DNA from: Aerococcus urinaeequi
GTDB taxonomy: Bacteria > Bacillota > Bacilli > Lactobacillales > Aerococcaceae
Length of the DNA: 64,000 nucleotides
Direction of reading: 5' to 3'
Assembly (NCBI RefSeq): GCF_001543205.1
Contig: NZ_CP014162.1
Coordinates: forward strand, 496,001-560,000
Below are positions 1 to 64,000 of the stretch, in pieces. Position 1 is the first letter of the stretch, and each line of letters begins with the position of its first letter. Both the position numbers and the translations under genes were made by a program. Under the pieces are notes generated by a model. The model saw nothing but the letters and a program-made list of their open reading frames with translations. It ran no database searches and was not told the DNA's origin.

Positions 1-140
1 ACCTGCGCCATACCCCCAGTACCCCCACCGACAAGGGAATCAGGTACCAAGAAGAAATACAAACCAATGGTCATGCTTAAAGTCCCCAAAGTGATGATGA
101 ATAATTGCTGAATATCTATAGCTGCTAATACTTTTTTCAA
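1..140 (-). CDS. YitT-family membrane protein, 5' end only
   Basis: About 46 N-terminal residues are visible before the window edge. They contain a hydrophobic segment followed by FFLVPDSLVGGGTGGMAQ, which resembles the glycine-rich first loop of YitT (DUF161) membrane proteins of unknown function. The start is a TTG at 138-140, chosen because GAGAGAGAGG lies 7 nt upstream and no ATG fits. The gene runs off the left edge, so length and C-terminal domain are unknown. It is divergent from the ABC ATPase that starts at 353. The family assignment rests on a short stretch and is moderate. Confidence 0.6.
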   Translation of the reverse strand, partial: MKKVLAAIDIQQLFIITLGTLSMTIGLYFFLVPDSLVGGGTGGMAQ

Positions 141-177
141 TTTAATACCTCTCTCTCTTGTCCAATCTAATACACAA

Positions 178-206
178 AATATAACAAAATACCCTTGGGC
201 AATCAA
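178..206 (-). promoter_or_regulatory. Promoter of the YitT-like gene
   Basis: On the minus strand TTGATT (201-206) is 17 bp from TATATT (178-183), which is also preceded by TG in an extended -10 arrangement. It points to the TTG start at 140. Confidence 0.55.
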
Positions 207-254
207 TCAGCGACCCTCATTGTTTACATTACAAATTAAAGCTTGTGATAAAAG

Positions 255-283
255 TTGACAAAGTGACAATTTCAAATTAAAAT
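255..283 (+). promoter_or_regulatory. Promoter of the amino-acid ABC ATPase gene
   Basis: Consensus TTGACA (255-260), a 17-bp spacer and TAAAAT (278-283), about 70 nt before the start codon at 353. Confidence 0.65.
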
Positions 284-352
284 ACCATTAAATTTATCAA
301 TCGAAAATATACGAATAGATGAATAAGAATTAAATCCGAGAGGGATGAGAAA

Positions 353-1099
353 ATGGCTGAAACAACAGCAACTGCAAAAGTTATTGTAAATGATTTAAAG
401 AAAAGCTTCGGTAAAAATGAGGTCCTTAAAGGGATCGACTTAACCATTAACCAAGGTGAGGTAGTTTGTATCATCGGACCATCAGGGTCTGGTAAATCAA
501 CATTCTTACGTTGTTTAAACCGTTTAGAAGACATTAACGGTGGTGAAGTTTTAGTAGATGGCACAAATATTGCCGACAAATCTATTGATATTAATAAAGC
601 ACGTCAAAATATCGGCATGGTGTTCCAACACTTTAACCTATTCCCACATTTAAGCGTTTTAGAGAATATTACCCTTGCCCCGACTGAATTAGGTAAGACA
701 CAAAAAGATGCCAGCAAAGAACAAGCTTTGTCTTTATTAGAGCAAGTAGGCTTAGCGGATAAAGCAGAAGCTTTTCCAAACTCTTTATCTGGTGGACAAA
801 AACAACGTGTGGCTATCGCCCGCGCTTTAGCAATGAATCCTGACATCATGTTGTTTGATGAACCAACATCAGCACTTGACCCAGAGATGGTTGGTGACGT
901 ATTAAACGTAATGAAAGACCTTGCTAAAGAAGGTATGACCATGGTCGTTGTAACACATGAGATGGGCTTTGCCCGTGAAGTAGCTGATCGTGTGATCTTC
1001 ATGGACGGCGGATACGTTGTCGAAGAAGGTAAACCTGAAGACATCTTCAGTAACCCACAACACAACCGTACAAAAGAATTTTTAGACAAAGTTTTATAA
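353..1099 (+). CDS. Polar amino-acid ABC transporter ATP-binding protein (GlnQ type)
   Basis: This 248-residue ATPase would energise uptake of a polar amino acid such as glutamine or glutamate through a membrane permease. Visible motifs are Walker [10 protein letters not shown] (residues 42-50), Q-loop Q92, signature LSGGQ (145-149), Walker B IMLFDEP (165-171) and the switch histidine H202. The length is normal for the GlnQ/ArtP family. A GAGAGGG-type ribosome site precedes the ATG. No permease or binding-protein gene is adjacent: the gene has its own promoter and a terminator, so it must pair with components encoded elsewhere. The exact amino acid cannot be read from the sequence. Confidence 0.9.
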
Positions 1100-1111
1100 T
1101 AAATAACGACA

Positions 1112-1152
1112 GAAAAAGGTATGTGATGTTTTCTATCACATACCTTTTTCTA
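1112..1152. terminator. Bidirectional terminator between convergent genes
   Basis: A perfect stem of about 15 bp (GAAAAAGGTATGTGAT with its complement) is followed by T-rich sequence in both directions. It separates the ABC ATPase from the convergent GNAT gene. Confidence 0.85.
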
Positions 1153-1167
1153 TGGTCACTTTAAATG

Positions 1168-1707
1168 CTATCTTACAGCACCATACAAGGCTTTGTCCGA
1201 AATACCTGAATTATTGGCTAAAGCTGCTTTTCGTAGCCCTTCATATTCGAAGTTTAAGGCTAAAGCCAGTTGTCTGTCAGCTTCATTTCGACTATCTTGA
1301 TCAAAAGACAAACGGTTCATTTGCACTTCTTTAAACAAGAAATGCACAATATTTTCTAAAGCTTCCTTCGCCAAACCTTGGTCTTTATAGGCTTGACCCA
1401 TACAGAAGGTTAAGTCTGCAGCCTGGGTGTCTTTATGCACTTCAGTCACTACGATTTCTCCTACCGCTTCTCCAGAAGATTTGTCTTCCACACACCATCT
1501 GTAGGTTTTACTTCTGTCCTTGCGTTTATCCCACTTCTCTAAAATGCTTTTACTATCAGAAACGGATTGGTGCTTGTCCCATGTAACAAATTCTGTATCT
1601 GCCGTATTCCCTGCCCAATTCTTGAACATGTCCTTGGCATCACTTGTTTTGAACTTACGTAACAATAGATGTTGCGTTTCTATTGTCTTGGTTCCTTTAT
1701 GATTCAT
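1168..1707 (-). CDS. GNAT-family N-acetyltransferase (RimJ/RimL-like)
   Basis: This 179-residue protein matches the Acetyltransf_3 pattern: an N-terminal LLLRKFKTSDAKDMFKNW segment, a central V-G-E-I-V strand and a GQAYKDQGLAKEA stretch that fits the acetyl-CoA pyrophosphate-binding loop, then a terminal MNRLSFDQDSRNEADRQLA segment. Such enzymes transfer an acetyl group from acetyl-CoA to an amine, often a protein N-terminus or a small molecule. The substrate is unknown. AGGGG lies 6 nt before the ATG. It is a single gene, convergent with the ABC ATPase. Confidence 0.85.
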   Translation of the reverse strand: MNHKGTKTIETQHLLLRKFKTSDAKDMFKNWAGNTADTEFVTWDKHQSVSDSKSILEKWDKRKDRSKTYRWCVEDKSSGEAVGEIVVTEVHKDTQAADLTFCMGQAYKDQGLAKEALENIVHFLFKEVQMNRLSFDQDSRNEADRQLALALNFEYEGLRKAALANNSGISDKALYGAVR

Positions 1708-1838
1708 AACTAACCCCTACTAACGATTTACTTGAAAATTCATGTAATCGATTCATATTTCACAATCTATTATAGCATGTTTTTCTAATGTAAAAATAGG
1801 ATTGTGAACTTTTTAAACATTCGAAACAAATTTAGTAC

Positions 1839-1867
1839 TTGTTTATCCCTGGTTTATGCCTTATAAT
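1839..1867 (+). promoter_or_regulatory. Promoter of trhO
   Basis: TTGTTT (1839-1844), a 17-bp spacer and consensus TATAAT (1862-1867) lie 52 bp before the trhO start. Confidence 0.7.
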
Positions 1868-1919
1868 GTAATCCGTAAAAACTCGCAGTCATACCTGCAA
1901 TATGATGGAGGAATAATAA

Positions 1920-2888
1920 ATGAATAATAACGAATTCCAGGTACTACTTTACTATAAATATGTACCTATTAAAGATGCAGAACAATTCGCCAAAGACGAA
2001 TTACAATTCTGTAAATCACTCGGCTTAAAAGGCCGTATTTTAATTGGTGATGAAGGGATCAATGGTACTGTATCTGGGCCAAAAGAAGCGACTGAACGCT
2101 ACATGGAACATATGCATGCTATGGAAGAATTTTCTGACCTATGGTTTAAAATTAACGAAGCGGATGACTACGCACACAAAAAAATGTTCGTACGTTACCG
2201 TGAAGAAATCGTTTCTTTAAACTTAGAAGAAGATTTAAACCCTAACGAATTATCTGGTACCCACTTAGATCCAGCTGATTTCCGTGAAGCAATGTTAGAT
2301 GAAGATACTGTTTTATTAGATACACGAAACGACTATGAGTATGATCTTGGTCACTTCAAAGGCGCTATCCGCCCTGATATCCGTAACTTCCGTGAATTAC
2401 CTGAATGGGTACGCGAAAACAAAGAAAAATTCATGGACAAAAAAGTCCTTGTTTACTGTACTGGTGGCGTACGTTGTGAGAAATTCTCAGGTTGGATGAT
2501 TCGTGAAGGTATCGAAAACGTTAGCCAATTAAACGGTGGTATTGAAAACTACGGTCAAGACGATGAAACTCGTGGCGACTTATGGGAAGGTAAAATGTAC
2601 GTGTTTGACGACCGCATCTCTGTACCAATCAACCATGTTGACCCATCAATCGTTGGTAAAGACTACTTCGACGGTACACCATGTGAACGTTACGTAAACT
2701 GTGGTAACCCTGAATGTAACAAACAAATCTTAGCTTCAGAAGAAAACCAAGAAAAACATCTTGGTGGTTGTACACACGAATGTCGTGTTCACCCACGCAA
2801 CCGTTACGTACAAGCTAAAGGTTGGTCTCACGATGAAATCGTTGCACGTTTAGCAGCAATCGGTGAAGAACTAACCGTAGAAGCATAA
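1920..2888 (+). CDS. trhO: tRNA uridine 5-hydroxylase TrhO (rhodanese domain)
   Basis: TrhO installs 5-hydroxyuridine at the wobble position of tRNA in the cytoplasm. This is established for the family (E. coli YceA, B. subtilis YbfQ). The 322-residue length is typical. The N-terminal acylphosphatase-like region contains [16 protein letters not shown] (38-53). The rhodanese domain has the active loop CTGGVRC (180-186), with C180 in the catalytic position. The C-terminal part carries a cysteine cluster ([13 protein letters not shown]) likely to bind metal. The start follows GGAGG. It is monocistronic, with its own promoter and terminator. Confidence 0.93.
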
Positions 2889-2898
2889 TTTAGAAATC

Positions 2899-2935
2899 AA
2901 AAGACCGCTAGGAAAACCCTGGCGGTCTTTTTGCG
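2899..2935. terminator. Terminator after trhO
   Basis: Stem AAAAGACCGC paired with GCGGTCTTTT, extended by TAGG/CCTG, loop AAAAC, followed by T5. Symmetry allows it to act also on the convergent ABC operon. Confidence 0.85.
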
Positions 2936-3081
2936 TCTAAAGAAAGACGATATTATTCATGATGAGTCCTTCATCACATCTTGGTGAGCTAGTTAGCCTA
3001 ACCACTAGAGACTAATTTATACTAATGATTTTGAATCACTATCATCATTTATGGAATACCATTTTATATACGGTCTCGCTC

Positions 3082-3885
3082 TCACCCTAGTATTAAAGCG
3101 TCATCGTTTAATGCACGTCCTGATTGTTTTTTGAACATGTCTAATAATTGTTGTACGGTTAATTGTTTCTTCTCTTCACCAGAGATATCAATCAAGATGC
3201 GGCCATTGTCCATCATCAACAAGCGATTACCCATTTGTATGGCTTGTTCCATATCATGTGTAATCATCAAGGCTGTTAATTGGTCCCGTTGGATAACTTC
3301 TTCAGTTAATTTTAAAACCATGTCCGACGTTTTAGGGTCTAAGGCTGCTGTATGCTCATCTAATAGTAAGACTTTTGGCTTTTTCAAAGTTGCCATCAAT
3401 AATGTTAATGCTTGACGTTGTCCACCAGAAAGCAATCCAACTTCAGCAGTTAATCTATTTTCCAAGCTTAAGTCCAATAGTTTCAAGGCTTCTTTAAATT
3501 GTTCACGTTGCTTGTTGTTGACCCCTCGTCCAAATCCAAATGAGTGTCCGCGACGGTCTGCAATAGCCATGTTTTCTTCGATAGTTAAGCGGCTAGCAGT
3601 GCCCATCCGTGTGTCTTGGAATACGCGTGATACTAGGCCTGCACGTTTGTTGGCAGTTAGGTTAGTCACGTCTTTATCTTCAATTTTAATAGTCCCTTGG
3701 TCTACCAATAGCGAACCGGCAATGGCATTTAGGAAAGTCGATTTTCCGGCCCCGTCCCCCCCAATAATGGTGATGAAATCCCCTTTTTCTACCTTTAGGT
3801 CGATCCCTTTTAATACGTGGTTTTCGTTTGGTGTTTTAGCTTCAAATGTTTTATGTACGTTTTGTAATGTTAATACGCTAGTCAT
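3082..3885 (-). CDS. ABC transporter ATP-binding protein (TrpZ/COG1101 type)
   Basis: This 267-residue ATPase has Walker A GGDGAGKST (42-50), Q90, signature LSGGQ (152-156) and a Walker B ending LLLDEHT. The DEH in place of the usual DEP is characteristic of the COG1101 group that works with TrpX/TrpY-type partners. It is last in a three-gene operon (binding protein, permease, ATPase), 15 bp after the permease, with AGGAG 8 nt before its ATG. The complex probably imports an aromatic amino acid. Streptococcal TrpXYZ is the family precedent and the aromatic leader peptide upstream supports it, but the substrate is inferred. Confidence 0.85.
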   Translation of the reverse strand: MTSVLTLQNVHKTFEAKTPNENHVLKGIDLKVEKGDFITIIGGDGAGKSTFLNAIAGSLLVDQGTIKIEDKDVTNLTANKRAGLVSRVFQDTRMGTASRLTIEENMAIADRRGHSFGFGRGVNNKQREQFKEALKLLDLSLENRLTAEVGLLSGGQRQALTLLMATLKKPKVLLLDEHTAALDPKTSDMVLKLTEEVIQRDQLTALMITHDMEQAIQMGNRLLMMDNGRILIDISGEEKKQLTVQQLLDMFKKQSGRALNDDALILG

Positions 3886-3900
3886 TGGTCAATCTCCTTT

Positions 3901-4800
3901 CTATGCTTCTTTACTTGTGATTGAATTTTTCACAACTTTTTTACCGTGTTGACGAACAGCTGGTACCCCAAGCGCTACGGCTAGGATTAAGGCTGAGAAT
4001 AGACGTACATCGTTTGGATTGAAGTTTAATTCTAATACCAATAGTAATAGTAATCGGTAAATGATTGACCCTAAAACAATCGCTAATAAGCGTTTAACAA
4101 AGGTGAGGTTTTTCCCGATGGCTTCACCAATGACTACTGAGGCTAAACCGATAACCATTGCCCCAACACCCATGTTGACATCTGCATAGCCGTTGTTTTG
4201 CGCTAATAAACCACCTGATAAACCAACTAATCCGTTGGCTACCATGAAGCCGATAATCTTTGTCCAGTCAGTATTGATCCCGTTGGCTTCACTCATCATG
4301 TAGTTATCACCTGTGGCACGGATGGCTAAACCAATTTGCGTATCGAAGAACCATTTAAGTAAGGCCACGATGGCTACAACAATGATTAAACCAATAACGA
4401 TAACTGCTAAAGTCTTGTCTTCAATTAATTGACGCATTTGAGTGACCAAAGTACTTTGACTTAATAATGGCAAGTTGGCTTGACCTAAAATACGTAAGTT
4501 AATAGAGTACAAACCAGTCATCGTAATAATGGATGCAATCAAAGCTGGCACTTTCAATTTCGTATGTAATAAACCAGTGATTAGTCCAGCACCTGCCCCA
4601 ATGACAAATGATAGTAAGGTGGCCATCCAAGGTTCCATGGCAAATTCAAAAATTAACCGTGATACCAAGGCTGCCCCTAAAGAAAACGACCCTTCAACTG
4701 TCATATCGGCCACATTTAGGATTCGGTATGTTAAGTAAACCCCCATCGCCAATAATCCCCATAACAACCCTTCTGATATACTGCCTAAAATAACACTCAT
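3901..4800 (-). CDS. ABC transporter permease (TrpY/COG4120 type)
   Basis: The open frame extends upstream to 4881, but the start at 4798-4800 (MSVILGS) is chosen. AGAGGA lies 8 nt upstream, and the longer version would overlap the preceding gene. The 299-residue product has about eight or nine hydrophobic membrane segments. It begins with GLLAMGVYLTYRILNVADMT, the usual N-terminus of this permease family, and contains VEGSFSLGAA. It forms the membrane channel for the neighbouring lipoprotein and ATPase genes. The intergenic distance to the lipoprotein gene is 22 bp, consistent with one transcript. Confidence 0.85.
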   Translation of the reverse strand: MSVILGSISEGLLWGLLAMGVYLTYRILNVADMTVEGSFSLGAALVSRLIFEFAMEPWMATLLSFVIGAGAGLITGLLHTKLKVPALIASIITMTGLYSINLRILGQANLPLLSQSTLVTQMRQLIEDKTLAVIVIGLIIVVAIVALLKWFFDTQIGLAIRATGDNYMMSEANGINTDWTKIIGFMVANGLVGLSGGLLAQNNGYADVNMGVGAMVIGLASVVIGEAIGKNLTFVKRLLAIVLGSIIYRLLLLLVLELNFNPNDVRLFSALILAVALGVPAVRQHGKKVVKNSITSKEA

Positions 4801-4822
4801 ATTAAAATCCTCTTTCTTCCCT

Positions 4823-5785
4823 TTATTCTGCCACTTGGATGCTGTCAGGATCGACGCCCAACGCTTCCGCCATGTCTTCATTTACGTATAATTCTAATTC
4901 TTCCGCTTGCTCAATCGGCATGGTCGAAGGATCTTCACCTTCAATTACCCGTGCTGCCATTTCAGCTGTTTGACGGCCCAATTCGTAGTAGTTTAATGAA
5001 TAAGTCGCTAGTCCACCATCTTCCACTTGGTCAATTGATCCAGCAACAACCGGTACTTGGTATTGTTCAGATACCGCACCAACCGTTGACGCTGCCCCTG
5101 CCATGATATTATCTGTTGGAATATATAACAGTTCCGCTTCTGACATCACAGAATTCAAGGCTTGTTGTACATCATTAGTTGAGGTGACCGTACGAATGAC
5201 TGGCGTTTTACCGGCCGCTACAATGGCTGCTTCAGCTTGTTCTGCTTGAATTTGCGAGTTGACCTCACCCGTGTTGTAGATGATGCCAACTTTTTCTGCT
5301 TCAGGTTTAATCGATATTAAGAGCTCAACTTGCTTCTCAACCGGCATCTGATCGCTTGTTCCTGTCACATTTCGGCCCGAACCCTCTAGTGATTCTGCCA
5401 AACCTGCTGTTATAGGGTCAGTTACGGCTGTAAAAAGGAGTGGTTTCTCCTCTTCCGTCACGGCTAGTGCCTGAATAGTTGGCGTTCCGATACCTAAAAC
5501 CAGCTCAGAATTCTTCAACAATTGTCCTGCCATTGGATACAAGTTGGCTTGCTGACCTTGGGCATTCATCCGGTGGTAAACCACATCAACACCCTCTTCA
5601 TAACCCAATTCGGTCATCCCATCAATAAAACCTTGCTCCGCATCATTTAAGGAATTGTGGTCCATAATCGATAAAATACCGATATCTAAAATGCCATTAT
5701 CTTCAGCATTCTCACAGCCAGCCGCAAAAATAGCTAAACTCGCTACTAATGTCACCAAGCCTTTCTTTAAGCTCAATCTTTTCAT
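4823..5785 (-). CDS. ABC transporter substrate-binding lipoprotein (TrpX/COG2984 type)
   Basis: The 320-residue precursor has a basic N-terminus, a hydrophobic stretch and a lipobox IFAAGC with C24 as the lipidated cysteine. It is therefore expected outside the membrane, anchored by lipid. The mature part follows the periplasmic-binding-protein pattern of COG2984: NSLNDAEQGF, FTAVTDPITAGL, a region with YIPTDN and a C-terminal ATYSLNYYELGRQ. Streptococcal relatives bind tryptophan or other aromatic amino acids. GGGGAG lies 6 nt before the ATG. It is first in the operon and directly follows the leader terminator at 5812-5854. Confidence 0.85.
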   Translation of the reverse strand: MKRLSLKKGLVTLVASLAIFAAGCENAEDNGILDIGILSIMDHNSLNDAEQGFIDGMTELGYEEGVDVVYHRMNAQGQQANLYPMAGQLLKNSELVLGIGTPTIQALAVTEEEKPLLFTAVTDPITAGLAESLEGSGRNVTGTSDQMPVEKQVELLISIKPEAEKVGIIYNTGEVNSQIQAEQAEAAIVAAGKTPVIRTVTSTNDVQQALNSVMSEAELLYIPTDNIMAGAASTVGAVSEQYQVPVVAGSIDQVEDGGLATYSLNYYELGRQTAEMAARVIEGEDPSTMPIEQAEELELYVNEDMAEALGVDPDSIQVAE

Positions 5786-5811
5786 TATTTACTCCCCTTT
5801 ACAATCAATCC

Positions 5812-5854
5812 AAAGAAAAAAGCACCTATCCAGATAAAATCTAAATAGGTGCTT
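5812..5854 (-). terminator. Leader terminator (attenuator) of the aromatic-type ABC operon
   Basis: On the minus strand AAGCACCTAT pairs with ATAGGTGCTT, continued by a second helix of 4 bp and a 3-nt loop, then seven T. It lies between the promoter and the first gene, so it must be bypassed for expression. The segment 5833-5843 is also exactly complementary to 5885-5895, giving an alternative pairing. Confidence 0.85.
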
Positions 5855-5884
5855 ATAGCGCTAAAATATCTAGCTATGCCACAA

Positions 5885-6004
5885 TAGATTTTATCTCTAC
5901 GTGGCCACTTGTTACGCAACAAAATGTTTAGCCATCATAGATACGGTTCAGTTGTTTACTGACGTTTGTATCTATGATCTAAAACAGATTTCATAAATAC
6001 AAAC
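5885..6004 (-). promoter_or_regulatory. Competing antiterminator and leader hairpins
   Basis: Four pairing segments are visible on the minus-strand RNA. Segment 1 (6004-5991) pairs with segment 2 (5977-5964) over 14 bp with a single G-U. Segment 2 can instead pair with segment 3 (5944-5934) over 11 perfect bp, closed by an inner TCAGT/ACTGA helix. The two pairings exclude each other. Further on, 5895-5885 is an 11-nt perfect complement of the terminator loop and flanks (5843-5833) and could act as antiterminator. Segment 1 starts at the last base of the leader-peptide stop codon. The complements are seen; the regulatory logic is inferred. Confidence 0.65.
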
Positions 6005-6060
6005 TACCTAAAATAGCTAAAGTAAAAGCGATTATTCGTATGTAGGCTGTTCATTTTCAT
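6004..6060 (-). CDS. Putative aromatic leader peptide
   Basis: An 18-codon ORF on the minus strand encodes MKMNSLHTNNRFYFSYFR and ends in TAG. GAGGGG lies 8 nt before the ATG. Five of the last seven codons are Phe or Tyr (TTT TAC TTT AGC TAT TTT AGG). It sits about 50 nt into the transcript predicted from the promoter at 6118-6146 and immediately before the competing hairpins. Its likely role is not as a protein but as a sensor: ribosome stalling at the aromatic codons would change which hairpin forms. It could also be a chance ORF, but its position, ribosome site and codon content argue against that. Confidence 0.6.
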   Translation of the reverse strand: MKMNSLHTNNRFYFSYFR

Positions 6061-6117
6061 CAATAAAACCCCTCGAATATGGCTGTCATTCATCTAGTTG
6101 CGTCTTTCAATAGCATT

Positions 6118-6146
6118 ATCATAGATTTAATTAAAAAAATTGTCAA
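6118..6146 (-). promoter_or_regulatory. Promoter of the aromatic-type ABC operon
   Basis: Consensus TTGACA (6141-6146), a 17-bp spacer and TATGAT (6118-6123). Predicted transcription starts near 6111, giving a leader of about 325 nt before the first gene. Confidence 0.75.
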
Positions 6147-6214
6147 GCCAATTCACATAGTTTTTTCATATTATTGCCTTTTTATAAGGTCGTTACCAGT
6201 TAAGGATTCTAAAC

Positions 6215-6243
6215 TTGCATAAACCACCCTTTTTCTTCATAAT
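6215..6243 (+). promoter_or_regulatory. Promoter of the lysA-like gene
   Basis: TTGCAT (6215-6220), a 17-bp spacer and CATAAT (6238-6243), 35 bp before the start codon. It is divergent from the ABC operon promoter. Confidence 0.55.
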
Positions 6244-6278
6244 GAGAGTAAGATTAAATTTAAAGGAGATAACAATTC

Positions 6279-7532
6279 ATGCAAAACAAACGTCCATTTA
6301 CCAGCCTGGCAAAAGTTGAAGAAATTGCTGCTGAAATCCCTACACCATTCCATTTATACGACGAAGCCGGTATCAGAGACCGCTGTCGTCGTCTGAAAAA
6401 AGCTTTCTCTTGGAACCCTAACTTCCATGAATATTTCGCTGTTAAAGCCACACCAAATCCACACGTATTGAAAATTATGCAGGAAGAAGGCATGGGCGTC
6501 GACTGTGCATCTTATACAGAACTTGTATTAGCCGACAAAGTTGGTTTCTCAGGCCACGATATCATGTTCTCATCTAACGTAACGCCAGCAGCTGACTTCA
6601 AAAAAGCAGCTGAACTTGGTGCGATCATTAACTTTGACGACATCACGCATATCGACTTCTTCAAAGAACACGTAGGCGAATTTCCAGAAACTGTTTGTAT
6701 CCGTTACAATCCAGGTGGGACATTCGAAGTTGCGAACGGCATCATGGACAACCCTGGTGACGCCAAATACGGTATGACACCTGAACAAACTCGTCAAGCC
6801 TTCCAAAAATTAGCAGACTATGGCGTGAAAAACATCGGTATCCACTCATTCTTGGTTTCCGGTTCGACATCAAACGAATACTATCCAAAATTAGCACGTA
6901 CATTATTTGAATTAGCGGTTGAGTTAAAAGACCAAACTGATTTAAATATCACCTTCATCAACCTATCAGGTGGTGTTGGGGTTGCTTACAAACCAGAAGA
7001 AACACCAGCAGACATCGACATCATCGGTGACGGCGTACGCCAAGCATACGAAGACATCATGCAACCAGCTGGCTTGGGTGATGTTGCCATCTTTACCGAG
7101 TTAGGTCGTTGGATGTTAGCTGAAAACGGTGGTTTAGTAGCCAAAGTCCTACATGAAAAAATCACTTACAAAGACTACCTAGGATTAGACGCATCTGCCT
7201 CTGACCTATTACGTCCAGCAATGTACGGCGCTTACCACCACATCTCTGTCTTAGGCAAAGAAGACGAAACTGCCGACCAAACATACGATGTAACAGGTGG
7301 TCTATGTGAAAATAATGATAAATTCGCTATCGACCGTCAATTACCAAAAACAAATATTGGCGACTACATCTGGATCCACGATGCCGGAGCCCACGGTGCC
7401 TCAATGGGTTACCAATACAACGCCAAATTGCGTTCAGCAGAAGTCATGTTAAAAGAAGACGGCACATTCAAACAAATCCGTCGCCCAGAAACACCAGAAG
7501 ACTACTTCGCAACAATGGACTTTAATTTCTAA
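6279..7532 (+). CDS. lysA: PLP-dependent decarboxylase, diaminopimelate decarboxylase-like
   Basis: This 417-residue protein belongs to the fold-type III PLP enzymes that decarboxylate diaminopimelate, ornithine or arginine. FAVKATPNP carries the PLP lysine (K56), INLSGGVG is the phosphate loop (228-234) and GGLCENNDKFA contains the catalytic cysteine (C343). Decarboxylation of meso-diaminopimelate to lysine is the most likely reaction. Two motifs are unusual: the usual EPGR is ELGR (274-277), and the usual HxHIGS is HSFLVSG (189-195). Substrate identity is therefore less certain. No other lysine gene is adjacent. AAAGGAG precedes the ATG. Confidence 0.75.
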   Translation: MQNKRPFTSLAKVEEIAAEIPTPFHLYDEAGIRDRCRRLKKAFSWNPNFHEYFAVKATPNPHVLKIMQEEGMGVDCASYTELVLADKVGFSGHDIMFSSNVTPAADFKKAAELGAIINFDDITHIDFFKEHVGEFPETVCIRYNPGGTFEVANGIMDNPGDAKYGMTPEQTRQAFQKLADYGVKNIGIHSFLVSGSTSNEYYPKLARTLFELAVELKDQTDLNITFINLSGGVGVAYKPEETPADIDIIGDGVRQAYEDIMQPAGLGDVAIFTELGRWMLAENGGLVAKVLHEKITYKDYLGLDASASDLLRPAMYGAYHHISVLGKEDETADQTYDVTGGLCENNDKFAIDRQLPKTNIGDYIWIHDAGAHGASMGYQYNAKLRSAEVMLKEDGTFKQIRRPETPEDYFATMDFNF

Positions 7533-7546
7533 AAAATATATCCAGT

Positions 7547-7582
7547 AAAAAGCGCCCGAACATGATGTTTGGGCGCTTTTTG
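7547..7582. terminator. Bidirectional terminator after the lysA-like gene
   Basis: A near-perfect stem AAAAAGCGCCCGAACA with its complement, loop TGA, flanked by T-runs on both strands. It separates two convergent genes. Confidence 0.9.
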
Positions 7583-7620
7583 CTTTATTCTTTTAGTTTG
7601 TGAACAATTAAGTCAGCCCT

Positions 7621-8655
7621 TTAAACTAATCCTTCTTCAGTTAATGCTGTTTGATAGTTTACTAGGGCTAAGAATTCTTCTAGTGTGATTTCATATTGGG
7701 CGATATATTGTGCAGCTTCTACACCGACATATCGGTAGTGCCATGGCTCAAAGCTATACCCCGTTACCTGCTCTTTCCCTTGTGGGTATCGTAAAATAAA
7801 GCCATAATCTTGGGCATTTTCTGCGAGCCATTGAGCTGATGGTTGGTCTGCATAAGCCTCATCTAAACTGCCACCTATACCTGTCCATTCAGTTCCTAAC
7901 CAGTCAAAGGCTAGTCCAGTTGAATGTTCACTGGCTTCTGCTGGGGCAAAATAAGCATTTGTTAGGTCACGCGCTTCTGATTCTGAATAGCCTTGAGCTA
8001 AGTAATCTTGAAAACCATTCTCCACATTTTGTGCTTGATATGCAATGGTCCGGTGAGCAGAAATTGTCGACAGGGTATACCCGGCACTTGCTGCTGCATC
8101 AATCAAAGCAGTATAAGCATCTGTAATCGCTGCGTTATAGGGTTTACCTGAATTTGCATAAGCAAAATCCATCACTGGTTCGGTAAGTAATGGGTTAAGT
8201 TTATTGACTAATTGATATTGTGCTGAATCTACATCAACTTCTTTAGGTAGGTCTGTCAGCAACTGGGCCATGGCTGCAGTTTCGTCCAGTTCCAGCGTAG
8301 CAGCTACATTTGTTGCGATATCCTTCACAGAATAAGTTTGGATGTCATCTGCATAGTCGGCTGAAAATTCGGCCATTTGACTGGCTTCTTCATCGGTTGT
8401 GGCGTTTGATGCGACTGGCGTGGTGATGGTTTCTGTCAACTCAGCTTTACGTGCTTCAGCTCTTTTCTCATCATCTGAAGAGGCTGCAGAGGCACTTTCT
8501 TCGGTGGTTTTTGTATCTGTAGGCTGGTTTGTGGTGGTTTCTGTTTCGGCGTTGGTCTTACTGTAGCTGATATCATAGGCAGCAAGCGCTAGAATAAAGG
8601 CCAAGACGATGGCGATGTAGGCCTTGTTAAAGTGGTTCATGTTAATTTTTGACAC
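7621..8655 (-). CDS. D-alanyl-D-alanine carboxypeptidase, VanY/M15B family
   Basis: The 344-residue protein has one N-terminal membrane anchor (residues about 11-28), then a low-complexity Thr/Glu/Ser linker to about residue 95, then the M15B peptidase domain. Zinc-site motifs are S242-E-H244 with D251 (SEHSTGLAFD), and E303-P-W-H306. Such enzymes remove the terminal D-Ala from peptidoglycan stem peptides outside the membrane. The start is GTG at 8653-8655, because AAGGAG lies 8 nt upstream; the ATG at 8640 would be too far from it. It is a single gene on the minus strand, divergent from proB. Confidence 0.88.
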   Translation of the reverse strand: MSKINMNHFNKAYIAIVLAFILALAAYDISYSKTNAETETTTNQPTDTKTTEESASAASSDDEKRAEARKAELTETITTPVASNATTDEEASQMAEFSADYADDIQTYSVKDIATNVAATLELDETAAMAQLLTDLPKEVDVDSAQYQLVNKLNPLLTEPVMDFAYANSGKPYNAAITDAYTALIDAAASAGYTLSTISAHRTIAYQAQNVENGFQDYLAQGYSESEARDLTNAYFAPAEASEHSTGLAFDWLGTEWTGIGGSLDEAYADQPSAQWLAENAQDYGFILRYPQGKEQVTGYSFEPWHYRYVGVEAAQYIAQYEITLEEFLALVNYQTALTEEGLV

Positions 8656-8717
8656 TTAAGTCACTCCTTGTTTTTCCCATTTGTCTATATCCCTGCCTAA
8701 AAATCGCAGGTCCTCTA

Positions 8718-8726
8718 TGCTATAAT
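8718..8726 (+). promoter_or_regulatory. Extended -10 promoter of proBA
   Basis: TG-C-TATAAT at 8718-8726 gives an extended -10 element. No good -35 hexamer is seen. A short A/T-rich hairpin lies between it and the proB start. Confidence 0.55.
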
Positions 8727-8806
8727 AACAGAGTGAGATTTCAATTAGATTAAAAAAAAGTAAAACTACTTTTAATATACAAAATTTTTAGATGAGGATG
8801 AATGAG

Positions 8807-9610
8807 ATGAATCGTGAAGGAATTTTAAGCGCGGAGAGAATTGTTGTGAAAATCGGGACACATTCTCTTTTGAATAGTCAAAATCAGATTAATTATAACC
8901 GAATTGACCGCCTAGCTTTGGCCCTTTCTACCTTAATTCAAGAGGGTAAGGAAGTAATCCTTGTAACCTCGGGTGCGATTGGTGTTGGTTCTGTCAAAAT
9001 GGGCTTAACTAGCCGACCTACCGATATGGCATCACAGCAAGCGACTGCCGCTGTTGGACAAGTAGCTTTAATGAATTTATATAGTCGGTCGTTTAACTAC
9101 TACAGCCAATTTATCGGGCAAATCTTGTTAACACGGGACATTATCGACTTCCCGGATTCTTACAACAACTACAAAAATGCCATGAATGCCTTATTAGGTC
9201 AAAAAATCTTACCCATTATCAATGAAAACGATGCGGTAGCGGTTGATGAAATGGACCACCAAACTCGTTTTGGTGACAACGATACCCTATCTGCCTTGGT
9301 TGCTTCGACGATGGACGCGGACTTGTTGATATTCCTAACAGATGTAGACGGCTTTTATGATGACAATCCGAAGCGAAATCCTGATGCGGTTCGCTTTGAT
9401 GTCTTGCATGAGGTGACTGACGATTTAATGGATATGGCTAAGGGTGATGTTTCGGCTTTTTCAACTGGTGGAATGGAAACGAAATTAACAGCTGCTAATG
9501 AGTCTTTAAAATCCGGACAAATGACGGTGATTATGTCATCTGAAGACCCTATGCAGATTTTAGACTTAGTTAAAGGCGATTCAATTGGGACACTTTTCAT
9601 GCCAAAATAA
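8807..9610 (+). CDS. proB: Glutamate 5-kinase ProB (short form)
   Basis: ProB phosphorylates glutamate with ATP in the first step of proline synthesis. At 267 residues it is the short form: an amino-acid kinase domain without the C-terminal PUA domain of E. coli ProB, as is common in lactic acid bacteria. Motifs include VVKIGTHSLL, LVTSGAIGVG, INENDAVAVDE, FGDNDTLSA, LLIFLTDVDGFY and FSTGGMETKLTAA. The start at 8807 is chosen over in-frame ATGs at 8792 and 8798, because GAGGAT lies 6-8 nt upstream of it and nothing suitable precedes the others. proA follows after 92 bp. Confidence 0.92.
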   Translation: MNREGILSAERIVVKIGTHSLLNSQNQINYNRIDRLALALSTLIQEGKEVILVTSGAIGVGSVKMGLTSRPTDMASQQATAAVGQVALMNLYSRSFNYYSQFIGQILLTRDIIDFPDSYNNYKNAMNALLGQKILPIINENDAVAVDEMDHQTRFGDNDTLSALVASTMDADLLIFLTDVDGFYDDNPKRNPDAVRFDVLHEVTDDLMDMAKGDVSAFSTGGMETKLTAANESLKSGQMTVIMSSEDPMQILDLVKGDSIGTLFMPK

Positions 9611-9702
9611 GCGAATCCAATAGCCTTTCTTAAGATAAATGGTTATAATAAATGAATACAATGAGAAAATGCTCATAATTCTAATGTAATGGAGGTACAG
9701 AC

Positions 9703-10971
9703 ATGATTGATGCACAAGGTTTAGTGAATCTTGGTAAAGCTGCAAAGGTGGCTTCACGAGAATTAGGCAAGTTGCCAAGCCAACAAAAAAATGCAGCTTT
9801 ACTAGCAATGGCCAAGTCTTTACGGGATAACCAAGCGGCTATTTTAGCGGCTAACCAGGCCGATATTGAAAATACACGAGAGGCTGGTCGACGCCCCGAA
9901 AGCTTTATTGAACGCATGACCTTAACTGAAATCCGGATTGACGATATGGCCGCTGGTTTTGAAAAGGTGGCGAATTTGCCGGATATTATCGGGCAAACGG
10001 ATGAAATGTGGTTTACTGAAGATGGCATTGAGATTGGGAAGAAACGTGTACCACTTGGGGTTATTGGGATTATTTTCGAATCACGCCCAAATGTAACAGC
10101 AGATGCTACTGCCCTAACCTTTAAAGCCGGTAATGCGGTCATTTTACGTGGGGGTAGCGAAACGATTCAATCCAATTTGGCTATTATTGAAGCCATTAAA
10201 GCTGGTTTATCAGAAGCTGGCGTAACAACCGATGCGGTCAACTTGATCGACAATCCTGACCGGGTTTTAGCGACTCAATTTATGCAGATGAACCAATACT
10301 TGGATGTGTTAATTCCACGTGGTGGTGCATCCTTAATTCAAAATGTCGTGAAAAATGCGACTGTGCCAACGATTGAGACCGGTATTGGAAACGACCACCT
10401 GTACGTGCACGAAGCGGCTGATTTAGAAAAGGCTTTAGCCATTTTGAAAAATGGGAAGCTGCAGCGGGTTTCAGTATGTAACGCTTTAGAAAATCTACTA
10501 GTCGACGAAAAAGTCGCGGAAGCCTTTTTGCCACAAATTGTTGAATCCTTTAAAGCAGACAAGGTCGTGGTGCACGGAGACCAAAGAACGCGGGAAATCT
10601 TGCAAGGGAAAATCGATATCTTACCTGTAAATGAGGAAGATTATGCGACGGAATTCTTGGCTTATGAAATTGCGATCAAGGTGACTTCTGGCTACAATGA
10701 AGCGGTTGAACATATCCAAACTTATTCATCTGCCCATACGGAAGTGATTGTAACCCAAGACTACTCTATAGCTCGTCAATTCGTGGATGATATTGATGCT
10801 GCTGCAGTGGTTGTTAATGCCTCATCTCGCTTTACAGATGGCGATAAATTTGGTTTCGGTGGCGAAATTGGGATTTCAACTCAGAAATTGCATGCCCGCG
10901 GACCAATGGGTATTGAAGCTTTAACGACTTATAAATATGTGATTTATGGCGACGGGCAAATCCGTCAGTAA
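9703..10971 (+). CDS. proA: Gamma-glutamyl phosphate reductase ProA
   Basis: ProA reduces gamma-glutamyl phosphate with NADPH to glutamate semialdehyde, the second step of proline synthesis. The 422-residue length is normal. Aldehyde-dehydrogenase-superfamily features include GVIGIIFESRPNVTADA, the substrate-binding stretch LIPRGGASLI, the catalytic cysteine in RVSVCNALENLL and the C-terminal FGGEIGISTQKLHARGPMG. GGAGG precedes the ATG. It is probably cotranscribed with proB and is closed by a terminator at 10995. Confidence 0.95.
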   Translation: MIDAQGLVNLGKAAKVASRELGKLPSQQKNAALLAMAKSLRDNQAAILAANQADIENTREAGRRPESFIERMTLTEIRIDDMAAGFEKVANLPDIIGQTDEMWFTEDGIEIGKKRVPLGVIGIIFESRPNVTADATALTFKAGNAVILRGGSETIQSNLAIIEAIKAGLSEAGVTTDAVNLIDNPDRVLATQFMQMNQYLDVLIPRGGASLIQNVVKNATVPTIETGIGNDHLYVHEAADLEKALAILKNGKLQRVSVCNALENLLVDEKVAEAFLPQIVESFKADKVVVHGDQRTREILQGKIDILPVNEEDYATEFLAYEIAIKVTSGYNEAVEHIQTYSSAHTEVIVTQDYSIARQFVDDIDAAAVVVNASSRFTDGDKFGFGGEIGISTQKLHARGPMGIEALTTYKYVIYGDGQIRQ

Positions 10972-10994
10972 TCACCATACGATAACAGAAACGT

Positions 10995-11027
10995 GCGTAC
11001 TGGATGATCCTATCTGGTACGCTTTTT
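10995..11027 (+). terminator. Terminator after proA
   Basis: GCGTAC pairs with GTACGC, extended inward by TGGAT/ATCTG with wobbles, followed by T5. Confidence 0.75.
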
Positions 11028-11029
11028 CG

Positions 11030-11038
11030 TGGTATAAT
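11030..11038 (+). promoter_or_regulatory. Extended -10 promoter of the asparaginase gene
   Basis: TG-G-TATAAT directly follows the proA terminator and lies 31 bp before the ATG at 11070. Confidence 0.6.
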
Positions 11039-11069
11039 GGGCGTAAATATTTTTAATAAGGAGCATTTC

Positions 11070-12068
11070 ATGACCAAGCGCGTTTTATTTATACTGACTG
11101 GTGGGACCATTTCGGCTCAAGATTCTGACCATGGACTTGTTGCTGGGACCATCAACCAAGAACTAACTGAAATTCTAGCGTCTTCTGGATTAGACTTTAC
11201 TTATCATGCAGTCAACCTGTTGTCTATCGATTCAACTAATATGCAACCGAAAAATTGGCTACAGATGGCCCAAGTGATCCAGGACCAATACGAAACCTAT
11301 GACGGATTTGTTATAGTTCACGGGACAGATACCATGGCTTACGGCGCTGCTGCCCTATCTTACCTGGTTCAAAATAGCGCCAAACCGATTGTCTTTACTG
11401 GGTCTCAAGTGCCCCTGTCAAAAATTGGCAACGATGGCGTGAAAAATATTCTAGACGCTGTAACCTATGCCATTTCTGACCAAGCTTACGCTATATCAAT
11501 TGTATTCCATGGAGAAGTTTTGCTGGGCACCCGGTCACGCAAAGTACGGTCTCGGTCTTACCAAGCTTTTCAAACCATAGATTTCGCCAACCGGGCAGTT
11601 GTCCGGTCACAAAGGGTTTTACCTATCTTAAACCAATCTAGTGATTTAGGGCCAGTTAAATTCTACAACCAACTGAATCCGCGCGTGGGTTTGATTAAAT
11701 TAACTCCCGGCCTTCCAGCTCAAGTCATTGAAGCCTATTGTAACTTGGTGGATGTCATCGTTATTGAAGGTTTTGGGATTGGTGGGATTCCGCAATTAAC
11801 CGCTCTCGATTATGCAGGGCAAATTCGGGCAGCCGTTAACCAAGGAAAATATGTGATTTTAACCACGCAGGTCCCGATGGAAGGGTCTGATTATGAGGTC
11901 TATGCAGTTGGTCAGTCAATTCTAGGGGAAAAGCATATTATTGAAACAGCCAATATCACCAGCGAAGCCCTAGTCATGAAGGCTATGTGGGCACTTGGGA
12001 ATTCGGAAGATTTTGACCAGTTCAAAGCTATGATTCAACGTCCCGTTGATTATGACTATCTGAAGTAG
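11070..12068 (+). CDS. ansA: L-asparaginase, type I (AnsA-like)
   Basis: The enzyme hydrolyses L-asparagine to aspartate and ammonia. At 332 residues and without a signal peptide it looks like the cytoplasmic type I form. The two active-site motifs are intact: TGGTIS (10-15) with the nucleophilic Thr13, and HGTDTMA (84-90) with the Thr-Asp pair. The frame is open from 11004, but the ATG at 11070 is chosen because AAGGAG lies 7 nt upstream and the longer version would begin at the promoter. It has its own promoter and terminator. Confidence 0.9.
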   Translation: MTKRVLFILTGGTISAQDSDHGLVAGTINQELTEILASSGLDFTYHAVNLLSIDSTNMQPKNWLQMAQVIQDQYETYDGFVIVHGTDTMAYGAAALSYLVQNSAKPIVFTGSQVPLSKIGNDGVKNILDAVTYAISDQAYAISIVFHGEVLLGTRSRKVRSRSYQAFQTIDFANRAVVRSQRVLPILNQSSDLGPVKFYNQLNPRVGLIKLTPGLPAQVIEAYCNLVDVIVIEGFGIGGIPQLTALDYAGQIRAAVNQGKYVILTTQVPMEGSDYEVYAVGQSILGEKHIIETANITSEALVMKAMWALGNSEDFDQFKAMIQRPVDYDYLK

Positions 12069-12076
12069 AAAAATAA

Positions 12077-12119
12077 CAGGTGTACCTTTTTGATCTAATT
12101 GGGTGCACCTGCTTTATTT
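12077..12119 (+). terminator. Terminator after the asparaginase gene
   Basis: Ten-bp stem CAGGTGTACC with GGGTGCACCTG, followed by a T-rich tail. Confidence 0.8.
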
Positions 12120-12161
12120 ATTTGGGTATTTTTTTTGATCGATTTAGATTTATTGGTAGCT

Positions 12162-12379
12162 TTATCCGTATTTATTTCCTTGCCTGTCTTCATAAGTGTA
12201 AGAACGAACCATGTATAATTCTTTATCGTATCCTGGTACATAATTAGGTGATGCACAAATACCATTTTCGTCAACCTTATTTGAATATTCACTTTGCAGA
12301 TGTTGTTGTAAGTCCTTATGATGAGAATTATACAGCAAAAAGATAACGGTTTTAATAGTGGTTTGTATTCTTTTACACA
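12162..12379 (-). pseudogene. Unidentified gene remnant
   Basis: An open minus-strand frame of about 70 codons ends with YVPGYDKELYMVRSYTYEDR and a glycine before its stop. There is no convincing ribosome site: the only candidate start is a TTG lying next to the terminator of the upstream oxidoreductase gene. The adjacent frame stays open into a lysine-rich tail, as a frameshift would produce. I do not recognise the family. The rest of the 430-bp stretch 12069-12498 holds two terminators and no other gene. Confidence 0.3.
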
Positions 12380-12412
12380 AAGAAAAAGAGCTGAATTTGT
12401 GATTTTCAGCTC
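12379..12412 (-). terminator. Terminator after the luciferase-like gene
   Basis: Eight-bp stem GAGCTGAA/TTCAGCTC followed on the minus strand by T5CT3. Confidence 0.8.
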
Positions 12413-12498
12413 CTTGTAATTTTATATATTCATAATGTTAGATTGCAATCGTTGATTTAAACTAGTTGTTTTTCGAATTTTTTTCAATTCAGGAATCA

Positions 12499-13584
12499 CT
12501 AGTTTTTCTTAGTATATTTCTTCACTTCAGGAATGACCTTTTCACCTAGTAAATCAATGGTCCGTTTGATTTTATCTATCGGAACGCCACCCATATCAAT
12601 TTGGCCGATATACCGGTCCATACCATAGACTTCATATTGGTAGATCAATTTATCAACAATCATTTCTGGACTTCCTGCCATCATGGTGTCTTGAACCGAC
12701 CGGGCTTGTGCAAATTGTTGTTTAGGGAAAATAGACCCATTTGAATGTAAGAATGATGATTTTACATGGGGGTAGAATTCCGCCAAAGCTTCTTGACCTG
12801 TAGGGGCAATATACATAGGGCTAGCTGTAGTTAAAGGATAGGTTGTTGGGTCTATACCTAGATTGGCTAATTCTTCATGATAGGCCTCTACAGCCGGATA
12901 AAAGGCCATAGCTGGTCCAGCCAAAGTAGTTAGGACCATCGGGATACCCGCACGTCCTGCTTTCACTGCAGAAGCGGGTGATCCACCAACCCCGCGCCAA
13001 ATTGGAATGAAGTTGTCTTTTGGTTTAGGGTAAATTTCCGCCTGGTTTAAACGGTGGCGGAATTGCCCTTCCCAAGAGATTTTTTCACCCTTTTCAACTT
13101 GCTGGTTGATGTAATTTAATAATTCAAATTTTTCTTCGAACAATTCTTCATAGTTGCGTAATTCATAACCTAATAGTTCAAATAAACCAATTCGAGAGGC
13201 ACGACCACCTACTAATTCAACTCGACCGTCAGAAATTAAATCTAAAGTAGCGAAGTTTTCGTAAATTCGAACCGGGTCAGATGTCGACACAACAGTTGAT
13301 GAAGAGGATAATTTAATCTTACTCGTCGCTTGGGCAATAGCCCCTAAAATGACTGCATGGGCTTGAGAGACAAAATGCTCTTGGTGAGATTCACCAAGGG
13401 CAAAAATATCTAAGCCTGCTTGTTCAGCGTGCTGAGCTGTTTCGATTAATTCTTGAACTCTTTTTTGTTCCCCTACCCCTTGGTTGGTATGTGGGTTGGG
13501 GGCATAATCACCTAAAGAATACAGGCCAAATTGCAAGCCTTCATTTGGTTTAAAACCAAACTTCTCTTTCATTGTTGTCATCAT
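12499..13584 (-). CDS. LLM-class (luciferase-like) flavin-dependent oxidoreductase
   Basis: This 361-residue protein follows the bacterial luciferase-like monooxygenase pattern: an early GLYSLGDYAPNPHTNQ, AEQAGLDIFALGESHQEHF, STSDPVRIYENFATLD, then SDGRVELVGGRASRIG and PIWRGVGGSPASAVKAG. Members use reduced FMN or F420; in this phylum FMN is expected. The physiological substrate is unknown. Two ATGs are adjacent; the second (13581) is slightly better spaced from GGAG. It is transcribed alone from a promoter at 13625-13653. Confidence 0.85.
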   Translation of the reverse strand: MMTTMKEKFGFKPNEGLQFGLYSLGDYAPNPHTNQGVGEQKRVQELIETAQHAEQAGLDIFALGESHQEHFVSQAHAVILGAIAQATSKIKLSSSSTVVSTSDPVRIYENFATLDLISDGRVELVGGRASRIGLFELLGYELRNYEELFEEKFELLNYINQQVEKGEKISWEGQFRHRLNQAEIYPKPKDNFIPIWRGVGGSPASAVKAGRAGIPMVLTTLAGPAMAFYPAVEAYHEELANLGIDPTTYPLTTASPMYIAPTGQEALAEFYPHVKSSFLHSNGSIFPKQQFAQARSVQDTMMAGSPEMIVDKLIYQYEVYGMDRYIGQIDMGGVPIDKIKRTIDLLGEKVIPEVKKYTKKN

Positions 13585-13624
13585 TATTCTCCGTTCATTT
13601 TTGAATATTTTTTTAGATAGCTCT

Positions 13625-13653
13625 ATTATAATTTCAAATCCGAATTAACACAA
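13625..13653 (-). promoter_or_regulatory. Promoter of the luciferase-like gene
   Basis: TTGTGT (13648-13653), a 17-bp spacer and TATAAT (13625-13630) on the minus strand. Confidence 0.7.
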
Positions 13654-13734
13654 GATTTTAGCTTACAATTTGTTAGTTAGGAAACTTTCTGTTAGTAAGA
13701 CACCATTCATTTTCCAATCAGACGAATAAAGACC

Positions 13735-14163
13735 TTATTTATTGAAATCGAACAAGTTCAAGCCGGTTTCTGCTTCGTCTTTAGACCGTTCCACTTCACC
13801 AGAAATCATATGAACAAAAATTTCACCGGTACCTGAAATAATGGCTTCGTTCAAGTGACCACCAACTACTGACCCATCTGCACGACCAAATGTAGCATGT
13901 AGGTGGTTATATTGTTCGCCGTCCATCATCGACATATTGCCATTCAATGAAGTTAACTCTAACTCTTCACTTAATTCGTTAGGACTGTATGAACGCTCTG
14001 CCACATTGTATAGGCTGTATTTCACCTGGTCACAAGCGCCAATCCCTTGAACAGTTGCTAAAGATATTTTCTCACGCTTAGCTAATTCTGCCAAGGTAGT
14101 AATAATCTCTTCGCCTCTATCAAGTCGTACAACTAACACATCACCAAATCGTCTATAATCCAT
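13735..14163 (-). CDS. PPC (DUF296) domain protein
   Basis: The 142-residue protein consists of one PPC/DUF296 domain. Diagnostic features are an N-terminal VVRLDRGEEIITTLAELAKR, VQGIGACDQVKYSLY, a central HLHATFGRADGSVVGGHL with the conserved histidines, and a terminal strand. In plants this domain is joined to AT-hook DNA-binding motifs; bacterial single-domain versions are trimeric proteins of unclear function. AGGAG lies about 10 nt before the ATG. It is a single gene; no promoter was confidently seen in the 140 bp upstream. Confidence 0.85.
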   Translation of the reverse strand: MDYRRFGDVLVVRLDRGEEIITTLAELAKREKISLATVQGIGACDQVKYSLYNVAERSYSPNELSEELELTSLNGNMSMMDGEQYNHLHATFGRADGSVVGGHLNEAIISGTGEIFVHMISGEVERSKDEAETGLNLFDFNK

Positions 14164-14306
14164 TCGTACATTCTCCTTTGCCGAAATTCACAAGTTATTT
14201 TACTTCTCCGACTAGGATAACACACTTAGAATCAAAAGCATTATCAAAAGCCATACCAAAAACCAATCGAAATCCCTGGCCGTCTTGACTAAACCGATTC
14301 GCAAGC

Positions 14307-14340
14307 GCAAAAAAAGAGATAGACCCGAAAGCCTATCCCT
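14307..14340 (-). terminator. Terminator of polysaccharide block 1
   Basis: Nine-bp stem GGGATAGGC/GTCTATCTC with two wobbles, followed by T7 on the minus strand, directly after cpsD. Confidence 0.85.
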
Positions 14341-14354
14341 TAGTTTGAAATCTA

Positions 14355-15086
14355 TTATTTGCTTGTTTCGCTTTGACCATAACCATAACCGTAGCCTAAT
14401 TTATTGGCATCTTCACCGTTATATACGGCACCGATCACGTTGGCGTTCACCACGTCCAATAAATCTTTTGTTTTGCGTACTTCGTTTTTGTTAGCAATTC
14501 CTGAACGCACAACCACAATCACGCCATCTACACGCGTTGCAACAACTTGTGCATCAGTAACAGCTAGAATTGGTGGTGTATCAAAAATAACTAAGTCAAA
14601 CATTTCTTCTAATTCGCCGATTAATTCAGCCATACGGTTTGAACCTAATAGTTCAGACGGGTTTGGCGGAATTGGACCAGCTGCTAAAATGTAAATATTT
14701 GCATCTGCAACATAGTTTACAGTATCCATGATGTTTGCATCACGGTCTGTTAGTAAACTTGTCAAACCAACAGTTGTGTTGATATTGAATGTTTTGGCTA
14801 CTGTTGGTTTACGTAAATCAGCGTCTACTAATAAGACACGCAAGCCTTGTTGCGCCATTACAGCAGCAATATTGGCTGTAACAGTTGATTTACCTTCCCA
14901 AACACCAGATGATGTGAACATGATTGATTTAAAATCATGGTCAACCATTGAGAATTGGATATTCGTACGGATTTGACGGAACGATTCAGAAATGACGTCA
15001 TTTGGTTGCGTAACAGTAATTAAACTAGCGCCTCGGCGTTGTTCTGCATTCATCTTGTCAAAATGTTTTCTTTTATTCTTAAACAA
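14355..15086 (-). CDS. cpsD: Capsule/EPS bacterial tyrosine autokinase (CpsD/Wze type)
   Basis: CpsD-type BY-kinases control polysaccharide chain length together with their membrane activator CpsC and phosphatase CpsB. The 243-residue protein has Walker A GVWEGKST (61-68), Walker A' LLVDADLR (85-92), Walker B LVIFDTPP, and a C-terminal tyrosine cluster GYGYGYG, the expected autophosphorylation site. VW replaces the more usual PG/PS in the P-loop. The start is TTG at 15084-15086: a perfect AGGAGG lies 7 nt upstream. It follows cpsC by 11 bp and ends the operon. Confidence 0.9.
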   Translation of the reverse strand: MFKNKRKHFDKMNAEQRRGASLITVTQPNDVISESFRQIRTNIQFSMVDHDFKSIMFTSSGVWEGKSTVTANIAAVMAQQGLRVLLVDADLRKPTVAKTFNINTTVGLTSLLTDRDANIMDTVNYVADANIYILAAGPIPPNPSELLGSNRMAELIGELEEMFDLVIFDTPPILAVTDAQVVATRVDGVIVVVRSGIANKNEVRKTKDLLDVVNANVIGAVYNGEDANKLGYGYGYGQSETSK

Positions 15087-15097
15087 AATTGAACCTC

Positions 15098-15853
15098 CTA
15101 GACACGACGACGGTTTCTAGAACCATCTTTGACTGCATTACCTTTGAAGCGCGTATCTTCAACTTTACTTTTGTCCATTTGTGGAATAGTTCCTAATAAA
15201 GTCCAACCAAGCTCTTCAACGATATCACTGCTCTTAACTGAATTATCTAACATTGCATTTACTAATTGTAATACAACACCGACAATCAATCCTAATAATG
15301 CACCAATGATGATGTTTAAAATCACGTTTGGTGAAGTTGGCGATTGACCAGGTTCAGCTGGGGTTACAATCGAAACGTTCTCTATTTGTAACACTTGTTG
15401 TACAACTTCAGAGAAAGATACAGCAATTGCGTTGGCTAAGTTAGCAGCAACATACGGTGATTCATTTTCTACAGAAATGGTAAATAGTAATGAATCTGAA
15501 TCCATAGAAACTGTAACGTTTTCTGCTAATTCAGTAGCCGTCATACCTTCTGCTTCAGGTACCTCTGCAATGGCGGGATCAAGCACTAATGGACGGCTTA
15601 CCAATGATTGGTAAGTGTTTAAAAGTGTCAAGTTCGCTTGTAGGCCTGATTGAGTGATTGTATTTTCTGTAGTAGCGGTAGCAGCGTTATTCACAACAAT
15701 ATCTGTCGTAGATGTATATTTTGGTGTCATTAAGAAAAATGTCACTAAAGCTGCTAATACAATCCCAATAACAGTGGTTGAAATAATCTTCCAAATATTC
15801 GCAGTAAGAATATTCAGTATCTCAATTAAAGAGATTTCTTGGGTGTCGTTCAT
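15098..15853 (-). CDS. cpsC: Capsule chain-length regulator / kinase activator (CpsC/Wzd type)
   Basis: The 251-residue Wzz-domain protein has two membrane helices (IISTTVIGIVLAALVTFFLM near residues 23-43 and VILNIIIGALLGLIVGVVLQ near 170-190) around an extracellular loop. A proline-containing SPTSPN motif precedes the second helix. Proteins of this class activate the CpsD kinase and set polymer length. The start at 15853 is chosen because GAGGAGG lies 5 nt upstream; an in-frame TTG at 15871 has no ribosome site. About 140 bp separates it from the dehydratase gene. Confidence 0.9.
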   Translation of the reverse strand: MNDTQEISLIEILNILTANIWKIISTTVIGIVLAALVTFFLMTPKYTSTTDIVVNNAATATTENTITQSGLQANLTLLNTYQSLVSRPLVLDPAIAEVPEAEGMTATELAENVTVSMDSDSLLFTISVENESPYVAANLANAIAVSFSEVVQQVLQIENVSIVTPAEPGQSPTSPNVILNIIIGALLGLIVGVVLQLVNAMLDNSVKSSDIVEELGWTLLGTIPQMDKSKVEDTRFKGNAVKDGSRNRRRV

Positions 15854-15993
15854 CTCGTCCTCCTCGAGCAAATATAATGCACATTATTTACTTCCTATTT
15901 GAATATAATATCATAACTATGTCAGTCTACCATACCAGTTTTTAAATTTTCAATAAGATATTGTGATTCCTAGTATTTTTCACTTGATTCTCA

Positions 15994-17829
15994 TTATCCG
16001 TTTTCAGATGTTTTCGCATCACGGTGAACAAAATCAACTAACTTTTTGTTTAAGGTATCATCGTTAACCACTGTTAAGTCTAATGTTTCAACGAATTCAT
16101 AAATTTCTTCAATTGGCTGACTGGTAATTTTTCCAACGAAAATTTTATCATCAACCTTTTGCCCAGTTGTTTCATCAGTTAGCAGCAATTCTTCATACAG
16201 TTTTTCACCAGGTCGAATACCACTTTCAACAATTGGAATTTCTTTTTCAGTAAAGCCTGATAGTTTGATCATTTTCTTCGCTAGGTCTAGGATTAGGACT
16301 TCTTTACCCATATCTAAGATAAATAACTCGCCACCCTCAGCTTTAGCGCCGGCTTGGATAACCAAACGACTTGCTTCAGGAATGGTCATGAAGTAACGAC
16401 GCATTCTAAAGTCTGTAACAGTTACCGGGCCACCTTTTTCAATTTGCTTTTTGAATACAGGAATAACGGAACCACGTGAACCCAACACATTACCGAATCG
16501 TACTGCTGCAAATTTCGTATGGTTTGAAACTTTATCCATTCCGGTAACTAGCATTTCAGCGATTCGTTTTGAAGCCCCCATTACGTTAGGTGGGTTGTTG
16601 GCCTTATCCGTGGATACCATAACGAAGACATCAACATTGGCATTCTTCGCTGCGGTTGCCACATTCAATGTTCCGAAGACATTGTTTTTCACTGCTTCAG
16701 TTGGGTTAGCTTCCATTAGCGGCACATGTTTATGGGCTGCTGCATGGTAAACGATATCTGGTTTGTAGGTTTGCATGATTTGTTCAATATGTTCTTTATC
16801 TTGAACGTCAGCAATGATTGGAATAATCCGGGTATTTGGTAAGTCTTTTTGAGCGAACTCTTGATTGATCAAGTAGATTGAGTTTTCTCCGTGACCTAAA
16901 AGATAAATCGTTTGTGGTGCGAATTTAGCTACCTGACGACATATTTCAGAACCAATTGAACCACCAGCACCTGTAACTAAGATGTCTTTACCAGAGATTT
17001 GACGGAAGGCATCTGAATCGTCTAATTCCACTTCGTCACGGCCCAAAAGATCAGAAATTGAAATTTCTTGTGGGCCAGAAGTTGTATCCATTTGGTAACC
17101 TAATAATGTTTTTTCAACTGAAGGCATTTGACGCACATCCACGTCGTATTCAATACCCCAGTCTAAGATTTGTTCAATCTTTTCACTTGGTAGGGTTGGT
17201 GCCGTAATAATGATGTTTTGTAAATGGTATTGTTCAATAATACTTGGAATATCTTTAATGCAACCTAAGATGCTCAAGTTATCCATTTTCTTATGTAGTA
17301 ACTCTTTATCATCATCTACAAAACCGACGAATCGGTATGCACCATCATTTTTAAACTGTTTAAGGAAGGTATTTCCGCCTCGACCTGCACCTACAAGTAA
17401 AGTTGGTTCAAAGACCCTTTCACCATTTGGTATGTTTTCTCTACGGTCCATTGTTAAGCGCCATGAGGCACGCGATACAAATGTTAAACCAATGGCAAAT
17501 ACTGTTAATAAGAAGACAAATCGAATAGAAAAACTTCTATAAATAATTGCTGCTGACGCTAGGGTTAAAATAGACGCAATACAATGGGTAATCAGTAAAT
17601 CTGATGCCCCTTTAAAACTCATATAGCGAATAATCAAGTTGTAGTTTTTTGTCCATAAACTAGCTAGTATATAAGTAATGAAATAGATAATTGACAAACT
17701 CAACGTCATTGATACGGTTAAACCTACATAAATTTCAAGTAATAGATATGCGGCAAAACCAGCGACTAATATCGATACAAAATCAGCAATCGCTAGTATC
17801 GAATATTTTTGGTATTTAGAAAAATTCAT
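15994..17829 (-). CDS. Membrane-anchored UDP-sugar 4,6-dehydratase (CapD/PglF type)
   Basis: At 611 residues this is the long membrane form. Four predicted membrane helices lie within residues 12-120, followed by a CoA-binding-like Rossmann domain (LLVGAGRGG) and a C-terminal SDR domain with TGAGGSIG (286-293). In the active region STDK (406-409) is followed by MGASK (417-421): methionine stands where extended SDRs have tyrosine. This is typical of PglF/FlaA1 dehydratases that start synthesis of bacillosamine, QuiNAc or FucNAc-type sugars from UDP-GlcNAc. It therefore probably makes the first sugar of the polymer. GGGAG precedes the ATG at about 12 nt. Confidence 0.88.
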   Translation of the reverse strand: MNFSKYQKYSILAIADFVSILVAGFAAYLLLEIYVGLTVSMTLSLSIIYFITYILASLWTKNYNLIIRYMSFKGASDLLITHCIASILTLASAAIIYRSFSIRFVFLLTVFAIGLTFVSRASWRLTMDRRENIPNGERVFEPTLLVGAGRGGNTFLKQFKNDGAYRFVGFVDDDKELLHKKMDNLSILGCIKDIPSIIEQYHLQNIIITAPTLPSEKIEQILDWGIEYDVDVRQMPSVEKTLLGYQMDTTSGPQEISISDLLGRDEVELDDSDAFRQISGKDILVTGAGGSIGSEICRQVAKFAPQTIYLLGHGENSIYLINQEFAQKDLPNTRIIPIIADVQDKEHIEQIMQTYKPDIVYHAAAHKHVPLMEANPTEAVKNNVFGTLNVATAAKNANVDVFVMVSTDKANNPPNVMGASKRIAEMLVTGMDKVSNHTKFAAVRFGNVLGSRGSVIPVFKKQIEKGGPVTVTDFRMRRYFMTIPEASRLVIQAGAKAEGGELFILDMGKEVLILDLAKKMIKLSGFTEKEIPIVESGIRPGEKLYEELLLTDETTGQKVDDKIFVGKITSQPIEEIYEFVETLDLTVVNDDTLNKKLVDFVHRDAKTSENG

Positions 17830-17902
17830 TTACGCGTTACGCTCCCAACTTGTTCTTTTCTTTTTTTGATACGTATTTATAACAAACTACAAACCCAATA
17901 AA

Positions 17903-18679
17903 CTAAAACAAACCAAAAAATTTCTTCTTACGTTTCGGTTGGTCTAAAACAAAATTGGTGATCATTGGCTCCCCATTCACTAAACTTTTCGCATTGGCTT
18001 TAAAATCAAACACGATACTAGTTCCATACTCAGCCTGCATTTTGTTGAAGGCTGCCTCCATATTAAAGCCCCTAGGTCCATGTGGACGGTGGGCATCTGA
18101 AGCGAGCATATGGACAAGATTTTCTTCAATCAGCAAACGACTCGTTTCTTCAACACCAGAACCAAACTCCCCTAAATATGAAGCTGCTGTTAACTGTGCG
18201 TAACAACCCATCTCCACAAAACGTTTTAATATTTCTGGTTTTTCAATAATCTTTTGATTACGTTCCGGATGAACGATGATTGGGCGAATATTTCGTGACA
18301 ATAAATCAAAGAATACTTGTTCCGCATAATGCGGTACTTCATGACTTGGAAATTCAATTAAAATGTAATGGCCATCTAAATCTGTAAATAAAATTTCACC
18401 TTGGTCAATGTGGTCTAACAACTCACCGTGGAGTCTGATTTCTTGACCAGGGAATACCACTAAATCAATACCTCTGCGGTCAAGTTCAACTTGTAGTTGC
18501 CCAACAGCTTCTTCAACCTTGCTGCGTTCATTAACGAATTCTGAATTACGGTGGTGAGGTGTGGCTAAGATATGGGTAATCCCTTCTTGAACAGCAACAT
18601 TCGCCATCTCTATTGACATTTCAATATCTTTAGCACCATCGTCCACTCCAGGTAATATATGATTATGGATATCAATCAT
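17903..18679 (-). CDS. cpsB: Protein-tyrosine phosphatase of the PHP family (CpsB/Wzb type)
   Basis: CpsB is a metal-dependent phosphatase that dephosphorylates the tyrosine kinase CpsD. The 258-residue protein opens with the metal motif H5-N-H7 in DIHNHILPGVDDGAKD and contains LATPHH, PGQEIRLHGE, IVHPERN and ASDAHRPHGPRG, all typical of the PHP-superfamily CpsB/YwqE group. AGGAGGG lies 7 nt before the ATG. It is first in the block, upstream of the dehydratase by 73 bp. No convincing promoter lies directly in front; the AT-rich stretch 18770-18880 and the hairpin at 18733 could be its leader. Confidence 0.92.
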   Translation of the reverse strand: MIDIHNHILPGVDDGAKDIEMSIEMANVAVQEGITHILATPHHRNSEFVNERSKVEEAVGQLQVELDRRGIDLVVFPGQEIRLHGELLDHIDQGEILFTDLDGHYILIEFPSHEVPHYAEQVFFDLLSRNIRPIIVHPERNQKIIEKPEILKRFVEMGCYAQLTAASYLGEFGSGVEETSRLLIEENLVHMLASDAHRPHGPRGFNMEAAFNKMQAEYGTSIVFDFKANAKSLVNGEPMITNFVLDQPKRKKKFFGLF

Positions 18680-18732
18680 TACATTCCCTCCTTTTCATAT
18701 ATTGAATAAAGTATTGTGATTACTATATACAC

Positions 18733-18764
18733 AAAAAAAGATCCCGGATACATGAATCTTTTTG
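18733..18764 (-). terminator. Terminator between the Nudix gene and cpsB
   Basis: AAAAAGAT pairs with ATCTTTTT, extended by TC/GG wobbles, followed by T7. It lies 117 bp after the Nudix stop, so it may end that transcript or act in a cpsB leader. Confidence 0.7.
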
Positions 18765-18880
18765 TAAGTAGGGCATTTTCATTTCTACAATATACTATAT
18801 ATAAACAATTTATATGTAAGAAATTGGTAAAGTCACCTTACAATTTCACAACAATCATTCATTTCTAACTACTATATACT

Positions 18881-19336
18881 CTACCGCTTTTCAACCAATT
18901 TTAAAACATCATTTTCATCATAAACTAATTTAATATCCATCAAAGTAGATGACCCAATCAATTCTTTGAGGAAAATACGGTCGCCTTCCCAAAGGGTTAG
19001 GTCAAAAATCTTATCCTTGTCTACCCAAGCTAGGTCCCCTTCTCTGGTTTGTCCGACCTCATTATTTTCTAATTGACCCGTATATAAGAAAATATACATA
19101 GGTTCTTGGTCAGCATAGATAAAAGTGACTATTCCTCGAAAAACGGCTGATTTCAAGTTTTGGCTAGCCTCTTCTTTGACTTCTCTTTCCAAACATTCCA
19201 TAGGTGATTCACCATGTTCAAATTTGCCGCCGATACCAATCCATTTCCCGTGGTTGACGTCGTTGGCTTTTTTCGTCCGGTGGAGCATCAAGTATTGGTC
19301 TAAGTCATTTTCCAAGTAAATAAGTGTTGATAACAT
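18881..19336 (-). CDS. Nudix hydrolase (MutT-like)
   Basis: The 151-residue protein has a Nudix box starting at G37: G-x5-E43-x7-R51E52-x2-E55E56. The usual final glycine is serine (S58). It is probably an 8-oxo-dGTP or related nucleoside-triphosphate pyrophosphohydrolase, as in MutT/YtkD relatives; substrate specificity cannot be read. GGAGG lies 5 nt before the ATG. It begins only 11 bp after the upstream DegV gene ends, suggesting coupled translation. Confidence 0.87.
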   Translation of the reverse strand: MLSTLIYLENDLDQYLMLHRTKKANDVNHGKWIGIGGKFEHGESPMECLEREVKEEASQNLKSAVFRGIVTFIYADQEPMYIFLYTGQLENNEVGQTREGDLAWVDKDKIFDLTLWEGDRIFLKELIGSSTLMDIKLVYDENDVLKLVEKR

Positions 19337-19347
19337 AAAGCCTCCGC

Positions 19348-20220
19348 TTAGTCTAAGTCAGCATCTACTAGTATCCCCATCCCCAATGCACCCTTACCGC
19401 CGTGAACCCCTAAAACGGGTGTTAAATAACGGATAATGATGTCTTCATTTGGATAGTTTTCTAGGAAAAAGTCTCTGAATTCAATGGCCTTATCATAGGC
19501 ATCACCGTGGGCAAAGCCTAAATGCAGACGGTCACCAAATTGGTTGCGGGCTTCTTCATAGATATGCAACCAAGATTTTTTAATCTTTCCTTCAGTACGG
19601 ATTTTCTCAAAAACGTCTACTGTCCCGTCATCTTCAAATCGTAGGATCGGATAGATTTTTAATACAGACCCTATAAAAGCTGAGGCTGCTTTGGCCCGGC
19701 CACCTTTGACCAAGTTGTTTAAATCTTCGATAAAGACATAAATTTCTGAATCTTGAATCATTTGGTTCATGGCTGGAATAATTTGTTCAGCTTTATAGCC
19801 TGATTCAATCAGCCGAATCAATTCTTTCACTTCGTGGGCAATGATAATGGATACAGCCTTGGTATCGATCAAGTGGACATTGATTCGATCTTGATATTCT
19901 TGCATGACCATACGGGCTGTTTGGAAGGTCCCACTCAGTTTACTAGACATAAAGACCCCATAAACCTCGTCGTAACCCTTGGCTACTAGTTGATCCATAA
20001 TTCGGTAATAGTCCGCTGGTTCGGGTTGAGATGAGGTTGGCAATTCGTCTACACTCACCATTTTATGGTAGAAGTGTTTCAAACTCATTTCGTTGGTGGT
20101 ATCATCCATCACTTCGCCATCTTTAAAAGTAATCTTTAAAGTTACCTCGTACACATCGGGATGGTTTTTTAATTCGTCAGGCAAACTAGATGTACTATCT
20201 ACAATGATTGCTGAGCGCAT
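19348..20220 (-). CDS. DegV-family fatty-acid-binding protein (copy 1)
   Basis: This 290-residue protein begins with IIVDSTSSLP, the DegV signature, and contains TSQPEPADY and SSKLSGTFQTA. DegV/FakB proteins bind a fatty acid and present it to the kinase FakA for incorporation into phospholipid. That role is established in Staphylococcus; here it is inferred from family. AGGAGG precedes the ATG by 8 nt. It is transcribed with the Nudix gene from an extended -10 promoter at 20270. A second, divergent paralogue lies just upstream. Confidence 0.9.
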   Translation of the reverse strand: MRSAIIVDSTSSLPDELKNHPDVYEVTLKITFKDGEVMDDTTNEMSLKHFYHKMVSVDELPTSSQPEPADYYRIMDQLVAKGYDEVYGVFMSSKLSGTFQTARMVMQEYQDRINVHLIDTKAVSIIIAHEVKELIRLIESGYKAEQIIPAMNQMIQDSEIYVFIEDLNNLVKGGRAKAASAFIGSVLKIYPILRFEDDGTVDVFEKIRTEGKIKKSWLHIYEEARNQFGDRLHLGFAHGDAYDKAIEFRDFFLENYPNEDIIIRYLTPVLGVHGGKGALGMGILVDADLD

Positions 20221-20269
20221 AATATTCTCCTCCTTGTAACACTTGGTGCACTGTGTTTATTCAAGGTAC

Positions 20270-20278
20270 ATTATAGCA
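20270..20278 (-). promoter_or_regulatory. Extended -10 promoter of degV copy 1
   Basis: TG-C-TATAAT on the minus strand, partly overlapping the end of the terminator of degV copy 2. Confidence 0.6.
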
Positions 20279-20305
20279 AAAAAAATGCGATAAATCGTAT
20301 TTTTC
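20277..20305 (-). terminator. Terminator after degV copy 2
   Basis: A/T-rich hairpin, AAAATACGAT with ATCGCATTTT and one mismatch, followed by a T-run. Confidence 0.6.
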
Positions 20306-20312
20306 TCGAATA

Positions 20313-21182
20313 TTACAATTCGGCATCTACCAATAAAAAGATCCCAATCGAACCGTTCCCTACATGGGTCCCTACAACCGGCGTTAATGCAGAGACAGTT
20401 ACTTGTGACATATCCATATCATCTGACATATTGGCAACAAGTTCTAAAGCGCGTTCTGAAGCGTTTGAGTGGGCTACAGACACATGTAAACGTTCGCCAT
20501 ACTTAGCGTGGGCAGTCTCGTAAATCCCTTTGAATTTTTCTTTCATTTTACGGTCAGTACGTATTTTATCAATCACTTCTAGCGCACCCGTTTGGTCAAT
20601 TTTAATTAAAGGTGTAATTTTTAATAGGTTACCAAAGAAGGCACCGGCAGCTGATAAACGGCCTCCTTTTACTAGGTTGTCCAATGAACCCACCAAGATA
20701 TAAGTTTCACTTTCGTTAGCTACTTGTTCTAAGGCGGGTACAACAGTTGCTGCAGTATGACCTGCTGTTAATAATCGTAAACACTCACCTACCAAATGTT
20801 GCGACACAGCTGATGTCGACTTAGCATCAATAATATGGGTGGTAACTTGATCGGTAAACTCTCTTGATACCGCTTCTAATGAAGACAGAGTGCCACTTAA
20901 TTGACTAGCAATCACAATGCCATAAACTTCATCATAGCCAGCTTTGATAATTTCTTCATATAGGTCATAAATTTGTCCGTTTGTAGGCTGTGACGTTGTT
21001 GGTAATACTGTCATATTTTCTAATTCATTATAATAGTCGGAGATCACTCGAGGGTCACTAGAATCTTCGCGCACTTCTCCATCAGGAAAAATAACACTCA
21101 ATTTAATCTGAAATACATTCTCTAGACTGCTTAGGTCTTCTGGTAAAGTTGCTGTTGAGTCAACAATAATTGCTGTTTTCAT
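20313..21182 (-). CDS. DegV-family fatty-acid-binding protein (copy 2)
   Basis: The 289-residue paralogue starts MKTAIIVDSTATLPEDL at 21182. The open frame extends to 21317 but AAGGAG lies 11 nt before this ATG, and the extension has no homologous look. TSQPTNGQIYDLYE and SQLSGTLSSLEAV are the lipid-binding segments. Many Firmicutes carry several DegV/FakB proteins with different fatty-acid preferences (saturated versus unsaturated), which may explain the tandem pair. It has its own terminator, so the copies are probably expressed separately. Confidence 0.88.
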   Translation of the reverse strand: MKTAIIVDSTATLPEDLSSLENVFQIKLSVIFPDGEVREDSSDPRVISDYYNELENMTVLPTTSQPTNGQIYDLYEEIIKAGYDEVYGIVIASQLSGTLSSLEAVSREFTDQVTTHIIDAKSTSAVSQHLVGECLRLLTAGHTAATVVPALEQVANESETYILVGSLDNLVKGGRLSAAGAFFGNLLKITPLIKIDQTGALEVIDKIRTDRKMKEKFKGIYETAHAKYGERLHVSVAHSNASERALELVANMSDDMDMSQVTVSALTPVVGTHVGNGSIGIFLLVDAEL

Positions 21183-21254
21183 ATTTATGGGTCTCCTTAA
21201 AAAATACATCATTGTACTAAAAATGGTGTCGACATAGTTTAACATGACCAAGAG

Positions 21255-21290
21255 ACAAAAAAAAGAGTAAGTTTTAACACTACTCCTTTT
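21255..21290 (-). terminator. Terminator left after the decayed transporter gene
   Basis: AAAGGAGTA pairs with TACTCTTTT (one wobble), followed by T8 on the minus strand. It lies 37 bp after the pseudogene end. Confidence 0.65.
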
Positions 21291-21326
21291 CCTAGTTACC
21301 ATAACTAGATAATGCATAAAGTTTCA

Positions 21327-21850
21327 TTAGCCATTGCGATGCGCTTCAAGTTCAGCAACCTAATTTAATACACGTTTACGATTTGAATGAGTAAACAAGC
21401 AATACAACAATACACATAGAATGAAAGAAATACTATGTACTCGACTCCCTAATATATAAATCCATTCTTTTATGTCTGACTCTTGTTACACTAGCGCATC
21501 TGAAAGGTAACCTACCATAGCTGAAGCTTGCCCCGTAATAAATCTAGCTTATCCTGCTTTACGTGCAAATGAATAAAGAGAATATACAGCACCATCTTGA
21601 CGATTATGTGTTGTCACTTCACTATCATTTACAACCTCTAGAATTGCCGTCCAGATAACTGAATTGAACACAGTAGATCCAAGATAACCCATACCTGTTA
21701 TAACAGTATATATTATCAGTACCGATGAAGTACAAGGTTGAAGATATGAGACCAATAAAATTCATAATAAATGAGGCTAATTCTCTCTTACCAAAACGGC
21801 TGGCTGGATTTTTGTAACGACGCAGCTTCCTTATCCATCTTCACACGTTC
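21327..21850 (-). pseudogene. Decayed GPH-family (MFS) sugar transporter, C-terminal half
   Basis: Read in the right order, minus-strand pieces give NTTERVKMDKEAASLQK, then YLGSTVFNSVIWTAI, NRQDGAVYSLYSFARKAG, and finally RKRVLN-stop-VAELEAHRNG. These match the C-terminal half of glycoside-pentoside-hexuronide:cation symporters, where R-x-DG-x-YSLYSF and a final AELEARR tail are typical. TAA replaces the Gln codon after ARKAG, at least one frameshift is needed near 21760, and another stop breaks the tail. The N-terminal half is absent. The 740-bp stretch 21318-22061 holds only this relic and two terminators. Confidence 0.75.
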
Positions 21851-22010
21851 AGTAGTATTTTTATTCCAGACGATAGGCATTTTAAATATACTGTTATCGT
21901 TGCACTAGAAAAAAATATACGTTTATTATATTTGTTGGCATACGTAACAGTTAATATATGCGATATAAAATAATCTCTATCAATTTTATAAACGATAGTT
22001 GTATTTTGCA

Positions 22011-22051
22011 AACAAAAAACACCTCACTTCAAATCAAGAAGTAGAGGTGTT
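22011..22051 (-). terminator. Terminator after brnQ
   Basis: AACACCTC and ACTTC pair with GAAGT and GAGGTGTT (one bulge), loop TTGATTT, followed by T6. Confidence 0.85.
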
Positions 22052-22061
22052 ATCCGTTCGT

Positions 22062-23417
22062 TTAACCAGCTATTTTTTCTTTTTCAGTAAGAATAATACC
22101 AATAACGAGTCCAATCAGAGCTGGGACTAGCCAGCCAAATCCGTAGGCATAGAATGGTAAGACTGCTTCGGCGAAATGACCAATAGCTTCTCCACCGATT
22201 GCATCAAAGATGCCTTCGGGTAAAGTTTTAATGAAATCGAATAAGGCTGCAAACATTGTAAAAATAGTAACCCAGCGATATACATGTTTACTGGTATAAA
22301 TAGGTTCACATAAAGCGATAATAACTAGTGAAATTGCTAATGGATACAAGAACATTAATACCGGCGTGGATAAGCCAATAATCGTTGTTAATCCTACGTT
22401 TGAAACAAGGAAAGATAAGACCGCAAATAAAATAGTCCAATTGGTCAATGATAATTTATTCGGGAAAAGTTCTTCAAAAGTTTCTGCACAAGCTACAATT
22501 AATCCGATTGCTGTCTTTAAACATGCGAAGACCATAACTATAGCTAAGATGACTGAGCCAGCAGTTCCAAAGTAGTGTTGGGTGATCAATGAAAGCGCGA
22601 CGCCCCCATTTTCCTGAACATCAATAAAGCCACGACTTTGTGTACCTAAAATAGCTAAGCTGAAATAAATCAAACCCATTAATATAGCAGTTAACAAACC
22701 GGATTTTACTGTTGAATTGGCCAAGTTTTTAGGTTCATTCACGCCTAATTTACGGATTGAGCGAATAATAATGATACCAAAAGCCAATGCTGCTAAGACG
22801 TCCATCGTATTATAACCTTCCAAAAACCCTTGGAAAAAGGCTTGATTTGAATAGCTAGCAATTGATTCAACTTCAGTTACGCTTATTTCCGGCATTGTAA
22901 ATGCACGAATAAAAATAATTGCTAAGAAAATAAGAAACACAGGATTTAAGAACTTACCAATATAATCCATAATGTTTGATGGCCGAAGTGATAATGCCAA
23001 GGCTACCCCGAAAAATAAGGCTGAATAAATCAATAAAGCGACAGGTGACTCAGCGAAACTTGTTGTCGCAAAACCCACTTCAAAAGATACAGATGCCGTC
23101 CTTGGACTAGCGAAGAATGGGCCTATAGTTAAATACAGTGCTACCGTAAAAAAGTATGCATATTTTCTAGAAATCTTACTAGCTAAATGAAAGACACCTT
23201 CTGAGTGTGTCATCCCCATAGCAGCTACTGCTAATAAAGGTAGCCCAGTTGCAGTAATAATAAATCCTAGACTTGCTTGCCAAACATGGTTACCAGCCAT
23301 TTGTCCCATTAAAACAGGGAAAATAATATTACCAGCACCAAAAAATAAGCCAAACAACGTGGAAGCTACGACAATGAGCTCGCGCATTGTCAGCTGTTTA
23401 TTTAAATTTGGTTTCAT
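22062..23417 (-). CDS. brnQ: Branched-chain amino-acid:cation symporter BrnQ
   Basis: BrnQ carriers import leucine, isoleucine and valine with Na+ or H+. The 451-residue protein has about twelve hydrophobic membrane segments, and the diagnostic N-terminal motif LFGLFFGAGNIIFPVLMG. The rest follows the LIVCS family: GLPLLAVAAMG, FFASPRTASVSFEVG and the C-terminal IIGLSTPVLMFLYPL. AAGGAG lies 8 nt before the ATG. It is a single gene. The divergent intergenic region (23418-23682) carries an 11-bp direct repeat that may be an operator. Confidence 0.92.
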   Translation of the reverse strand: MKPNLNKQLTMRELIVVASTLFGLFFGAGNIIFPVLMGQMAGNHVWQASLGFIITATGLPLLAVAAMGMTHSEGVFHLASKISRKYAYFFTVALYLTIGPFFASPRTASVSFEVGFATTSFAESPVALLIYSALFFGVALALSLRPSNIMDYIGKFLNPVFLIFLAIIFIRAFTMPEISVTEVESIASYSNQAFFQGFLEGYNTMDVLAALAFGIIIIRSIRKLGVNEPKNLANSTVKSGLLTAILMGLIYFSLAILGTQSRGFIDVQENGGVALSLITQHYFGTAGSVILAIVMVFACLKTAIGLIVACAETFEELFPNKLSLTNWTILFAVLSFLVSNVGLTTIIGLSTPVLMFLYPLAISLVIIALCEPIYTSKHVYRWVTIFTMFAALFDFIKTLPEGIFDAIGGEAIGHFAEAVLPFYAYGFGWLVPALIGLVIGIILTEKEKIAG

Positions 23418-23491
23418 AATTATAACTCCTTTTCGTATTCAACAAAAATACCATATCCTAACATAAAACAACATTACATTAAGATAAAATT

Positions 23492-23546
23492 TAGGGAATT
23501 TTAATGCTAGCCTCTTTTGAATTACGGATATTTCATAGGGAATTTT
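23492..23546. repeat. 11-bp direct repeat in the brnQ upstream region
   Basis: TAGGGAATTTT occurs at 23492-23502 and 23536-23546, spaced 44 bp (about four helical turns), between divergent genes. Confidence 0.5.
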
Positions 23547-23565
23547 CTTGTAAAACATAGGAATA

Positions 23566-23574
23566 TGCTATAAT
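23566..23574 (+). promoter_or_regulatory. Extended -10 promoter of the FAD protein gene
   Basis: TG-C-TATAAT at 23566-23574, with a possible TTGTAA 15 bp upstream. Confidence 0.5.
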
Positions 23575-23682
23575 TTATAGCGGTAATAGGGAGCAGAAAA
23601 TATATTTGCATGAGATCAAATATATTCCACTATACTTTCCTCTATAGAACAATTTTTTTAAACAAAATATAAGGAGATCACT

Positions 23683-25231
<1,549 letters not shown>

Positions 25232-25248
25232 TTAATTAATAGATAAAT

Positions 25249-25294
25249 AAAAGTCTGACTTGATCGCAATGCTTCTTAATCAAGTCAGACTTTT
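25249..25294. terminator. Bidirectional terminator, 16-bp perfect stem
   Basis: AAAAGTCTGACTTGAT pairs fully with its complement around a 14-nt loop. It lies between the convergent FAD-protein and nuclease genes. Confidence 0.92.
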
Positions 25295-25299
25295 AAATT

Positions 25300-26283
25300 T
25301 TATACGGCTAATTGATTTGATCCATCTTTATAATCAATCTCAATCCCTGGTTGCATATTTGGAATATAGACATGGAACTGTAATTCACCATCATCCTCAA
25401 TCGAATAAGCTTCCATAAAAATACCTCGTGCCAACAATTCATCACCCATAAATAAGGGGGTAATCCGGTAGCGGACATGATTTTCACTATCTTCCACGTA
25501 AGCAGCCACATAGTTTTCAAAAGGTAGCATACCTTCCACATTGAAATACCGGGTCCCGGTCATCAAGTTCAGCAAATTATCCTGCTGACCAGTCAACTGA
25601 AAACCAATTAAATGACTTCGGTTATACAGCCAGCCAGCCGACACAATATCATAACGGTTTTGTTGCCAACCAGTTGGTGTGATTGCGGTCAAGGCTTCTC
25701 GTTGTTCCGATTCAGCCGGCATCAAGTCCGCCCCTAACAAGGCATTAGCTTCAGACACCCGACCCAAATCATCCAAAGGGCTATACCGCTCCCAAGATTC
25801 TTCAACATCCGTCAAATCCGCATCCGTAAAAATCGGCACATTGTCATTGACTTCAACATAAGCCTGCCCACCCGGCACACTAGGAGAGTTCTGGTGGTTG
25901 AGCTGCCCTAAATCCTCAGCCTCCTCTAGCGAGGAAGCCCCTTGTTGGCTTTCAGATGCCGAGTCACCACCTGATTCAGATGAAGAACTTGCCTCATCCC
26001 CACTACTGTCTTCTATAGAAGAAGATGCTTGGTCATTCTTGTTCCCTTCATCTGCTTGACTCACCCGCGACGACTCAGACGCTAATTGGTGGTCCTCCAA
26101 AATCTCCTGGTAAATCGACGACGTCCGGGACACCTCTTTGGCCACCTCAACCGGCTCAGCCAACCGCTCTTCCGCCATCCGGTTACCAACCCATAGAAAT
26201 AGGATCAATCCCGCCAGGACCAGCATGGCAAATAACCGCTTATCCTTAGGTCCATTTTGATTTCTACCAGCCAACAACAACAC
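25300..26283 (-). CDS. Membrane-anchored DNA/RNA non-specific endonuclease
   Basis: The 327-residue protein has an N-terminal hydrophobic anchor (about residues 17-33), a long Ser/Asp/Glu-rich linker to about residue 130 and a C-terminal nuclease domain of the NucA/EndA class. The active region reads NRSHLIGFQLTGQQ followed by NLMTGTRYFNVEGMLPFE; the histidine in RSHLI and the later Asn-rich strand are the expected catalytic elements. Related streptococcal EndA degrades extracellular DNA at the cell surface. The start is uncertain: GTG (26283) and three TTG codons follow in frame just after GAGGGAGG, and TTG at 26277 or 26274 gives the best spacing. Confidence 0.82.
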   Translation of the reverse strand: MLLLAGRNQNGPKDKRLFAMLVLAGLILFLWVGNRMAEERLAEPVEVAKEVSRTSSIYQEILEDHQLASESSRVSQADEGNKNDQASSSIEDSSGDEASSSSESGGDSASESQQGASSLEEAEDLGQLNHQNSPSVPGGQAYVEVNDNVPIFTDADLTDVEESWERYSPLDDLGRVSEANALLGADLMPAESEQREALTAITPTGWQQNRYDIVSAGWLYNRSHLIGFQLTGQQDNLLNLMTGTRYFNVEGMLPFENYVAAYVEDSENHVRYRITPLFMGDELLARGIFMEAYSIEDDGELQFHVYIPNMQPGIEIDYKDGSNQLAV

Positions 26284-26396
26284 CTCCCTCTCACAAAATA
26301 TCTACCCTTTATCATACCATATTTCCATTTTTTCTGGGCAAAAGGACCAGCACTTTCATGGCTGACAAGCCAATTTAGACAAATTTTTTCGTCAAT

Positions 26397-26429
26397 AAAA
26401 GGACTGCAGCTTTTAGCCACAGCCCCTTG
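26397..26429 (-). terminator. Terminator after guaC
   Basis: AAGGGGCTGTGGC pairs with GCTGCAGTCCTT with a bulge and wobble, followed by TTTT. Confidence 0.65.
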
Positions 26430-26471
26430 AAAATTTTATAATTTACCTTGGTTATAATATCGGCCTTAAAA

Positions 26472-27440
26472 TTAGTCACCGTTGTAAATAGTTGGTACGA
26501 TCATGTAGTCAACCGTACGTAAAGCACCTAGGTCACGGCCACCTGCATATGAAATACTTGATTGTAAATCTTCTTGCATTTCACGCATTGTGTGCCATAA
26601 GCTACCACGGCTTTCGATCAACATCTTCTTACCTTCAACGTTTTTATAGATACCTTTTTGGAATTGAGATGCTGAACCAAAGTATTCTTTATAAGTTACA
26701 CCATCTTGCTCTACAGTTTCACCTGGTGATTCAACGTGGGCAGCTAATAATGAACCGACCATAACCATTGATGCACCGAAACGTACAGATTTCGCAATAT
26801 CACCGTTTGTACGGATACCACCATCAGCGATAATTGGTTTACGCGCTGCTTTAGCACATAATTTAATCGCTTGTAATTGCCAACCAGCAGTCCCAAAACC
26901 TGTTTTGATTTTAGTGATACATACACGACCAGGTCCAACCCCTACTTTAGTAGCGTCAGCGCCAGCGTTTTCTAAATCACGCACTGCTTCAGGTGTTGCC
27001 ACGTTACCAGCAATCACAAATGTTTCTGGAATCTGTTCTTTAATGTATTTAATCATATCGATAACAGTCTCTGAATGACCGTGCGCGATATCAATTGTCA
27101 TGTAGTCTACGCGTTCACCACTTGCTTTGATTTCATCGATGAAAGTATATTCTTCTGGTTTTACACCAACAGAAATTGACGCAAATAAACCTTCAGCATT
27201 CATATGCTTGATAAATGGCATACGTTTTTCTGGTTCAAAACGGTGCATAATATAGAAGTAACCTTTGCGGGCCAATTCTTCAGCTAACTCTTCATTTAAT
27301 ACAGTCTGCATGTTTGCTGGCACAACTGGTATATTAAATTCACGACCTCCAAATTCAATTGAAGTGTCTGCCTGGCTACGGCTTGTAATCACACATTTAG
27401 CAGGTATTAATTGGACTTGTTCATAATCAAAAGTTTCCAC
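26472..27440 (-). CDS. guaC: GMP reductase GuaC
   Basis: GuaC reductively deaminates GMP to IMP with NADPH, returning guanine nucleotides to the adenine branch. The 322-residue length and lack of CBS domains distinguish it from IMP dehydrogenase. The catalytic loop [19 protein letters not shown] holds C174, and the phosphate-site motif [17 protein letters not shown] is present. It is a single gene with a long (350 bp) upstream region carrying two candidate promoters and three PurBox-like motifs, which fits control by the PurR encoded at 48.5 kb. The start follows GGCGAGTTGAATTC with only a weak ribosome site. Confidence 0.93.
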
Positions 27441-27508
27441 GAATTCAACTCGCCTTTCTCTCTATCAATATCTTCAACAACAAAAGGTGTCCGTAAACAC
27501 CAATTCGT

Positions 27509-27537
27509 ATTCTACACACTTAATTTCTGAATTGCAA
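27509..27537 (-). promoter_or_regulatory. Proximal promoter of guaC
   Basis: TTGCAA (27532-27537), a 17-bp spacer and TAGAAT (27509-27514). Confidence 0.6.
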
Positions 27538-27542
27538 GTTTT

Positions 27543-27571
27543 ATTTATTCGTTTTTTTAGCGATTTGTCAA
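27543..27571 (-). promoter_or_regulatory. Distal promoter of guaC
   Basis: Consensus TTGACA (27566-27571), a 17-bp spacer and the weaker ATAAAT (27543-27548). Its start point would place the nearest PurBox about 85 bp upstream. Confidence 0.5.
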
Positions 27572-27614
27572 AATTTATCCAAACCAATGCATAAATTGAC
27601 TGGTTTTTTCACCA

Positions 27615-27710
27615 ATTAACGAACATTATCTTTTCTAATTAGCCCGAACATTACTAAATTAAAAACAAGCGGTTTTACCCTCGTAGAATTTATATTAAAA
27701 GACGAACTAT
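27615..27710 (+). promoter_or_regulatory. Three PurBox-like sites upstream of guaC
   Basis: Sites read on the plus strand: ATTAACGAACATT (27615-27627), TAGCCCGAACATT (27640-27652) and AAAGACGAACTAT (27698-27710). Against the PurBox consensus AWWWCCGAACWWT they match 12, 10 and 11 of 13 positions. The CGAAC cores of the first two are 25 bp apart. All point away from guaC. Confidence 0.6.
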
Positions 27711-27735
27711 TAATCTCAGAGAATTTTTATTTAAA

Positions 27736-27765
27736 CAAAAAAGAAACTAGCTTATCACTAGTCTC
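27736..27765 (-). terminator. Terminator after rbsK
   Basis: GAGACTAG pairs with CTAGTTTC (one wobble), followed by T6. Confidence 0.8.
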
Positions 27766-27789
27766 CCTCTTGCAAAGAAAAATCTACCT

Positions 27790-28686
27790 TTATACTTGCC
27801 AGCTATCATTAAATTCTTCATGCGTTTTTAAGGCATCAATCGTTGGCATCCCACCTTGGGCACCAAATTTTTGAACAGATAAAGAACCTGCAATTGAGGC
27901 AAATTGAATGGCGTCAGCTAAGCTATTACCTTTAGATAAGGCCACGGTAAAAGCACCTGAGAAGGTGTCGCCAGCACCCGTTGTATCCACTACATTCCCT
28001 TTAATCGCTGCCACATGGACAGCCTTTTCTCCATCATGGTAACGGACCCCGTCACCACCCATTGTAACCAATAACTGGGCTGGGTATTGGCCCAATAATG
28101 CATCCGTATCCAAATCACCAAACATCTCTTTAGCTTCTGTTTCATTTGGCAATAAATAGTCCACTTTCTCTAAATAGGCCTTGTCAATCTCAATAAAAGG
28201 CGCTGGATCATAAGTCACCTGAATGTCGTGCGCGTCTGCCAAATCGATTAAATATTGAATAGAAGGCATAGGGATTTCATTTTGAATCACAAAATAGGTA
28301 CAAGCTAACAAGTCCGCTTCCACTGATTTCAAGTAGTCAACGGTGACTTCTTGGTTAGCACCAGGCACATAAACGATGGCATTATCCCCTTCAAAAACGG
28401 TAATATGCGCTGAACCTGTTGTCGTATTTTCAATTGTTTTAACAGCTGTCACATCCACACCATTTCGCGCTAAATTTGCCTTAGTTTCTTGTCCAAATTG
28501 GTCGCCACCAACGCAACCAAACATTTGCACCTGTCCACCTAGTCTTGCTGCTGCTACCGCTTGGTTGGCCCCTTTACCACCAAAAGTTGTTTCAAAAGCT
28601 TGACCATAAACCGTTTCACCTTGCTTTGGCACACGGTTTGTCGTTACAACGAAATCTGTTGAAATACTACCAATTACACCGATCAT
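27790..28686 (-). CDS. rbsK: Ribokinase RbsK
   Basis: Ribokinase phosphorylates D-ribose with ATP to ribose 5-phosphate. The 298-residue PfkB-family protein has both signatures: GGKGANQAVAAARLGG (36-51) and DTTGAGDTFSGAF with the catalytic base D240. N-terminal GSISTDFVV is the sugar-binding strand. GAGGAGG lies about 8 nt before the ATG. No ribose transporter or pyranase gene is adjacent, so it may serve nucleoside salvage; its position next to guaC is suggestive but they have separate terminators. Confidence 0.92.
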   Translation of the reverse strand: MIGVIGSISTDFVVTTNRVPKQGETVYGQAFETTFGGKGANQAVAAARLGGQVQMFGCVGGDQFGQETKANLARNGVDVTAVKTIENTTTGSAHITVFEGDNAIVYVPGANQEVTVDYLKSVEADLLACTYFVIQNEIPMPSIQYLIDLADAHDIQVTYDPAPFIEIDKAYLEKVDYLLPNETEAKEMFGDLDTDALLGQYPAQLLVTMGGDGVRYHDGEKAVHVAAIKGNVVDTTGAGDTFSGAFTVALSKGNSLADAIQFASIAGSLSVQKFGAQGGMPTIDALKTHEEFNDSWQV

Positions 28687-28759
28687 TTAAAATTCCTCCT
28701 CATGTATCATTCTTACCTATATTATACGTTATTCATGTCAGCTAAACAGAATTTTTCCG

Positions 28760-28791
28760 AAAAAAAGAAGCCGTGCACTACACACGACTCC
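28760..28791 (-). terminator. Terminator after the LCP gene
   Basis: GGAGTCGTG pairs with CACGGCTTC (two wobbles), followed by T7 on the minus strand. Confidence 0.75.
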
Positions 28792-28809
28792 CATTTTACA
28801 AGCATAAAG

Positions 28810-29802
28810 CTATTCTAATTCTAAATGATCTCTAAGTTCTGCAGAGGTTTCTGAAATTTGCGATTCAGATAGGATATTGTAGTAAATACCTGTCGACATA
28901 TCGCCCGTACCTACTAAAGTAGTAGATTCAACATTTTCAGAATCAATTCGGTAGTTCAAGGCTAATTGGGTCATATCTGAAACAGTTAAGTCAGTAACCA
29001 CATTGGCTTGTACTGTGTCAAATAAGCTACCTAGAGACCCAATATTAGATACATCAGAATACTTGTCTAAGATGGCTAATAGGACTTGGCATTGACGGTC
29101 AGCACGACCATAGTCACCATCTGGATCATCGTAACGGTTACGGACATAAGCCAAAGCTTCAGCACCCGTTTCCAAGGTAATTTGACCTTCTGGGAAAGTA
29201 TATTCACCTTGAGAGAAAGTGAAGTCATTGTATAAGGATACCCCACCAATTGCATCGATGATGTTCATCATACCCGTCATATTCACTAAGGCATAGTAGT
29301 CAACCGGTACATTCAATAGGTTTTGAACTGCATTGATTGAACCAGATGCCCCACCGGCCATGGCATAAGCACCGTTAATCTTGAAATCAATACTTGAAAC
29401 ATAAGTATCACGTGGAATGGATACCATTTTAGCAGTTTGTGTATTCGGGTTAATGGTCACAAGAATCATCACATCGGTATTTTGTTCACCAGTCGTTCTT
29501 GTCCCCCCTGAGTCCATCCCCATGAGTAAAATAGAAATTGGTTCTTTATCCGAAACAGTCACTTCTTTTTCACGGACTTCTTCTACCGGTTCCGCACCAT
29601 CAGCGTCCGCAGGCTGATAAATAGCGTCTCCTGTTTGGTCAATTCGGTAGTATGAGTATGCAAGAATCCCGCCCCCAATAATTAAAAAGGCTAACAATAC
29701 CCAACCAAAACAACCCAATAATCCACGACGTTTCTTACGAGGACGCTCCTCATGATACGCTTCCCCTTGACTCCTACGATGGCGACTTTCTCTATTTGCC
29801 AT
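28810..29802 (-). CDS. LytR-CpsA-Psr (LCP) family glycopolymer ligase (copy 1)
   Basis: LCP enzymes move undecaprenyl-linked polymers such as capsule or teichoic acid onto peptidoglycan at the outer membrane face. The 330-residue protein has a basic cytoplasmic head, one membrane helix (about residues 29-51) and an LCP domain with SILLMGMDSG, TDVMILVTINP, MVSIPRDTYV, LNVPVDYYALVNM and the arginine-rich RNRYDDPDGDYGRADRQ. The ATG at 29802 is chosen because GGAGGAGG lies 6 nt upstream, not the in-frame TTG at 29820, which lies in that ribosome site. It follows a second LCP gene by 69 bp in the same direction. Confidence 0.92.
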   Translation of the reverse strand: MANRESRHRRSQGEAYHEERPRKKRRGLLGCFGWVLLAFLIIGGGILAYSYYRIDQTGDAIYQPADADGAEPVEEVREKEVTVSDKEPISILLMGMDSGGTRTTGEQNTDVMILVTINPNTQTAKMVSIPRDTYVSSIDFKINGAYAMAGGASGSINAVQNLLNVPVDYYALVNMTGMMNIIDAIGGVSLYNDFTFSQGEYTFPEGQITLETGAEALAYVRNRYDDPDGDYGRADRQCQVLLAILDKYSDVSNIGSLGSLFDTVQANVVTDLTVSDMTQLALNYRIDSENVESTTLVGTGDMSTGIYYNILSESQISETSAELRDHLELE

Positions 29803-29871
29803 ATAATCCCTCCTCCTCAAAGATAGATATATAAACTTTTACAAATTTTATGCTATTTATTATTCTATGAT

Positions 29872-31485
29872 TTATTCTGTAACGGTACTGTATTCAACAG
29901 GCATATCGGTCACTGGTTCTTCAAATGTAACCGGCGCTTCTGAAGTGTCAGGTGCTTCTTGACTCGTTTCCGGCACGATTTCTTCAGGTACTGTCATTGA
30001 TTCTGATGTTGCCGGTGCTTCATCACTATAAGTATCGCTATATGTATCTGTATAATCGGATGTTTCCGAATAAGTAGATGAATCGTAATATGTTCCCGTA
30101 TCTTCTTCCGTAGTTGGGTCACCGTATGTATCCAAGTCACTACTTGTATCCTCAGTCACAGTGCCACTTGGGTCAAAGCCAGCAGTAATCTGTTCTAGCA
30201 ATTCATCATCTAAAGTGGTTGGAATCGTTTGATCTTCATTTTCATCGATCAAGTCTGTGTTCCCTGTTGATTCTAAGTAGTCATTAATTGAATAACCAAA
30301 GATATATTTGACCAGTTCATTCAAATCTTCTCTTGAATATACCCCTGGTTGAATGGCCATCTCATCATCTGTTAAGACGCCATCCCAATTCAAGTCAGAC
30401 ACTGGGAAGTAGGTTGATTCCACCCCATACTCTACAGGATAAACGATGGCTGAATTGGTTGCTTCATAATCGATGTTGTCTTGCATGATGGATACATTTT
30501 CTAAACGCTCTAATTCTGGAATTAACATGTAGTAACCAAAATCTAGGTTTAGGTCAACATAGTCATCAAAGACTAATTTATTTAAATTATCCATGGCTGC
30601 TAAGTAATTTGACTGCAAGGCAAACATATTATCCACTGTAATATTTGTTTTAATATCATCACCTACGGCATCTAAGATGTCATTGTAATTGGTAATTGTT
30701 CCAAGTGAAATGACCTTATCTACTACCGCTTCGATTAATTGCTGTTGTCGTTTTTCACGGCCAATATCACCTTCAGGATCCGATTTACGCATCCGTACGT
30801 ATTGCATTGCTTCTATGCCAGATAAGGTACGTGTTTCGCCTTCTGTAAATGAAACGTCATTTTGAGTAAAAGTTAAGGTTGGCGTAATATCCACACCACC
30901 CAAGGCATCAATCACGTCCATAAACCCTTGCATATTGACATTCACATAATAATCAATTGGCATATCTAAATAGCGTTGTAGGGAGTTGATTGTCCCTTCA
31001 ATCCCATTATAATTCATATAAGCATGGTTTAATTTATCAAATTCATCCGTATCACTTTGGACCCCTAAGGCATCCCTTGGAATAGATACGACAGTTGATT
31101 CGTTGGTCTTTGGATTAATGGTGAAGACCATCATTACATCCGTCTGCGTCTCCTCAACATCCTCGTAATAAAGCGCCCCACTATCAAGGCCTGTTAGTAA
31201 AATAGTAATCGGTTCGCCATTTTTTAATTGGGCATCTGCATCACGAAGTTGCGCTGAATTCACATCCTCATAAATATCAGAACCGAATCCTGAAATATCA
31301 GCATATACTTTAAAAGCAATCGCACATATAACGACTACCACAGCCGCGGCACCTAAGATCCAATAGGTTTTCTTTTCTTTGGGTAACCATTTTGAGGATC
31401 TAAGAGCCTTTAAATTGAATGAATTCACTTTTTTATTATCGCGGCGACTAGGGGCTTGATTATTTTGATTATCTTGCTTTGTCAT
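29872..31485 (-). CDS. LCP-family protein with an EF-hand-like loop and acidic tail (copy 2)
   Basis: The 537-residue protein has a basic head, a membrane helix (about 41-60) and an LCP domain (about 92-310) with ILLTGLDSG, TDVMMVFTINP, VVSIPRDALG, MPIDYYVNVNM and RMRKSDPEGDIGREKRQ. It is longer than usual LCP proteins by about 200 residues. The extra part contains a perfect EF-hand calcium loop pattern, D364-x-N-x-D368-G-x-L371-x3-E375 (DLNWDGVLTDDE), then a Ser/Thr/Asp/Glu-rich tail from about 430 to the end. Calcium might tune its ligase activity; this is inference. AGAGGAG lies 5 nt before the ATG. Confidence 0.9.
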   Translation of the reverse strand: MTKQDNQNNQAPSRRDNKKVNSFNLKALRSSKWLPKEKKTYWILGAAAVVVVICAIAFKVYADISGFGSDIYEDVNSAQLRDADAQLKNGEPITILLTGLDSGALYYEDVEETQTDVMMVFTINPKTNESTVVSIPRDALGVQSDTDEFDKLNHAYMNYNGIEGTINSLQRYLDMPIDYYVNVNMQGFMDVIDALGGVDITPTLTFTQNDVSFTEGETRTLSGIEAMQYVRMRKSDPEGDIGREKRQQQLIEAVVDKVISLGTITNYNDILDAVGDDIKTNITVDNMFALQSNYLAAMDNLNKLVFDDYVDLNLDFGYYMLIPELERLENVSIMQDNIDYEATNSAIVYPVEYGVESTYFPVSDLNWDGVLTDDEMAIQPGVYSREDLNELVKYIFGYSINDYLESTGNTDLIDENEDQTIPTTLDDELLEQITAGFDPSGTVTEDTSSDLDTYGDPTTEEDTGTYYDSSTYSETSDYTDTYSDTYSDEAPATSESMTVPEEIVPETSQEAPDTSEAPVTFEEPVTDMPVEYSTVTE

Positions 31486-31584
31486 AAGCGCTCCTCTGGA
31501 GAATTATTAGGAAAATTGCTGGGTTTTCTTTGCTAAAAATATCTGGTTTATCTTGTGAAACTTAAGCAATCTATACCAATTTAC

Positions 31585-31593
31585 ATTATAGCA
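31585..31593 (-). promoter_or_regulatory. Extended -10 promoter of the LCP pair
   Basis: TG-C-TATAAT on the minus strand, about 95 bp before the start of LCP copy 2. Confidence 0.6.
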
Positions 31594-31646
31594 TAATGAA
31601 ATTTAACTTCATTTCAATTTAAATAATCTTAATAATTATTTATGTG

Positions 31647-31684
31647 AAAAAACCATTAAGTTTGCATGACCGCCCTTAATGGTT
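31647..31684 (-). terminator. Terminator after map
   Basis: Perfect 10-bp stem AACCATTAAG/CTTAATGGTT, followed by T4. Confidence 0.85.
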
Positions 31685-31696
31685 CCGTTATGGTAA

Positions 31697-32452
31697 TTAA
31701 TCTTTTTGTTGCGTTAAAATAATTGGACCATCTTCAGTGATGGCTAAGGTATGCTCGTACTGCGCTGAACGTCCGCCGTCAATTGTGCGGGCAGTCCAAC
31801 CGTTAGCGTCCATTTGTGATTGCCATTTACCGGTGTTGACCATTGGTTCAATAGTAATCGTCATGCCAGCACGTAAACGTTGTCCTTTTCCAGCTACACC
31901 AAAATGCGGTACAGATGGTCCTTCGTGCATAGTTGGTTGAATACCGTGACCCACGAACTCACGCACAACTGAAAAACCTTGGCTTTCAACATATGTTTGA
32001 ATTGCCGCACCGATATCTCCAATACGGTTACCAACACGTGCTTGCTCAATCCCTAATTCTAAGGCTTTCTTCGTTACGTCCATTAGTCGTTGACCCTCTT
32101 CATCCACTTGGCCAATACCGTATGTCCAGCAAGAATCAGCAAAATAGCCGTCTAATGATAAGACGGTATCGACACTGACGATATCGCCATCTTTTAAAGC
32201 ACGGTTAGGTGCTGGGAAGCCGTGACAAATTTCATCATTAATGGATACACATGTCACATACTCATAGCCTTCAAAGCCAACTTGTTCACGGATAGCGCCT
32301 GCTTCAGTAATTTTTTTATCAAAAAAGGCTTCAATTTCCATTGTGGTAACGCCTGGTACCATCATTGGACGCAATTGTTCATGGATACTTGCTAATAAAG
32401 CCCCTGCTTTTTTCATGCCTTCTATTTCACGGGCAGATTTTAATGTTATCAT
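31697..32452 (-). CDS. map: Methionine aminopeptidase, type I
   Basis: Map removes the initiator methionine from nascent proteins. The 251-residue type I enzyme shows all five metal ligands: D95, D106, H169, E202 and E233, plus H78 in ICHGFP. No N-terminal extension or insertion is present, as expected for bacterial type Ia. The start follows AAGGA at 9 nt. It is a single gene with its own terminator, unlike the ribosomal-protein operon setting seen in Bacillus. Confidence 0.95.
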   Translation of the reverse strand: MITLKSAREIEGMKKAGALLASIHEQLRPMMVPGVTTMEIEAFFDKKITEAGAIREQVGFEGYEYVTCVSINDEICHGFPAPNRALKDGDIVSVDTVLSLDGYFADSCWTYGIGQVDEEGQRLMDVTKKALELGIEQARVGNRIGDIGAAIQTYVESQGFSVVREFVGHGIQPTMHEGPSVPHFGVAGKGQRLRAGMTITIEPMVNTGKWQSQMDANGWTARTIDGGRSAQYEHTLAITEDGPIILTQQKD

Positions 32453-32595
32453 TCACTCTCGTCCTTCCTGTATATTCTGCTTTATTATACCTTAAAAGCC
32501 AGCGAAATAAAACGAATCCGACAGCCTTTACCAATTGTAACCGTTTTATTTTTTATAACTTTTAATGATAATCTTTGGCTTTTTCTTGACTAAAC

Positions 32596-32604
32596 TGGTA
32601 TGAT
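32596..32604 (+). promoter_or_regulatory. Extended -10 promoter of the GntR gene
   Basis: TG-G-TATGAT at 32596-32604, 85 bp before the start codon. Confidence 0.45.
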
Positions 32605-32688
32605 TAAGAAAGTAATAAAACGTTATTGCATATTTTTAAAAGCCAAATATGAAACGTATCTACCAATGACCTGAGCGAGGTGAATGGC

Positions 32689-33396
32689 ATGGGAAAAACG
32701 CAAAAATTAGAACAAGTTGCCTACTTACATATTAAAGATCAAATACTTAGTGAAAACTGGAAATCCGGTTTTCATATTGTTGAAGCCTTTATTTCTGAAG
32801 ATTTAGATATCAGTCGAAGCCCTATTCGTGCTGCTTTAAGTACCTTAGCAGATGAAGGCTTTGTAGATATGATTCCGTATCGCGGATTCTTCGTCGGAGA
32901 TAATGTGCCGAAAGTTGACTTCGTAGCCCACCGTTTACGCTATGAATTAATTATCAGTTACCGGATGTTGGATCAAATGATTAAACAAAAGGTTAAAGGT
33001 GAAAACTACAAGAATATTTTAGATGAGAAAGTACTAGCGGTACAGAATGCATATGAACACAAAAATTTTGATGACTTCTTTACAACTAGTGAAGCGTTGT
33101 TAAAAACAATTTTGGATATTGGTAAGCATGACTACCTAGTTAATGAAGCTTTAGAGTGTTCACATACTGTAATGACAGCTATTCTTGAGAAATACCATAC
33201 GGATGAACCAAAAGATTTCATTTTGGATATGTATCCTTTCATGATGTACCTCGGTGACTTAGTACGGTTGATTGTAGAAAACCGCTTCAATGATGCACGT
33301 GTCTTATTTGAAATCATTATCAACTATCTGAAAATGCAACTACCAAAAGAAACACAAGAAGCTTTTGAAAATATCGATACTTACCGTTTAGCTTGA
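32689..33396 (+). CDS. GntR-family transcriptional regulator (FadR/FCD-like)
   Basis: The 235-residue protein has an N-terminal winged helix-turn-helix of the GntR type (YLHIKDQILSENWKSG, then DISRSPIRAALSTLADEG and IPYRGFFV) and an all-helical C-terminal ligand domain of about 160 residues, as in the FadR group. The ATG at 32689 is preferred to GTG at 32680, because GAGG lies 8 nt upstream. The ligand and targets are unknown. The divergent neighbour is map, and the downstream flavodoxin has a separate transcript, so local context does not identify the regulon. Confidence 0.85.
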   Translation: MGKTQKLEQVAYLHIKDQILSENWKSGFHIVEAFISEDLDISRSPIRAALSTLADEGFVDMIPYRGFFVGDNVPKVDFVAHRLRYELIISYRMLDQMIKQKVKGENYKNILDEKVLAVQNAYEHKNFDDFFTTSEALLKTILDIGKHDYLVNEALECSHTVMTAILEKYHTDEPKDFILDMYPFMMYLGDLVRLIVENRFNDARVLFEIIINYLKMQLPKETQEAFENIDTYRLA

Positions 33397-33418
33397 TAAA
33401 GTGAATATCTAACGAATG

Positions 33419-33452
33419 AAAGCACTCTATGTCGTCAAAGAGTGCTTTTTTT
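33419..33452 (+). terminator. Terminator after the GntR gene
   Basis: Ten-bp stem AAAGCACTCT/AGAGTGCTTT, followed by T-run. Confidence 0.88.
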
Positions 33453-33502
33453 GCTATAATTTAATAAGAAATGAAAATTATAATTGAAAGGAGCGAACCA
33501 TA

Positions 33503-33958
33503 TTGCCAAAGGCACTAGTTACCTTTGCTTCTTTAACTGGAAACGATGAAGAAATAGCAAATATTATGACCAAATCCTTAGTTAATTTGGGCATAGATGC
33601 ACGTATGGTGGAATGCCAATCTGTGTATGCGACCGATTTTCTAGAAGAGGATATCTGCGTTGTCGTGACCTATACATACGGTGCTGCTGCAGACTTACCA
33701 GATGAAATTGTAGACCTATACGAAGAATTGTCGGACGTTGATTTAACAGGTAAGATTTTCGCGACCTTAGGTTCAGGCGAATATGATTACGAAGAATTCT
33801 GTAAATCTGTTGATGATTTTACCGAACAATTCAAACAAACCGGTGCTATCCAAGCTGGTGAAGCTGTAAAGATTGAGTTGTATCCTGAAGATGAGGATAT
33901 CCCTCTAATTGAACAACTTGCCCAGCAATGTGTAGATAGCTACCAACAACATCAATAA
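33503..33958 (+). CDS. Flavodoxin (short chain)
   Basis: Flavodoxins carry one or two electrons on FMN. The 151-residue protein starts ALVTFASLTGNDEEIANIM, the FMN phosphate-binding loop pattern T/S-x-T-G-N, followed by VVVTYTYGAAADLPDE (50s loop) and FATLGSGEYDYEEFCKSVD (90s loop with the stacking Tyr). The start is TTG at 33503-33505 with AAAGGAG about 9 nt upstream. It lies 27 bp upstream of the aminopeptidase gene and may share its transcript. The redox partner is unknown. Confidence 0.88.
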   Translation: MPKALVTFASLTGNDEEIANIMTKSLVNLGIDARMVECQSVYATDFLEEDICVVVTYTYGAAADLPDEIVDLYEELSDVDLTGKIFATLGSGEYDYEEFCKSVDDFTEQFKQTGAIQAGEAVKIELYPEDEDIPLIEQLAQQCVDSYQQHQ

Positions 33959-33985
33959 AAGCAATCTTAGGAGGACAATATTTAC

Positions 33986-35227
33986 ATGGAGAATTTTGAC
34001 CAATTATTAGACAAATATGCAAACCTATTAATCGAAAAAGGGATTAACGTACAAAAAGGCGACAATGTTATGATTTACATTGCCATCGACCAAGCACCCC
34101 TGGCCCACTTCTTAGCGAAACACGCTTATGAAAATGGCGCTCGCCGTGTACACTTTACTTGGAAAGATGACTACACTACCCGCTTAAACTACGAGTACCA
34201 AGCGACAGAAGATTTAGCGGAAGTTGCTGACTATACTGTAGCCCGCCAAGAAGATTTAATCTTAAACCAAAAAGTGTCACGCCTTTCAATCGTATCTGGT
34301 GACCCAGATTTACTAAGCGGTATTGATGCAAGTAAAATTGACACTGTTCAAACCAACCATGGTCAAAAATTAAAAGTTGTCCGTACTGCGACAATGAACG
34401 ATCAAGTTAAATGGACAGTTGCAGCAGCTGCTGACTACGGCTGGGCGAAGCACGTTTTCCCTGAATTAGCTGAAGATAAACAAGCAGCAACAGACGCATT
34501 ATGGGATGCCATCTTCAAAGCTAGTCGCGTATACGAAGCTGATCCAGTAGAAGCTTGGAACAAACACCGTGACTTGTTAGACGAAAAAGCACAAAAATTA
34601 AACGATAAACAATTCAAAAAATTACATTACACTGCACCTGGTACAGATTTAACATTAGGTTTACCTGAAGGTCACATCTGGGTATCTGCTCAAAGCTTTA
34701 ACCCTGATGGTTCACCATTTATTGCTAATATGCCAACGGAAGAAGTCTTCACAGCACCAGATACAAACGTGATGGATGGTTATGTGACTTCAACAAAACC
34801 ACTATCTTACGCGGGTTCTACAATTGAAGGCATCAAAGTAACTTTTGCAGACGGTAAAATTGTAGACGTTACAGCTGATAAAGGTGAGCAAATCATGAAA
34901 GATTTAGTCTTCAACAATGATGGTGCGCAAGGTTTAGGTGAAGTTGCCCTAGTGCCACATAAATCACCAATTTCTCAAAGTAACCTAACATTCTACAATA
35001 CCCTATTTGATGAGAATGCTTCAAACCACTTGGCAATCGGTGCTGCTTACCCAACTAACGTTAAAGGCGGAACTGACATGTCAGAAGAAGAATTACAGGC
35101 AGCAGGCGTTAACCGTAGCCATGTTCACGTTGACTTCATGATTGGATCAGCTGAGATGGATATCGATGGTATCGATGCCGATGGTAATGTATTTCCTATC
35201 TTCAGACAAGGCGAATGGGCTTTCTAA
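33986..35227 (+). CDS. Aminopeptidase, M29 family (AmpS/PepS type)
   Basis: M29 enzymes are cytosolic metallo-aminopeptidases with a two-metal site. The 413-residue protein has the family N-terminus (LLDKYANLLIEKGINVQKGD), the metal-site region LGEVALVPHKSPISQS, TLFDENASNHLAIG and the C-terminal RSHVHVDFMIGSAEMDIDG. AGGAGG precedes the ATG at 11 nt. It probably helps to recycle imported peptides and is cotranscribed with the small membrane protein that follows. Confidence 0.93.
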   Translation: MENFDQLLDKYANLLIEKGINVQKGDNVMIYIAIDQAPLAHFLAKHAYENGARRVHFTWKDDYTTRLNYEYQATEDLAEVADYTVARQEDLILNQKVSRLSIVSGDPDLLSGIDASKIDTVQTNHGQKLKVVRTATMNDQVKWTVAAAADYGWAKHVFPELAEDKQAATDALWDAIFKASRVYEADPVEAWNKHRDLLDEKAQKLNDKQFKKLHYTAPGTDLTLGLPEGHIWVSAQSFNPDGSPFIANMPTEEVFTAPDTNVMDGYVTSTKPLSYAGSTIEGIKVTFADGKIVDVTADKGEQIMKDLVFNNDGAQGLGEVALVPHKSPISQSNLTFYNTLFDENASNHLAIGAAYPTNVKGGTDMSEEELQAAGVNRSHVHVDFMIGSAEMDIDGIDADGNVFPIFRQGEWAF

Positions 35228-35274
35228 TTTTCTAACCGTCATTACTGTTATAAACAAGTTAAAGGAGGTTACTT

Positions 35275-35592
35275 ATGCCGCTTAATCCCAAAAATAATGA
35301 AAACGATCTAAATGAACTATATAATCGTTTAAAGAACATGGACCGAAAAAAAGTTGACGAAACCCTTGAATACCTAGATAAAGGTTCACCAAAATTAAAC
35401 TGGCTATATATCACCCTTGCCGTGGCCATTATTTTCCTTTTAATTTGGTTGATAATGATAATGAACCCGAATGCAGATGTGGCGCCAACGATCGATAGGT
35501 CTGAAGAAATCAATCTTCAAATCCATGATATGGAGTCCCGCATTAAATCACTAGAAGATCAAGTAGAAAACTTAGAAGAAGCAAATAACTAA
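35275..35592 (+). CDS. Small membrane protein with C-terminal coiled coil
   Basis: The 105-residue protein has a charged N-terminal half (about 1-40), one hydrophobic helix (LYITLAVAIIFLLIWLIMIM, about 44-63) and a C-terminal heptad-like segment rich in Glu, Ile and Leu (about 80-103) that could form a coiled coil. I do not recognise a family. GGAGG lies 6 nt before the ATG. It follows the aminopeptidase by 47 bp and is closed by a strong terminator, so it is probably expressed with it. Its function is unknown. Confidence 0.7.
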   Translation: MPLNPKNNENDLNELYNRLKNMDRKKVDETLEYLDKGSPKLNWLYITLAVAIIFLLIWLIMIMNPNADVAPTIDRSEEINLQIHDMESRIKSLEDQVENLEEANN

Positions 35593-35602
35593 TATGGATT
35601 AC

Positions 35603-35653
35603 AAAAAAGCTACCGGTCGACTAAATTACCTTAGTCCATCGGTAGCTTTTTTA
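35603..35653 (+). terminator. Terminator after the small membrane protein gene
   Basis: AAAAAGCTACCG pairs with CGGTAGCTTTTT and encloses an inner GACTAA/TTAGTC helix. Confidence 0.9.
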
Positions 35654-35712
35654 GTTTTTCTTTTCCTGTCATAATGGGTTTGGATACATAAAGATTACTT
35701 AGTCAAAATAAC

Positions 35713-36099
35713 CTATTTTTCTAACCATATCTTCCGTGAAATAAAGTTCCAAGCCATAACTAGAACCGTAGCTAAAACTTTTGCAATAATGTAGTGCAGA
35801 ACTGTTATTTCGACAAAGAACCACATCAATACTTGATTTAATCCCAATCCTACTAAGGATAGGATGACAAAAATAAACAACTCTTGATGCTTCCGCTCTT
35901 TTTCATATCGACTCTCAAATACAAATTTCATTGAAGCAATGTAATTAAAAATAGTTGCCACAATAAAAGAGATAGCTGCAGAAACCAGATAATGAATACC
36001 TAGGAATTCTGTAAAAATTGCTAACAAACCGAAATCAATGATTGAGGCAATGATTCCTACAACACCAAATTTGATAAACTGATGGACAATTTTCTTCAT
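35713..36099 (-). CDS. GtrA-family membrane protein
   Basis: GtrA proteins have four membrane helices and are thought to flip a polyprenyl-phosphate-linked sugar. The 128-residue product begins KKIVHQFIKFGVVGIIASIIDFGLL, typical of PF04138, and contains FNYIASMKFVF and a terminal WNFISRKIWL. The start is taken as the ATG at 36099; a TTG two codons earlier is possible and the ribosome site is weak. It begins 9 bp after the GtrB-like glycosyltransferase gene, the classical GtrA-GtrB pair. Confidence 0.85.
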   Translation of the reverse strand: MKKIVHQFIKFGVVGIIASIIDFGLLAIFTEFLGIHYLVSAAISFIVATIFNYIASMKFVFESRYEKERKHQELFIFVILSLVGLGLNQVLMWFFVEITVLHYIIAKVLATVLVMAWNFISRKIWLEK

Positions 36100-36108
36100 A
36101 CACAATCT

Positions 36109-37068
36109 CTATTCTTCTTCATGCTCTTGGTGTGATTGTTGGTCATTTATATCTGTATCTTTAATAATATATAAAGGCCTATTCTTAGTTTCTAAATAGA
36201 TTTTCCCAACATACTTGCCAATAATTCCAATACATAGAAGTTGGATTCCACCTAATAGTAAAATAATGGAAGCCAATGACGGCCAACCTTGTGTTGGGTC
36301 ACCAAAAATAAGTGTCCGTAATATAATCACAATAATCGACAAGATGGCTATAATACAAGAAATTGTTCCTAAATAGGTCGCAATAGATAAAGGTAAATCA
36401 GAAAAGTCAATAATCCCTTCGATTGAATAATGGAATAGTTGCTTAAAAGACCAAGATGTTTTACCTGCTACGCGTTCGCGATTATGAAAGGTTAAATACT
36501 CTGTGTTAAATCCTACCCAAGTGAACAAACCTTTTGAAAACCGATTATACTCCGTTAATGTCAGAATAGCATCTACCATTTGGCGTCGCATCATACGATA
36601 ATCACGCGCGCCATCCACTAATTGGGCATCTGAAATTTTGTCCATTAATTTATAAAAAGTTTTTGCAAATATTGATCGAGTAACAGATTCCCCGTCTCTA
36701 TCAACACGTCTCGTCCCCACGCAGTCTAAGTCTGAGTTCATCTGTAACATATTAAACATTTGTGGCAGAAGCTCTGGTGGGTCCTGTAAATCTGCATCCA
36801 TAACAGACACAAAATCACCTTTAGCTTTTTTTAAACCCGCAAACATCGCCGCCTCTTTACCGAAATTTCGCGAAAAATGAATATAATGGACGTGACTATA
36901 GGTACGGGCTAAGTCTTTTATAACATTAAATGTTTGATCTTTTGACCCATCGTTGACAAAAATATATTCGAATACAGCATCCATTTTGTCTTTTTGAGCT
37001 TCGACCGCTTCAAAAAATAGTGGAATACTTTTTTCTTCATTATGGCAAGGCACAACTATTGTTAACAC
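36109..37068 (-). CDS. Polyprenyl-phosphate glycosyltransferase, GT2 (GtrB/DPM1-like)
   Basis: Enzymes of this type transfer glucose or another hexose from a nucleotide sugar to undecaprenyl phosphate. The 319-residue protein has a GT2 domain with VPCHNEE, FVNDGSKDQT, the metal-binding D91-A-D93 in VMDADLQDPPE, then two C-terminal membrane helices (about 233-290). The start is GTG at 37066-37068, after AGGGG at 10 nt. With GtrA it may add side-branch sugars to the wall polysaccharide on the outer side of the membrane. Confidence 0.88.
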   Translation of the reverse strand: MLTIVVPCHNEEKSIPLFFEAVEAQKDKMDAVFEYIFVNDGSKDQTFNVIKDLARTYSHVHYIHFSRNFGKEAAMFAGLKKAKGDFVSVMDADLQDPPELLPQMFNMLQMNSDLDCVGTRRVDRDGESVTRSIFAKTFYKLMDKISDAQLVDGARDYRMMRRQMVDAILTLTEYNRFSKGLFTWVGFNTEYLTFHNRERVAGKTSWSFKQLFHYSIEGIIDFSDLPLSIATYLGTISCIIAILSIIVIILRTLIFGDPTQGWPSLASIILLLGGIQLLCIGIIGKYVGKIYLETKNRPLYIIKDTDINDQQSHQEHEEE

Positions 37069-37099
37069 AGAACTTAAACCCCTTTAATTTCTTTTACTC

Positions 37100-37108
37100 A
37101 TTATATCA
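37100..37108 (-). promoter_or_regulatory. Extended -10 promoter of the gtrB-like gene
   Basis: TG-A-TATAAT on the minus strand, just after the terminator of the dehydrogenase gene. Confidence 0.5.
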
Positions 37109-37110
37109 AA

Positions 37111-37154
37111 AATAATAAACGCTTGAGGAATATAGTTAATTTCCCCAAGCGTTT
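37111..37154 (-). terminator. Terminator after the nucleotide-sugar dehydrogenase gene
   Basis: AAACGCTTG pairs with CAAGCGTTT, extended by GGGAA/TTCC with a small bulge. The T-tract is weak. Confidence 0.65.
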
Positions 37155-37178
37155 TGTTAGTTTTTTTGTAACCAGCTA

Positions 37179-38501
37179 TTATAGTCTCCAATAGGTGTAG
37201 CCATTGTCTATAAAGGCTTGTTTATCTAATACACTCTTCACGTCAATCATAATTTTTTCATCGTTTGGTATATCCGATTTGTAAAGTGCATCAAATTCGT
37301 TTAGTGATAAAGTTTTAAATTCGTCATGTCCCACTGCTAAAATAATACAGTCTGCATCTCTCACATCAGATAACTCAGTTAAATCAACATTGTATTCTTT
37401 TTTAGCATCTGCTGGATTTGCCCACGAGTCTACCACAGTTGGTTCCATATTATATTCTCGTAAACGAGTAATAATATCATCTACTTTGGAATTTCGTGTG
37501 TCTGGTGTATGTTCTTTAAATGTTAGTCCAAGAATGACAACATTTGACTCTTTCGGATTTTTCCCAGCGATGACTAATTTCTTTAGAACTTTATCTGCAA
37601 TATAACGACCCATGTCATCATTAATTTTACGGCCCGAAGCAACAATTTGGCTATGATAACCTAAATTTTCCGCTTCATAAATAAAATAATAAGGATCTAC
37701 GCCAATACAATGCCCACCAACTAAACCTGGTGTAAAACCTAAGGCATTCCACTTAGTATTCATAGCATCTACAACATCTTTGGAATCAATACCCATGCGA
37801 TCAAACACTAAAGCAAGTTCATTCATGAAAGCAATATTGATATCTCGTTGACTATTTTCCACTACTTTAGCCGCTTCAGCAACCTTGATACTTGGTGCTT
37901 TATGAATGCCAGCTTTAATTACCAACTCATATACTTTAGCAATTTCATCTACAGCATCATAATTTGCTGCTGAGACTATTTTTACGATATTTTCTAACGT
38001 ATTTACCTTGTCTCCTGGATTGATTCGTTCAGGTGAATAGCCTACCTGGAAATCTAGACCATGTTTTAATCCAGATTCTTCTTCAAGAATTGGAATACAA
38101 ACATCTTCTGTGACTCCAGGATAAACAGTTGATTCATAAATAACATATGAGCCCCTAGTCAAGTTTTGACCTAGTGTTTTTGTAGCTGAAGTTACTGGAT
38201 GCAAGTTCGGTGTCTTATCATGGTTGATAGGCGTTGGCACTGCAACAATATGGAACTTAGCATTCTTTAAATCCTCAGGGTTGTTAGTGAATTGAAGACT
38301 TGTTTCTTTGATTGCTTGATCGCCAACTTCTTTGGTTGGATCTTGGCCTTTTAAATATAGGTCAATTTTTTCTTTATTATAATCATAACCAATCGTTTTA
38401 ATTTTTTTAGCAAAAGCAATCCCAATAGGCATACCTACATAGCCTAAACCAATAATGGAAAGGCTTGTTTCTTTATTTACTAGCTCTTGATAAATACTCA
38501 T
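37179..38501 (-). CDS. Nucleotide-sugar dehydrogenase (WecC/TviB/WbpA type)
   Basis: These enzymes oxidise C6 of a UDP-N-acetylhexosamine twice with NAD+, giving for example UDP-ManNAcA or UDP-GlcNAcA. The 440-residue protein has GLGYVGMP (18-25) for NAD+, AVPTPINHDKTPNL, GYSPERINPGDK and the catalytic cysteine C265 in LVGGHCIGVDPYY. The PERINPG motif and GHCIGVDPYY separate it from UDP-glucose dehydrogenase. The ATG at 38501 has AGGAG 7 nt upstream and is preferred to TTG at 38507. It is distinct from the ugd at 44.7 kb, so two uronic-acid sugars are possible. Confidence 0.9.
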   Translation of the reverse strand: MSIYQELVNKETSLSIIGLGYVGMPIGIAFAKKIKTIGYDYNKEKIDLYLKGQDPTKEVGDQAIKETSLQFTNNPEDLKNAKFHIVAVPTPINHDKTPNLHPVTSATKTLGQNLTRGSYVIYESTVYPGVTEDVCIPILEEESGLKHGLDFQVGYSPERINPGDKVNTLENIVKIVSAANYDAVDEIAKVYELVIKAGIHKAPSIKVAEAAKVVENSQRDINIAFMNELALVFDRMGIDSKDVVDAMNTKWNALGFTPGLVGGHCIGVDPYYFIYEAENLGYHSQIVASGRKINDDMGRYIADKVLKKLVIAGKNPKESNVVILGLTFKEHTPDTRNSKVDDIITRLREYNMEPTVVDSWANPADAKKEYNVDLTELSDVRDADCIILAVGHDEFKTLSLNEFDALYKSDIPNDEKIMIDVKSVLDKQAFIDNGYTYWRL

Positions 38502-38601
38502 GTTCAATCTCCTTCGTATATATATATATATAGCATCATTATAACAAATAATATGTTGTTTAGAGCTTTATACAACTTAATTTTATCTGAAGAAATCAAT
38601 C

Positions 38602-38638
38602 AAAAACCACACAGCCTTCTCTTAGACTTGTGTGGTTT
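38602..38638 (-). terminator. Terminator after the flippase gene
   Basis: AACCACACA pairs with TGTGTGGTT, followed by T5. Confidence 0.8.
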
Positions 38639-38646
38639 GGAAATTG

Positions 38647-40017
38647 TTATTCTTCATCCATTTTTATAATTTGTTGGAAGATATCTTGTAACTCTACTCG
38701 CTTAACCACTAGAATAATAGCTAAGTACACCGCATAAACAATGAACCCCATATAAATATTCATAAAGTTAGCTGTTAGATAAAAGACTACAACATGACTG
38801 ATAATTAGCCCCCATTCACTAGCATCACTTTTCAAAGTTTGAAACTCTACGCGAGAAGTATACATATACCATAAGAAATAGCATGCCGTTGTTGCCCACG
38901 CGATACCTACCATCGAATGTGTAAGGAAGTAAGCTAGGTAAACAAAGATGAAGGATAGAACAGCATAAGCGATAGAATCACGGATATATTTGCGTTCACT
39001 TCTTTTTGCTTTATATAGATTAGAAATTAAAATCTTGGAAATCATAATATAAGGAATAGCCACAAAGGTAATCGATAGTAGTTCAATTGACGATGTATAT
39101 TTACTGATAAACATTTCAATTATGAATTTAAATACAAAGAACCCTAATCCCCCAAAAATACCTAATAGTAGTGTTAATCGCTTAATAACCTTAGCGACTT
39201 TAGGGTTATCTGTTTTAGAAATCATATTATAGAAAACTAATGCAACGGCATTAACAATTAAAATAATTACATTCAACACTGAACTCTGGAATGAATAATA
39301 AGCAAATTGTTCTTTAGGGAAATTCCAATTGACTACCCAGTTACCAATATTCCCAACAAATGTCAGTGACATATTTGCTAACAAGATAAGGAATCCAACT
39401 TTAAATATTGGGAGCTTATCCGCTACGGTAAATTTTGGATTAAATCCAGACCGCTTAATAAAATTATATTCAAAGTAGATGTACATTAAAACGTAAGAAA
39501 TAACATTTAGTACAATATAAAACACATAATTATCTGATTGAATAACTAAAATACCAATCAAGAGCATCACTATATAGGAAACACTTCTAAAAATTGACCC
39601 TTTGGTAAAGAGACTAAACTGACCTGTAGCTTGGAAGAAATTCCCATGATAAGTTGTCACGTTATTGAAAAATGTCACAATTGAAAATAATATTAGTACT
39701 GGATTTTTAGTGACTATTGTTACAGCTAACATCAAGATCAACATCACCAGTTGGAATACATTCGCAAAATTATGCTCATTTTGAATCGTTTCAGGATCTA
39801 GCGAGCTAGGATCTGCACCACCGTATTTTATATAAATCCCATCCGCAAAGCCTAAATGGAAAAGGTAGGTAAAGCTAAGATACAGTGTATATTGTCGATA
39901 ATTACCATAGTCAGCTACGGTCAAAATTGTTGGTAAAATAAAGCCAACAATAAAACTTGTTCCAAATCCAATGATATTGGAAAAGGCTACATTGATTATA
40001 TTCTTTAGTGTTTTCAT
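38647..40017 (-). CDS. Polysaccharide flippase (Wzx-like)
   Basis: The 456-residue protein has about twelve to fourteen hydrophobic segments and the N-terminal NIIGFGTSFIVGFILPTILTV typical of MATE-superfamily oligosaccharide flippases. It contains YRQYTLYLSFTYLFHLGFADG. It should move lipid-linked repeat units to the outer face. GCGAGG precedes the ATG at about 5 nt. It is separated from the GT2 gene by the tRNA-Arg gene in the same direction, so flippase mRNA may be joined to the tRNA precursor. Confidence 0.85.
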   Translation of the reverse strand: MKTLKNIINVAFSNIIGFGTSFIVGFILPTILTVADYGNYRQYTLYLSFTYLFHLGFADGIYIKYGGADPSSLDPETIQNEHNFANVFQLVMLILMLAVTIVTKNPVLILFSIVTFFNNVTTYHGNFFQATGQFSLFTKGSIFRSVSYIVMLLIGILVIQSDNYVFYIVLNVISYVLMYIYFEYNFIKRSGFNPKFTVADKLPIFKVGFLILLANMSLTFVGNIGNWVVNWNFPKEQFAYYSFQSSVLNVIILIVNAVALVFYNMISKTDNPKVAKVIKRLTLLLGIFGGLGFFVFKFIIEMFISKYTSSIELLSITFVAIPYIMISKILISNLYKAKRSERKYIRDSIAYAVLSFIFVYLAYFLTHSMVGIAWATTACYFLWYMYTSRVEFQTLKSDASEWGLIISHVVVFYLTANFMNIYMGFIVYAVYLAIILVVKRVELQDIFQQIIKMDEE

Positions 40018-40062
40018 TTTTTCCTCGCATTTTAAAATCTATCATCTCTTATTTAATTGTAA

Positions 40063-40135
40063 CGGTCCCGAGAAGATTCGAACTTCCGACACCTCGTTTA
40101 GGAAACGAGTGCTCTATCCCCTGAGCTACGAGACC
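40063..40135 (-). tRNA. tRNA-Arg (anticodon CCU)
   Basis: A 73-nt cloverleaf is complete on the minus strand: acceptor GGTCTCG/CGGGACC, D-arm GCTC/GAGC, anticodon stem CTCGT/ACGAG with loop TTCCTAA (anticodon CCT, reads AGG), T-arm GGAAG TTCGAAT CTTCT and discriminator G. CCA is not encoded (GTT follows). It is alone, inside the polysaccharide gene cluster. Confidence 0.95.
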
Positions 40136-40142
40136 AGATAAT

Positions 40143-40167
40143 GTAAGTGGCTAGGTTAGCCACTTAC
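40143..40167 (-). other. Perfect 11-bp hairpin in front of tRNA-Arg
   Basis: GTAAGTGGCTA pairs with TAGCCACTTAC around a 3-nt loop, 7 bp from the tRNA 5' end and 7 bp after the GT2 stop. No T-run follows, so it may be an RNA-processing or weak termination structure. Confidence 0.6.
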
Positions 40168-40174
40168 AATATTA

Positions 40175-40936
40175 TTATAGTCTTCTTAAAATTGCATTCA
40201 TAACATATGATGCAAAGTAGTAACTTGCTTTAGGTAAGGGTAATTTTTCAAGATTGTAATAGGTATTCCAAGTACGTTTCAGTGCACCAATTCTATCACT
40301 AGAGATTGATCCTGCAACTTGTCTGTAGGAATTCAGTGGTAAGGTAATACCGTAAGCTTTAATCCCGGTTTCTCGCATAATCTGTAACCATGTTGCAGTA
40401 TCTTGCCCTTTGCGTACTAGTGGCATTCTAAAATCACCAATTTGTTCCCGGTCAATCATCACCGTTGAACAAGCAATAGCTGTATTTTTTAGTAAGCCAG
40501 TATAATCTAATGATAAAGGTACGTTAGCTTTTTCTTTTAAAACATTTCCCTGTTCATCCACTAATCGAAAGTCAGTGTACGAGAAGGCAATACCGCCCTT
40601 TTGCATGAAAGCAATTTGACGAATTAATTTATCACTGTCCCAGGCATCATCTGAGTCAACAAAGGCGATGTATTGGCCCTTACTTGCAGCGATACCCGTA
40701 TTGCGAGCAACTGCTGCCCCAGAATTTTCGGCTAGATTAATCACTTTAATCCGATTATCTTCTATTGCAAATTCTTCAATGATAAATTGACTATTATCTG
40801 TTGACTGGTCATTAACCAATAATAATTCCCAATTGGTATATTCTTGCGCTTGAACACTTTTAATCGTTTCAGCAATAAATCGTTCAGCGTTATAAACAGG
40901 CGTTACTATTGAAATTAAATTAGCTTCGAATGTCAT
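40175..40936 (-). CDS. Glycosyltransferase family 2
   Basis: The 253-residue GT-A-fold enzyme has ISIVTPVYNAERFI at the N-terminus, LLVNDQSTDNS, ENSGAAVARNTGI and the metal-binding D94-S-D96-D in FVDSDDAWD. No membrane helix is evident apart from a weakly hydrophobic C-terminal end. It adds one sugar of the repeat unit at the cytoplasmic side; donor and acceptor are unknown. AGGAGG lies 7 nt before the ATG. It starts 11 bp after the Wzz-like gene. Confidence 0.9.
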   Translation of the reverse strand: MTFEANLISIVTPVYNAERFIAETIKSVQAQEYTNWELLLVNDQSTDNSQFIIEEFAIEDNRIKVINLAENSGAAVARNTGIAASKGQYIAFVDSDDAWDSDKLIRQIAFMQKGGIAFSYTDFRLVDEQGNVLKEKANVPLSLDYTGLLKNTAIACSTVMIDREQIGDFRMPLVRKGQDTATWLQIMRETGIKAYGITLPLNSYRQVAGSISSDRIGALKRTWNTYYNLEKLPLPKASYYFASYVMNAILRRL

Positions 40937-40947
40937 CCGTGTTCCTC

Positions 40948-42057
40948 CTATTTAAAGTGAATAATTTTCACACGTGACTCATACAATTTGCTTAATTCAA
41001 ATTGATCTTGGAACCAATCTTTATCCGTCTTGCCTGACTCAATAAAGATAATAATTTCTTCTGGTGTCTCATCTTCTATGTTTAGTTGATCTACCACCGA
41101 CAATTGTTGTGTAGAGAAAGTATTAATTACACCATTTTCTGTTGGCTGTGCTAAGGCGATACGTGTTTTATTGCTAGGAATCATTAACCTATTATTTAAA
41201 TCTTTCATATTCACTTTATCATCACTTACTAACCAATGGTAATCTTCAAAATCCCAAGAATAGTCATAAGCATAGGTGATTTTCTTACTGAAAAAATGCA
41301 ATATAAACAGGATGACTGTAGATAAGATAAAGCCCAATACGCCACCCAAGATAGTATAAATAATTAATGAATTACCACTTTCTTGTGGTTGTAATCCAGA
41401 CAAGGTATCTTTAGTTGGAATCATAATGTTTTCCTCGACAATTAAATCTTCACCGATATCTGGTGCTGATAAGAATGTGATGTCATAATTTTCAAAGAAA
41501 GGTACGTTACCATCTGCAACAAATTGGTAGATTGCTTCAGCAACTGCCAAATTTTCCTCTGCAGTTTGTCCAAGTAATACACGCAAAGTTATTTCATCTG
41601 TAGAAGTATTTCGCACTGATGCTAGACCACCACGGAAGTCGCGAGACTTTTCTAAGCCAACATTCTCTTGGGCTTCTAAAGTCTTTGTGATATCTACTCC
41701 TGAAGATTCTTCAATTTTAGCAACAATATCTGGTCTTGATAAGAATTCATCAAGTATGAAAGAGTTGCCCAAAATCATACCTTCAGGGTTAACACCTACG
41801 AAGGAGAATTCCGCAGGTTCTTGTTCATAAACAACAGATAAGTGTTCATATGAAGCTTCAATCTCTTCAGGGGATAACTCTGTATTAGCAGATGTTTCTG
41901 CAGTAGCCATACCTACTGCAGTATTTTCAATGTATTGTGTAAGCAACAGACGTGCGCCTATCGTTAATCCCATTATGATTACTGCACCGATAATATTTTT
42001 AATTATATTATTTTTAATGAATCGCCATAGTTCAGCGATGATTGTTAACAGACTCAT
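40948..42057 (-). CDS. Polysaccharide chain-length / co-polymerase-like membrane protein
   Basis: The 369-residue protein has an N-terminal helix (IIGAVIIMGLTIGARLLL, about 20-37), a large outside loop and a second helix (LIIYTILGGVLGFILSTVILFIL, about 229-251), the Wzz layout, but with a C-terminal cytoplasmic region of about 110 residues. No kinase motif is seen there; it ends in a strand-rich EEIIIFIESGK segment. It therefore looks like a second, divergent CpsC-type protein with a degenerate nucleotide-binding-like tail. Its ATG directly follows the stop of the polymerase gene (TAAATG), indicating coupling. Confidence 0.7.
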   Translation of the reverse strand: MSLLTIIAELWRFIKNNIIKNIIGAVIIMGLTIGARLLLTQYIENTAVGMATAETSANTELSPEEIEASYEHLSVVYEQEPAEFSFVGVNPEGMILGNSFILDEFLSRPDIVAKIEESSGVDITKTLEAQENVGLEKSRDFRGGLASVRNTSTDEITLRVLLGQTAEENLAVAEAIYQFVADGNVPFFENYDITFLSAPDIGEDLIVEENIMIPTKDTLSGLQPQESGNSLIIYTILGGVLGFILSTVILFILHFFSKKITYAYDYSWDFEDYHWLVSDDKVNMKDLNNRLMIPSNKTRIALAQPTENGVINTFSTQQLSVVDQLNIEDETPEEIIIFIESGKTDKDWFQDQFELSKLYESRVKIIHFK

Positions 42058-43344
42058 TTATTTTACCCTCATTTTCTTTCCATAAACTTGCACTTCCATA
42101 ATACCGATATATGCAACAATTAGGCCAAAGAAAACCCAATGCCATTCAATTAACATATTATTGGCACTCGTAATACTTGCACCAATAAATACGAGTAAGA
42201 AAGTAATTAAAGCATTCATTACCTTTTGCTGAGTTTTATTGACCGCTCTCTTCAAATCAAATAATCGATAAATCATCAAAGCATAGCCTAATACATATGC
42301 AATAAAAACAATCGCACCATAGCCAACTAAGATTTCTAACCACCAATTATGCATATTAAAGATATTATTTGTCGGTAAGGGGCCGAATAATTCCATCCAA
42401 GCCTCAATGTTTCCTGCGCCTACACCTAATCCAAATGTTTTTCCAAGATAAACTAGCCCATTTCGCCACATATTCATTCGTCCAACATCTCCAGAAATTA
42501 CCGGTCTTGGTAAAATATAAATCAGATCAGTGATTAAACTTCTAAATGGTGGAACTAAAGCGAATAATACGAGTACTGAAATCAGAATGATTGCACTCGT
42601 ATTCATGACTTGTTTGCGTGTAAAATCCCAACTTACACCCAATAGGGCATAAATGGCATAGAAAGCAATAGCCATTAAAAAACTCATTCGTGAACCCGAT
42701 TGAAAAATTAAAAGTGTAGATAATAATAAACAACCTAATGTCAGTAATTTTTTTAAATTGTTCTTGGTGGTATTCATCAAAATGAGGTTTACTGGCAAAG
42801 CTGCGAGCAGCATCGTCGCATAATCATTCTGATTCGCTAAGTATGTAATTGGAATCCGTGTCCACGGTTCTGAAATAAAGGTAGAATATTTATCTAGTTT
42901 CCCTAAATCTGCTAGGAAATAAATATTTGTCGTAATTTCAAATAACCCCCAAAGGCTGAGAAAAGTCAACATCACCCAAACTACTTTTATGAGTTTTCGC
43001 CACTGTAAATAATTTTTTGTCCATAGAAAGATACCTATGATACTTGATACACCTAGCGTTAGTAACACCATTGCTTGAATCCAAGATCCAATGCTTAAGG
43101 CCCAAAGTACGGAACAAAATGCCCATATCCACCAAAAAATATAAACACCAACCATCCCTGTTGCAAATGAATTTGTCCGGATTTTGAATAATTGGCGGTC
43201 TTTCAACAAGAAACATATAGCAGTTGGTATAACTAATAGTGAGAAAATTCGATAAATTGAAATTTGACCGATTGGTAGGGTTATTGCGATTAAGTTAGAA
43301 CCTAGAAATACACTTGCTACTAGGATAGTAAGATATGCTATCAA
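42058..43344 (-). CDS. O-antigen ligase/polymerase-like protein (Wzy)
   Basis: The 428-residue protein has about ten to twelve membrane segments and one larger outside loop near residues 250-330. The stretch IFQSGSRMSFLMAIAFYAI matches the Wzy_C/WaaL signature. It is likely the polymerase that links repeat units outside the membrane. The start is TTG at 43342-43344 with AAGGGGGG 10 nt upstream. It lies between the GT4 and Wzz-like genes in one direction. Confidence 0.82.
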   Translation of the reverse strand: MIAYLTILVASVFLGSNLIAITLPIGQISIYRIFSLLVIPTAICFLLKDRQLFKIRTNSFATGMVGVYIFWWIWAFCSVLWALSIGSWIQAMVLLTLGVSSIIGIFLWTKNYLQWRKLIKVVWVMLTFLSLWGLFEITTNIYFLADLGKLDKYSTFISEPWTRIPITYLANQNDYATMLLAALPVNLILMNTTKNNLKKLLTLGCLLLSTLLIFQSGSRMSFLMAIAFYAIYALLGVSWDFTRKQVMNTSAIILISVLVLFALVPPFRSLITDLIYILPRPVISGDVGRMNMWRNGLVYLGKTFGLGVGAGNIEAWMELFGPLPTNNIFNMHNWWLEILVGYGAIVFIAYVLGYALMIYRLFDLKRAVNKTQQKVMNALITFLLVFIGASITSANNMLIEWHWVFFGLIVAYIGIMEVQVYGKKMRVK

Positions 43345-43388
43345 GACTTAGTCGCCCCCCTTCCAGCAGATAAGTTTTGTATATTATG

Positions 43389-44558
43389 CTAAATTTGGTA
43401 ATCATTTATTTTCCCCATAAAGAAATCTACATATAATTTAGCTGACCCTTCATTTGAAAAATTATTATCTTCCAAGGCCTGTAATCTTATCTGTGCATCT
43501 GGTATTTCCAATGATGCCATTCTTGCTAATTTCTCAAACCATTGACTAGCTGTATCATCTAAGCCACAAGTGTCTACCATATTTAACCCTAAATTAACTT
43601 CAGGTGTAATGGTATTCGACATAACTGTTGGTACGCCTGCCCCTTGAACTTCAACTACTGTTGTAGGTAACCCCTCTGTGAAAGAAGGTAATAATAATAC
43701 ATCCAATGCTGGGTAAAATTCTGATATTGGGCTAATTCGCCCCGTAAATGTGATGATCTCGTTTAAATTCAATTCTGTTACCCGGTCTTTTAAAACTTCT
43801 TCCAAATTACCTGATCCAATAATAAAAATTTTTGCATCAATATGATTTTCTTGGATATATTGCGCAATTTCAAAAGTCTTTTCGTGGTTTTTCACTGGCA
43901 TTAAACGACCTACATGGCCAATCAAAAGAGTTTGATCGTTAATGCCAAACTTGCGTCGCCCAGCTATCTTCATTTGCTGAAAATCAGCATCACTATGGGT
44001 ATATACCGTTAAATCAATAGAATTCGGAATGACCATTGCGTTATCCATGTCAGTATTCGGTCCATATACAGACTTAATCGCTAATCGACCACATCCTACA
44101 ACATCAGTCGAGAGACGGGTATTTGATTCTTGATTAAAACGATATAATGCCTTATCCCTTAATGTTTGAATTTTATAGTCATTTACTAAATGGGCATGGA
44201 TGTAAAAACGATTAATACCATATTTTTTGGCAATTCGATAATAAGGAATCGCACGATAGCCTTCAATATGACAATGGACCAAATCATATTCGTTGTCTTC
44301 AAAAGGTTTTGAAAAGGATGCTTTGAATACTTTATAGCCTTCTTTTTTTGGATTTTGAAGACGATAAATGCGGCCACCAGTTGCTTGAATGGCCCTTTCA
44401 AATTCATCGCTACATTCATCATACGTCGCTACATCAAAAATAACATCATACTTTGGCATCTGTTGGGCTTTATTCAAAACAAACGAGGAGATCCCCCCTC
44501 CGAAGCCACTCATCACATGTAAAATGCGTAATTTTTTTGTTTCTTTCGCCTCTTGCAT
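43389..44558 (-). CDS. Glycosyltransferase family 4 (EpsF-like)
   Basis: The 389-residue GT-B enzyme has the N-terminal LRILHVMSGFGGGISSFVLN and a C-terminal domain with LIGHVGRLMPVKNHEKTFEIA, and VLLLPSFTEGLPTTVVEVQGAG, the E-x7-E nucleotide-sugar motif region. This is the pattern of EpsF-type exopolysaccharide glycosyltransferases. Sugar specificity cannot be deduced. GAGGAG lies 6 nt before the ATG. It heads the GT4-Wzy-Wzz-GT2 run after the ugd terminator. Confidence 0.88.
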   Translation of the reverse strand: MQEAKETKKLRILHVMSGFGGGISSFVLNKAQQMPKYDVIFDVATYDECSDEFERAIQATGGRIYRLQNPKKEGYKVFKASFSKPFEDNEYDLVHCHIEGYRAIPYYRIAKKYGINRFYIHAHLVNDYKIQTLRDKALYRFNQESNTRLSTDVVGCGRLAIKSVYGPNTDMDNAMVIPNSIDLTVYTHSDADFQQMKIAGRRKFGINDQTLLIGHVGRLMPVKNHEKTFEIAQYIQENHIDAKIFIIGSGNLEEVLKDRVTELNLNEIITFTGRISPISEFYPALDVLLLPSFTEGLPTTVVEVQGAGVPTVMSNTITPEVNLGLNMVDTCGLDDTASQWFEKLARMASLEIPDAQIRLQALEDNNFSNEGSAKLYVDFFMGKINDYQI

Positions 44559-44636
44559 CTGATACTCCTCACTAATCTATCTCATGTTTTTAATAATCTA
44601 GATTATTATACTATAAATTTTATACGATAACCGTCA

Positions 44637-44674
44637 TAAAAAAGAATGTATCTAGAAAAAATTCTAGATACATT
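44637..44674 (-). terminator. Terminator after ugd
   Basis: Twelve-bp stem AATGTATCTAGA with its complement, followed by CTTTTTT. Confidence 0.88.
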
Positions 44675-44697
44675 GATTTACCTATCTGAATAATGCC

Positions 44698-45864
44698 TTA
44701 ATTATTATTGTAGACATCTCGTGTAAATACTTTTTCAGGCACATCAGCCAATTCTTCTGTCATCCGGTTCGTAATGATGATATCAGAATTTTGTTTGAAA
44801 GCATTTAAATCAGTAATCACTCTATAATTATCATAAGCGTCTTCTTTCCAAGTTGGCTCATACACAATGACCTCGATACCTTTTTCAGATAATTGATTCA
44901 TAATGTCTAATACTGCTGATTCACGGAAGTTATCTGAAGATGATTTCATTGTTAAACGGAAAATACCTACTGTTTTAGGTGATTTTTCTGCAACTGTATC
45001 TGCTATAAATTGCTTGCGTGTGTTATTAGCTTCTACGATTGCTGAAATAATATTATTTGGTACACCTTCAAAGTTAGCGCGCAATTGTTTTGTATCTTTT
45101 GGTAGACAATAGCCGCCATAACCAAATGATGGATTATTGTAGTGGGTACCAATACGTGGGTCTAATGAAATACCGTCAATAATCGATTGACTATTTAGCC
45201 CTTTCATTTGTGCATATGTGTCTAATTCATTAAAGAATGATACACGCATGGCTAGGTAGGTATTTGCAAACAATTTCACCGCTTCTGCTTCTGTAGGATT
45301 CATAAATAAGATATCAATATCTTCTTTTTCGGCACCTTCTGCCAATAAATCGGCAAATTTATGAGCTTTTTCAGTATGGTCACCTACGATAATACGAGAT
45401 GGATTTAAATTATCATAAAGTGCTTGACCTTCACGTAAAAATTCTGGTGAGAACATAATACGATCGGTATTTTTTTCTTTGCGCAATCCTTCAGTAAAAC
45501 CAACTGGAATAGTTGACTTAATCACAATTGGAGCTTGTGTAGCTTGAGCCAGTACATCATCGATAACACTTTCTACCGATGAAGTATCAAATGAGTTACT
45601 TGCTTCATCATAGTTTGTTGGTGTGGCAACGATAACTAAATCGGTGTCTTTATAGGCATCATCTTTATCTGATGTTGCACGTAAATTTAATGATTTTGTT
45701 GCTAAGTAATGTTCAATTTCTTTGTCAGCGATATGTGCTTGCTTATTATTTAGCATGTCCACAATCGTTGGATTGACCTCTAGAGCAACAACTTCATTGT
45801 GTTGTGCAAGTAAAATAGCATTTGCTAATCCCACATATCCTGCTCCCACTACAGTAATTTTCAT
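44698..45864 (-). CDS. ugd: UDP-glucose 6-dehydrogenase
   Basis: Ugd oxidises UDP-glucose to UDP-glucuronate with two NAD+. The 388-residue length and the motifs VVGAGYVGLANA (5-16), KSTIPVGFT, MFSPEFLREG and GGYCLPKDTKQL with catalytic C253 are those of the short bacterial UGD group. It supplies glucuronic acid to the polysaccharide. AGGAGG lies 8 nt before the ATG. It is transcribed alone from an extended -10 promoter that is divergent from the GT4 gene at 46035. Confidence 0.93.
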   Translation of the reverse strand: MKITVVGAGYVGLANAILLAQHNEVVALEVNPTIVDMLNNKQAHIADKEIEHYLATKSLNLRATSDKDDAYKDTDLVIVATPTNYDEASNSFDTSSVESVIDDVLAQATQAPIVIKSTIPVGFTEGLRKEKNTDRIMFSPEFLREGQALYDNLNPSRIIVGDHTEKAHKFADLLAEGAEKEDIDILFMNPTEAEAVKLFANTYLAMRVSFFNELDTYAQMKGLNSQSIIDGISLDPRIGTHYNNPSFGYGGYCLPKDTKQLRANFEGVPNNIISAIVEANNTRKQFIADTVAEKSPKTVGIFRLTMKSSSDNFRESAVLDIMNQLSEKGIEVIVYEPTWKEDAYDNYRVITDLNAFKQNSDIIITNRMTEELADVPEKVFTRDVYNNN

Positions 45865-45944
45865 TTAAATAGCCTCCTGAGTATGTTTATTTTAATTTTT
45901 TACGTACTAACATTGTAACACTTGTCCCTAATGCTTTAAAATAA

Positions 45945-45953
45945 ATTATATCA
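45945..45953 (-). promoter_or_regulatory. Extended -10 promoter of ugd
   Basis: TG-A-TATAAT on the minus strand, 80 bp before the ugd start. Confidence 0.55.
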
Positions 45954-45996
45954 TATGATTGAAAGTCTAATTTTTAAAAATTTTTAAATAAGTTTT

Positions 45997-46005
45997 TGCT
46001 ATACT
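45997..46005 (+). promoter_or_regulatory. Extended -10 promoter of the divergent GT4 gene
   Basis: TG-C-TATACT at 45997-46005, 29 bp before the ATG at 46035. Confidence 0.55.
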
Positions 46006-46034
46006 AGGTACATAACAAATTGAGGAGCTTATTC

Positions 46035-47147
46035 ATGAAAATTTTACATGCATGTTCGTATTTTTCGACATCACCCCTATTTCAACAATTATTTGACCGT
46101 CAAATTGCGGATGGCCATGATATTGATGTTTATGTACCTATTTCAAAACAATACCCGGAGGATAGGATTGCGTCTAACGCACCTTATGCACAAACAGTTC
46201 GTGTTTTCGATCAATTCAATCGCTATTTTTATTACCATAAACAAAGAAAGATATTTCGTGATTTAGAAAGTCGTTACAATACTAGTGATTATAATCTAAT
46301 CCATGCACACTCATTATTCACCAATGGCTATATGGCATATCAAATTCATAAAAAATATGGTACACCTTATGTTGTTGCTGTGCGTAGCAATGAAGTAGAG
46401 GACTTTTTCAAAAAAGCCATTTGGGTTCGTCCAATGGGAATAAAAATTTTACAAAATGCAAGTCAGATAATCTTTATTTCACAAAATACTTTTGAAAAAA
46501 CCTTTAATAAATATATTCCAGAAAATATCAAAGCAGAATTATTAGCAAAGACCCAAGTCATTCCAAATGGTATTGACCAATACTGGCATGACAATGCTTA
46601 TAAGCACAGATCAGCCTCAACCAATAGTCCGTTAAAAATTGTTTCCACAGCGAAAATTCAAAAAGGGAAAAATTTACTGGACTTAGCTGACTACGTTGCT
46701 TCTTACAATCAACATGTCGCACCTGCTGAACTACATGTCATTGGTCCAAATTGGGATCAAGCTGTTTTAGACCAACTTGTTGAAAAACCAGGTGTGACTT
46801 ATCACGGTCCAATGGATAAAAGCCAACTAGTGGATTTCTATCGCCAAGCGGATATCTTTGCTTTAATTTCCTCACCTGAGACCTTTGGCTTAGTTTATGT
46901 AGAGGCTATGAGTCAATCTTTACCTGTTATTTACACTAAAGGTGAAGGATTCGATGGTTTCTTTACTGATAAAGAGGTAGGTGTTTCGGTGGACCGTCAC
47001 GATAACAAAGCATTCACGGAAGCTGTAGATTTTATTCGTGATCATTACCAAACGATTTCAACTCGTGCATTAAGTGAATCTAAAAAATTTCAATGGGACG
47101 ACATTCACCAAAAATATCTAGATATTTATCAAGATATTTTAAAATAA
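46035..47147 (+). CDS. Glycosyltransferase family 4
   Basis: The 370-residue GT-B enzyme has MKILHACSYFSTSPLF at the N-terminus, YNLIHAHSLFTNGYMA, STAKIQKGKNLLDLA and FALISSPETFGLVYVEAMSQS, the donor-sugar phosphate site. The ATG at 46035 is chosen with GAGGAG 7 nt upstream; the frame is open from a TTG at 46020 that lies in the ribosome site. It is the only polysaccharide gene here on the plus strand. Confidence 0.88.
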   Translation: MKILHACSYFSTSPLFQQLFDRQIADGHDIDVYVPISKQYPEDRIASNAPYAQTVRVFDQFNRYFYYHKQRKIFRDLESRYNTSDYNLIHAHSLFTNGYMAYQIHKKYGTPYVVAVRSNEVEDFFKKAIWVRPMGIKILQNASQIIFISQNTFEKTFNKYIPENIKAELLAKTQVIPNGIDQYWHDNAYKHRSASTNSPLKIVSTAKIQKGKNLLDLADYVASYNQHVAPAELHVIGPNWDQAVLDQLVEKPGVTYHGPMDKSQLVDFYRQADIFALISSPETFGLVYVEAMSQSLPVIYTKGEGFDGFFTDKEVGVSVDRHDNKAFTEAVDFIRDHYQTISTRALSESKKFQWDDIHQKYLDIYQDILK

Positions 47148-47161
47148 AATGCTAGAATATC

Positions 47162-47199
47162 AAAAAGCATCACCTCAAAAATTGAGATGATGCTTTTTC
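47162..47199. terminator. Bidirectional terminator between GT4 and acyltransferase genes
   Basis: AAAAAGCATCA pairs with TGATGCTTTTT and encloses CTCAA/TTGAG. Confidence 0.9.
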
Positions 47200-47217
47200 T
47201 TGTAGCTAAAAATAATT

Positions 47218-48282
47218 TTAAATAATTTCCTTTGAAGAAGTTTTTACTTCCTTCAAAGATAATTTACGATCAATAAAACCATATATGACTTTTTCAAATC
47301 GGTTGAAAAGATTAGTCAGAAGCCAGCCTACAATCCAAGAAATCATAAAAACTATAGCCGCTACCATAATAATTGCCGGTATAAAAGTAACCGGTGGCCA
47401 TTGAATAATTTGATGTACAATTGGTAGATCCCATATAAATTCACGAATTTCTGCTTGCTCGTGAACAAGATAGATACTCAAGACATATGAGGTAATATAG
47501 TTGATTCGATGAGATTTCACCTTTATTTTTTTGATATACATAAATATAAAATAAGACATTAATAGTTCAAATGGCCCATTATAATTTAAGAAGTCCGTTG
47601 TAGGTATAAGAAATTGAAAAATTCCGGTTATGATTCCTAATACAAAATAAGACATTAAATACTGTTTCGCCGTAAAGTCTTTAATAAAAGCACCGTAAAG
47701 TCTAATATATGCGCCTATAAAATATAGTAAAAAGAAAAAGATTAAAGAAAATCCTGAATTAAAAGAAATAATTTCTTGATTTACCACAAAAAATGGCCAA
47801 ACTGATCCAACTAGTAAGGATAAGGTTAGGAATTGCTGATATTCTTTTTTACTAAACATATGAATGATTTTATTTAGAAATGGTATAAACAGATATAAAG
47901 CAAAGTAATTGGAAATAAACCAATATTCTCCACGAAGGGTTGCAAAAAGTTTCCCGATAATTCGCCAAATGTTGAAATCTATTGCACCAAAAGCCATTAA
48001 TACTGTAACCAAGATGGCTGAAATAAACCCAGGTAGTAAAGCTACATTTAATATTTTTCGTAATTTTAATTGTTTTGAGTAGATAGAAAAATAACCTGTA
48101 ATAATAATATAGACATTCACACAAACATAAATTAAGGATCGGAGTATCGTGAGTAGGAACTCATTCGCTCCAGTTATTGGAATGCCATCAGCCATAATAT
48201 AATGAGTAGTCACATGAGATATCACTATCATAAACATGGCGATGATTCTAAGTAATTCAAAATTTTGCTGTCGTTCCTTCAT
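47218..48282 (-). CDS. Membrane acyltransferase (Acyl_transf_3, polysaccharide O-acetylation)
   Basis: The 354-residue protein has about ten membrane segments. It opens with NFELLRIIAMFMIVISHVTTHY, where the arginine and the histidine near residues 12 and 23 are the conserved pair of the OafA/WecH-type family. The RGEYWFISNYFALYLFIPFLN segment is also typical. It likely O-acetylates a sugar of the polymer or a lipid-linked precursor. AGGG lies about 9 nt before the ATG. It is separated from purR by two terminators. Confidence 0.85.
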   Translation of the reverse strand: MKERQQNFELLRIIAMFMIVISHVTTHYIMADGIPITGANEFLLTILRSLIYVCVNVYIIITGYFSIYSKQLKLRKILNVALLPGFISAILVTVLMAFGAIDFNIWRIIGKLFATLRGEYWFISNYFALYLFIPFLNKIIHMFSKKEYQQFLTLSLLVGSVWPFFVVNQEIISFNSGFSLIFFFLLYFIGAYIRLYGAFIKDFTAKQYLMSYFVLGIITGIFQFLIPTTDFLNYNGPFELLMSYFIFMYIKKIKVKSHRINYITSYVLSIYLVHEQAEIREFIWDLPIVHQIIQWPPVTFIPAIIMVAAIVFMISWIVGWLLTNLFNRFEKVIYGFIDRKLSLKEVKTSSKEII

Positions 48283-48388
48283 TTATACTTACCCTTCCCA
48301 TCAATAAAATTTATATTTCACTTATAATTATTAAGTCTATCACTTTCAAGATGTAAAACCTAGTTGAAAACTTTTACTTCAAAATCAA

Positions 48389-48417
48389 GAAAAACACCTA
48401 CTTTATTCAAGTAGATG
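48389..48417 (-). terminator. Terminator-like hairpin of a lost gene
   Basis: CATCTACTT pairs with AAGTAGGTG (one wobble), followed by T5. It directly follows a short coding relic. Confidence 0.6.
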
Positions 48418-48480
48418 GTCATCATCCTGTGGACCAAATAGCATTACCACTTTGCCATCACCACTGATGGTATTCGCTTA
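48412..48480 (-). pseudogene. 3' relic of an unidentified gene
   Basis: A minus-strand frame without a start reads NTISGDGKVVMLFGPQDDDH followed by LLE and a stop. The Asp/Glu-rich end, the adjacent terminator and the absence of a start or ribosome site suggest the tail of a deleted gene between purR and the acyltransferase gene. The family is not recognised. Confidence 0.35.
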
Positions 48481-48491
48481 AACTAGAATAC

Positions 48492-48528
48492 AAAAAAACA
48501 CTAGAAACTTAACCGTCTCTAGTGTTTT
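48492..48528 (-). terminator. Terminator after purR
   Basis: Eleven-bp stem AAAACACTAGA/TCTAGTGTTTT with T7. Confidence 0.88.
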
Positions 48529-48549
48529 TACTAATAATTAAAAGTTTTA

Positions 48550-49371
48550 TTAATCTCTAAACATTGTGCCTAAAGTCAATTCGAATCCTTTAGCAAATGA
48601 TGGATCCTTTTGGACTTTGATTAATGACTCATATTCAAAGTCAATCTCACGGTCTGGTGTATCAGACTCACATAATACAGCAATCCCTGCACACGTTGAG
48701 TTAAATTCTTTCAACATTGAATTCATTCCGGTAATCGTTCCACCACCGTTCAAGAAGTCATCAATGACTAACACGTGCGAACCTTGTGGTAGTGAAGACT
48801 TTGTTAATTCCATTTTTTCTACGCGGGTTGTCCCTTTGGTAGCATAGTTGATGGAGACTGTTGAGCCTTCAGTTACTTTTGAGTCACGACGCACAATAAC
48901 GAATGGGATGTTCAGATATAGTGCAACCATTTGTGCGATTGGCACACCTTTTGTTGCAATAGTCATGATGGCTGTTGCTTTTGATTCTGCATAATAACTT
49001 GCAATGATTTTACCTATTTTGCGTAACTGATCTGGGTCACTTAACAAGTCAGTTAGATAGAAGTATCCACCTGGTAGAATCCGGTCATCTGCAGCTTCTA
49101 ATTGGTAAATTAGATTTTCCACTTCAACAATCGCGTCTTCTTTTGACATTGTTGGAATATAGATGACACCACCAGCAGCTCCAGCTACAGTTTCGATTCT
49201 TCCAAATCCACTTAATTCAAATTGTTCTTTTAAAATCGTCAAATCTTCAGAAATGGATGATTTCGCTGATTCGTAACGTGACACAAAAAACGTTAATGAC
49301 ACCAACTTGTGTGGGTGTGATAATAAATATTGTGTCATGTCCACTAGTCGCGGGCTACGTTTGATTTTCAT
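48550..49371 (-). CDS. purR: Purine operon regulator PurR
   Basis: PurR of Firmicutes binds PurBox DNA and senses PRPP; it represses in Bacillus and activates in Lactococcus. The 273-residue protein has an N-terminal winged helix (RSPRLVDMTQYLLSHPHKLV, ESAKSSISEDLTILK) and a phosphoribosyltransferase-like domain with the PRPP motif DDFLNGGGT (204-212). The ATG at 49371 is chosen with AAAGG about 9 nt upstream; the frame is open to a TTG at 49380. A PurBox-like site lies upstream, suggesting autoregulation. Confidence 0.94.
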   Translation of the reverse strand: MKIKRSPRLVDMTQYLLSHPHKLVSLTFFVSRYESAKSSISEDLTILKEQFELSGFGRIETVAGAAGGVIYIPTMSKEDAIVEVENLIYQLEAADDRILPGGYFYLTDLLSDPDQLRKIGKIIASYYAESKATAIMTIATKGVPIAQMVALYLNIPFVIVRRDSKVTEGSTVSINYATKGTTRVEKMELTKSSLPQGSHVLVIDDFLNGGGTITGMNSMLKEFNSTCAGIAVLCESDTPDREIDFEYESLIKVQKDPSFAKGFELTLGTMFRD

Positions 49372-49408
49372 ATAGTCCAACCTTTCAAATTCTTTTATAT
49401 TGATATTT

Positions 49409-49414
49409 ATTATA
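49409..49414 (-). promoter_or_regulatory. -10 element of purR
   Basis: TATAAT on the minus strand, with a weak TTTCAA 17 bp upstream. The site is 38 bp before the start codon. Confidence 0.45.
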
Positions 49415-49451
49415 TATTGAATCTAGTCAATTTGAAAGGAAAATTTATGAT

Positions 49452-49464
49452 AATGTTCGTTTAT
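49452..49464 (-). promoter_or_regulatory. PurBox-like site upstream of purR
   Basis: Minus-strand ATAAACGAACATT matches the PurBox consensus AWWWCCGAACWWT at 12 of 13 positions. It shares the 12-mer AACGAACATTAT exactly with the best site upstream of guaC. It is centred about 56 bp before the predicted purR start point. Confidence 0.65.
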
Positions 49465-49481
49465 TTTTTGTAAATGACATA

Positions 49482-49517
49482 AAAATGAGCTAATTCTCGA
49501 AAGAACTAGCTCATTTC
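49482..49517 (-). terminator. Terminator after adcB
   Basis: AAATGAGCTA and TTCT pair with AGAA and TAGCTCATTT around a TTCG loop, followed by T5. Confidence 0.9.
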
Positions 49518-49531
49518 CTAAACATTCGTAA

Positions 49532-50332
49532 TTAGCCTTTAGTGATTTTAAGAAAACCACTTTCGATAATGAATATTAAAACGAAGATGGCAACAATTGT
49601 TGCACCTGGTGGTGTGTCTAAATAGTAAGACGTTGTCAGCCCAGCAAACATCCCAAACATGGCAATGATCACACCGACGATAATGACTGAATCAAAGTTT
49701 TTCACTAGTCGTAACGCAATGGCTGCTGGCATAACGATAATCGCAGATACCAGTAGTGACCCTGCAATTGGCATGATTAAGGCAATGGCCATCCCAGTAA
49801 TAATTGAAAAAATGACTGAGATCATTCGAACGGGCAAACCTGCCGTGTAGGCGGTGTTTTCGTCAAATGAAACGAGGTATAAAGGCCGTTTAAAAATTAA
49901 GTAGCCAGCTACAATAAATACCGCTAATCCAACCAAGATATAGACTTGTAGTGACGAAACGGTCACGATAGAACCAAATAGGTAGGCGTTAATAGAGGCT
50001 GCTGAATCCACTTGGTTCAATAGTAGTAAGGCTAAAGCCATCCCACCAGACATCATCATGGCAACCGATATATCTGAATAATGGGCATAGACGACCCGCA
50101 AGTATTCTAAGATTAAGGCAGCTGCCGCTACGAACAAGATGGTCGTAATGGTTGGTTCAACCCCTAGTAAATAACCGAAAGCCACTCCGGCTAATGAAAT
50201 ATGGGCTAAGGTATCCGCCATTAATGATTGCTTGCGCATGATTAATAGGAGACCTAGGATCGGGGAAATAAATGAAATAGCGGTCGCGGCTATGAATGCC
50301 CGCCCCATGAACTCGTACTGAAACATCTCCAC
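49532..50332 (-). CDS. adcB: Zinc ABC transporter permease AdcB
   Basis: AdcB is the membrane channel of the zinc importer AdcABC. The 266-residue protein has about eight or nine hydrophobic helices and the ABC-3 family motifs LLLIMRKQSLMADTLAHISL near the N-terminus and FDENTAYTAGLPVR in the middle. The start is GTG at 50330-50332, with AGGAG 8 nt upstream; an ATG two codons later would be too distant. It overlaps the end of adcC by 43 nt, showing tight coupling. Confidence 0.9.
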   Translation of the reverse strand: MEMFQYEFMGRAFIAATAISFISPILGLLLIMRKQSLMADTLAHISLAGVAFGYLLGVEPTITTILFVAAAALILEYLRVVYAHYSDISVAMMMSGGMALALLLLNQVDSAASINAYLFGSIVTVSSLQVYILVGLAVFIVAGYLIFKRPLYLVSFDENTAYTAGLPVRMISVIFSIITGMAIALIMPIAGSLLVSAIIVMPAAIALRLVKNFDSVIIVGVIIAMFGMFAGLTTSYYLDTPPGATIVAIFVLIFIIESGFLKITKG

Positions 50333-50985
50333 GGCGAATTCTCCTCTCTTACTAAATGCACACGTTTATCATAGTATTCATCAATAATATTGTCATCATG
50401 AGTTACCATCAAAATAGCTTTCCCATGTTTTTCTGTGTTATGACGTAATAGGTCATAAAAGGCCGCACGGGAATTCTTATCCATCCCTGTTGTCGGCTCA
50501 TCTAAAATGAATAAATCTGGATCAGTCGCGAAGACGCGCGCTAAACCTACTCGCTGTTTCTGTCCACCAGAAAGGTCCCCAATTTTTTTATTGCGTTGTT
50601 CTTCCATACCGACCGATTTTAAGGCTCTTTCGATATGTAATTTGTCGTTGTCATCTAGTTTTTTAAACCAACGATCTTGTTGGAAACGACCAGAAGCCAC
50701 AAATTCATAGACTGTACTTGGAAAACCAGCATTAAAGCTGTTCAAAGTTTGCGGCACATAGCCGATTTGTAATTTTTGACCCGAGTCATTGGTTTTAGAA
50801 ATTGTAGCGGACCCTTGATCAGGTGATAAAAGGCCAAGTATATTGCGTAATAAAGTTGATTTGGCGGCGCCATTTTCCCCGGTGAGGATGACAAATTCAC
50901 CCTGGTCTACGGTAAAGGAAATGTCGTTTAATACGGGTTCGTTATCCCATGAAAAGCCTAAATTTTTCACCTCAATGTAGTGCAT
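50290..50985 (-). CDS. adcC: Zinc ABC transporter ATP-binding protein AdcC
   Basis: The 231-residue ATPase has Walker A GENGAAKST (36-44), Q-loop in IGYVPQTLNSF, signature LSGGQKQR, Walker B LFILDEP and the H-loop MVTHD. The GENGAAKST P-loop is typical for the Zn/Mn ABC group. AAAGGAGGG lies before the ATG. It is second in adcABC. The C-terminal end reads into the adcB gene in another frame. Confidence 0.92.
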   Translation of the reverse strand: MHYIEVKNLGFSWDNEPVLNDISFTVDQGEFVILTGENGAAKSTLLRNILGLLSPDQGSATISKTNDSGQKLQIGYVPQTLNSFNAGFPSTVYEFVASGRFQQDRWFKKLDDNDKLHIERALKSVGMEEQRNKKIGDLSGGQKQRVGLARVFATDPDLFILDEPTTGMDKNSRAAFYDLLRHNTEKHGKAILMVTHDDNIIDEYYDKRVHLVREENSPWRCFSTSSWGGHS

Positions 50986-51017
50986 GGTATCCCTCCTTTT
51001 CTTAATGGTTAAACTAT

Positions 51018-52037
51018 TTATTGAACGCCTTCGGCTAAACTTTCAAGATTGGCTTTTATAATAGCGATAAAGCCGTCGCCGTCAGCTGGATATTGACTAG
51101 TGTCAACACTCTCCATTGACTGCAATTCACCTACTGTACCGCCCACTTCTGACGCGATAGTGGTCGCAATTTCAGTAGCACCACCAGCTTGACCGTAGAT
51201 GACAGAAATATTGTTTTCTTCCATATAAGAAACGATTTCTGCAATACGTTTAGGCGATGGCTCAGCTGACTCCGTCACACCTGTAACTGCTGCTTGGTGT
51301 AGACCGTAGCGGTTTGCTAGGTAACCAAAGGCTGCGTGTTGGGTAAGGAAAGTTTTAGTTTCTGCTGATTCAAATAGGCTGGCGTACTCATCGTGAACGG
51401 CCATCATATCGCTGGCAAATTGTCCCGCGTTTTCTTGGTAAGTTTCAGCGTTATCAGGATCTGCTTCCGTTAATGCATTGGTAATTGTCTGTGCTTCAGT
51501 GACCGCATTGACAGGGTCTAACCAAGTGTGTGGGTCCGTCTCGTGACTGTGGCCCTCGTGGTCGTGGTCTTCCTCTGTTTCAGCATCAGTATCCTCATCT
51601 GTATGTTCTTCTTCAGAATGTTCTTCAGTCTCTTCTTCAGAAGTCGTTTCTCCGACTGTTTCCACATCACCATCGATCAATTCAACTTCTGAAGCTGCTT
51701 CAATAATGACTAAATCTGGGTTATCAATCGATTCTAATAAAGTTGGTACAAAGGTTTCCATGTCTTCACTGTTATAAACAAAGACATCTGCTTCATTTAA
51801 AGTCGCAATATCTTGCGCACTCGGCTCATATTCATGGGCATCCGCATTCTCCATCATAACCGTTACCTCAGCACTATCCCCAACCACTGCATTGGTTAAA
51901 GCTTGCATTGGGTAAAAAGTCGTTATAATCTGTAAGCTATCATCATCACTTGATGTAGATGCCCCATTACCACATGCTGCCAAAAAGGCGATGGCTGATA
52001 AAGCTAACAGCCTAACTAATCGTTTAAATTTATTCAC
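51018..52037 (-). CDS. adcA: Zinc-binding lipoprotein AdcA (without ZinT domain)
   Basis: AdcA captures zinc outside the membrane. The 339-residue precursor has lipobox LAAC with C22. Cluster A-I fold ligands are H68 (AHEYEPS), H170 (DPHTW) and a later histidine in FLTQHAAFGYL. Between them lies a long acidic, histidine-rich loop (about 131-167), typical for ZnuA/AdcA and thought to collect zinc. The C-terminal ZinT-like domain of streptococcal AdcA is missing. The start is GTG (52035-52037) with AAAGGAG 6 nt upstream. Its promoter contains a Zur-like palindrome. Confidence 0.92.
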   Translation of the reverse strand: MNKFKRLVRLLALSAIAFLAACGNGASTSSDDDSLQIITTFYPMQALTNAVVGDSAEVTVMMENADAHEYEPSAQDIATLNEADVFVYNSEDMETFVPTLLESIDNPDLVIIEAASEVELIDGDVETVGETTSEEETEEHSEEEHTDEDTDAETEEDHDHEGHSHETDPHTWLDPVNAVTEAQTITNALTEADPDNAETYQENAGQFASDMMAVHDEYASLFESAETKTFLTQHAAFGYLANRYGLHQAAVTGVTESAEPSPKRIAEIVSYMEENNISVIYGQAGGATEIATTIASEVGGTVGELQSMESVDTSQYPADGDGFIAIIKANLESLAEGVQ

Positions 52038-52087
52038 AATGTTCTCCTTTTAAAGATTACTATCTATATATATATGAATACTTCTTC

Positions 52088-52116
52088 ATTAAATCGTAAC
52101 CGGTACGATTTGACAA
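52088..52116 (-). promoter_or_regulatory. Promoter of adcABC
   Basis: TTGTCA (52111-52116), a 17-bp spacer and TTTAAT (52088-52093) on the minus strand. The spacer is filled by an inverted repeat. Confidence 0.65.
52091..52111. promoter_or_regulatory. Zur-like operator in the adcA promoter
   Basis: A 21-bp near-palindrome with arms AAATCGT and ACGATTT around AACCGGT. It resembles the Bacillus Zur box core TCGTAATNATTACGA (11 of 14 defined positions) and lies exactly between the -35 and -10 boxes. Confidence 0.65.
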
Positions 52117-52152
52117 AAGCTAATATAGCATACTTACAAAAAGCAAGCAAGT

Positions 52153-52182
52153 AAAAAAGGACGAGTTTTAGCTCGACCCTTC
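52153..52182 (-). terminator. Terminator after ispE
   Basis: AAGG and CGAG pair with CTCG and CCTT with a small bulge, followed by T6. Confidence 0.7.
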
Positions 52183-52191
52183 CCTTAAAAT

Positions 52192-53073
52192 TTATTTATC
52201 TTTGAACGCTTCGTTTATTTCAGGCATGACCCGGACCATATAAACTTCCTGGCAAAAGCCGCGTAAGGCATTATAAATCCGTTGGCCACGGCTGTAAACC
52301 TGGGTAAAGCCGATGATTGTTGGCCCTGACCCAGACATCGTAACCCCATCAGCACCAAAATCGAGCATTTGTTGTTTCAGCCTGGCTAATTTAGGATGCT
52401 GGCTAAAGGTTACTGGTTCCAAGGAATTGCCAATCGCTGCCATCAGGTCTTCATAAGACCCTGACTCTAAGGCTGCCAGTACTTTCGGCGCATTGGGTTC
52501 GTAGTTTAACCGTTCAACATCTAGTTGGTTGAAAATTTTCCGCGTTGAAACTGAGATAGCTGGTTTAGCAAGAATAATCCAACATTTGGGTGCTGGTTGA
52601 ATTTGGCGGATTTTTTCCCCTCGCCCTTCTACCAAAGCCGTGCCGCCCGCAATCGAATAAGCCACATCTGATCCAACCTGGTTAGCCAACGCCTGCAAGT
52701 CTTTCAAGGGTAAGTTAATATCCCATAGGGTGTTGAGTTTACGAAAAACTGCTGCTGCATCCGTTGACCCACCGCCTAACCCCGCTGCGACAGGGATCCG
52801 CTTTTCAATTGAGATGTGCACGCCCGTCTTGATATTGCCCACTTTTTTCATGAGTTGGGCCGCTTGATAGGCATGGTTGCGGTTATCTTCTGGCAAAAAG
52901 GCTCGACTTGTCTCCACGATAATCTTGTCTTCTGGAATCAGCTCAAAAGTTAGGTAATCTGACAAATCGATTGACGCCATCACCATGGCCACTTCATGAT
53001 AATTGTCTGAGCGACGAAATAATATATCTTGAGCAAGGTTGATCTTTGCCGGTGCTACTTCTCCCTCGATCAT
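52192..53073 (-). CDS. ispE: 4-diphosphocytidyl-2-C-methyl-D-erythritol kinase IspE
   Basis: IspE phosphorylates CDP-ME in the methylerythritol-phosphate route to isoprenoids. The 293-residue GHMP kinase has APAKINLAQDI with K10 and the ATP loop PVAAGLGGGSTDAAA (GLGGGS at 98-103, D105). The ATG at 53073 is chosen with GGGAGG 7 nt upstream; the frame stays open to 53136. Many Lactobacillales keep this gene while using the mevalonate route, so an orphan role is possible. It sits in the veg-ispE-purR order known from Bacillus. Confidence 0.9.
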   Translation of the reverse strand: MIEGEVAPAKINLAQDILFRRSDNYHEVAMVMASIDLSDYLTFELIPEDKIIVETSRAFLPEDNRNHAYQAAQLMKKVGNIKTGVHISIEKRIPVAAGLGGGSTDAAAVFRKLNTLWDINLPLKDLQALANQVGSDVAYSIAGGTALVEGRGEKIRQIQPAPKCWIILAKPAISVSTRKIFNQLDVERLNYEPNAPKVLAALESGSYEDLMAAIGNSLEPVTFSQHPKLARLKQQMLDFGADGVTMSGSGPTIIGFTQVYSRGQRIYNALRGFCQEVYMVRVMPEINEAFKDK

Positions 53074-53235
53074 AAGCAAACCTCCCGTCCAATATTTTTT
53101 CCGTATAATTACTAATAAGTTTACCAAAAATATCACGGATTAAAAAGAAAAAAACCACAATATCAAGCACTTCACAGATGAAGCTAGATACTGACGGTTT
53201 TCAATGTCGTATATAATATATATCATTTCAATCGC

Positions 53236-53469
53236 TTATTCGAATTCAATTTCGACTGATTCAGTTAACACATCGGAATAGCTATAGCAGATGCGTTCAA
53301 ATTTGTTTTCTTCTTGGTCTAGTTCAACCACGAAAACAGCAGGGAAAGTGTCACTTAGCACCCCTTGGCGTTTCATCACGCGTTTACGACCAATCTGTTG
53401 TGTTAGATGGACGCGTTCACCGATTTTTCCTTCAAGTTCCGCTTTGATAGTTGCAATATTATTTGGCAT
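53236..53469 (-). CDS. veg: Veg family protein
   Basis: The 77-residue protein MPNNIATIKAELEGKIGERV and following match the Veg family (DUF1021), a small beta-rich protein linked in Bacillus to biofilm formation through SinR antagonism. GAGG lies 7 nt before the ATG. Gene order ksgA-veg-ispE is conserved with Bacillus. It has a strong double promoter at 53491-53544 and is probably highly expressed. There is no obvious terminator before ispE. Confidence 0.92.
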   Translation of the reverse strand: MPNNIATIKAELEGKIGERVHLTQQIGRKRVMKRQGVLSDTFPAVFVVELDQEENKFERICYSYSDVLTESVEIEFE

Positions 53470-53490
53470 GCCCTCACCTCTCTACCTTAC

Positions 53491-53544
53491 AGTATACCAT
53501 AAAATGCAAGATATTTAAATACCATTTTTGTCTTTTATTGTCAA
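53491..53544 (-). promoter_or_regulatory. Tandem promoters of veg
   Basis: Upstream: TTGACA (53539-53544), 17 bp, TATTTA (53516-53521). Downstream: TTTAAA, 17 bp, extended TG-G-TATACT with TATACT at 53491-53496. Confidence 0.6.
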
Positions 53545-53587
53545 CAATTATAATGGTAAATTAGGTGAGAATTTTAGCCAAATGTTC

Positions 53588-54484
53588 TTAATCTTGGAAG
53601 GTCAAATCTTCTTTGTACAGGGCGTCTGCCAAGTGTCCAAAATCTGCAATCGTTAAAGTTTCCGCTCGTTGCTTTTGGTCAATACCTGCAACTTCAAGGG
53701 CTTTTAACATTTTTTCAACCACGACTTCCTCTTTTCCAAAGGCAGCACGTAAGTTATTCCAGATGGTCTTACGGCGTTGTTTGAAGCTTGACCGTACTAA
53801 GTGGAAGAAAAATGCTTCATTTTCAACAGTAATTCTTGGTTTATCCAGTTTGTTTAAGGCCAAGATAGCCGAATCTACGTTAGGTTGTGGGTTAAAAACA
53901 GTCCGCGGTACAGTAAAGGCGATTTCCGCGTCACAGTAGTATTGAATAGCTACTGATAATGACCCGTAAGCCTTTGTTCCTGGGGCTGCTGTCAATCGTT
54001 CTGCTACCTCTTTTTGCATCATCAAGATGAATTGGTCGAAGTGGAAGCTAGCTTCAAGTAAATTGAAGATAATCGGTGTTGTAATATAATATGGCAAGTT
54101 AGCCACTACAACCGTCCGCTCAGCAGGTGGGAAGGCCGCCATTGTCGCGTTCAAGTCCGCCTCCAAGATATCTTGGTGCTTGATTGTTACATTGTCGTAG
54201 TCACTTAGGGTATCTGCTAAAACTGGCAACAAGCGTTGGTCAATTTCAAAAGCCAATACTTCCTTAGCATTGATAGCTAAAAACTCCGTTAAAGCCCCAA
54301 TCCCCGGTCCGATTTCAATAGCATTGGTATCCTTGTCCACCCCTGCCACGTCCACCATATGTTGTAGGATTTGCGGTTCAGTCAGGAAGTTTTGTCCTAA
54401 AGACTTTTTCGCATCTAAATTGAATTTCTTTAGGATAGCACCCGTTCTTGATGGCGTTGCAATATATTTAAATGGTTCATTCAT
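53588..54484 (-). CDS. rsmA: 16S rRNA dimethyladenosine transferase KsgA/RsmA
   Basis: RsmA dimethylates two adjacent adenines near the 3' end of 16S rRNA. The 298-residue enzyme has KKSLGQNFLTEPQIL, SAM loop AIEIGPGIGALT, NLPYYITTPI and the C-terminal SSFKQRRKTIWNNLRA. The ATG at 54484 is chosen; a GTG at 54493 lies in the weak ribosome site TAGGTG. It starts 9 bp after the rnmV stop codon, so the two are probably translated in coupling. Confidence 0.94.
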   Translation of the reverse strand: MNEPFKYIATPSRTGAILKKFNLDAKKSLGQNFLTEPQILQHMVDVAGVDKDTNAIEIGPGIGALTEFLAINAKEVLAFEIDQRLLPVLADTLSDYDNVTIKHQDILEADLNATMAAFPPAERTVVVANLPYYITTPIIFNLLEASFHFDQFILMMQKEVAERLTAAPGTKAYGSLSVAIQYYCDAEIAFTVPRTVFNPQPNVDSAILALNKLDKPRITVENEAFFFHLVRSSFKQRRKTIWNNLRAAFGKEEVVVEKMLKALEVAGIDQKQRAETLTIADFGHLADALYKEDLTFQD

Positions 54485-54493
54485 AATTTTCAC

Positions 54494-55123
54494 CTATTTC
54501 TTTTGGTAATTTTCAAGCACTGCTGCCACTTGGTCTAATGATATCTGGAAAAGGGCTAACCGTTTCGCAAGCTGTTTGCCGTTGACATAACCCAAGTGTA
54601 GCTGGCTTGATAAGTATTCTCTTCTGTCTTTGGCATCCGGCGTCCCAATCAACCTCAAGGCAATCAAGTCTTTTTGTGCGATAGGTTCAACCGCGTTTCC
54701 TGCTGGATCAGCCAACTGGTAAACATTGACCAACGCTTTTTCAATCGCTGAATCAGAGGCATGCTCAACCCCTAAACTCCCCTTGTGACTTGGTTTCGCT
54801 TCATCTCGTTCAATAAAGGCATGTTGAACACCAGGTACAGCATCCACAACCGCTTGACGAATCTTAGTGCCTGAGATATCTGGATCTGTAAAGACAATCA
54901 CCCCATGGAGTTCATGAGCTTTCTTGATTTCAAGCAAGGTACGTTCATCAACTGCTGACCCGTTAGTTTCAATAGTTGTGACTTGGTAGAGCCGGTTCAA
55001 CCGTTGGGTATCTGACTTGCCCTCAACTACAATCACCTGTTTAATCTGTTTCTTTTGTTTTGCAGATGGATTTTCAGCTTTCGCCATCTCTCCCTGTTTG
55101 TCTTCAGCTGTCATATCACGCAT
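54494..55123 (-). CDS. rnmV: Ribonuclease M5
   Basis: RNase M5 matures 5S rRNA. The 209-residue protein has a Toprim domain with VIVVEGKSDTQRL and IVFTDPDISGTKIR, the acidic metal-binding residues. It carries an extra charged N-terminal tail of about 27 residues compared with the usual 185 or so. The ATG immediately follows the tatD stop (TAGATG) with only a purine-rich AAAGAAAG as ribosome site; a later in-frame ATG could be the real start. Confidence 0.9.
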   Translation of the reverse strand: MRDMTAEDKQGEMAKAENPSAKQKKQIKQVIVVEGKSDTQRLNRLYQVTTIETNGSAVDERTLLEIKKAHELHGVIVFTDPDISGTKIRQAVVDAVPGVQHAFIERDEAKPSHKGSLGVEHASDSAIEKALVNVYQLADPAGNAVEPIAQKDLIALRLIGTPDAKDRREYLSSQLHLGYVNGKQLAKRLALFQISLDQVAAVLENYQKK

Positions 55124-55921
55124 CTACTTTCTTTTGACCAATTGTTGGCCATCAAAATCCAATGCGAATACATCCAAAGCATTTTGGAAGGTTTGCGCTT
55201 CAAAATCTGCAATTGAACTTTCACGTGTTGTTGCCAAGGTCTCTGCCACATAGGCTACAAAGGCTGATTCATTACGTTTGCCCCGTTTTGGTACCGGCGC
55301 TAAATACGGCGAATCTGTCTCAATCAAAATCTTATCATCAGGCACCAATTTCGCAGCTTCCCGCACTTCCCCCGTTTTTTTGAAGGTCGATACCCCAGAA
55401 AAAGAGACATGCATGCCTAAATCTAGGAATTTCTCGACCCATTCAGGTGTTTCACCAAAGGAATGCATAATGCCACCGAAGTCGCCCACTTTTTCTTCTT
55501 TTAAAATGCGGTAACAATCAGCCGTCGCGTCCCGGTTATGGATGACAATAGGCAACTGTAATTCGCGGGCAATCGCTAGTTGACGGCGGAAAACTTTTTC
55601 TTGTACGTCACGGGGACTAGTATCCCAGTAATAATCCAAGCCTGTTTCCCCAAGCGCCACTACCCGGTCATCTTCTAAAGTAGATAATAGGTATTTTTCA
55701 GCATCAGCATTGTAATCCACCGCTTCAGTTGGATGCCAACCGTAAATTCCAACCATGTCCCCATTTTCCTTGACCATTTCTTGGGCTCGGTTAATGGTAT
55801 TGTAGTTAAAACCTACTAAGGCAAAGCCTTTTACCCCAGCATGTCTAGCCCGAGTGATGGTTTCATCGCGGTCGTCATTAAAATCATCTACATTTAAATG
55901 TGTGTGCGTATCAAATAACAT
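55124..55921 (-). CDS. tatD: TatD-family metal-dependent DNase
   Basis: The 265-residue TIM-barrel hydrolase has DTHTHLN (H6, H8), ALGETGLDYYWD with the bridging glutamate, IVIHNRDA and ETDSPYLAPVPKRGKRNE. TatD proteins are 3'-5' exonucleases or DNases in the cytoplasm. AAGGA lies 6 nt before the ATG. It lies between metG and rnmV, as yabD does in Bacillus. Confidence 0.93.
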   Translation of the reverse strand: MLFDTHTHLNVDDFNDDRDETITRARHAGVKGFALVGFNYNTINRAQEMVKENGDMVGIYGWHPTEAVDYNADAEKYLLSTLEDDRVVALGETGLDYYWDTSPRDVQEKVFRRQLAIARELQLPIVIHNRDATADCYRILKEEKVGDFGGIMHSFGETPEWVEKFLDLGMHVSFSGVSTFKKTGEVREAAKLVPDDKILIETDSPYLAPVPKRGKRNESAFVAYVAETLATTRESSIADFEAQTFQNALDVFALDFDGQQLVKRK

Positions 55922-55983
55922 AGTTTTCCTTTCTTAACTTAGAAAAAGGGACTGTGACAACCAGCCCCTTCTTCGCGTTATCT

Positions 55984-58026
<2,043 letters not shown>

Positions 58027-58044
58027 CTATTCTCTTTCCGTAAT

Positions 58045-58053
58045 AGTATATCA
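58045..58053 (-). promoter_or_regulatory. Extended -10 promoter of metG
   Basis: TG-A-TATACT on the minus strand, 43 bp before the GTG start. Confidence 0.5.
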
Positions 58054-58172
58054 TAATCTACCAGTATTTTAAGGGGTTTCGACGACATTTACGATCACCC
58101 GTGTCATGAATAATTGATAATGTCCTAATGATTCAATTCGAAAAATGGCAAACTTGCTCTAAGCTGATTCAC

Positions 58173-58210
58173 TAGTCTACCTACTTGTCTACTTGCTAGA
58201 CTACTTGCTT
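58173..58210. repeat. Short imperfect repeats after the NlpC gene
   Basis: CTACTTG occurs at 58181, 58189 and 58201, with related AGTCTAC units, abutting the stop codon of the NlpC/P60 gene. Confidence 0.6.
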
Positions 58211-58730
58211 ACAGGTCGTTAATCACCCGGTTAGCGAACTGTGGGGCAAAGCGGCCGACATGACCGTATGAAACAGATTTCCCCGGACTTGGGGCATGTA
58301 AATAATAGCCATCCGCGAGTGCCAAGGCGACGTGGTAAACCTGGTCGTCTTCTTCAAAAAAATACAGGTCGCCTGGTTGAACATTGTTTAAGTCTACAGG
58401 TTGGCCAAAATATTGCTGTTGGTTGGTTGTGCGTGGCATATATAAGCCGTTTTCCTTAAAAATATATTCAATAAAACCGGAGCAATCAAAACCAGATAGG
58501 TCGTTACCACCCCAAATATAAGGAGTGCCAATCAAGTCATTGGCTGTGGTCAGGACGGCTTGCCGTTTAGTAGTTGTAGTATTGAATAGTAGTTGCGCAT
58601 TTTGGTCGCTAGCTGGTAGAGACGCTATTGTGCCCTTCCCCTTGGCATGAATGGCTTGTGCTGGAAAGGCGAGTGCAGCCACTGTATATAAGGCGGTCAG
58701 CAAGTATAAGAAACTTCTTTTTTTAAACAT
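58209..58730 (-). CDS. Secreted NlpC/P60 family peptidase
   Basis: The 173-residue precursor has a signal peptide (basic start, hydrophobic 8-22, likely cleavage after AQA or IHA). The NlpC/P60 domain has the nucleophile C83 in FDCSGF, H133 in VYHVAL and H145 in LHAPSPG. It should cleave peptidoglycan stem or cross-bridge peptides outside the cell. No LysM or SH3 binding domain is present. The ATG at 58730 has AAGGAG 8 nt upstream and is preferred to GTG at 58739, which lies in the ribosome site. Confidence 0.9.
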   Translation of the reverse strand: MFKKRSFLYLLTALYTVAALAFPAQAIHAKGKGTIASLPASDQNAQLLFNTTTTKRQAVLTTANDLIGTPYIWGGNDLSGFDCSGFIEYIFKENGLYMPRTTNQQQYFGQPVDLNNVQPGDLYFFEEDDQVYHVALALADGYYLHAPSPGKSVSYGHVGRFAPQFANRVINDL

Positions 58731-58865
58731 ATCGATCACTCCTTTTATGGTTATTACAGGGCTATCATATCAGGTTGAAATCCTTGTTACTATAGGATTT
58801 ACACAAGTTTTACCAAGCGTTTATTTGTTTTTTTACGTATACGTTGTGGGTTCAAAGTGCTGTCA

Positions 58866-58897
58866 AAAAAAGACCTGAACCGGAGTCCAAGTCTTTC
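58866..58897 (-). terminator. Terminator after tyrS
   Basis: AAAGACTTGGAC pairs with GGTTCAGGTCTTT (two wobbles), followed by T7. Confidence 0.85.
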
Positions 58898-58916
58898 ATC
58901 GTTTCTATATCAATGT

Positions 58917-60182
58917 TTACGCGCCTTCGATGGTAACTAAGAAGTATTTTTTCTTACCGCGACGAACGACGATGTATTTGCCTTCGATGGCGTCTGTTGC
59001 TGAGATTTCGTAGTCGACGTCTTGTAGGCGTTGGCCGTTGATGTAGATGGCGCCGTTGTTGATGTCTTCACGTGATTGACGACGTGATCCTTCGATGCCT
59101 GCGTCTACTAACCAAACGGCTAAATTGTTGCCTTCTTTAGGCATTGTCGATCCTGGCATGTTACCGAAACCCTGTTCAATTTGTTTGGCTGATAGGTCTG
59201 CGATATTGCCTGAGAATAAGGCTTCTGTGATGGTTTGGGCATCTTGTAAGCCTGATTGACCGTGAACAAAAGTAGTCATTTCTTCTGCTAGCCGACGTTG
59301 TGCTTCACGTTTTTCTGGTTCACTAGCTACTTTTTCTTCTAGGGCATCGATTTCTTCTTTGCTTAAGAAGGTAAAGTATTTCAAGTATTTCACGACGTCT
59401 GCATCGTTTTGGTTTAACCAGAATTGGTAGAATTCGTATGGTGACGTTTTTTCTGGGTCTAGCCAAATCGCACCACCAGCTGTTTTACCGAACTTAGTGC
59501 CGTCCGATTTCAACATTAATGGAATAGTTAATCCAAAGGCTTCTGCGTCGGCACCAGCTTCTTTACGGATTAATTCTAGACCTGATGTGATGTTCCCCCA
59601 TTGGTCGGCCCCACCGATTTGTAGACGAACGTCTTCGTTTTCAAATAGGTGTAAGAAGTCCATTGATTGAAGGATTTGGTATGAGAATTCTGTAAATGAA
59701 ATCCCTGTTTCTAAACGTGAAGCAACGATGTCTTTTTTGATCATGGTATTCACGTTGAAACGTTTCCCAATATTACGTAAGAAATCAAGTAAAGTCAGGT
59801 TTTTAGTCCAGTCGTAGTTGTTGACCATACGGAAGTCGGCATCTTTTTCTTTTAGGAATAAGTTTTCCATTTGACCAGCTAATTTGCGGGCGTTGTCTTC
59901 TACTTGTTCCATAGATTGTAGGTTACGTTCTTCCGATTTACCTGAAGGGTCACCGATTGAACCTGTCGCTCCCCCAATTAAGATAACTGGACGGTGTCCT
60001 GCTAATTGGAATCGTTTAAGGACCATAAATGGAATTAAGTGACCGATATGTAGTGAGTCACCAGTTGGGTCAACACCGCAGTATAGGCTGATTTTGTTGT
60101 CTTTGATGTAGGCTTTTAGGCCGTCTTCGTCAGTTTGTTGGTTGATGGCACCGCGCCATTCTAATTCTTCAATAATGTTCAT
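58917..60182 (-). CDS. tyrS: Tyrosyl-tRNA synthetase
   Basis: TyrS charges tRNA-Tyr. The 421-residue class I enzyme has YCGVDPTGDSLHIGHLIPF with HIGH at 45-48, GGADQWGN, the KFGKT loop at 230-234 and a C-terminal S4-like RNA-binding domain. AAGGAGCG precedes the ATG. Expression is controlled by a T-box leader (60198-60505), as in many Firmicutes. Confidence 0.96.
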   Translation of the reverse strand: MNIIEELEWRGAINQQTDEDGLKAYIKDNKISLYCGVDPTGDSLHIGHLIPFMVLKRFQLAGHRPVILIGGATGSIGDPSGKSEERNLQSMEQVEDNARKLAGQMENLFLKEKDADFRMVNNYDWTKNLTLLDFLRNIGKRFNVNTMIKKDIVASRLETGISFTEFSYQILQSMDFLHLFENEDVRLQIGGADQWGNITSGLELIRKEAGADAEAFGLTIPLMLKSDGTKFGKTAGGAIWLDPEKTSPYEFYQFWLNQNDADVVKYLKYFTFLSKEEIDALEEKVASEPEKREAQRRLAEEMTTFVHGQSGLQDAQTITEALFSGNIADLSAKQIEQGFGNMPGSTMPKEGNNLAVWLVDAGIEGSRRQSREDINNGAIYINGQRLQDVDYEISATDAIEGKYIVVRRGKKKYFLVTIEGA

Positions 60183-60197
60183 GTTTTTCGCTCCTTT

Positions 60198-60505
60198 TTC
60201 CTTTTATAAAAATAAAAAAGCCCCTGCCCTAAGCTCTTCCAATTGGAAAAACCTAGACAGGGACGATTAATTACCGTGTTACCACCCAAATTGTTATAAA
60301 CATTTAGTTTACAACCTCTCTTTGTGCGTTATCGGGCACTAGTCGGCGGAATTTGTACTACTATGTGTAATTCACTATCAATCCTTGACTAGTTTTCACT
60401 CACCACTAGTTCGCTAATTACCAGATTCATCGCTACTCCACCAATTAAATTGGTGCCATAGTGCATTCCTTGCACAAGATTATTTGCGTGTGAAACTTTC
60501 GCTTC
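60198..60505 (-). promoter_or_regulatory. T-box riboswitch leader of tyrS
   Basis: Minus-strand RNA contains the canonical T-box GGGTGGTAACACGG (within 60275-60288), whose TGGT pairs with the free tRNA end, followed by CGTCCCTG and a terminator stem CCCTG..CAGGG with T6 (60214-60263). Upstream is a long stem I with a GAATTACACATAGTAG stretch that can present a TAC (Tyr) specifier. The stretch 60183-60600 has no gene other than this leader and its promoter. Confidence 0.93.
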
Positions 60506-60512
60506 TCACTGA

Positions 60513-60540
60513 ATTTTATCAAAGTCATTGGATAAGTCAA
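60513..60540 (-). promoter_or_regulatory. Promoter of the tyrS T-box leader
   Basis: TTGACT (60535-60540), a 16-bp spacer and TAAAAT (60513-60518) with the extended TG. Confidence 0.7.
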
Positions 60541-60600
60541 GCAGTTTTGAAGTCTTTTTCTACTATCGATTGATACTGATATGCTATCTTTTCTATCCAA

Positions 60601-60813
60601 CTACCATTCTTCGTGGTTCCATGCTAGGCCGTCTAATTGGCCTTGGGCTTGGAATAGACGTTTGTCGGTTTCTGCGATTTCAGCTTTCACTTTTTTTAGT
60701 ATGGCGATTGTTGCATAGTCTGTTGCTGTTTCGATGGCTTGATCAATGATCGCCTCTGTCCATTTCAAGTCATTTTCCATTCGGGTTCTAGTCTCCTTGC
60801 TTAATGCCGTCAT
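60601..60813 (-). CDS. Small helical hypothetical protein
   Basis: The 70-residue reading MTALSKETRTRMENDLKWTE and following is strongly helical and charged, without a recognisable family. The frame is open from 60861, overlapping the oxidoreductase gene. The ATG at 60813 is a compromise. An ATG at 60780 has AAGGAG 12 nt upstream and would give 59 residues. It is probably cotranscribed with the oxidoreductase. Function unknown. Confidence 0.45.
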   Translation of the reverse strand: MTALSKETRTRMENDLKWTEAIIDQAIETATDYATIAILKKVKAEIAETDKRLFQAQGQLDGLAWNHEEW

Positions 60814-60826
60814 ATGATGTGCCCGC

Positions 60827-61507
60827 TTAACGCCAGCTTGTTTTAGGTAGTTGCGCTTCAATGTCGCCTAGATTGTCCATTTCATCTGCCCATTCTTCAG
60901 CAACTAAATTTAATTGCTCTTGTAATGGTTGATCAAAATCGCCTGCAATATCTTTTAATTGGGCGATCAACCAAGCGTTTCGCTCAGCAAATTTTGCCTG
61001 GGCTGGTAGTTCTAGGTATTGTCTAAAACGGACTAAATTGTCTTGCTGGATATGTTCTGGTTGGTAGGAATGTTGGGCAAGGACAAATGGTGGCAGGTAA
61101 TCTAAGCCGATCGCACGTGCAAAGGATTGGAAAGGTCGAAGTAATTCTGAAATGGTTACTTGTTCCCGGCCACCTGCTTGGTACTGTCTTAAAGGTACAC
61201 CCACCGAGATGATTACACCAAATTCTTTACCTTTTAAATTTTTACTATAGGTATCTAAAAATTCTTTGCTAAAGACTTCTTGAATAAAGTCTGATACTAA
61301 ACCGGGTGCTTGATACCAGAATAATGGAAATTGAAGCAGCCATCTGTCTGATGTTAGGATAGCTTCTTGATAAGCTGTCACATTTGCTTCAGTGAATGGT
61401 CGTTCAATTTGGATAAAAGGAATGGTATTTGGTCTTGCTTCATATAGGAATTGATGGGACGCTGAAGTCTCCATTTCTGGATGACCACCAAAGATCACGC
61501 TTGCCAT
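60827..61507 (-). CDS. NAD(P)H-dependent quinone oxidoreductase (flavodoxin-like fold)
   Basis: The 226-residue protein belongs to the Flavodoxin_2 group (KefF/YwrO/MdaB type). It contains SVIFGGHPEMETSASHQFL at the N-terminus, SDRWLLQFPLFWYQAPGLV and a V-I-I-S-V-G-V-P-L strand before the FMN site. It should reduce quinones or similar electrophiles with NAD(P)H and FMN. The ATG at 61507 is preferred; the frame is open to 61555, but a TG-A-TAAAAT promoter element overlaps that upstream ATG, so the longer form would not be transcribed. Confidence 0.82.
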   Translation of the reverse strand: MASVIFGGHPEMETSASHQFLYEARPNTIPFIQIERPFTEANVTAYQEAILTSDRWLLQFPLFWYQAPGLVSDFIQEVFSKEFLDTYSKNLKGKEFGVIISVGVPLRQYQAGGREQVTISELLRPFQSFARAIGLDYLPPFVLAQHSYQPEHIQQDNLVRFRQYLELPAQAKFAERNAWLIAQLKDIAGDFDQPLQEQLNLVAEEWADEMDNLGDIEAQLPKTSWR

Positions 61508-61577
61508 TGATTCGCCTACTTTCTCATTTATATTTTCCCATGCATTTCTAGTCATTTTATCATAAGACTATTTTACA

Positions 61578-61609
61578 TAAGAAAAGCAGTCTAACCAAGT
61601 AGACTGCTT
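61578..61609 (-). terminator. Terminator after the AbgT-type gene
   Basis: Ten-bp stem AAGCAGTCTA/TAGACTGCTT, followed by TTCTT. Confidence 0.8.
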
Positions 61610-61632
61610 GCACAATTTATATTGAATGATTT

Positions 61633-63168
61633 TTATAATAAAACTGGTGAATTTGGTCCAACTGGGATACCAATTAGGTACCAGATGACTGCCATAATAA
61701 TCCACACAATACCGATGGCTACTGAGTAAGGTAATACGTTAGACATTAAAGTTCCTAAACCAGAACGCTTGTCGTATTTGTATAATACTGCTAGAACTAC
61801 CGGAATGTAAGCTTGCATTGGTGTTAACGGGTTAATAATCCCATCACCAATACGGTAAAGAATTTGGGTGAATGATGGGTGGTAACCTAATAGCATGAAC
61901 ATTGGGACAAAGATTGGTGCCAGGATTGCCCATTTTGCCGAAGCTGAACCAATAAAGAAGTCAACAAACATTGATAATAAAATGAATCCGATGATTAAGG
62001 CGATACCATTGGCGCTTTCTAGTAAGGCTGCTCCTGAAATCGCAATGACTGTCCCCATGTTAGACCATGAGAAGTATGCCATCATTTGACTTGAGAAGAA
62101 GATGATGACGATGAAGCTACCCATATCAGCCATTGATGAAGATAACATCCGAGACAAATCGTGTGAATCTTTGACTTGGCCGGTCATCTTACCGTATACG
62201 AAACCTGGTACGAAGAACATAATTGTCATCAAGACTGTGATACCATCCATAAATGGTGAACCAGAAATTAACGAACCTGTTTCAGCATTTGCTAAGAATG
62301 AATTTGGCATCAAGGCTAAAACTGCAACAATAACGATTGTCGCTAGTAATGACCAGTTTGCATATTTAACTGCTTTGATTTCCTTGTCTGATAATGAGCC
62401 ACCTTTGTGAGCCGCTGGTAATTCCTCACCGGCAAATTCAGGTTGGTACTCACCCATTTGTGGTAATGAAATTTTAGTCAGTACGAAGTAAATAACTGGT
62501 ACTAATACAAATGTTGAAACGAAGATGAAATAGTAGTTCATCGCAACATTTAGTTCAATATCTGGCAAAATAGTCTGTGCTGCTGATTCTGTAAAGGGGA
62601 ATACTAAGGCATCAGACATCCCCAACATCACGTTGGCCGCAAAGGCTGCAAGTGATGATACATAACCTAGAACTGCACCGGCCATTGGGTTTAAACCAAT
62701 TTTCAAGAAGGTTAAGGCTGCTAACGGTGGCAATACGATTGGACCAGCGTCCCCAGCGATATTGGCAATTACACCTGCAAAAATGATGATCAGCAAGATG
62801 TATTGCTTGGGCGCTTTCTCCACTACGTTAGTTAGAACCGCTTCAAAGTAACCTGATTTCTCAGCCATACCTACACCAAGCATAATAACTAACACGGCTG
62901 ACAAGGCTGGGAATCCGGCAAAGTTTGTCCCTGCTTCTGATATCATGCGAGCAAAGTATTCACCAGTTAGCAAGTTATTTACTGCAACCTCTGAATTATC
63001 TACTGGATTGACAACCGATACCCCAAACATACTCATTACCCATGACGCTAGAATAACTAGAATACTTAGGTAAATGAAGATCATAATTGGTGAAGGCATT
63101 TTGTTCCCTACACGTTCAATTCCGTTAAGGATACGGAGTAACCGTGATTCTTGTTGTTTTTCTTCCAC
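61633..63168 (-). CDS. AbgT-family transporter (p-aminobenzoyl-glutamate type)
   Basis: The 511-residue membrane protein has about eleven to thirteen helices and AbgT motifs: NKMPSPIMIFIYL near the N-terminus, FPALSAVLVIMLGVGMAEKSG, GDAGPIVLPPLAAL and PLTPMQAYIPVVLA. Family members carry p-aminobenzoyl-glutamate, or expel sulfonamides in some species. The start is GTG at 63166-63168 with a weak GAGATGA site. The neighbour upstream is a folate-type cyclodeaminase homologue, which fits a folate-fragment link. Confidence 0.9.
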   Translation of the reverse strand: MEEKQQESRLLRILNGIERVGNKMPSPIMIFIYLSILVILASWVMSMFGVSVVNPVDNSEVAVNNLLTGEYFARMISEAGTNFAGFPALSAVLVIMLGVGMAEKSGYFEAVLTNVVEKAPKQYILLIIIFAGVIANIAGDAGPIVLPPLAALTFLKIGLNPMAGAVLGYVSSLAAFAANVMLGMSDALVFPFTESAAQTILPDIELNVAMNYYFIFVSTFVLVPVIYFVLTKISLPQMGEYQPEFAGEELPAAHKGGSLSDKEIKAVKYANWSLLATIVIVAVLALMPNSFLANAETGSLISGSPFMDGITVLMTIMFFVPGFVYGKMTGQVKDSHDLSRMLSSSMADMGSFIVIIFFSSQMMAYFSWSNMGTVIAISGAALLESANGIALIIGFILLSMFVDFFIGSASAKWAILAPIFVPMFMLLGYHPSFTQILYRIGDGIINPLTPMQAYIPVVLAVLYKYDKRSGLGTLMSNVLPYSVAIGIVWIIMAVIWYLIGIPVGPNSPVLL

Positions 63169-63314
63169 TTATTTCATCTCTTTTCTTATTGTAATTCTTG
63201 CCTAGCTTTTCACTATTGTTTAGATTATAAAGATTCCATTAAATTTCTTCAAGTCTTTGTTAAATTTTGCATATTTTTTAACATTTCTTTAGTAGGTAAT
63301 CTCCGTTTTTCCAA

Positions 63315-63346
63315 ACAAAAAGACCCATATCATCTTTATATGGATC
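63315..63346 (-). terminator. Terminator after the cyclodeaminase-family gene
   Basis: GATCCATAT pairs with ATATGGGTC (one wobble), followed by T5. Confidence 0.75.
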
Positions 63347-63400
63347 GATTTGTTAGATTTGTATTTCCTGTGAAAGAGGCTATTATAAATTATAGAACTT

Positions 63401-64000
63401 TTAACGACTAGCTACAGTTTCGGTGATTGTTTGAATTGCGGCTTCACTTCTTTGAATCAAGTCTTTTCCTTTGGCGCCTAATGCTGCTTGTAGGTTTTCG
63501 TCTTTTAATAATAAGACGTTTTCTTCAACATTTTCGTTGGCTGCTTGGATAGCCGTTTTCAGCATAGTTGTACCAACGGTGACATCGGCCATCACAGACT
63601 TGCGTCCTAGGCTAGCGACTTGGGTCATAATTTCTAAGGCTTGTGTTGCATGGTCCATGATTTCCAATGGCACTTCTGTGGCAATTTTTAAGCCTGCTTG
63701 AATTGCCTGTACACGGTCAGCTTTTTCTTGGTCAGTGGCTTTTGGTAATTTGAATGCACCGAATAGTTGGTTTGATGCGTCTTCATCCCCTTGCACCAAA
63801 GCGAACAGTGCTTCTTGGTGGCTAGTCATTTGATTGACTAGACCCGTCAGCAAATCAAGGTCAGCCCCTTTTTGCTTTTCAATAGTAATATTTAGGACCA
63901 TGTTACCTAAGGCTGCGCCCATTGTGCCGGCGTATGCTGCTGCTGACCCACCCCCTGGTGCTGATTGGCTTGAGGCTAATGCTTCGATATAAGTGTACAT
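63401..64000 (-). CDS. Cyclodeaminase/cyclohydrolase family protein (FTCD_C), possibly partial
   Basis: The 199 residues visible form one FTCD_C helical domain with the folate-site loop SAPGGGSAAAYAGTMGAALGNM near the N-terminus. Family members deaminate 5-formimino-THF or hydrolyse methenyl-THF. An ATG coincides exactly with the window edge (63998-64000) and gives an N-terminus of normal length, but the real start could lie outside. It is followed by a terminator and then by the AbgT-type gene in the same direction. Confidence 0.85.
   Translation of the reverse strand: MYTYIEALASSQSAPGGGSAAAYAGTMGAALGNMVLNITIEKQKGADLDLLTGLVNQMTSHQEALFALVQGDEDASNQLFGAFKLPKATDQEKADRVQAIQAGLKIATEVPLEIMDHATQALEIMTQVASLGRKSVMADVTVGTTMLKTAIQAANENVEENVLLLKDENLQAALGAKGKDLIQRSEAAIQTITETVASR

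Follow-up and report, generated by a model that had tools for sequence, protein, structure and literature searches.

A probable ribosome-mediated attenuator before a predicted Phe/Tyr ABC importer of Aerococcus urinaeequi, and its likely place in a family of leader RNAs with exchangeable amino acid codons

Introduction

The amino acid attenuators of proteobacteria (trpL, hisL, pheL, and similar) combine a short ORF, in which codons for the regulated amino acid abound, with mutually exclusive hairpins and a terminator, and those for different amino acids are not known to share sequence. In Firmicutes, amino acid control is usually ascribed to T-boxes, CodY, or TRAP.

Leader-peptide attenuators are nonetheless a known kind in Firmicutes. 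Listeria Rli60, before ilv, is a ribosome-mediated attenuator for branched-chain amino acids that was first filed as a small RNA (PMC5864092), and the Staphylococcus aureus ilv operon has a leucine-rich attenuator peptide with terminator and antiterminator (PMC5794164); the leader treated here is of the same general kind, with another amino acid and operon, and was set beside both by description only. Leader-peptide attenuators of hisS and hisZ have been described in bacilli (PMC2965389). Ashniev et al. (2022) predicted His attenuators in Peptostreptococcaceae, with His codons before the his operon, and the accessible portion of that paper describes them as histidine attenuators alone and does not connect them with aromatic, Trp, Leu, or Ile members (PMC9413887). 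A candidate uORF with Phe codons and a terminator, uORFC-13-1, precedes aroF in Acholeplasma and environmental sequences, to which it is confined (PMC8632094); its likeness to our leader is again one of description only. Two Rfam families also bear on the locus. RF02863 goes back to sRNA 2410, a 195-nt Enterococcus faecium transcript seen as two transcripts on Northern blots and tabulated as a putative sRNA (PMC5593968), and RF04312, the trpB motif (>900 representatives), was proposed in 2024 to be a strong candidate for a riboswitch, its authors being unable to exclude classic attenuation (PMC11109978).

We analyzed a leader within a 64,000-nt stretch of the A. urinaeequi genome (NZ_CP014162.1, positions 496,001 to 560,000; hereafter the window). 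With its short ORF, exclusive hairpins, and terminator before biosynthetic or transport genes, it resembles the proteobacterial attenuators; it differs from them in that a single homologous chassis, conserved in sequence, bears different sensors, and in that it has seven alternative pairings, including one that joins the sensor codons directly to a downstream strand. As far as could be checked, three things are new: the Phe/Tyr class of Lactobacillales, the homologous chassis with swappable sensors, and the reinterpretation of RF02863 and RF04312. The open-access literature returned nothing for the peptide YFSYFR, a trpXYZ leader peptide, or such attenuators in Enterococcus. Nor did it yield any account of a Phe/Tyr class, of attenuators with Trp, Leu, or Ile codons on this chassis, or of a common origin.

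Results and Discussion

The leader and its operon lie on the minus strand of the window, and the promoter, ribosome site, 18-codon ORF, competing hairpins, and terminator were all found where the original prediction had placed them. A sigma-70 promoter (TTGACA-17 nt-TATGAT, 6118-6146) matches the consensus at 11 of 12 positions, and the ribosome-binding site GAGGGG (6069-6074) lies 8 nt 5′ of the leader ATG at 6060, a comparable site being present in nearly all orthologous leaders. The ORF (6004-6060), identified by its sequence and its conservation across leaders, encodes MKMNSLHTNNRFYFSYFR in 18 codons before the stop; its sensor codons, Phe-Tyr-Phe-Ser-Tyr-Phe (6010-6027), were defined from the codon table of 108 distinct leaders. 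Further downstream, an intrinsic terminator (5812-5854; hairpin 5854-5820 plus U tail) was the one found against 0.3 expected. The leader from 6110 to 5790 folds at -102.2 kcal/mol (z = -7.25 against shuffled sequence). Behind it are an ABC-transporter substrate-binding protein (PF04392, a TrpX paralogue; 4823-5785), a permease (PF02653; 3901-4881), and an ABC ATPase (PF00005; 3082-3885). The intergenic region that holds the leader promoter also precedes a divergent gene on the opposite strand (6279-7532), which encodes a PLP-dependent protein resembling diaminopimelate or ornithine decarboxylases.

A tRNA-binding T-box would be the usual control of such genes in Firmicutes, and this genome has 27 of them; the T-box model that finds these places none over the leader, in line with the original prediction, and neither RF00230 nor any other T-box match appeared there among all Rfam families searched, so that we give this reading practically no credence. 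One of the 27 is a T-box-like match elsewhere in the window (60256-60454, minus strand; 69.3 bits, under the cut-off of 93).

The alignment of orthologous leaders that the original prediction had proposed as a check came out in its favor: the ORF, its ribosome site, and the Phe/Tyr codons are kept while the N-terminal part varies in sequence and in length (17-30 codons in total). We read 118 loci matching RF02863 together with the window (119 loci), and in all 119 an ORF ending approximately in [FY][FY][FY]S[FY][FY]R was present at the same place with a ribosome site (e.g., QLNNFYFSYFR, FFFSYFR, FYFSFFR, YYYGYYR). Among the 108 distinct leaders, four codons of the run encode exclusively Phe or Tyr, with both residues occurring at each position, and 90 leaders have an aromatic residue at a fifth. 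In the right frame, 66 of 74 nonredundant leaders have an ATG preceded by a good ribosome site, compared with 0 of 74 in the other two frames and 11 of 3700 shuffled upstream regions (0.3%). The third positions of the run (TTT, AGC) are nearly frozen, which is explained by pairing with a downstream strand, and they are therefore unusable as a test of coding. The short ORF thus described appears to be kept by selection with codons for the regulated amino acid, and we infer that it is translated.

The strong conservation of the C terminus beside the stop codon would also suit ligand-dependent arrest of the nascent peptide, as in TnaC or SpeFL, the YFSYFR-stop peptide binding Phe or Tyr while inside the exit tunnel, so that the ribosome would stall at termination. 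A [QK]-L-N motif at codons -11 to -9 from the stop, in which four different Leu codons are used, likewise suggests a constraint on the peptide. However, the stop is not fixed, as 9 of the 108 leaders lack it after Arg and continue for three further codons (RSCL, RRCL, RYCL, and similar); Phe and Tyr can stand in for each other; sensors made wholly of Tyr or wholly of Phe, as well as Trp, His, Leu, and Ile sensors, occur on this one chassis (see below); and the invariant nucleotides are accounted for by the pairing of the sensor codons described next. We therefore regard arrest as improbable and prefer a ribosome that waits for charged tRNA. The [QK]-L-N motif recurs in Phe/Tyr, Leu, and His members and is explained by no pairing; a nascent-peptide or spacing role is possible.

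We placed the strands by landmarks: A at the sensor codons, B and C in the hairpin after the stop, then D, E, E′, and the terminator arms. In the window, strand A (sensor codons plus stop; 6004-6023) can pair with D when the ribosome is absent, and C (5964-5975) can pair with either B (5993-6004) or D (GTATCTATGATGGCTAA; 5926-5947), which bears out the competing hairpins of the original prediction. D in turn has A, C, or E as partner, E (GCCACGTAGA; 5895-5906) pairs with D or E′, and E′ (5877-5887) pairs with E or, as an antiterminator, with the 5′ arm of the terminator. Duplex energies between strands of one leader were compared with those after swapping strands between leaders. Same-leader pairing was favored throughout (A:D, z = -8.6; C:D, -8.1; D:E, -5.5; E′:5′ terminator arm, -10.7; B:C, -16.5; E:E′, -7.5; terminator, -24.8), and four control pairings gave z from -0.2 to 0.4. 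Pairing itself helped to locate B, C, E′, and the terminator arms, so B:C, E:E′, and the terminator test the scheme less independently than the other four do.

Covariation in the alignment points the same way, with the counts representing nonindependent events since the leaders are related: C:D is 97.6% paired with 8 double changes (1.2 expected), D:E is 95.0% paired with 7 (1.2 expected), and the nested pair set has 43 (8.2 expected). In the pheA leaders and in two further ones (L118 and L119), B, C, and D are altered jointly and C retains both partners. The seven alternative pairings are thus supported by covariation and would together make a relay. A simple four-strand attenuator is insufficient, D having three partners that are each supported. 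A pairing of E with the 3′ arm of the terminator, seen by eye in the window, was dropped in favor of that between E′ and the 5′ arm, which the polymerase makes earlier and for which the set of leaders gives support.

From the anatomy of the leader we deduce the following steps. Without translation, A:D, B:C, and E:E′ would form along with the terminator, and the operon would be off. When Phe and Tyr are plentiful, the ribosome would reach the stop and cover B, C would take D, E:E′ and the terminator would form, and the operon would again be off. When they are scarce, the ribosome would wait on an aromatic codon, covering A and not B; B:C would then form, the freed D would take E, and the freed E′ would take the 5′ arm of the terminator, giving read-through. 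We infer that the ribosome stalls in vivo and that stalling has this effect on read-through.

Masked folding of leaders that end with the 5′ arm of the terminator, in which nucleotides were hidden through 13 nt past the start of the A-site codon, agrees with these steps, on the understanding that it models an equilibrium, not a race, and assumes the 13-nt footprint. Averaged over 74 leaders, A:D had a probability of 0.66 and D:E of 0.09 with no ribosome; with the ribosome at the third aromatic codon, D:E rose to 0.59 and E′:terminator arm reached 0.58; and with the ribosome at the stop, C:D was 0.92 and D:E 0.14. A ribosome at the last aromatic codon gave an intermediate state. In silico, then, the position of the ribosome appears to decide the fold, and antiterminator and terminator are predicted to be mutually exclusive. 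In 7 of the 74 leaders E′:terminator arm was lower at the stall than at the stop. For the window leader, stalling raised D:E from 0 to 0.41 and E′:terminator arm merely from 0 to 0.12, so that its own antiterminator is weakly predicted.

The window matches RF02863 at 5801-6020 (68.6 bits, gathering cut-off 61, E = 5e-9). The family occurs in 215 of 395 sampled Lactobacillales genomes (E ≤ 0.001; 98 above the cut-off) and in 53 of 80 genera. The Rfam model starts within the leader ORF, which may be why the peptide escaped notice. Discrete short transcripts in E. faecium (PMC5593968) would suit a trans-acting small RNA, the category in which RF02863 was filed; a terminated leader would, however, also look like a short RNA. 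At nearly all loci read the element is moreover co-directional with and upstream of aromatic genes, and the ORF, terminator, and alternative pairings are conserved, which leaves action in trans highly unlikely. RF02863 is very probably a Phe/Tyr attenuator mis-filed as an sRNA, with sRNA_2410 as its member in Enterococcus.

The genes 3′ of the F/Y leaders are the transporter, operons starting with aroE, aroF, or aroC, or pheA, and the shikimate operon among them is aroE-aroF-aroB-aroC. Two F/Y leaders (L313 and L383) stand before binding proteins of the polar amino acid type, which suggests aromatic substrates for these transporters. Genes of other kinds follow the leader MQQSSHTLKSMYFSYFR in Ruoffia (403 aa) and a leader ending in YYFSYFR in a genome of the same family (1109 aa).

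The original prediction of a TrpXYZ-type ABC operon proved right as to its three components, binding protein, permease, and ATPase, but the binding protein is a paralogue of TrpX and not TrpX itself, scoring 273 bits on the TrpX equivalog model NF041285 (cut-off 390). Binding proteins behind F/Y leaders score 273-342 on this model, all below the cut-off, and those behind Trp leaders pass it with 390-475 (390.5-475 where given to a decimal). In a tree of 61 binding proteins, the leader label switches once, on one fully supported branch (100/99). Given the score gap and this single change of label, Phe/Tyr paralogue of TrpXYZ is the most fitting name for the window transporter, with Phe and Tyr as predicted substrates. 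The importer for Phe and Tyr that had been suggested from the leader codons is thus supported by the model scores, the split in the tree, and the F/Y leaders before the shikimate operon and pheA. Two TrpX-like proteins behind Trp leaders are about twice the usual length (649 aa, L277:802-2748; 627 aa, L427:466-2346) and are perhaps fused with a second component.

Two models were used to look for relatives, one (R1) of the leader and one (R2) of the part 3′ of the ORF alone, and gene names were assigned with NCBIfam and Pfam on representatives. R1 returned relatives beyond Lactobacillales and a version with Trp codons (RTWQNWRR, WQSWRR) in genomes of the family that contains Vagococcus. R2 returned the chassis in further families with other sensor codons; since its training set included five Trp, His, and Leu variants, further finds of these three are partly expected, and Ile members were absent from it. 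WQSWRR stands before TrpX, and Trp sensors precede TrpX in 18 of 19 cases, the remaining one also having Trp. Ile codons precede livJ (AIIISIIIR, IIIISIIE, LLVIISIVIR) and threonine ammonia-lyase, ilvA (NIIISIIR). Leu codons (NRVLLLVADLI, NLLLLANLT) precede sodium-dependent LeuT-like transporters, another branch of which follows Tyr-only (AYYCNYYR) and Phe-only (NNFFFSFFR) sensors. His codons precede hisZ (LNHHHHHRS, YYHHHRSKGL) and a polar amino acid-binding protein (QLHHHHHRSKGL). Among the aromatic sensors, FFFSDFR precedes pheA, and YYYFGWFS and YYYFGFFR precede genes that read by eye as transketolase and aminotransferase, respectively.

Over 296 loci the type of sensor matches the class of gene almost without exception. 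The loci share ancestry, and aromatic codons served in part to select them, so the tests on strand D and on RF04312 carry more weight. Strand D binds the sensor strand of its own leader at -15.2 kcal/mol, compared with -10.1 kcal/mol for the sensor strands of other classes (z = -10); that D fits its own sensor implies that the change of codons was accompanied by a change in the partner strand.

The window itself matches RF04312 below the gathering cut-off of 59 (38.2 bits, E = 8e-4), and seven Trp members pass it (L277, L302, L305, L312, L415, L416, and L417). The matches sit 3′ of the leader ORF, which is outside the model. In a sample of 50 matches from one order of Clostridia (E ≤ 1e-4, below the family cut-off), 49 have, 9-33 nt upstream, a ribosome site and a sensor ORF whose codons suit the gene; in the one left over, L454, which is the same place as L334, the sensor ORF was read by eye, making 50 of 50. 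A fixed rule found a sensor ORF in 46 of the 50, compared with 33 of 1718 control windows from the same loci. A conserved structured RNA with a terminator is also what a metabolite riboswitch would be, and the published candidate is a strong one. Against it, the chassis stands before genes of five amino acid classes, each with the corresponding codons in the ORF, and all 50 inspected matches have the sensor ORF, so that we find a riboswitch very unlikely. These matches indicate that the trpB motif is the same RNA chassis, acting as a putative ribosome-mediated attenuator, and the His attenuators of Ashniev et al. (2022), so far as the accessible portion of that paper describes them, are very probably its His members.

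Taken with the conserved ORF and aromatic codons, the covarying pairings, and the aromatic regulon, this re-coding of the sensor upholds the ribosome-mediated attenuator of the original prediction. We are highly confident that the window leader is a transcription attenuator of this type, sensing charged tRNA-Phe and tRNA-Tyr and controlling a Phe/Tyr ABC importer, and very probably a shortage of Phe or Tyr turns the importer on through the leader ORF. With somewhat less assurance, we also think it likely that one homologous chassis in Bacilli and Clostridia serves as a general amino acid sensor, its specificity (Phe/Tyr, Tyr, Phe, Trp, His, Leu, or Ile) having changed by a swap of codons and a compensating change in the paired strand, with the trpB candidate as one face of it.

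If true, the chassis would stand beside the T-box as its counterpart among leader peptides, a second modular device for sensing tRNA charging. It would be common in Enterococcus, Streptococcus, other Lactobacillales, and Peptostreptococcaceae, its members having been entered in Rfam under two unrelated headings, one a small RNA and the other a riboswitch candidate, and elsewhere in a list of His attenuators. The leader codons alone would assign substrate classes to several transporters, including TrpX as opposed to its Phe/Tyr paralogues, and the family would offer naturally re-coded attenuators that allow a direct comparison of specificity, pairing, and gene.

Pattern hits in Flaviramulus, Zixiibacteriota, Sulfurovum, Kapabacteria, Pelagibacteraceae, and some others lacked a proper leader ORF and were set aside as chance. 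In Clostridium paraputrificum (L264), the leader IYFEFSYFS is interrupted after the E hairpin by an apparent group II intron with a reverse transcriptase.
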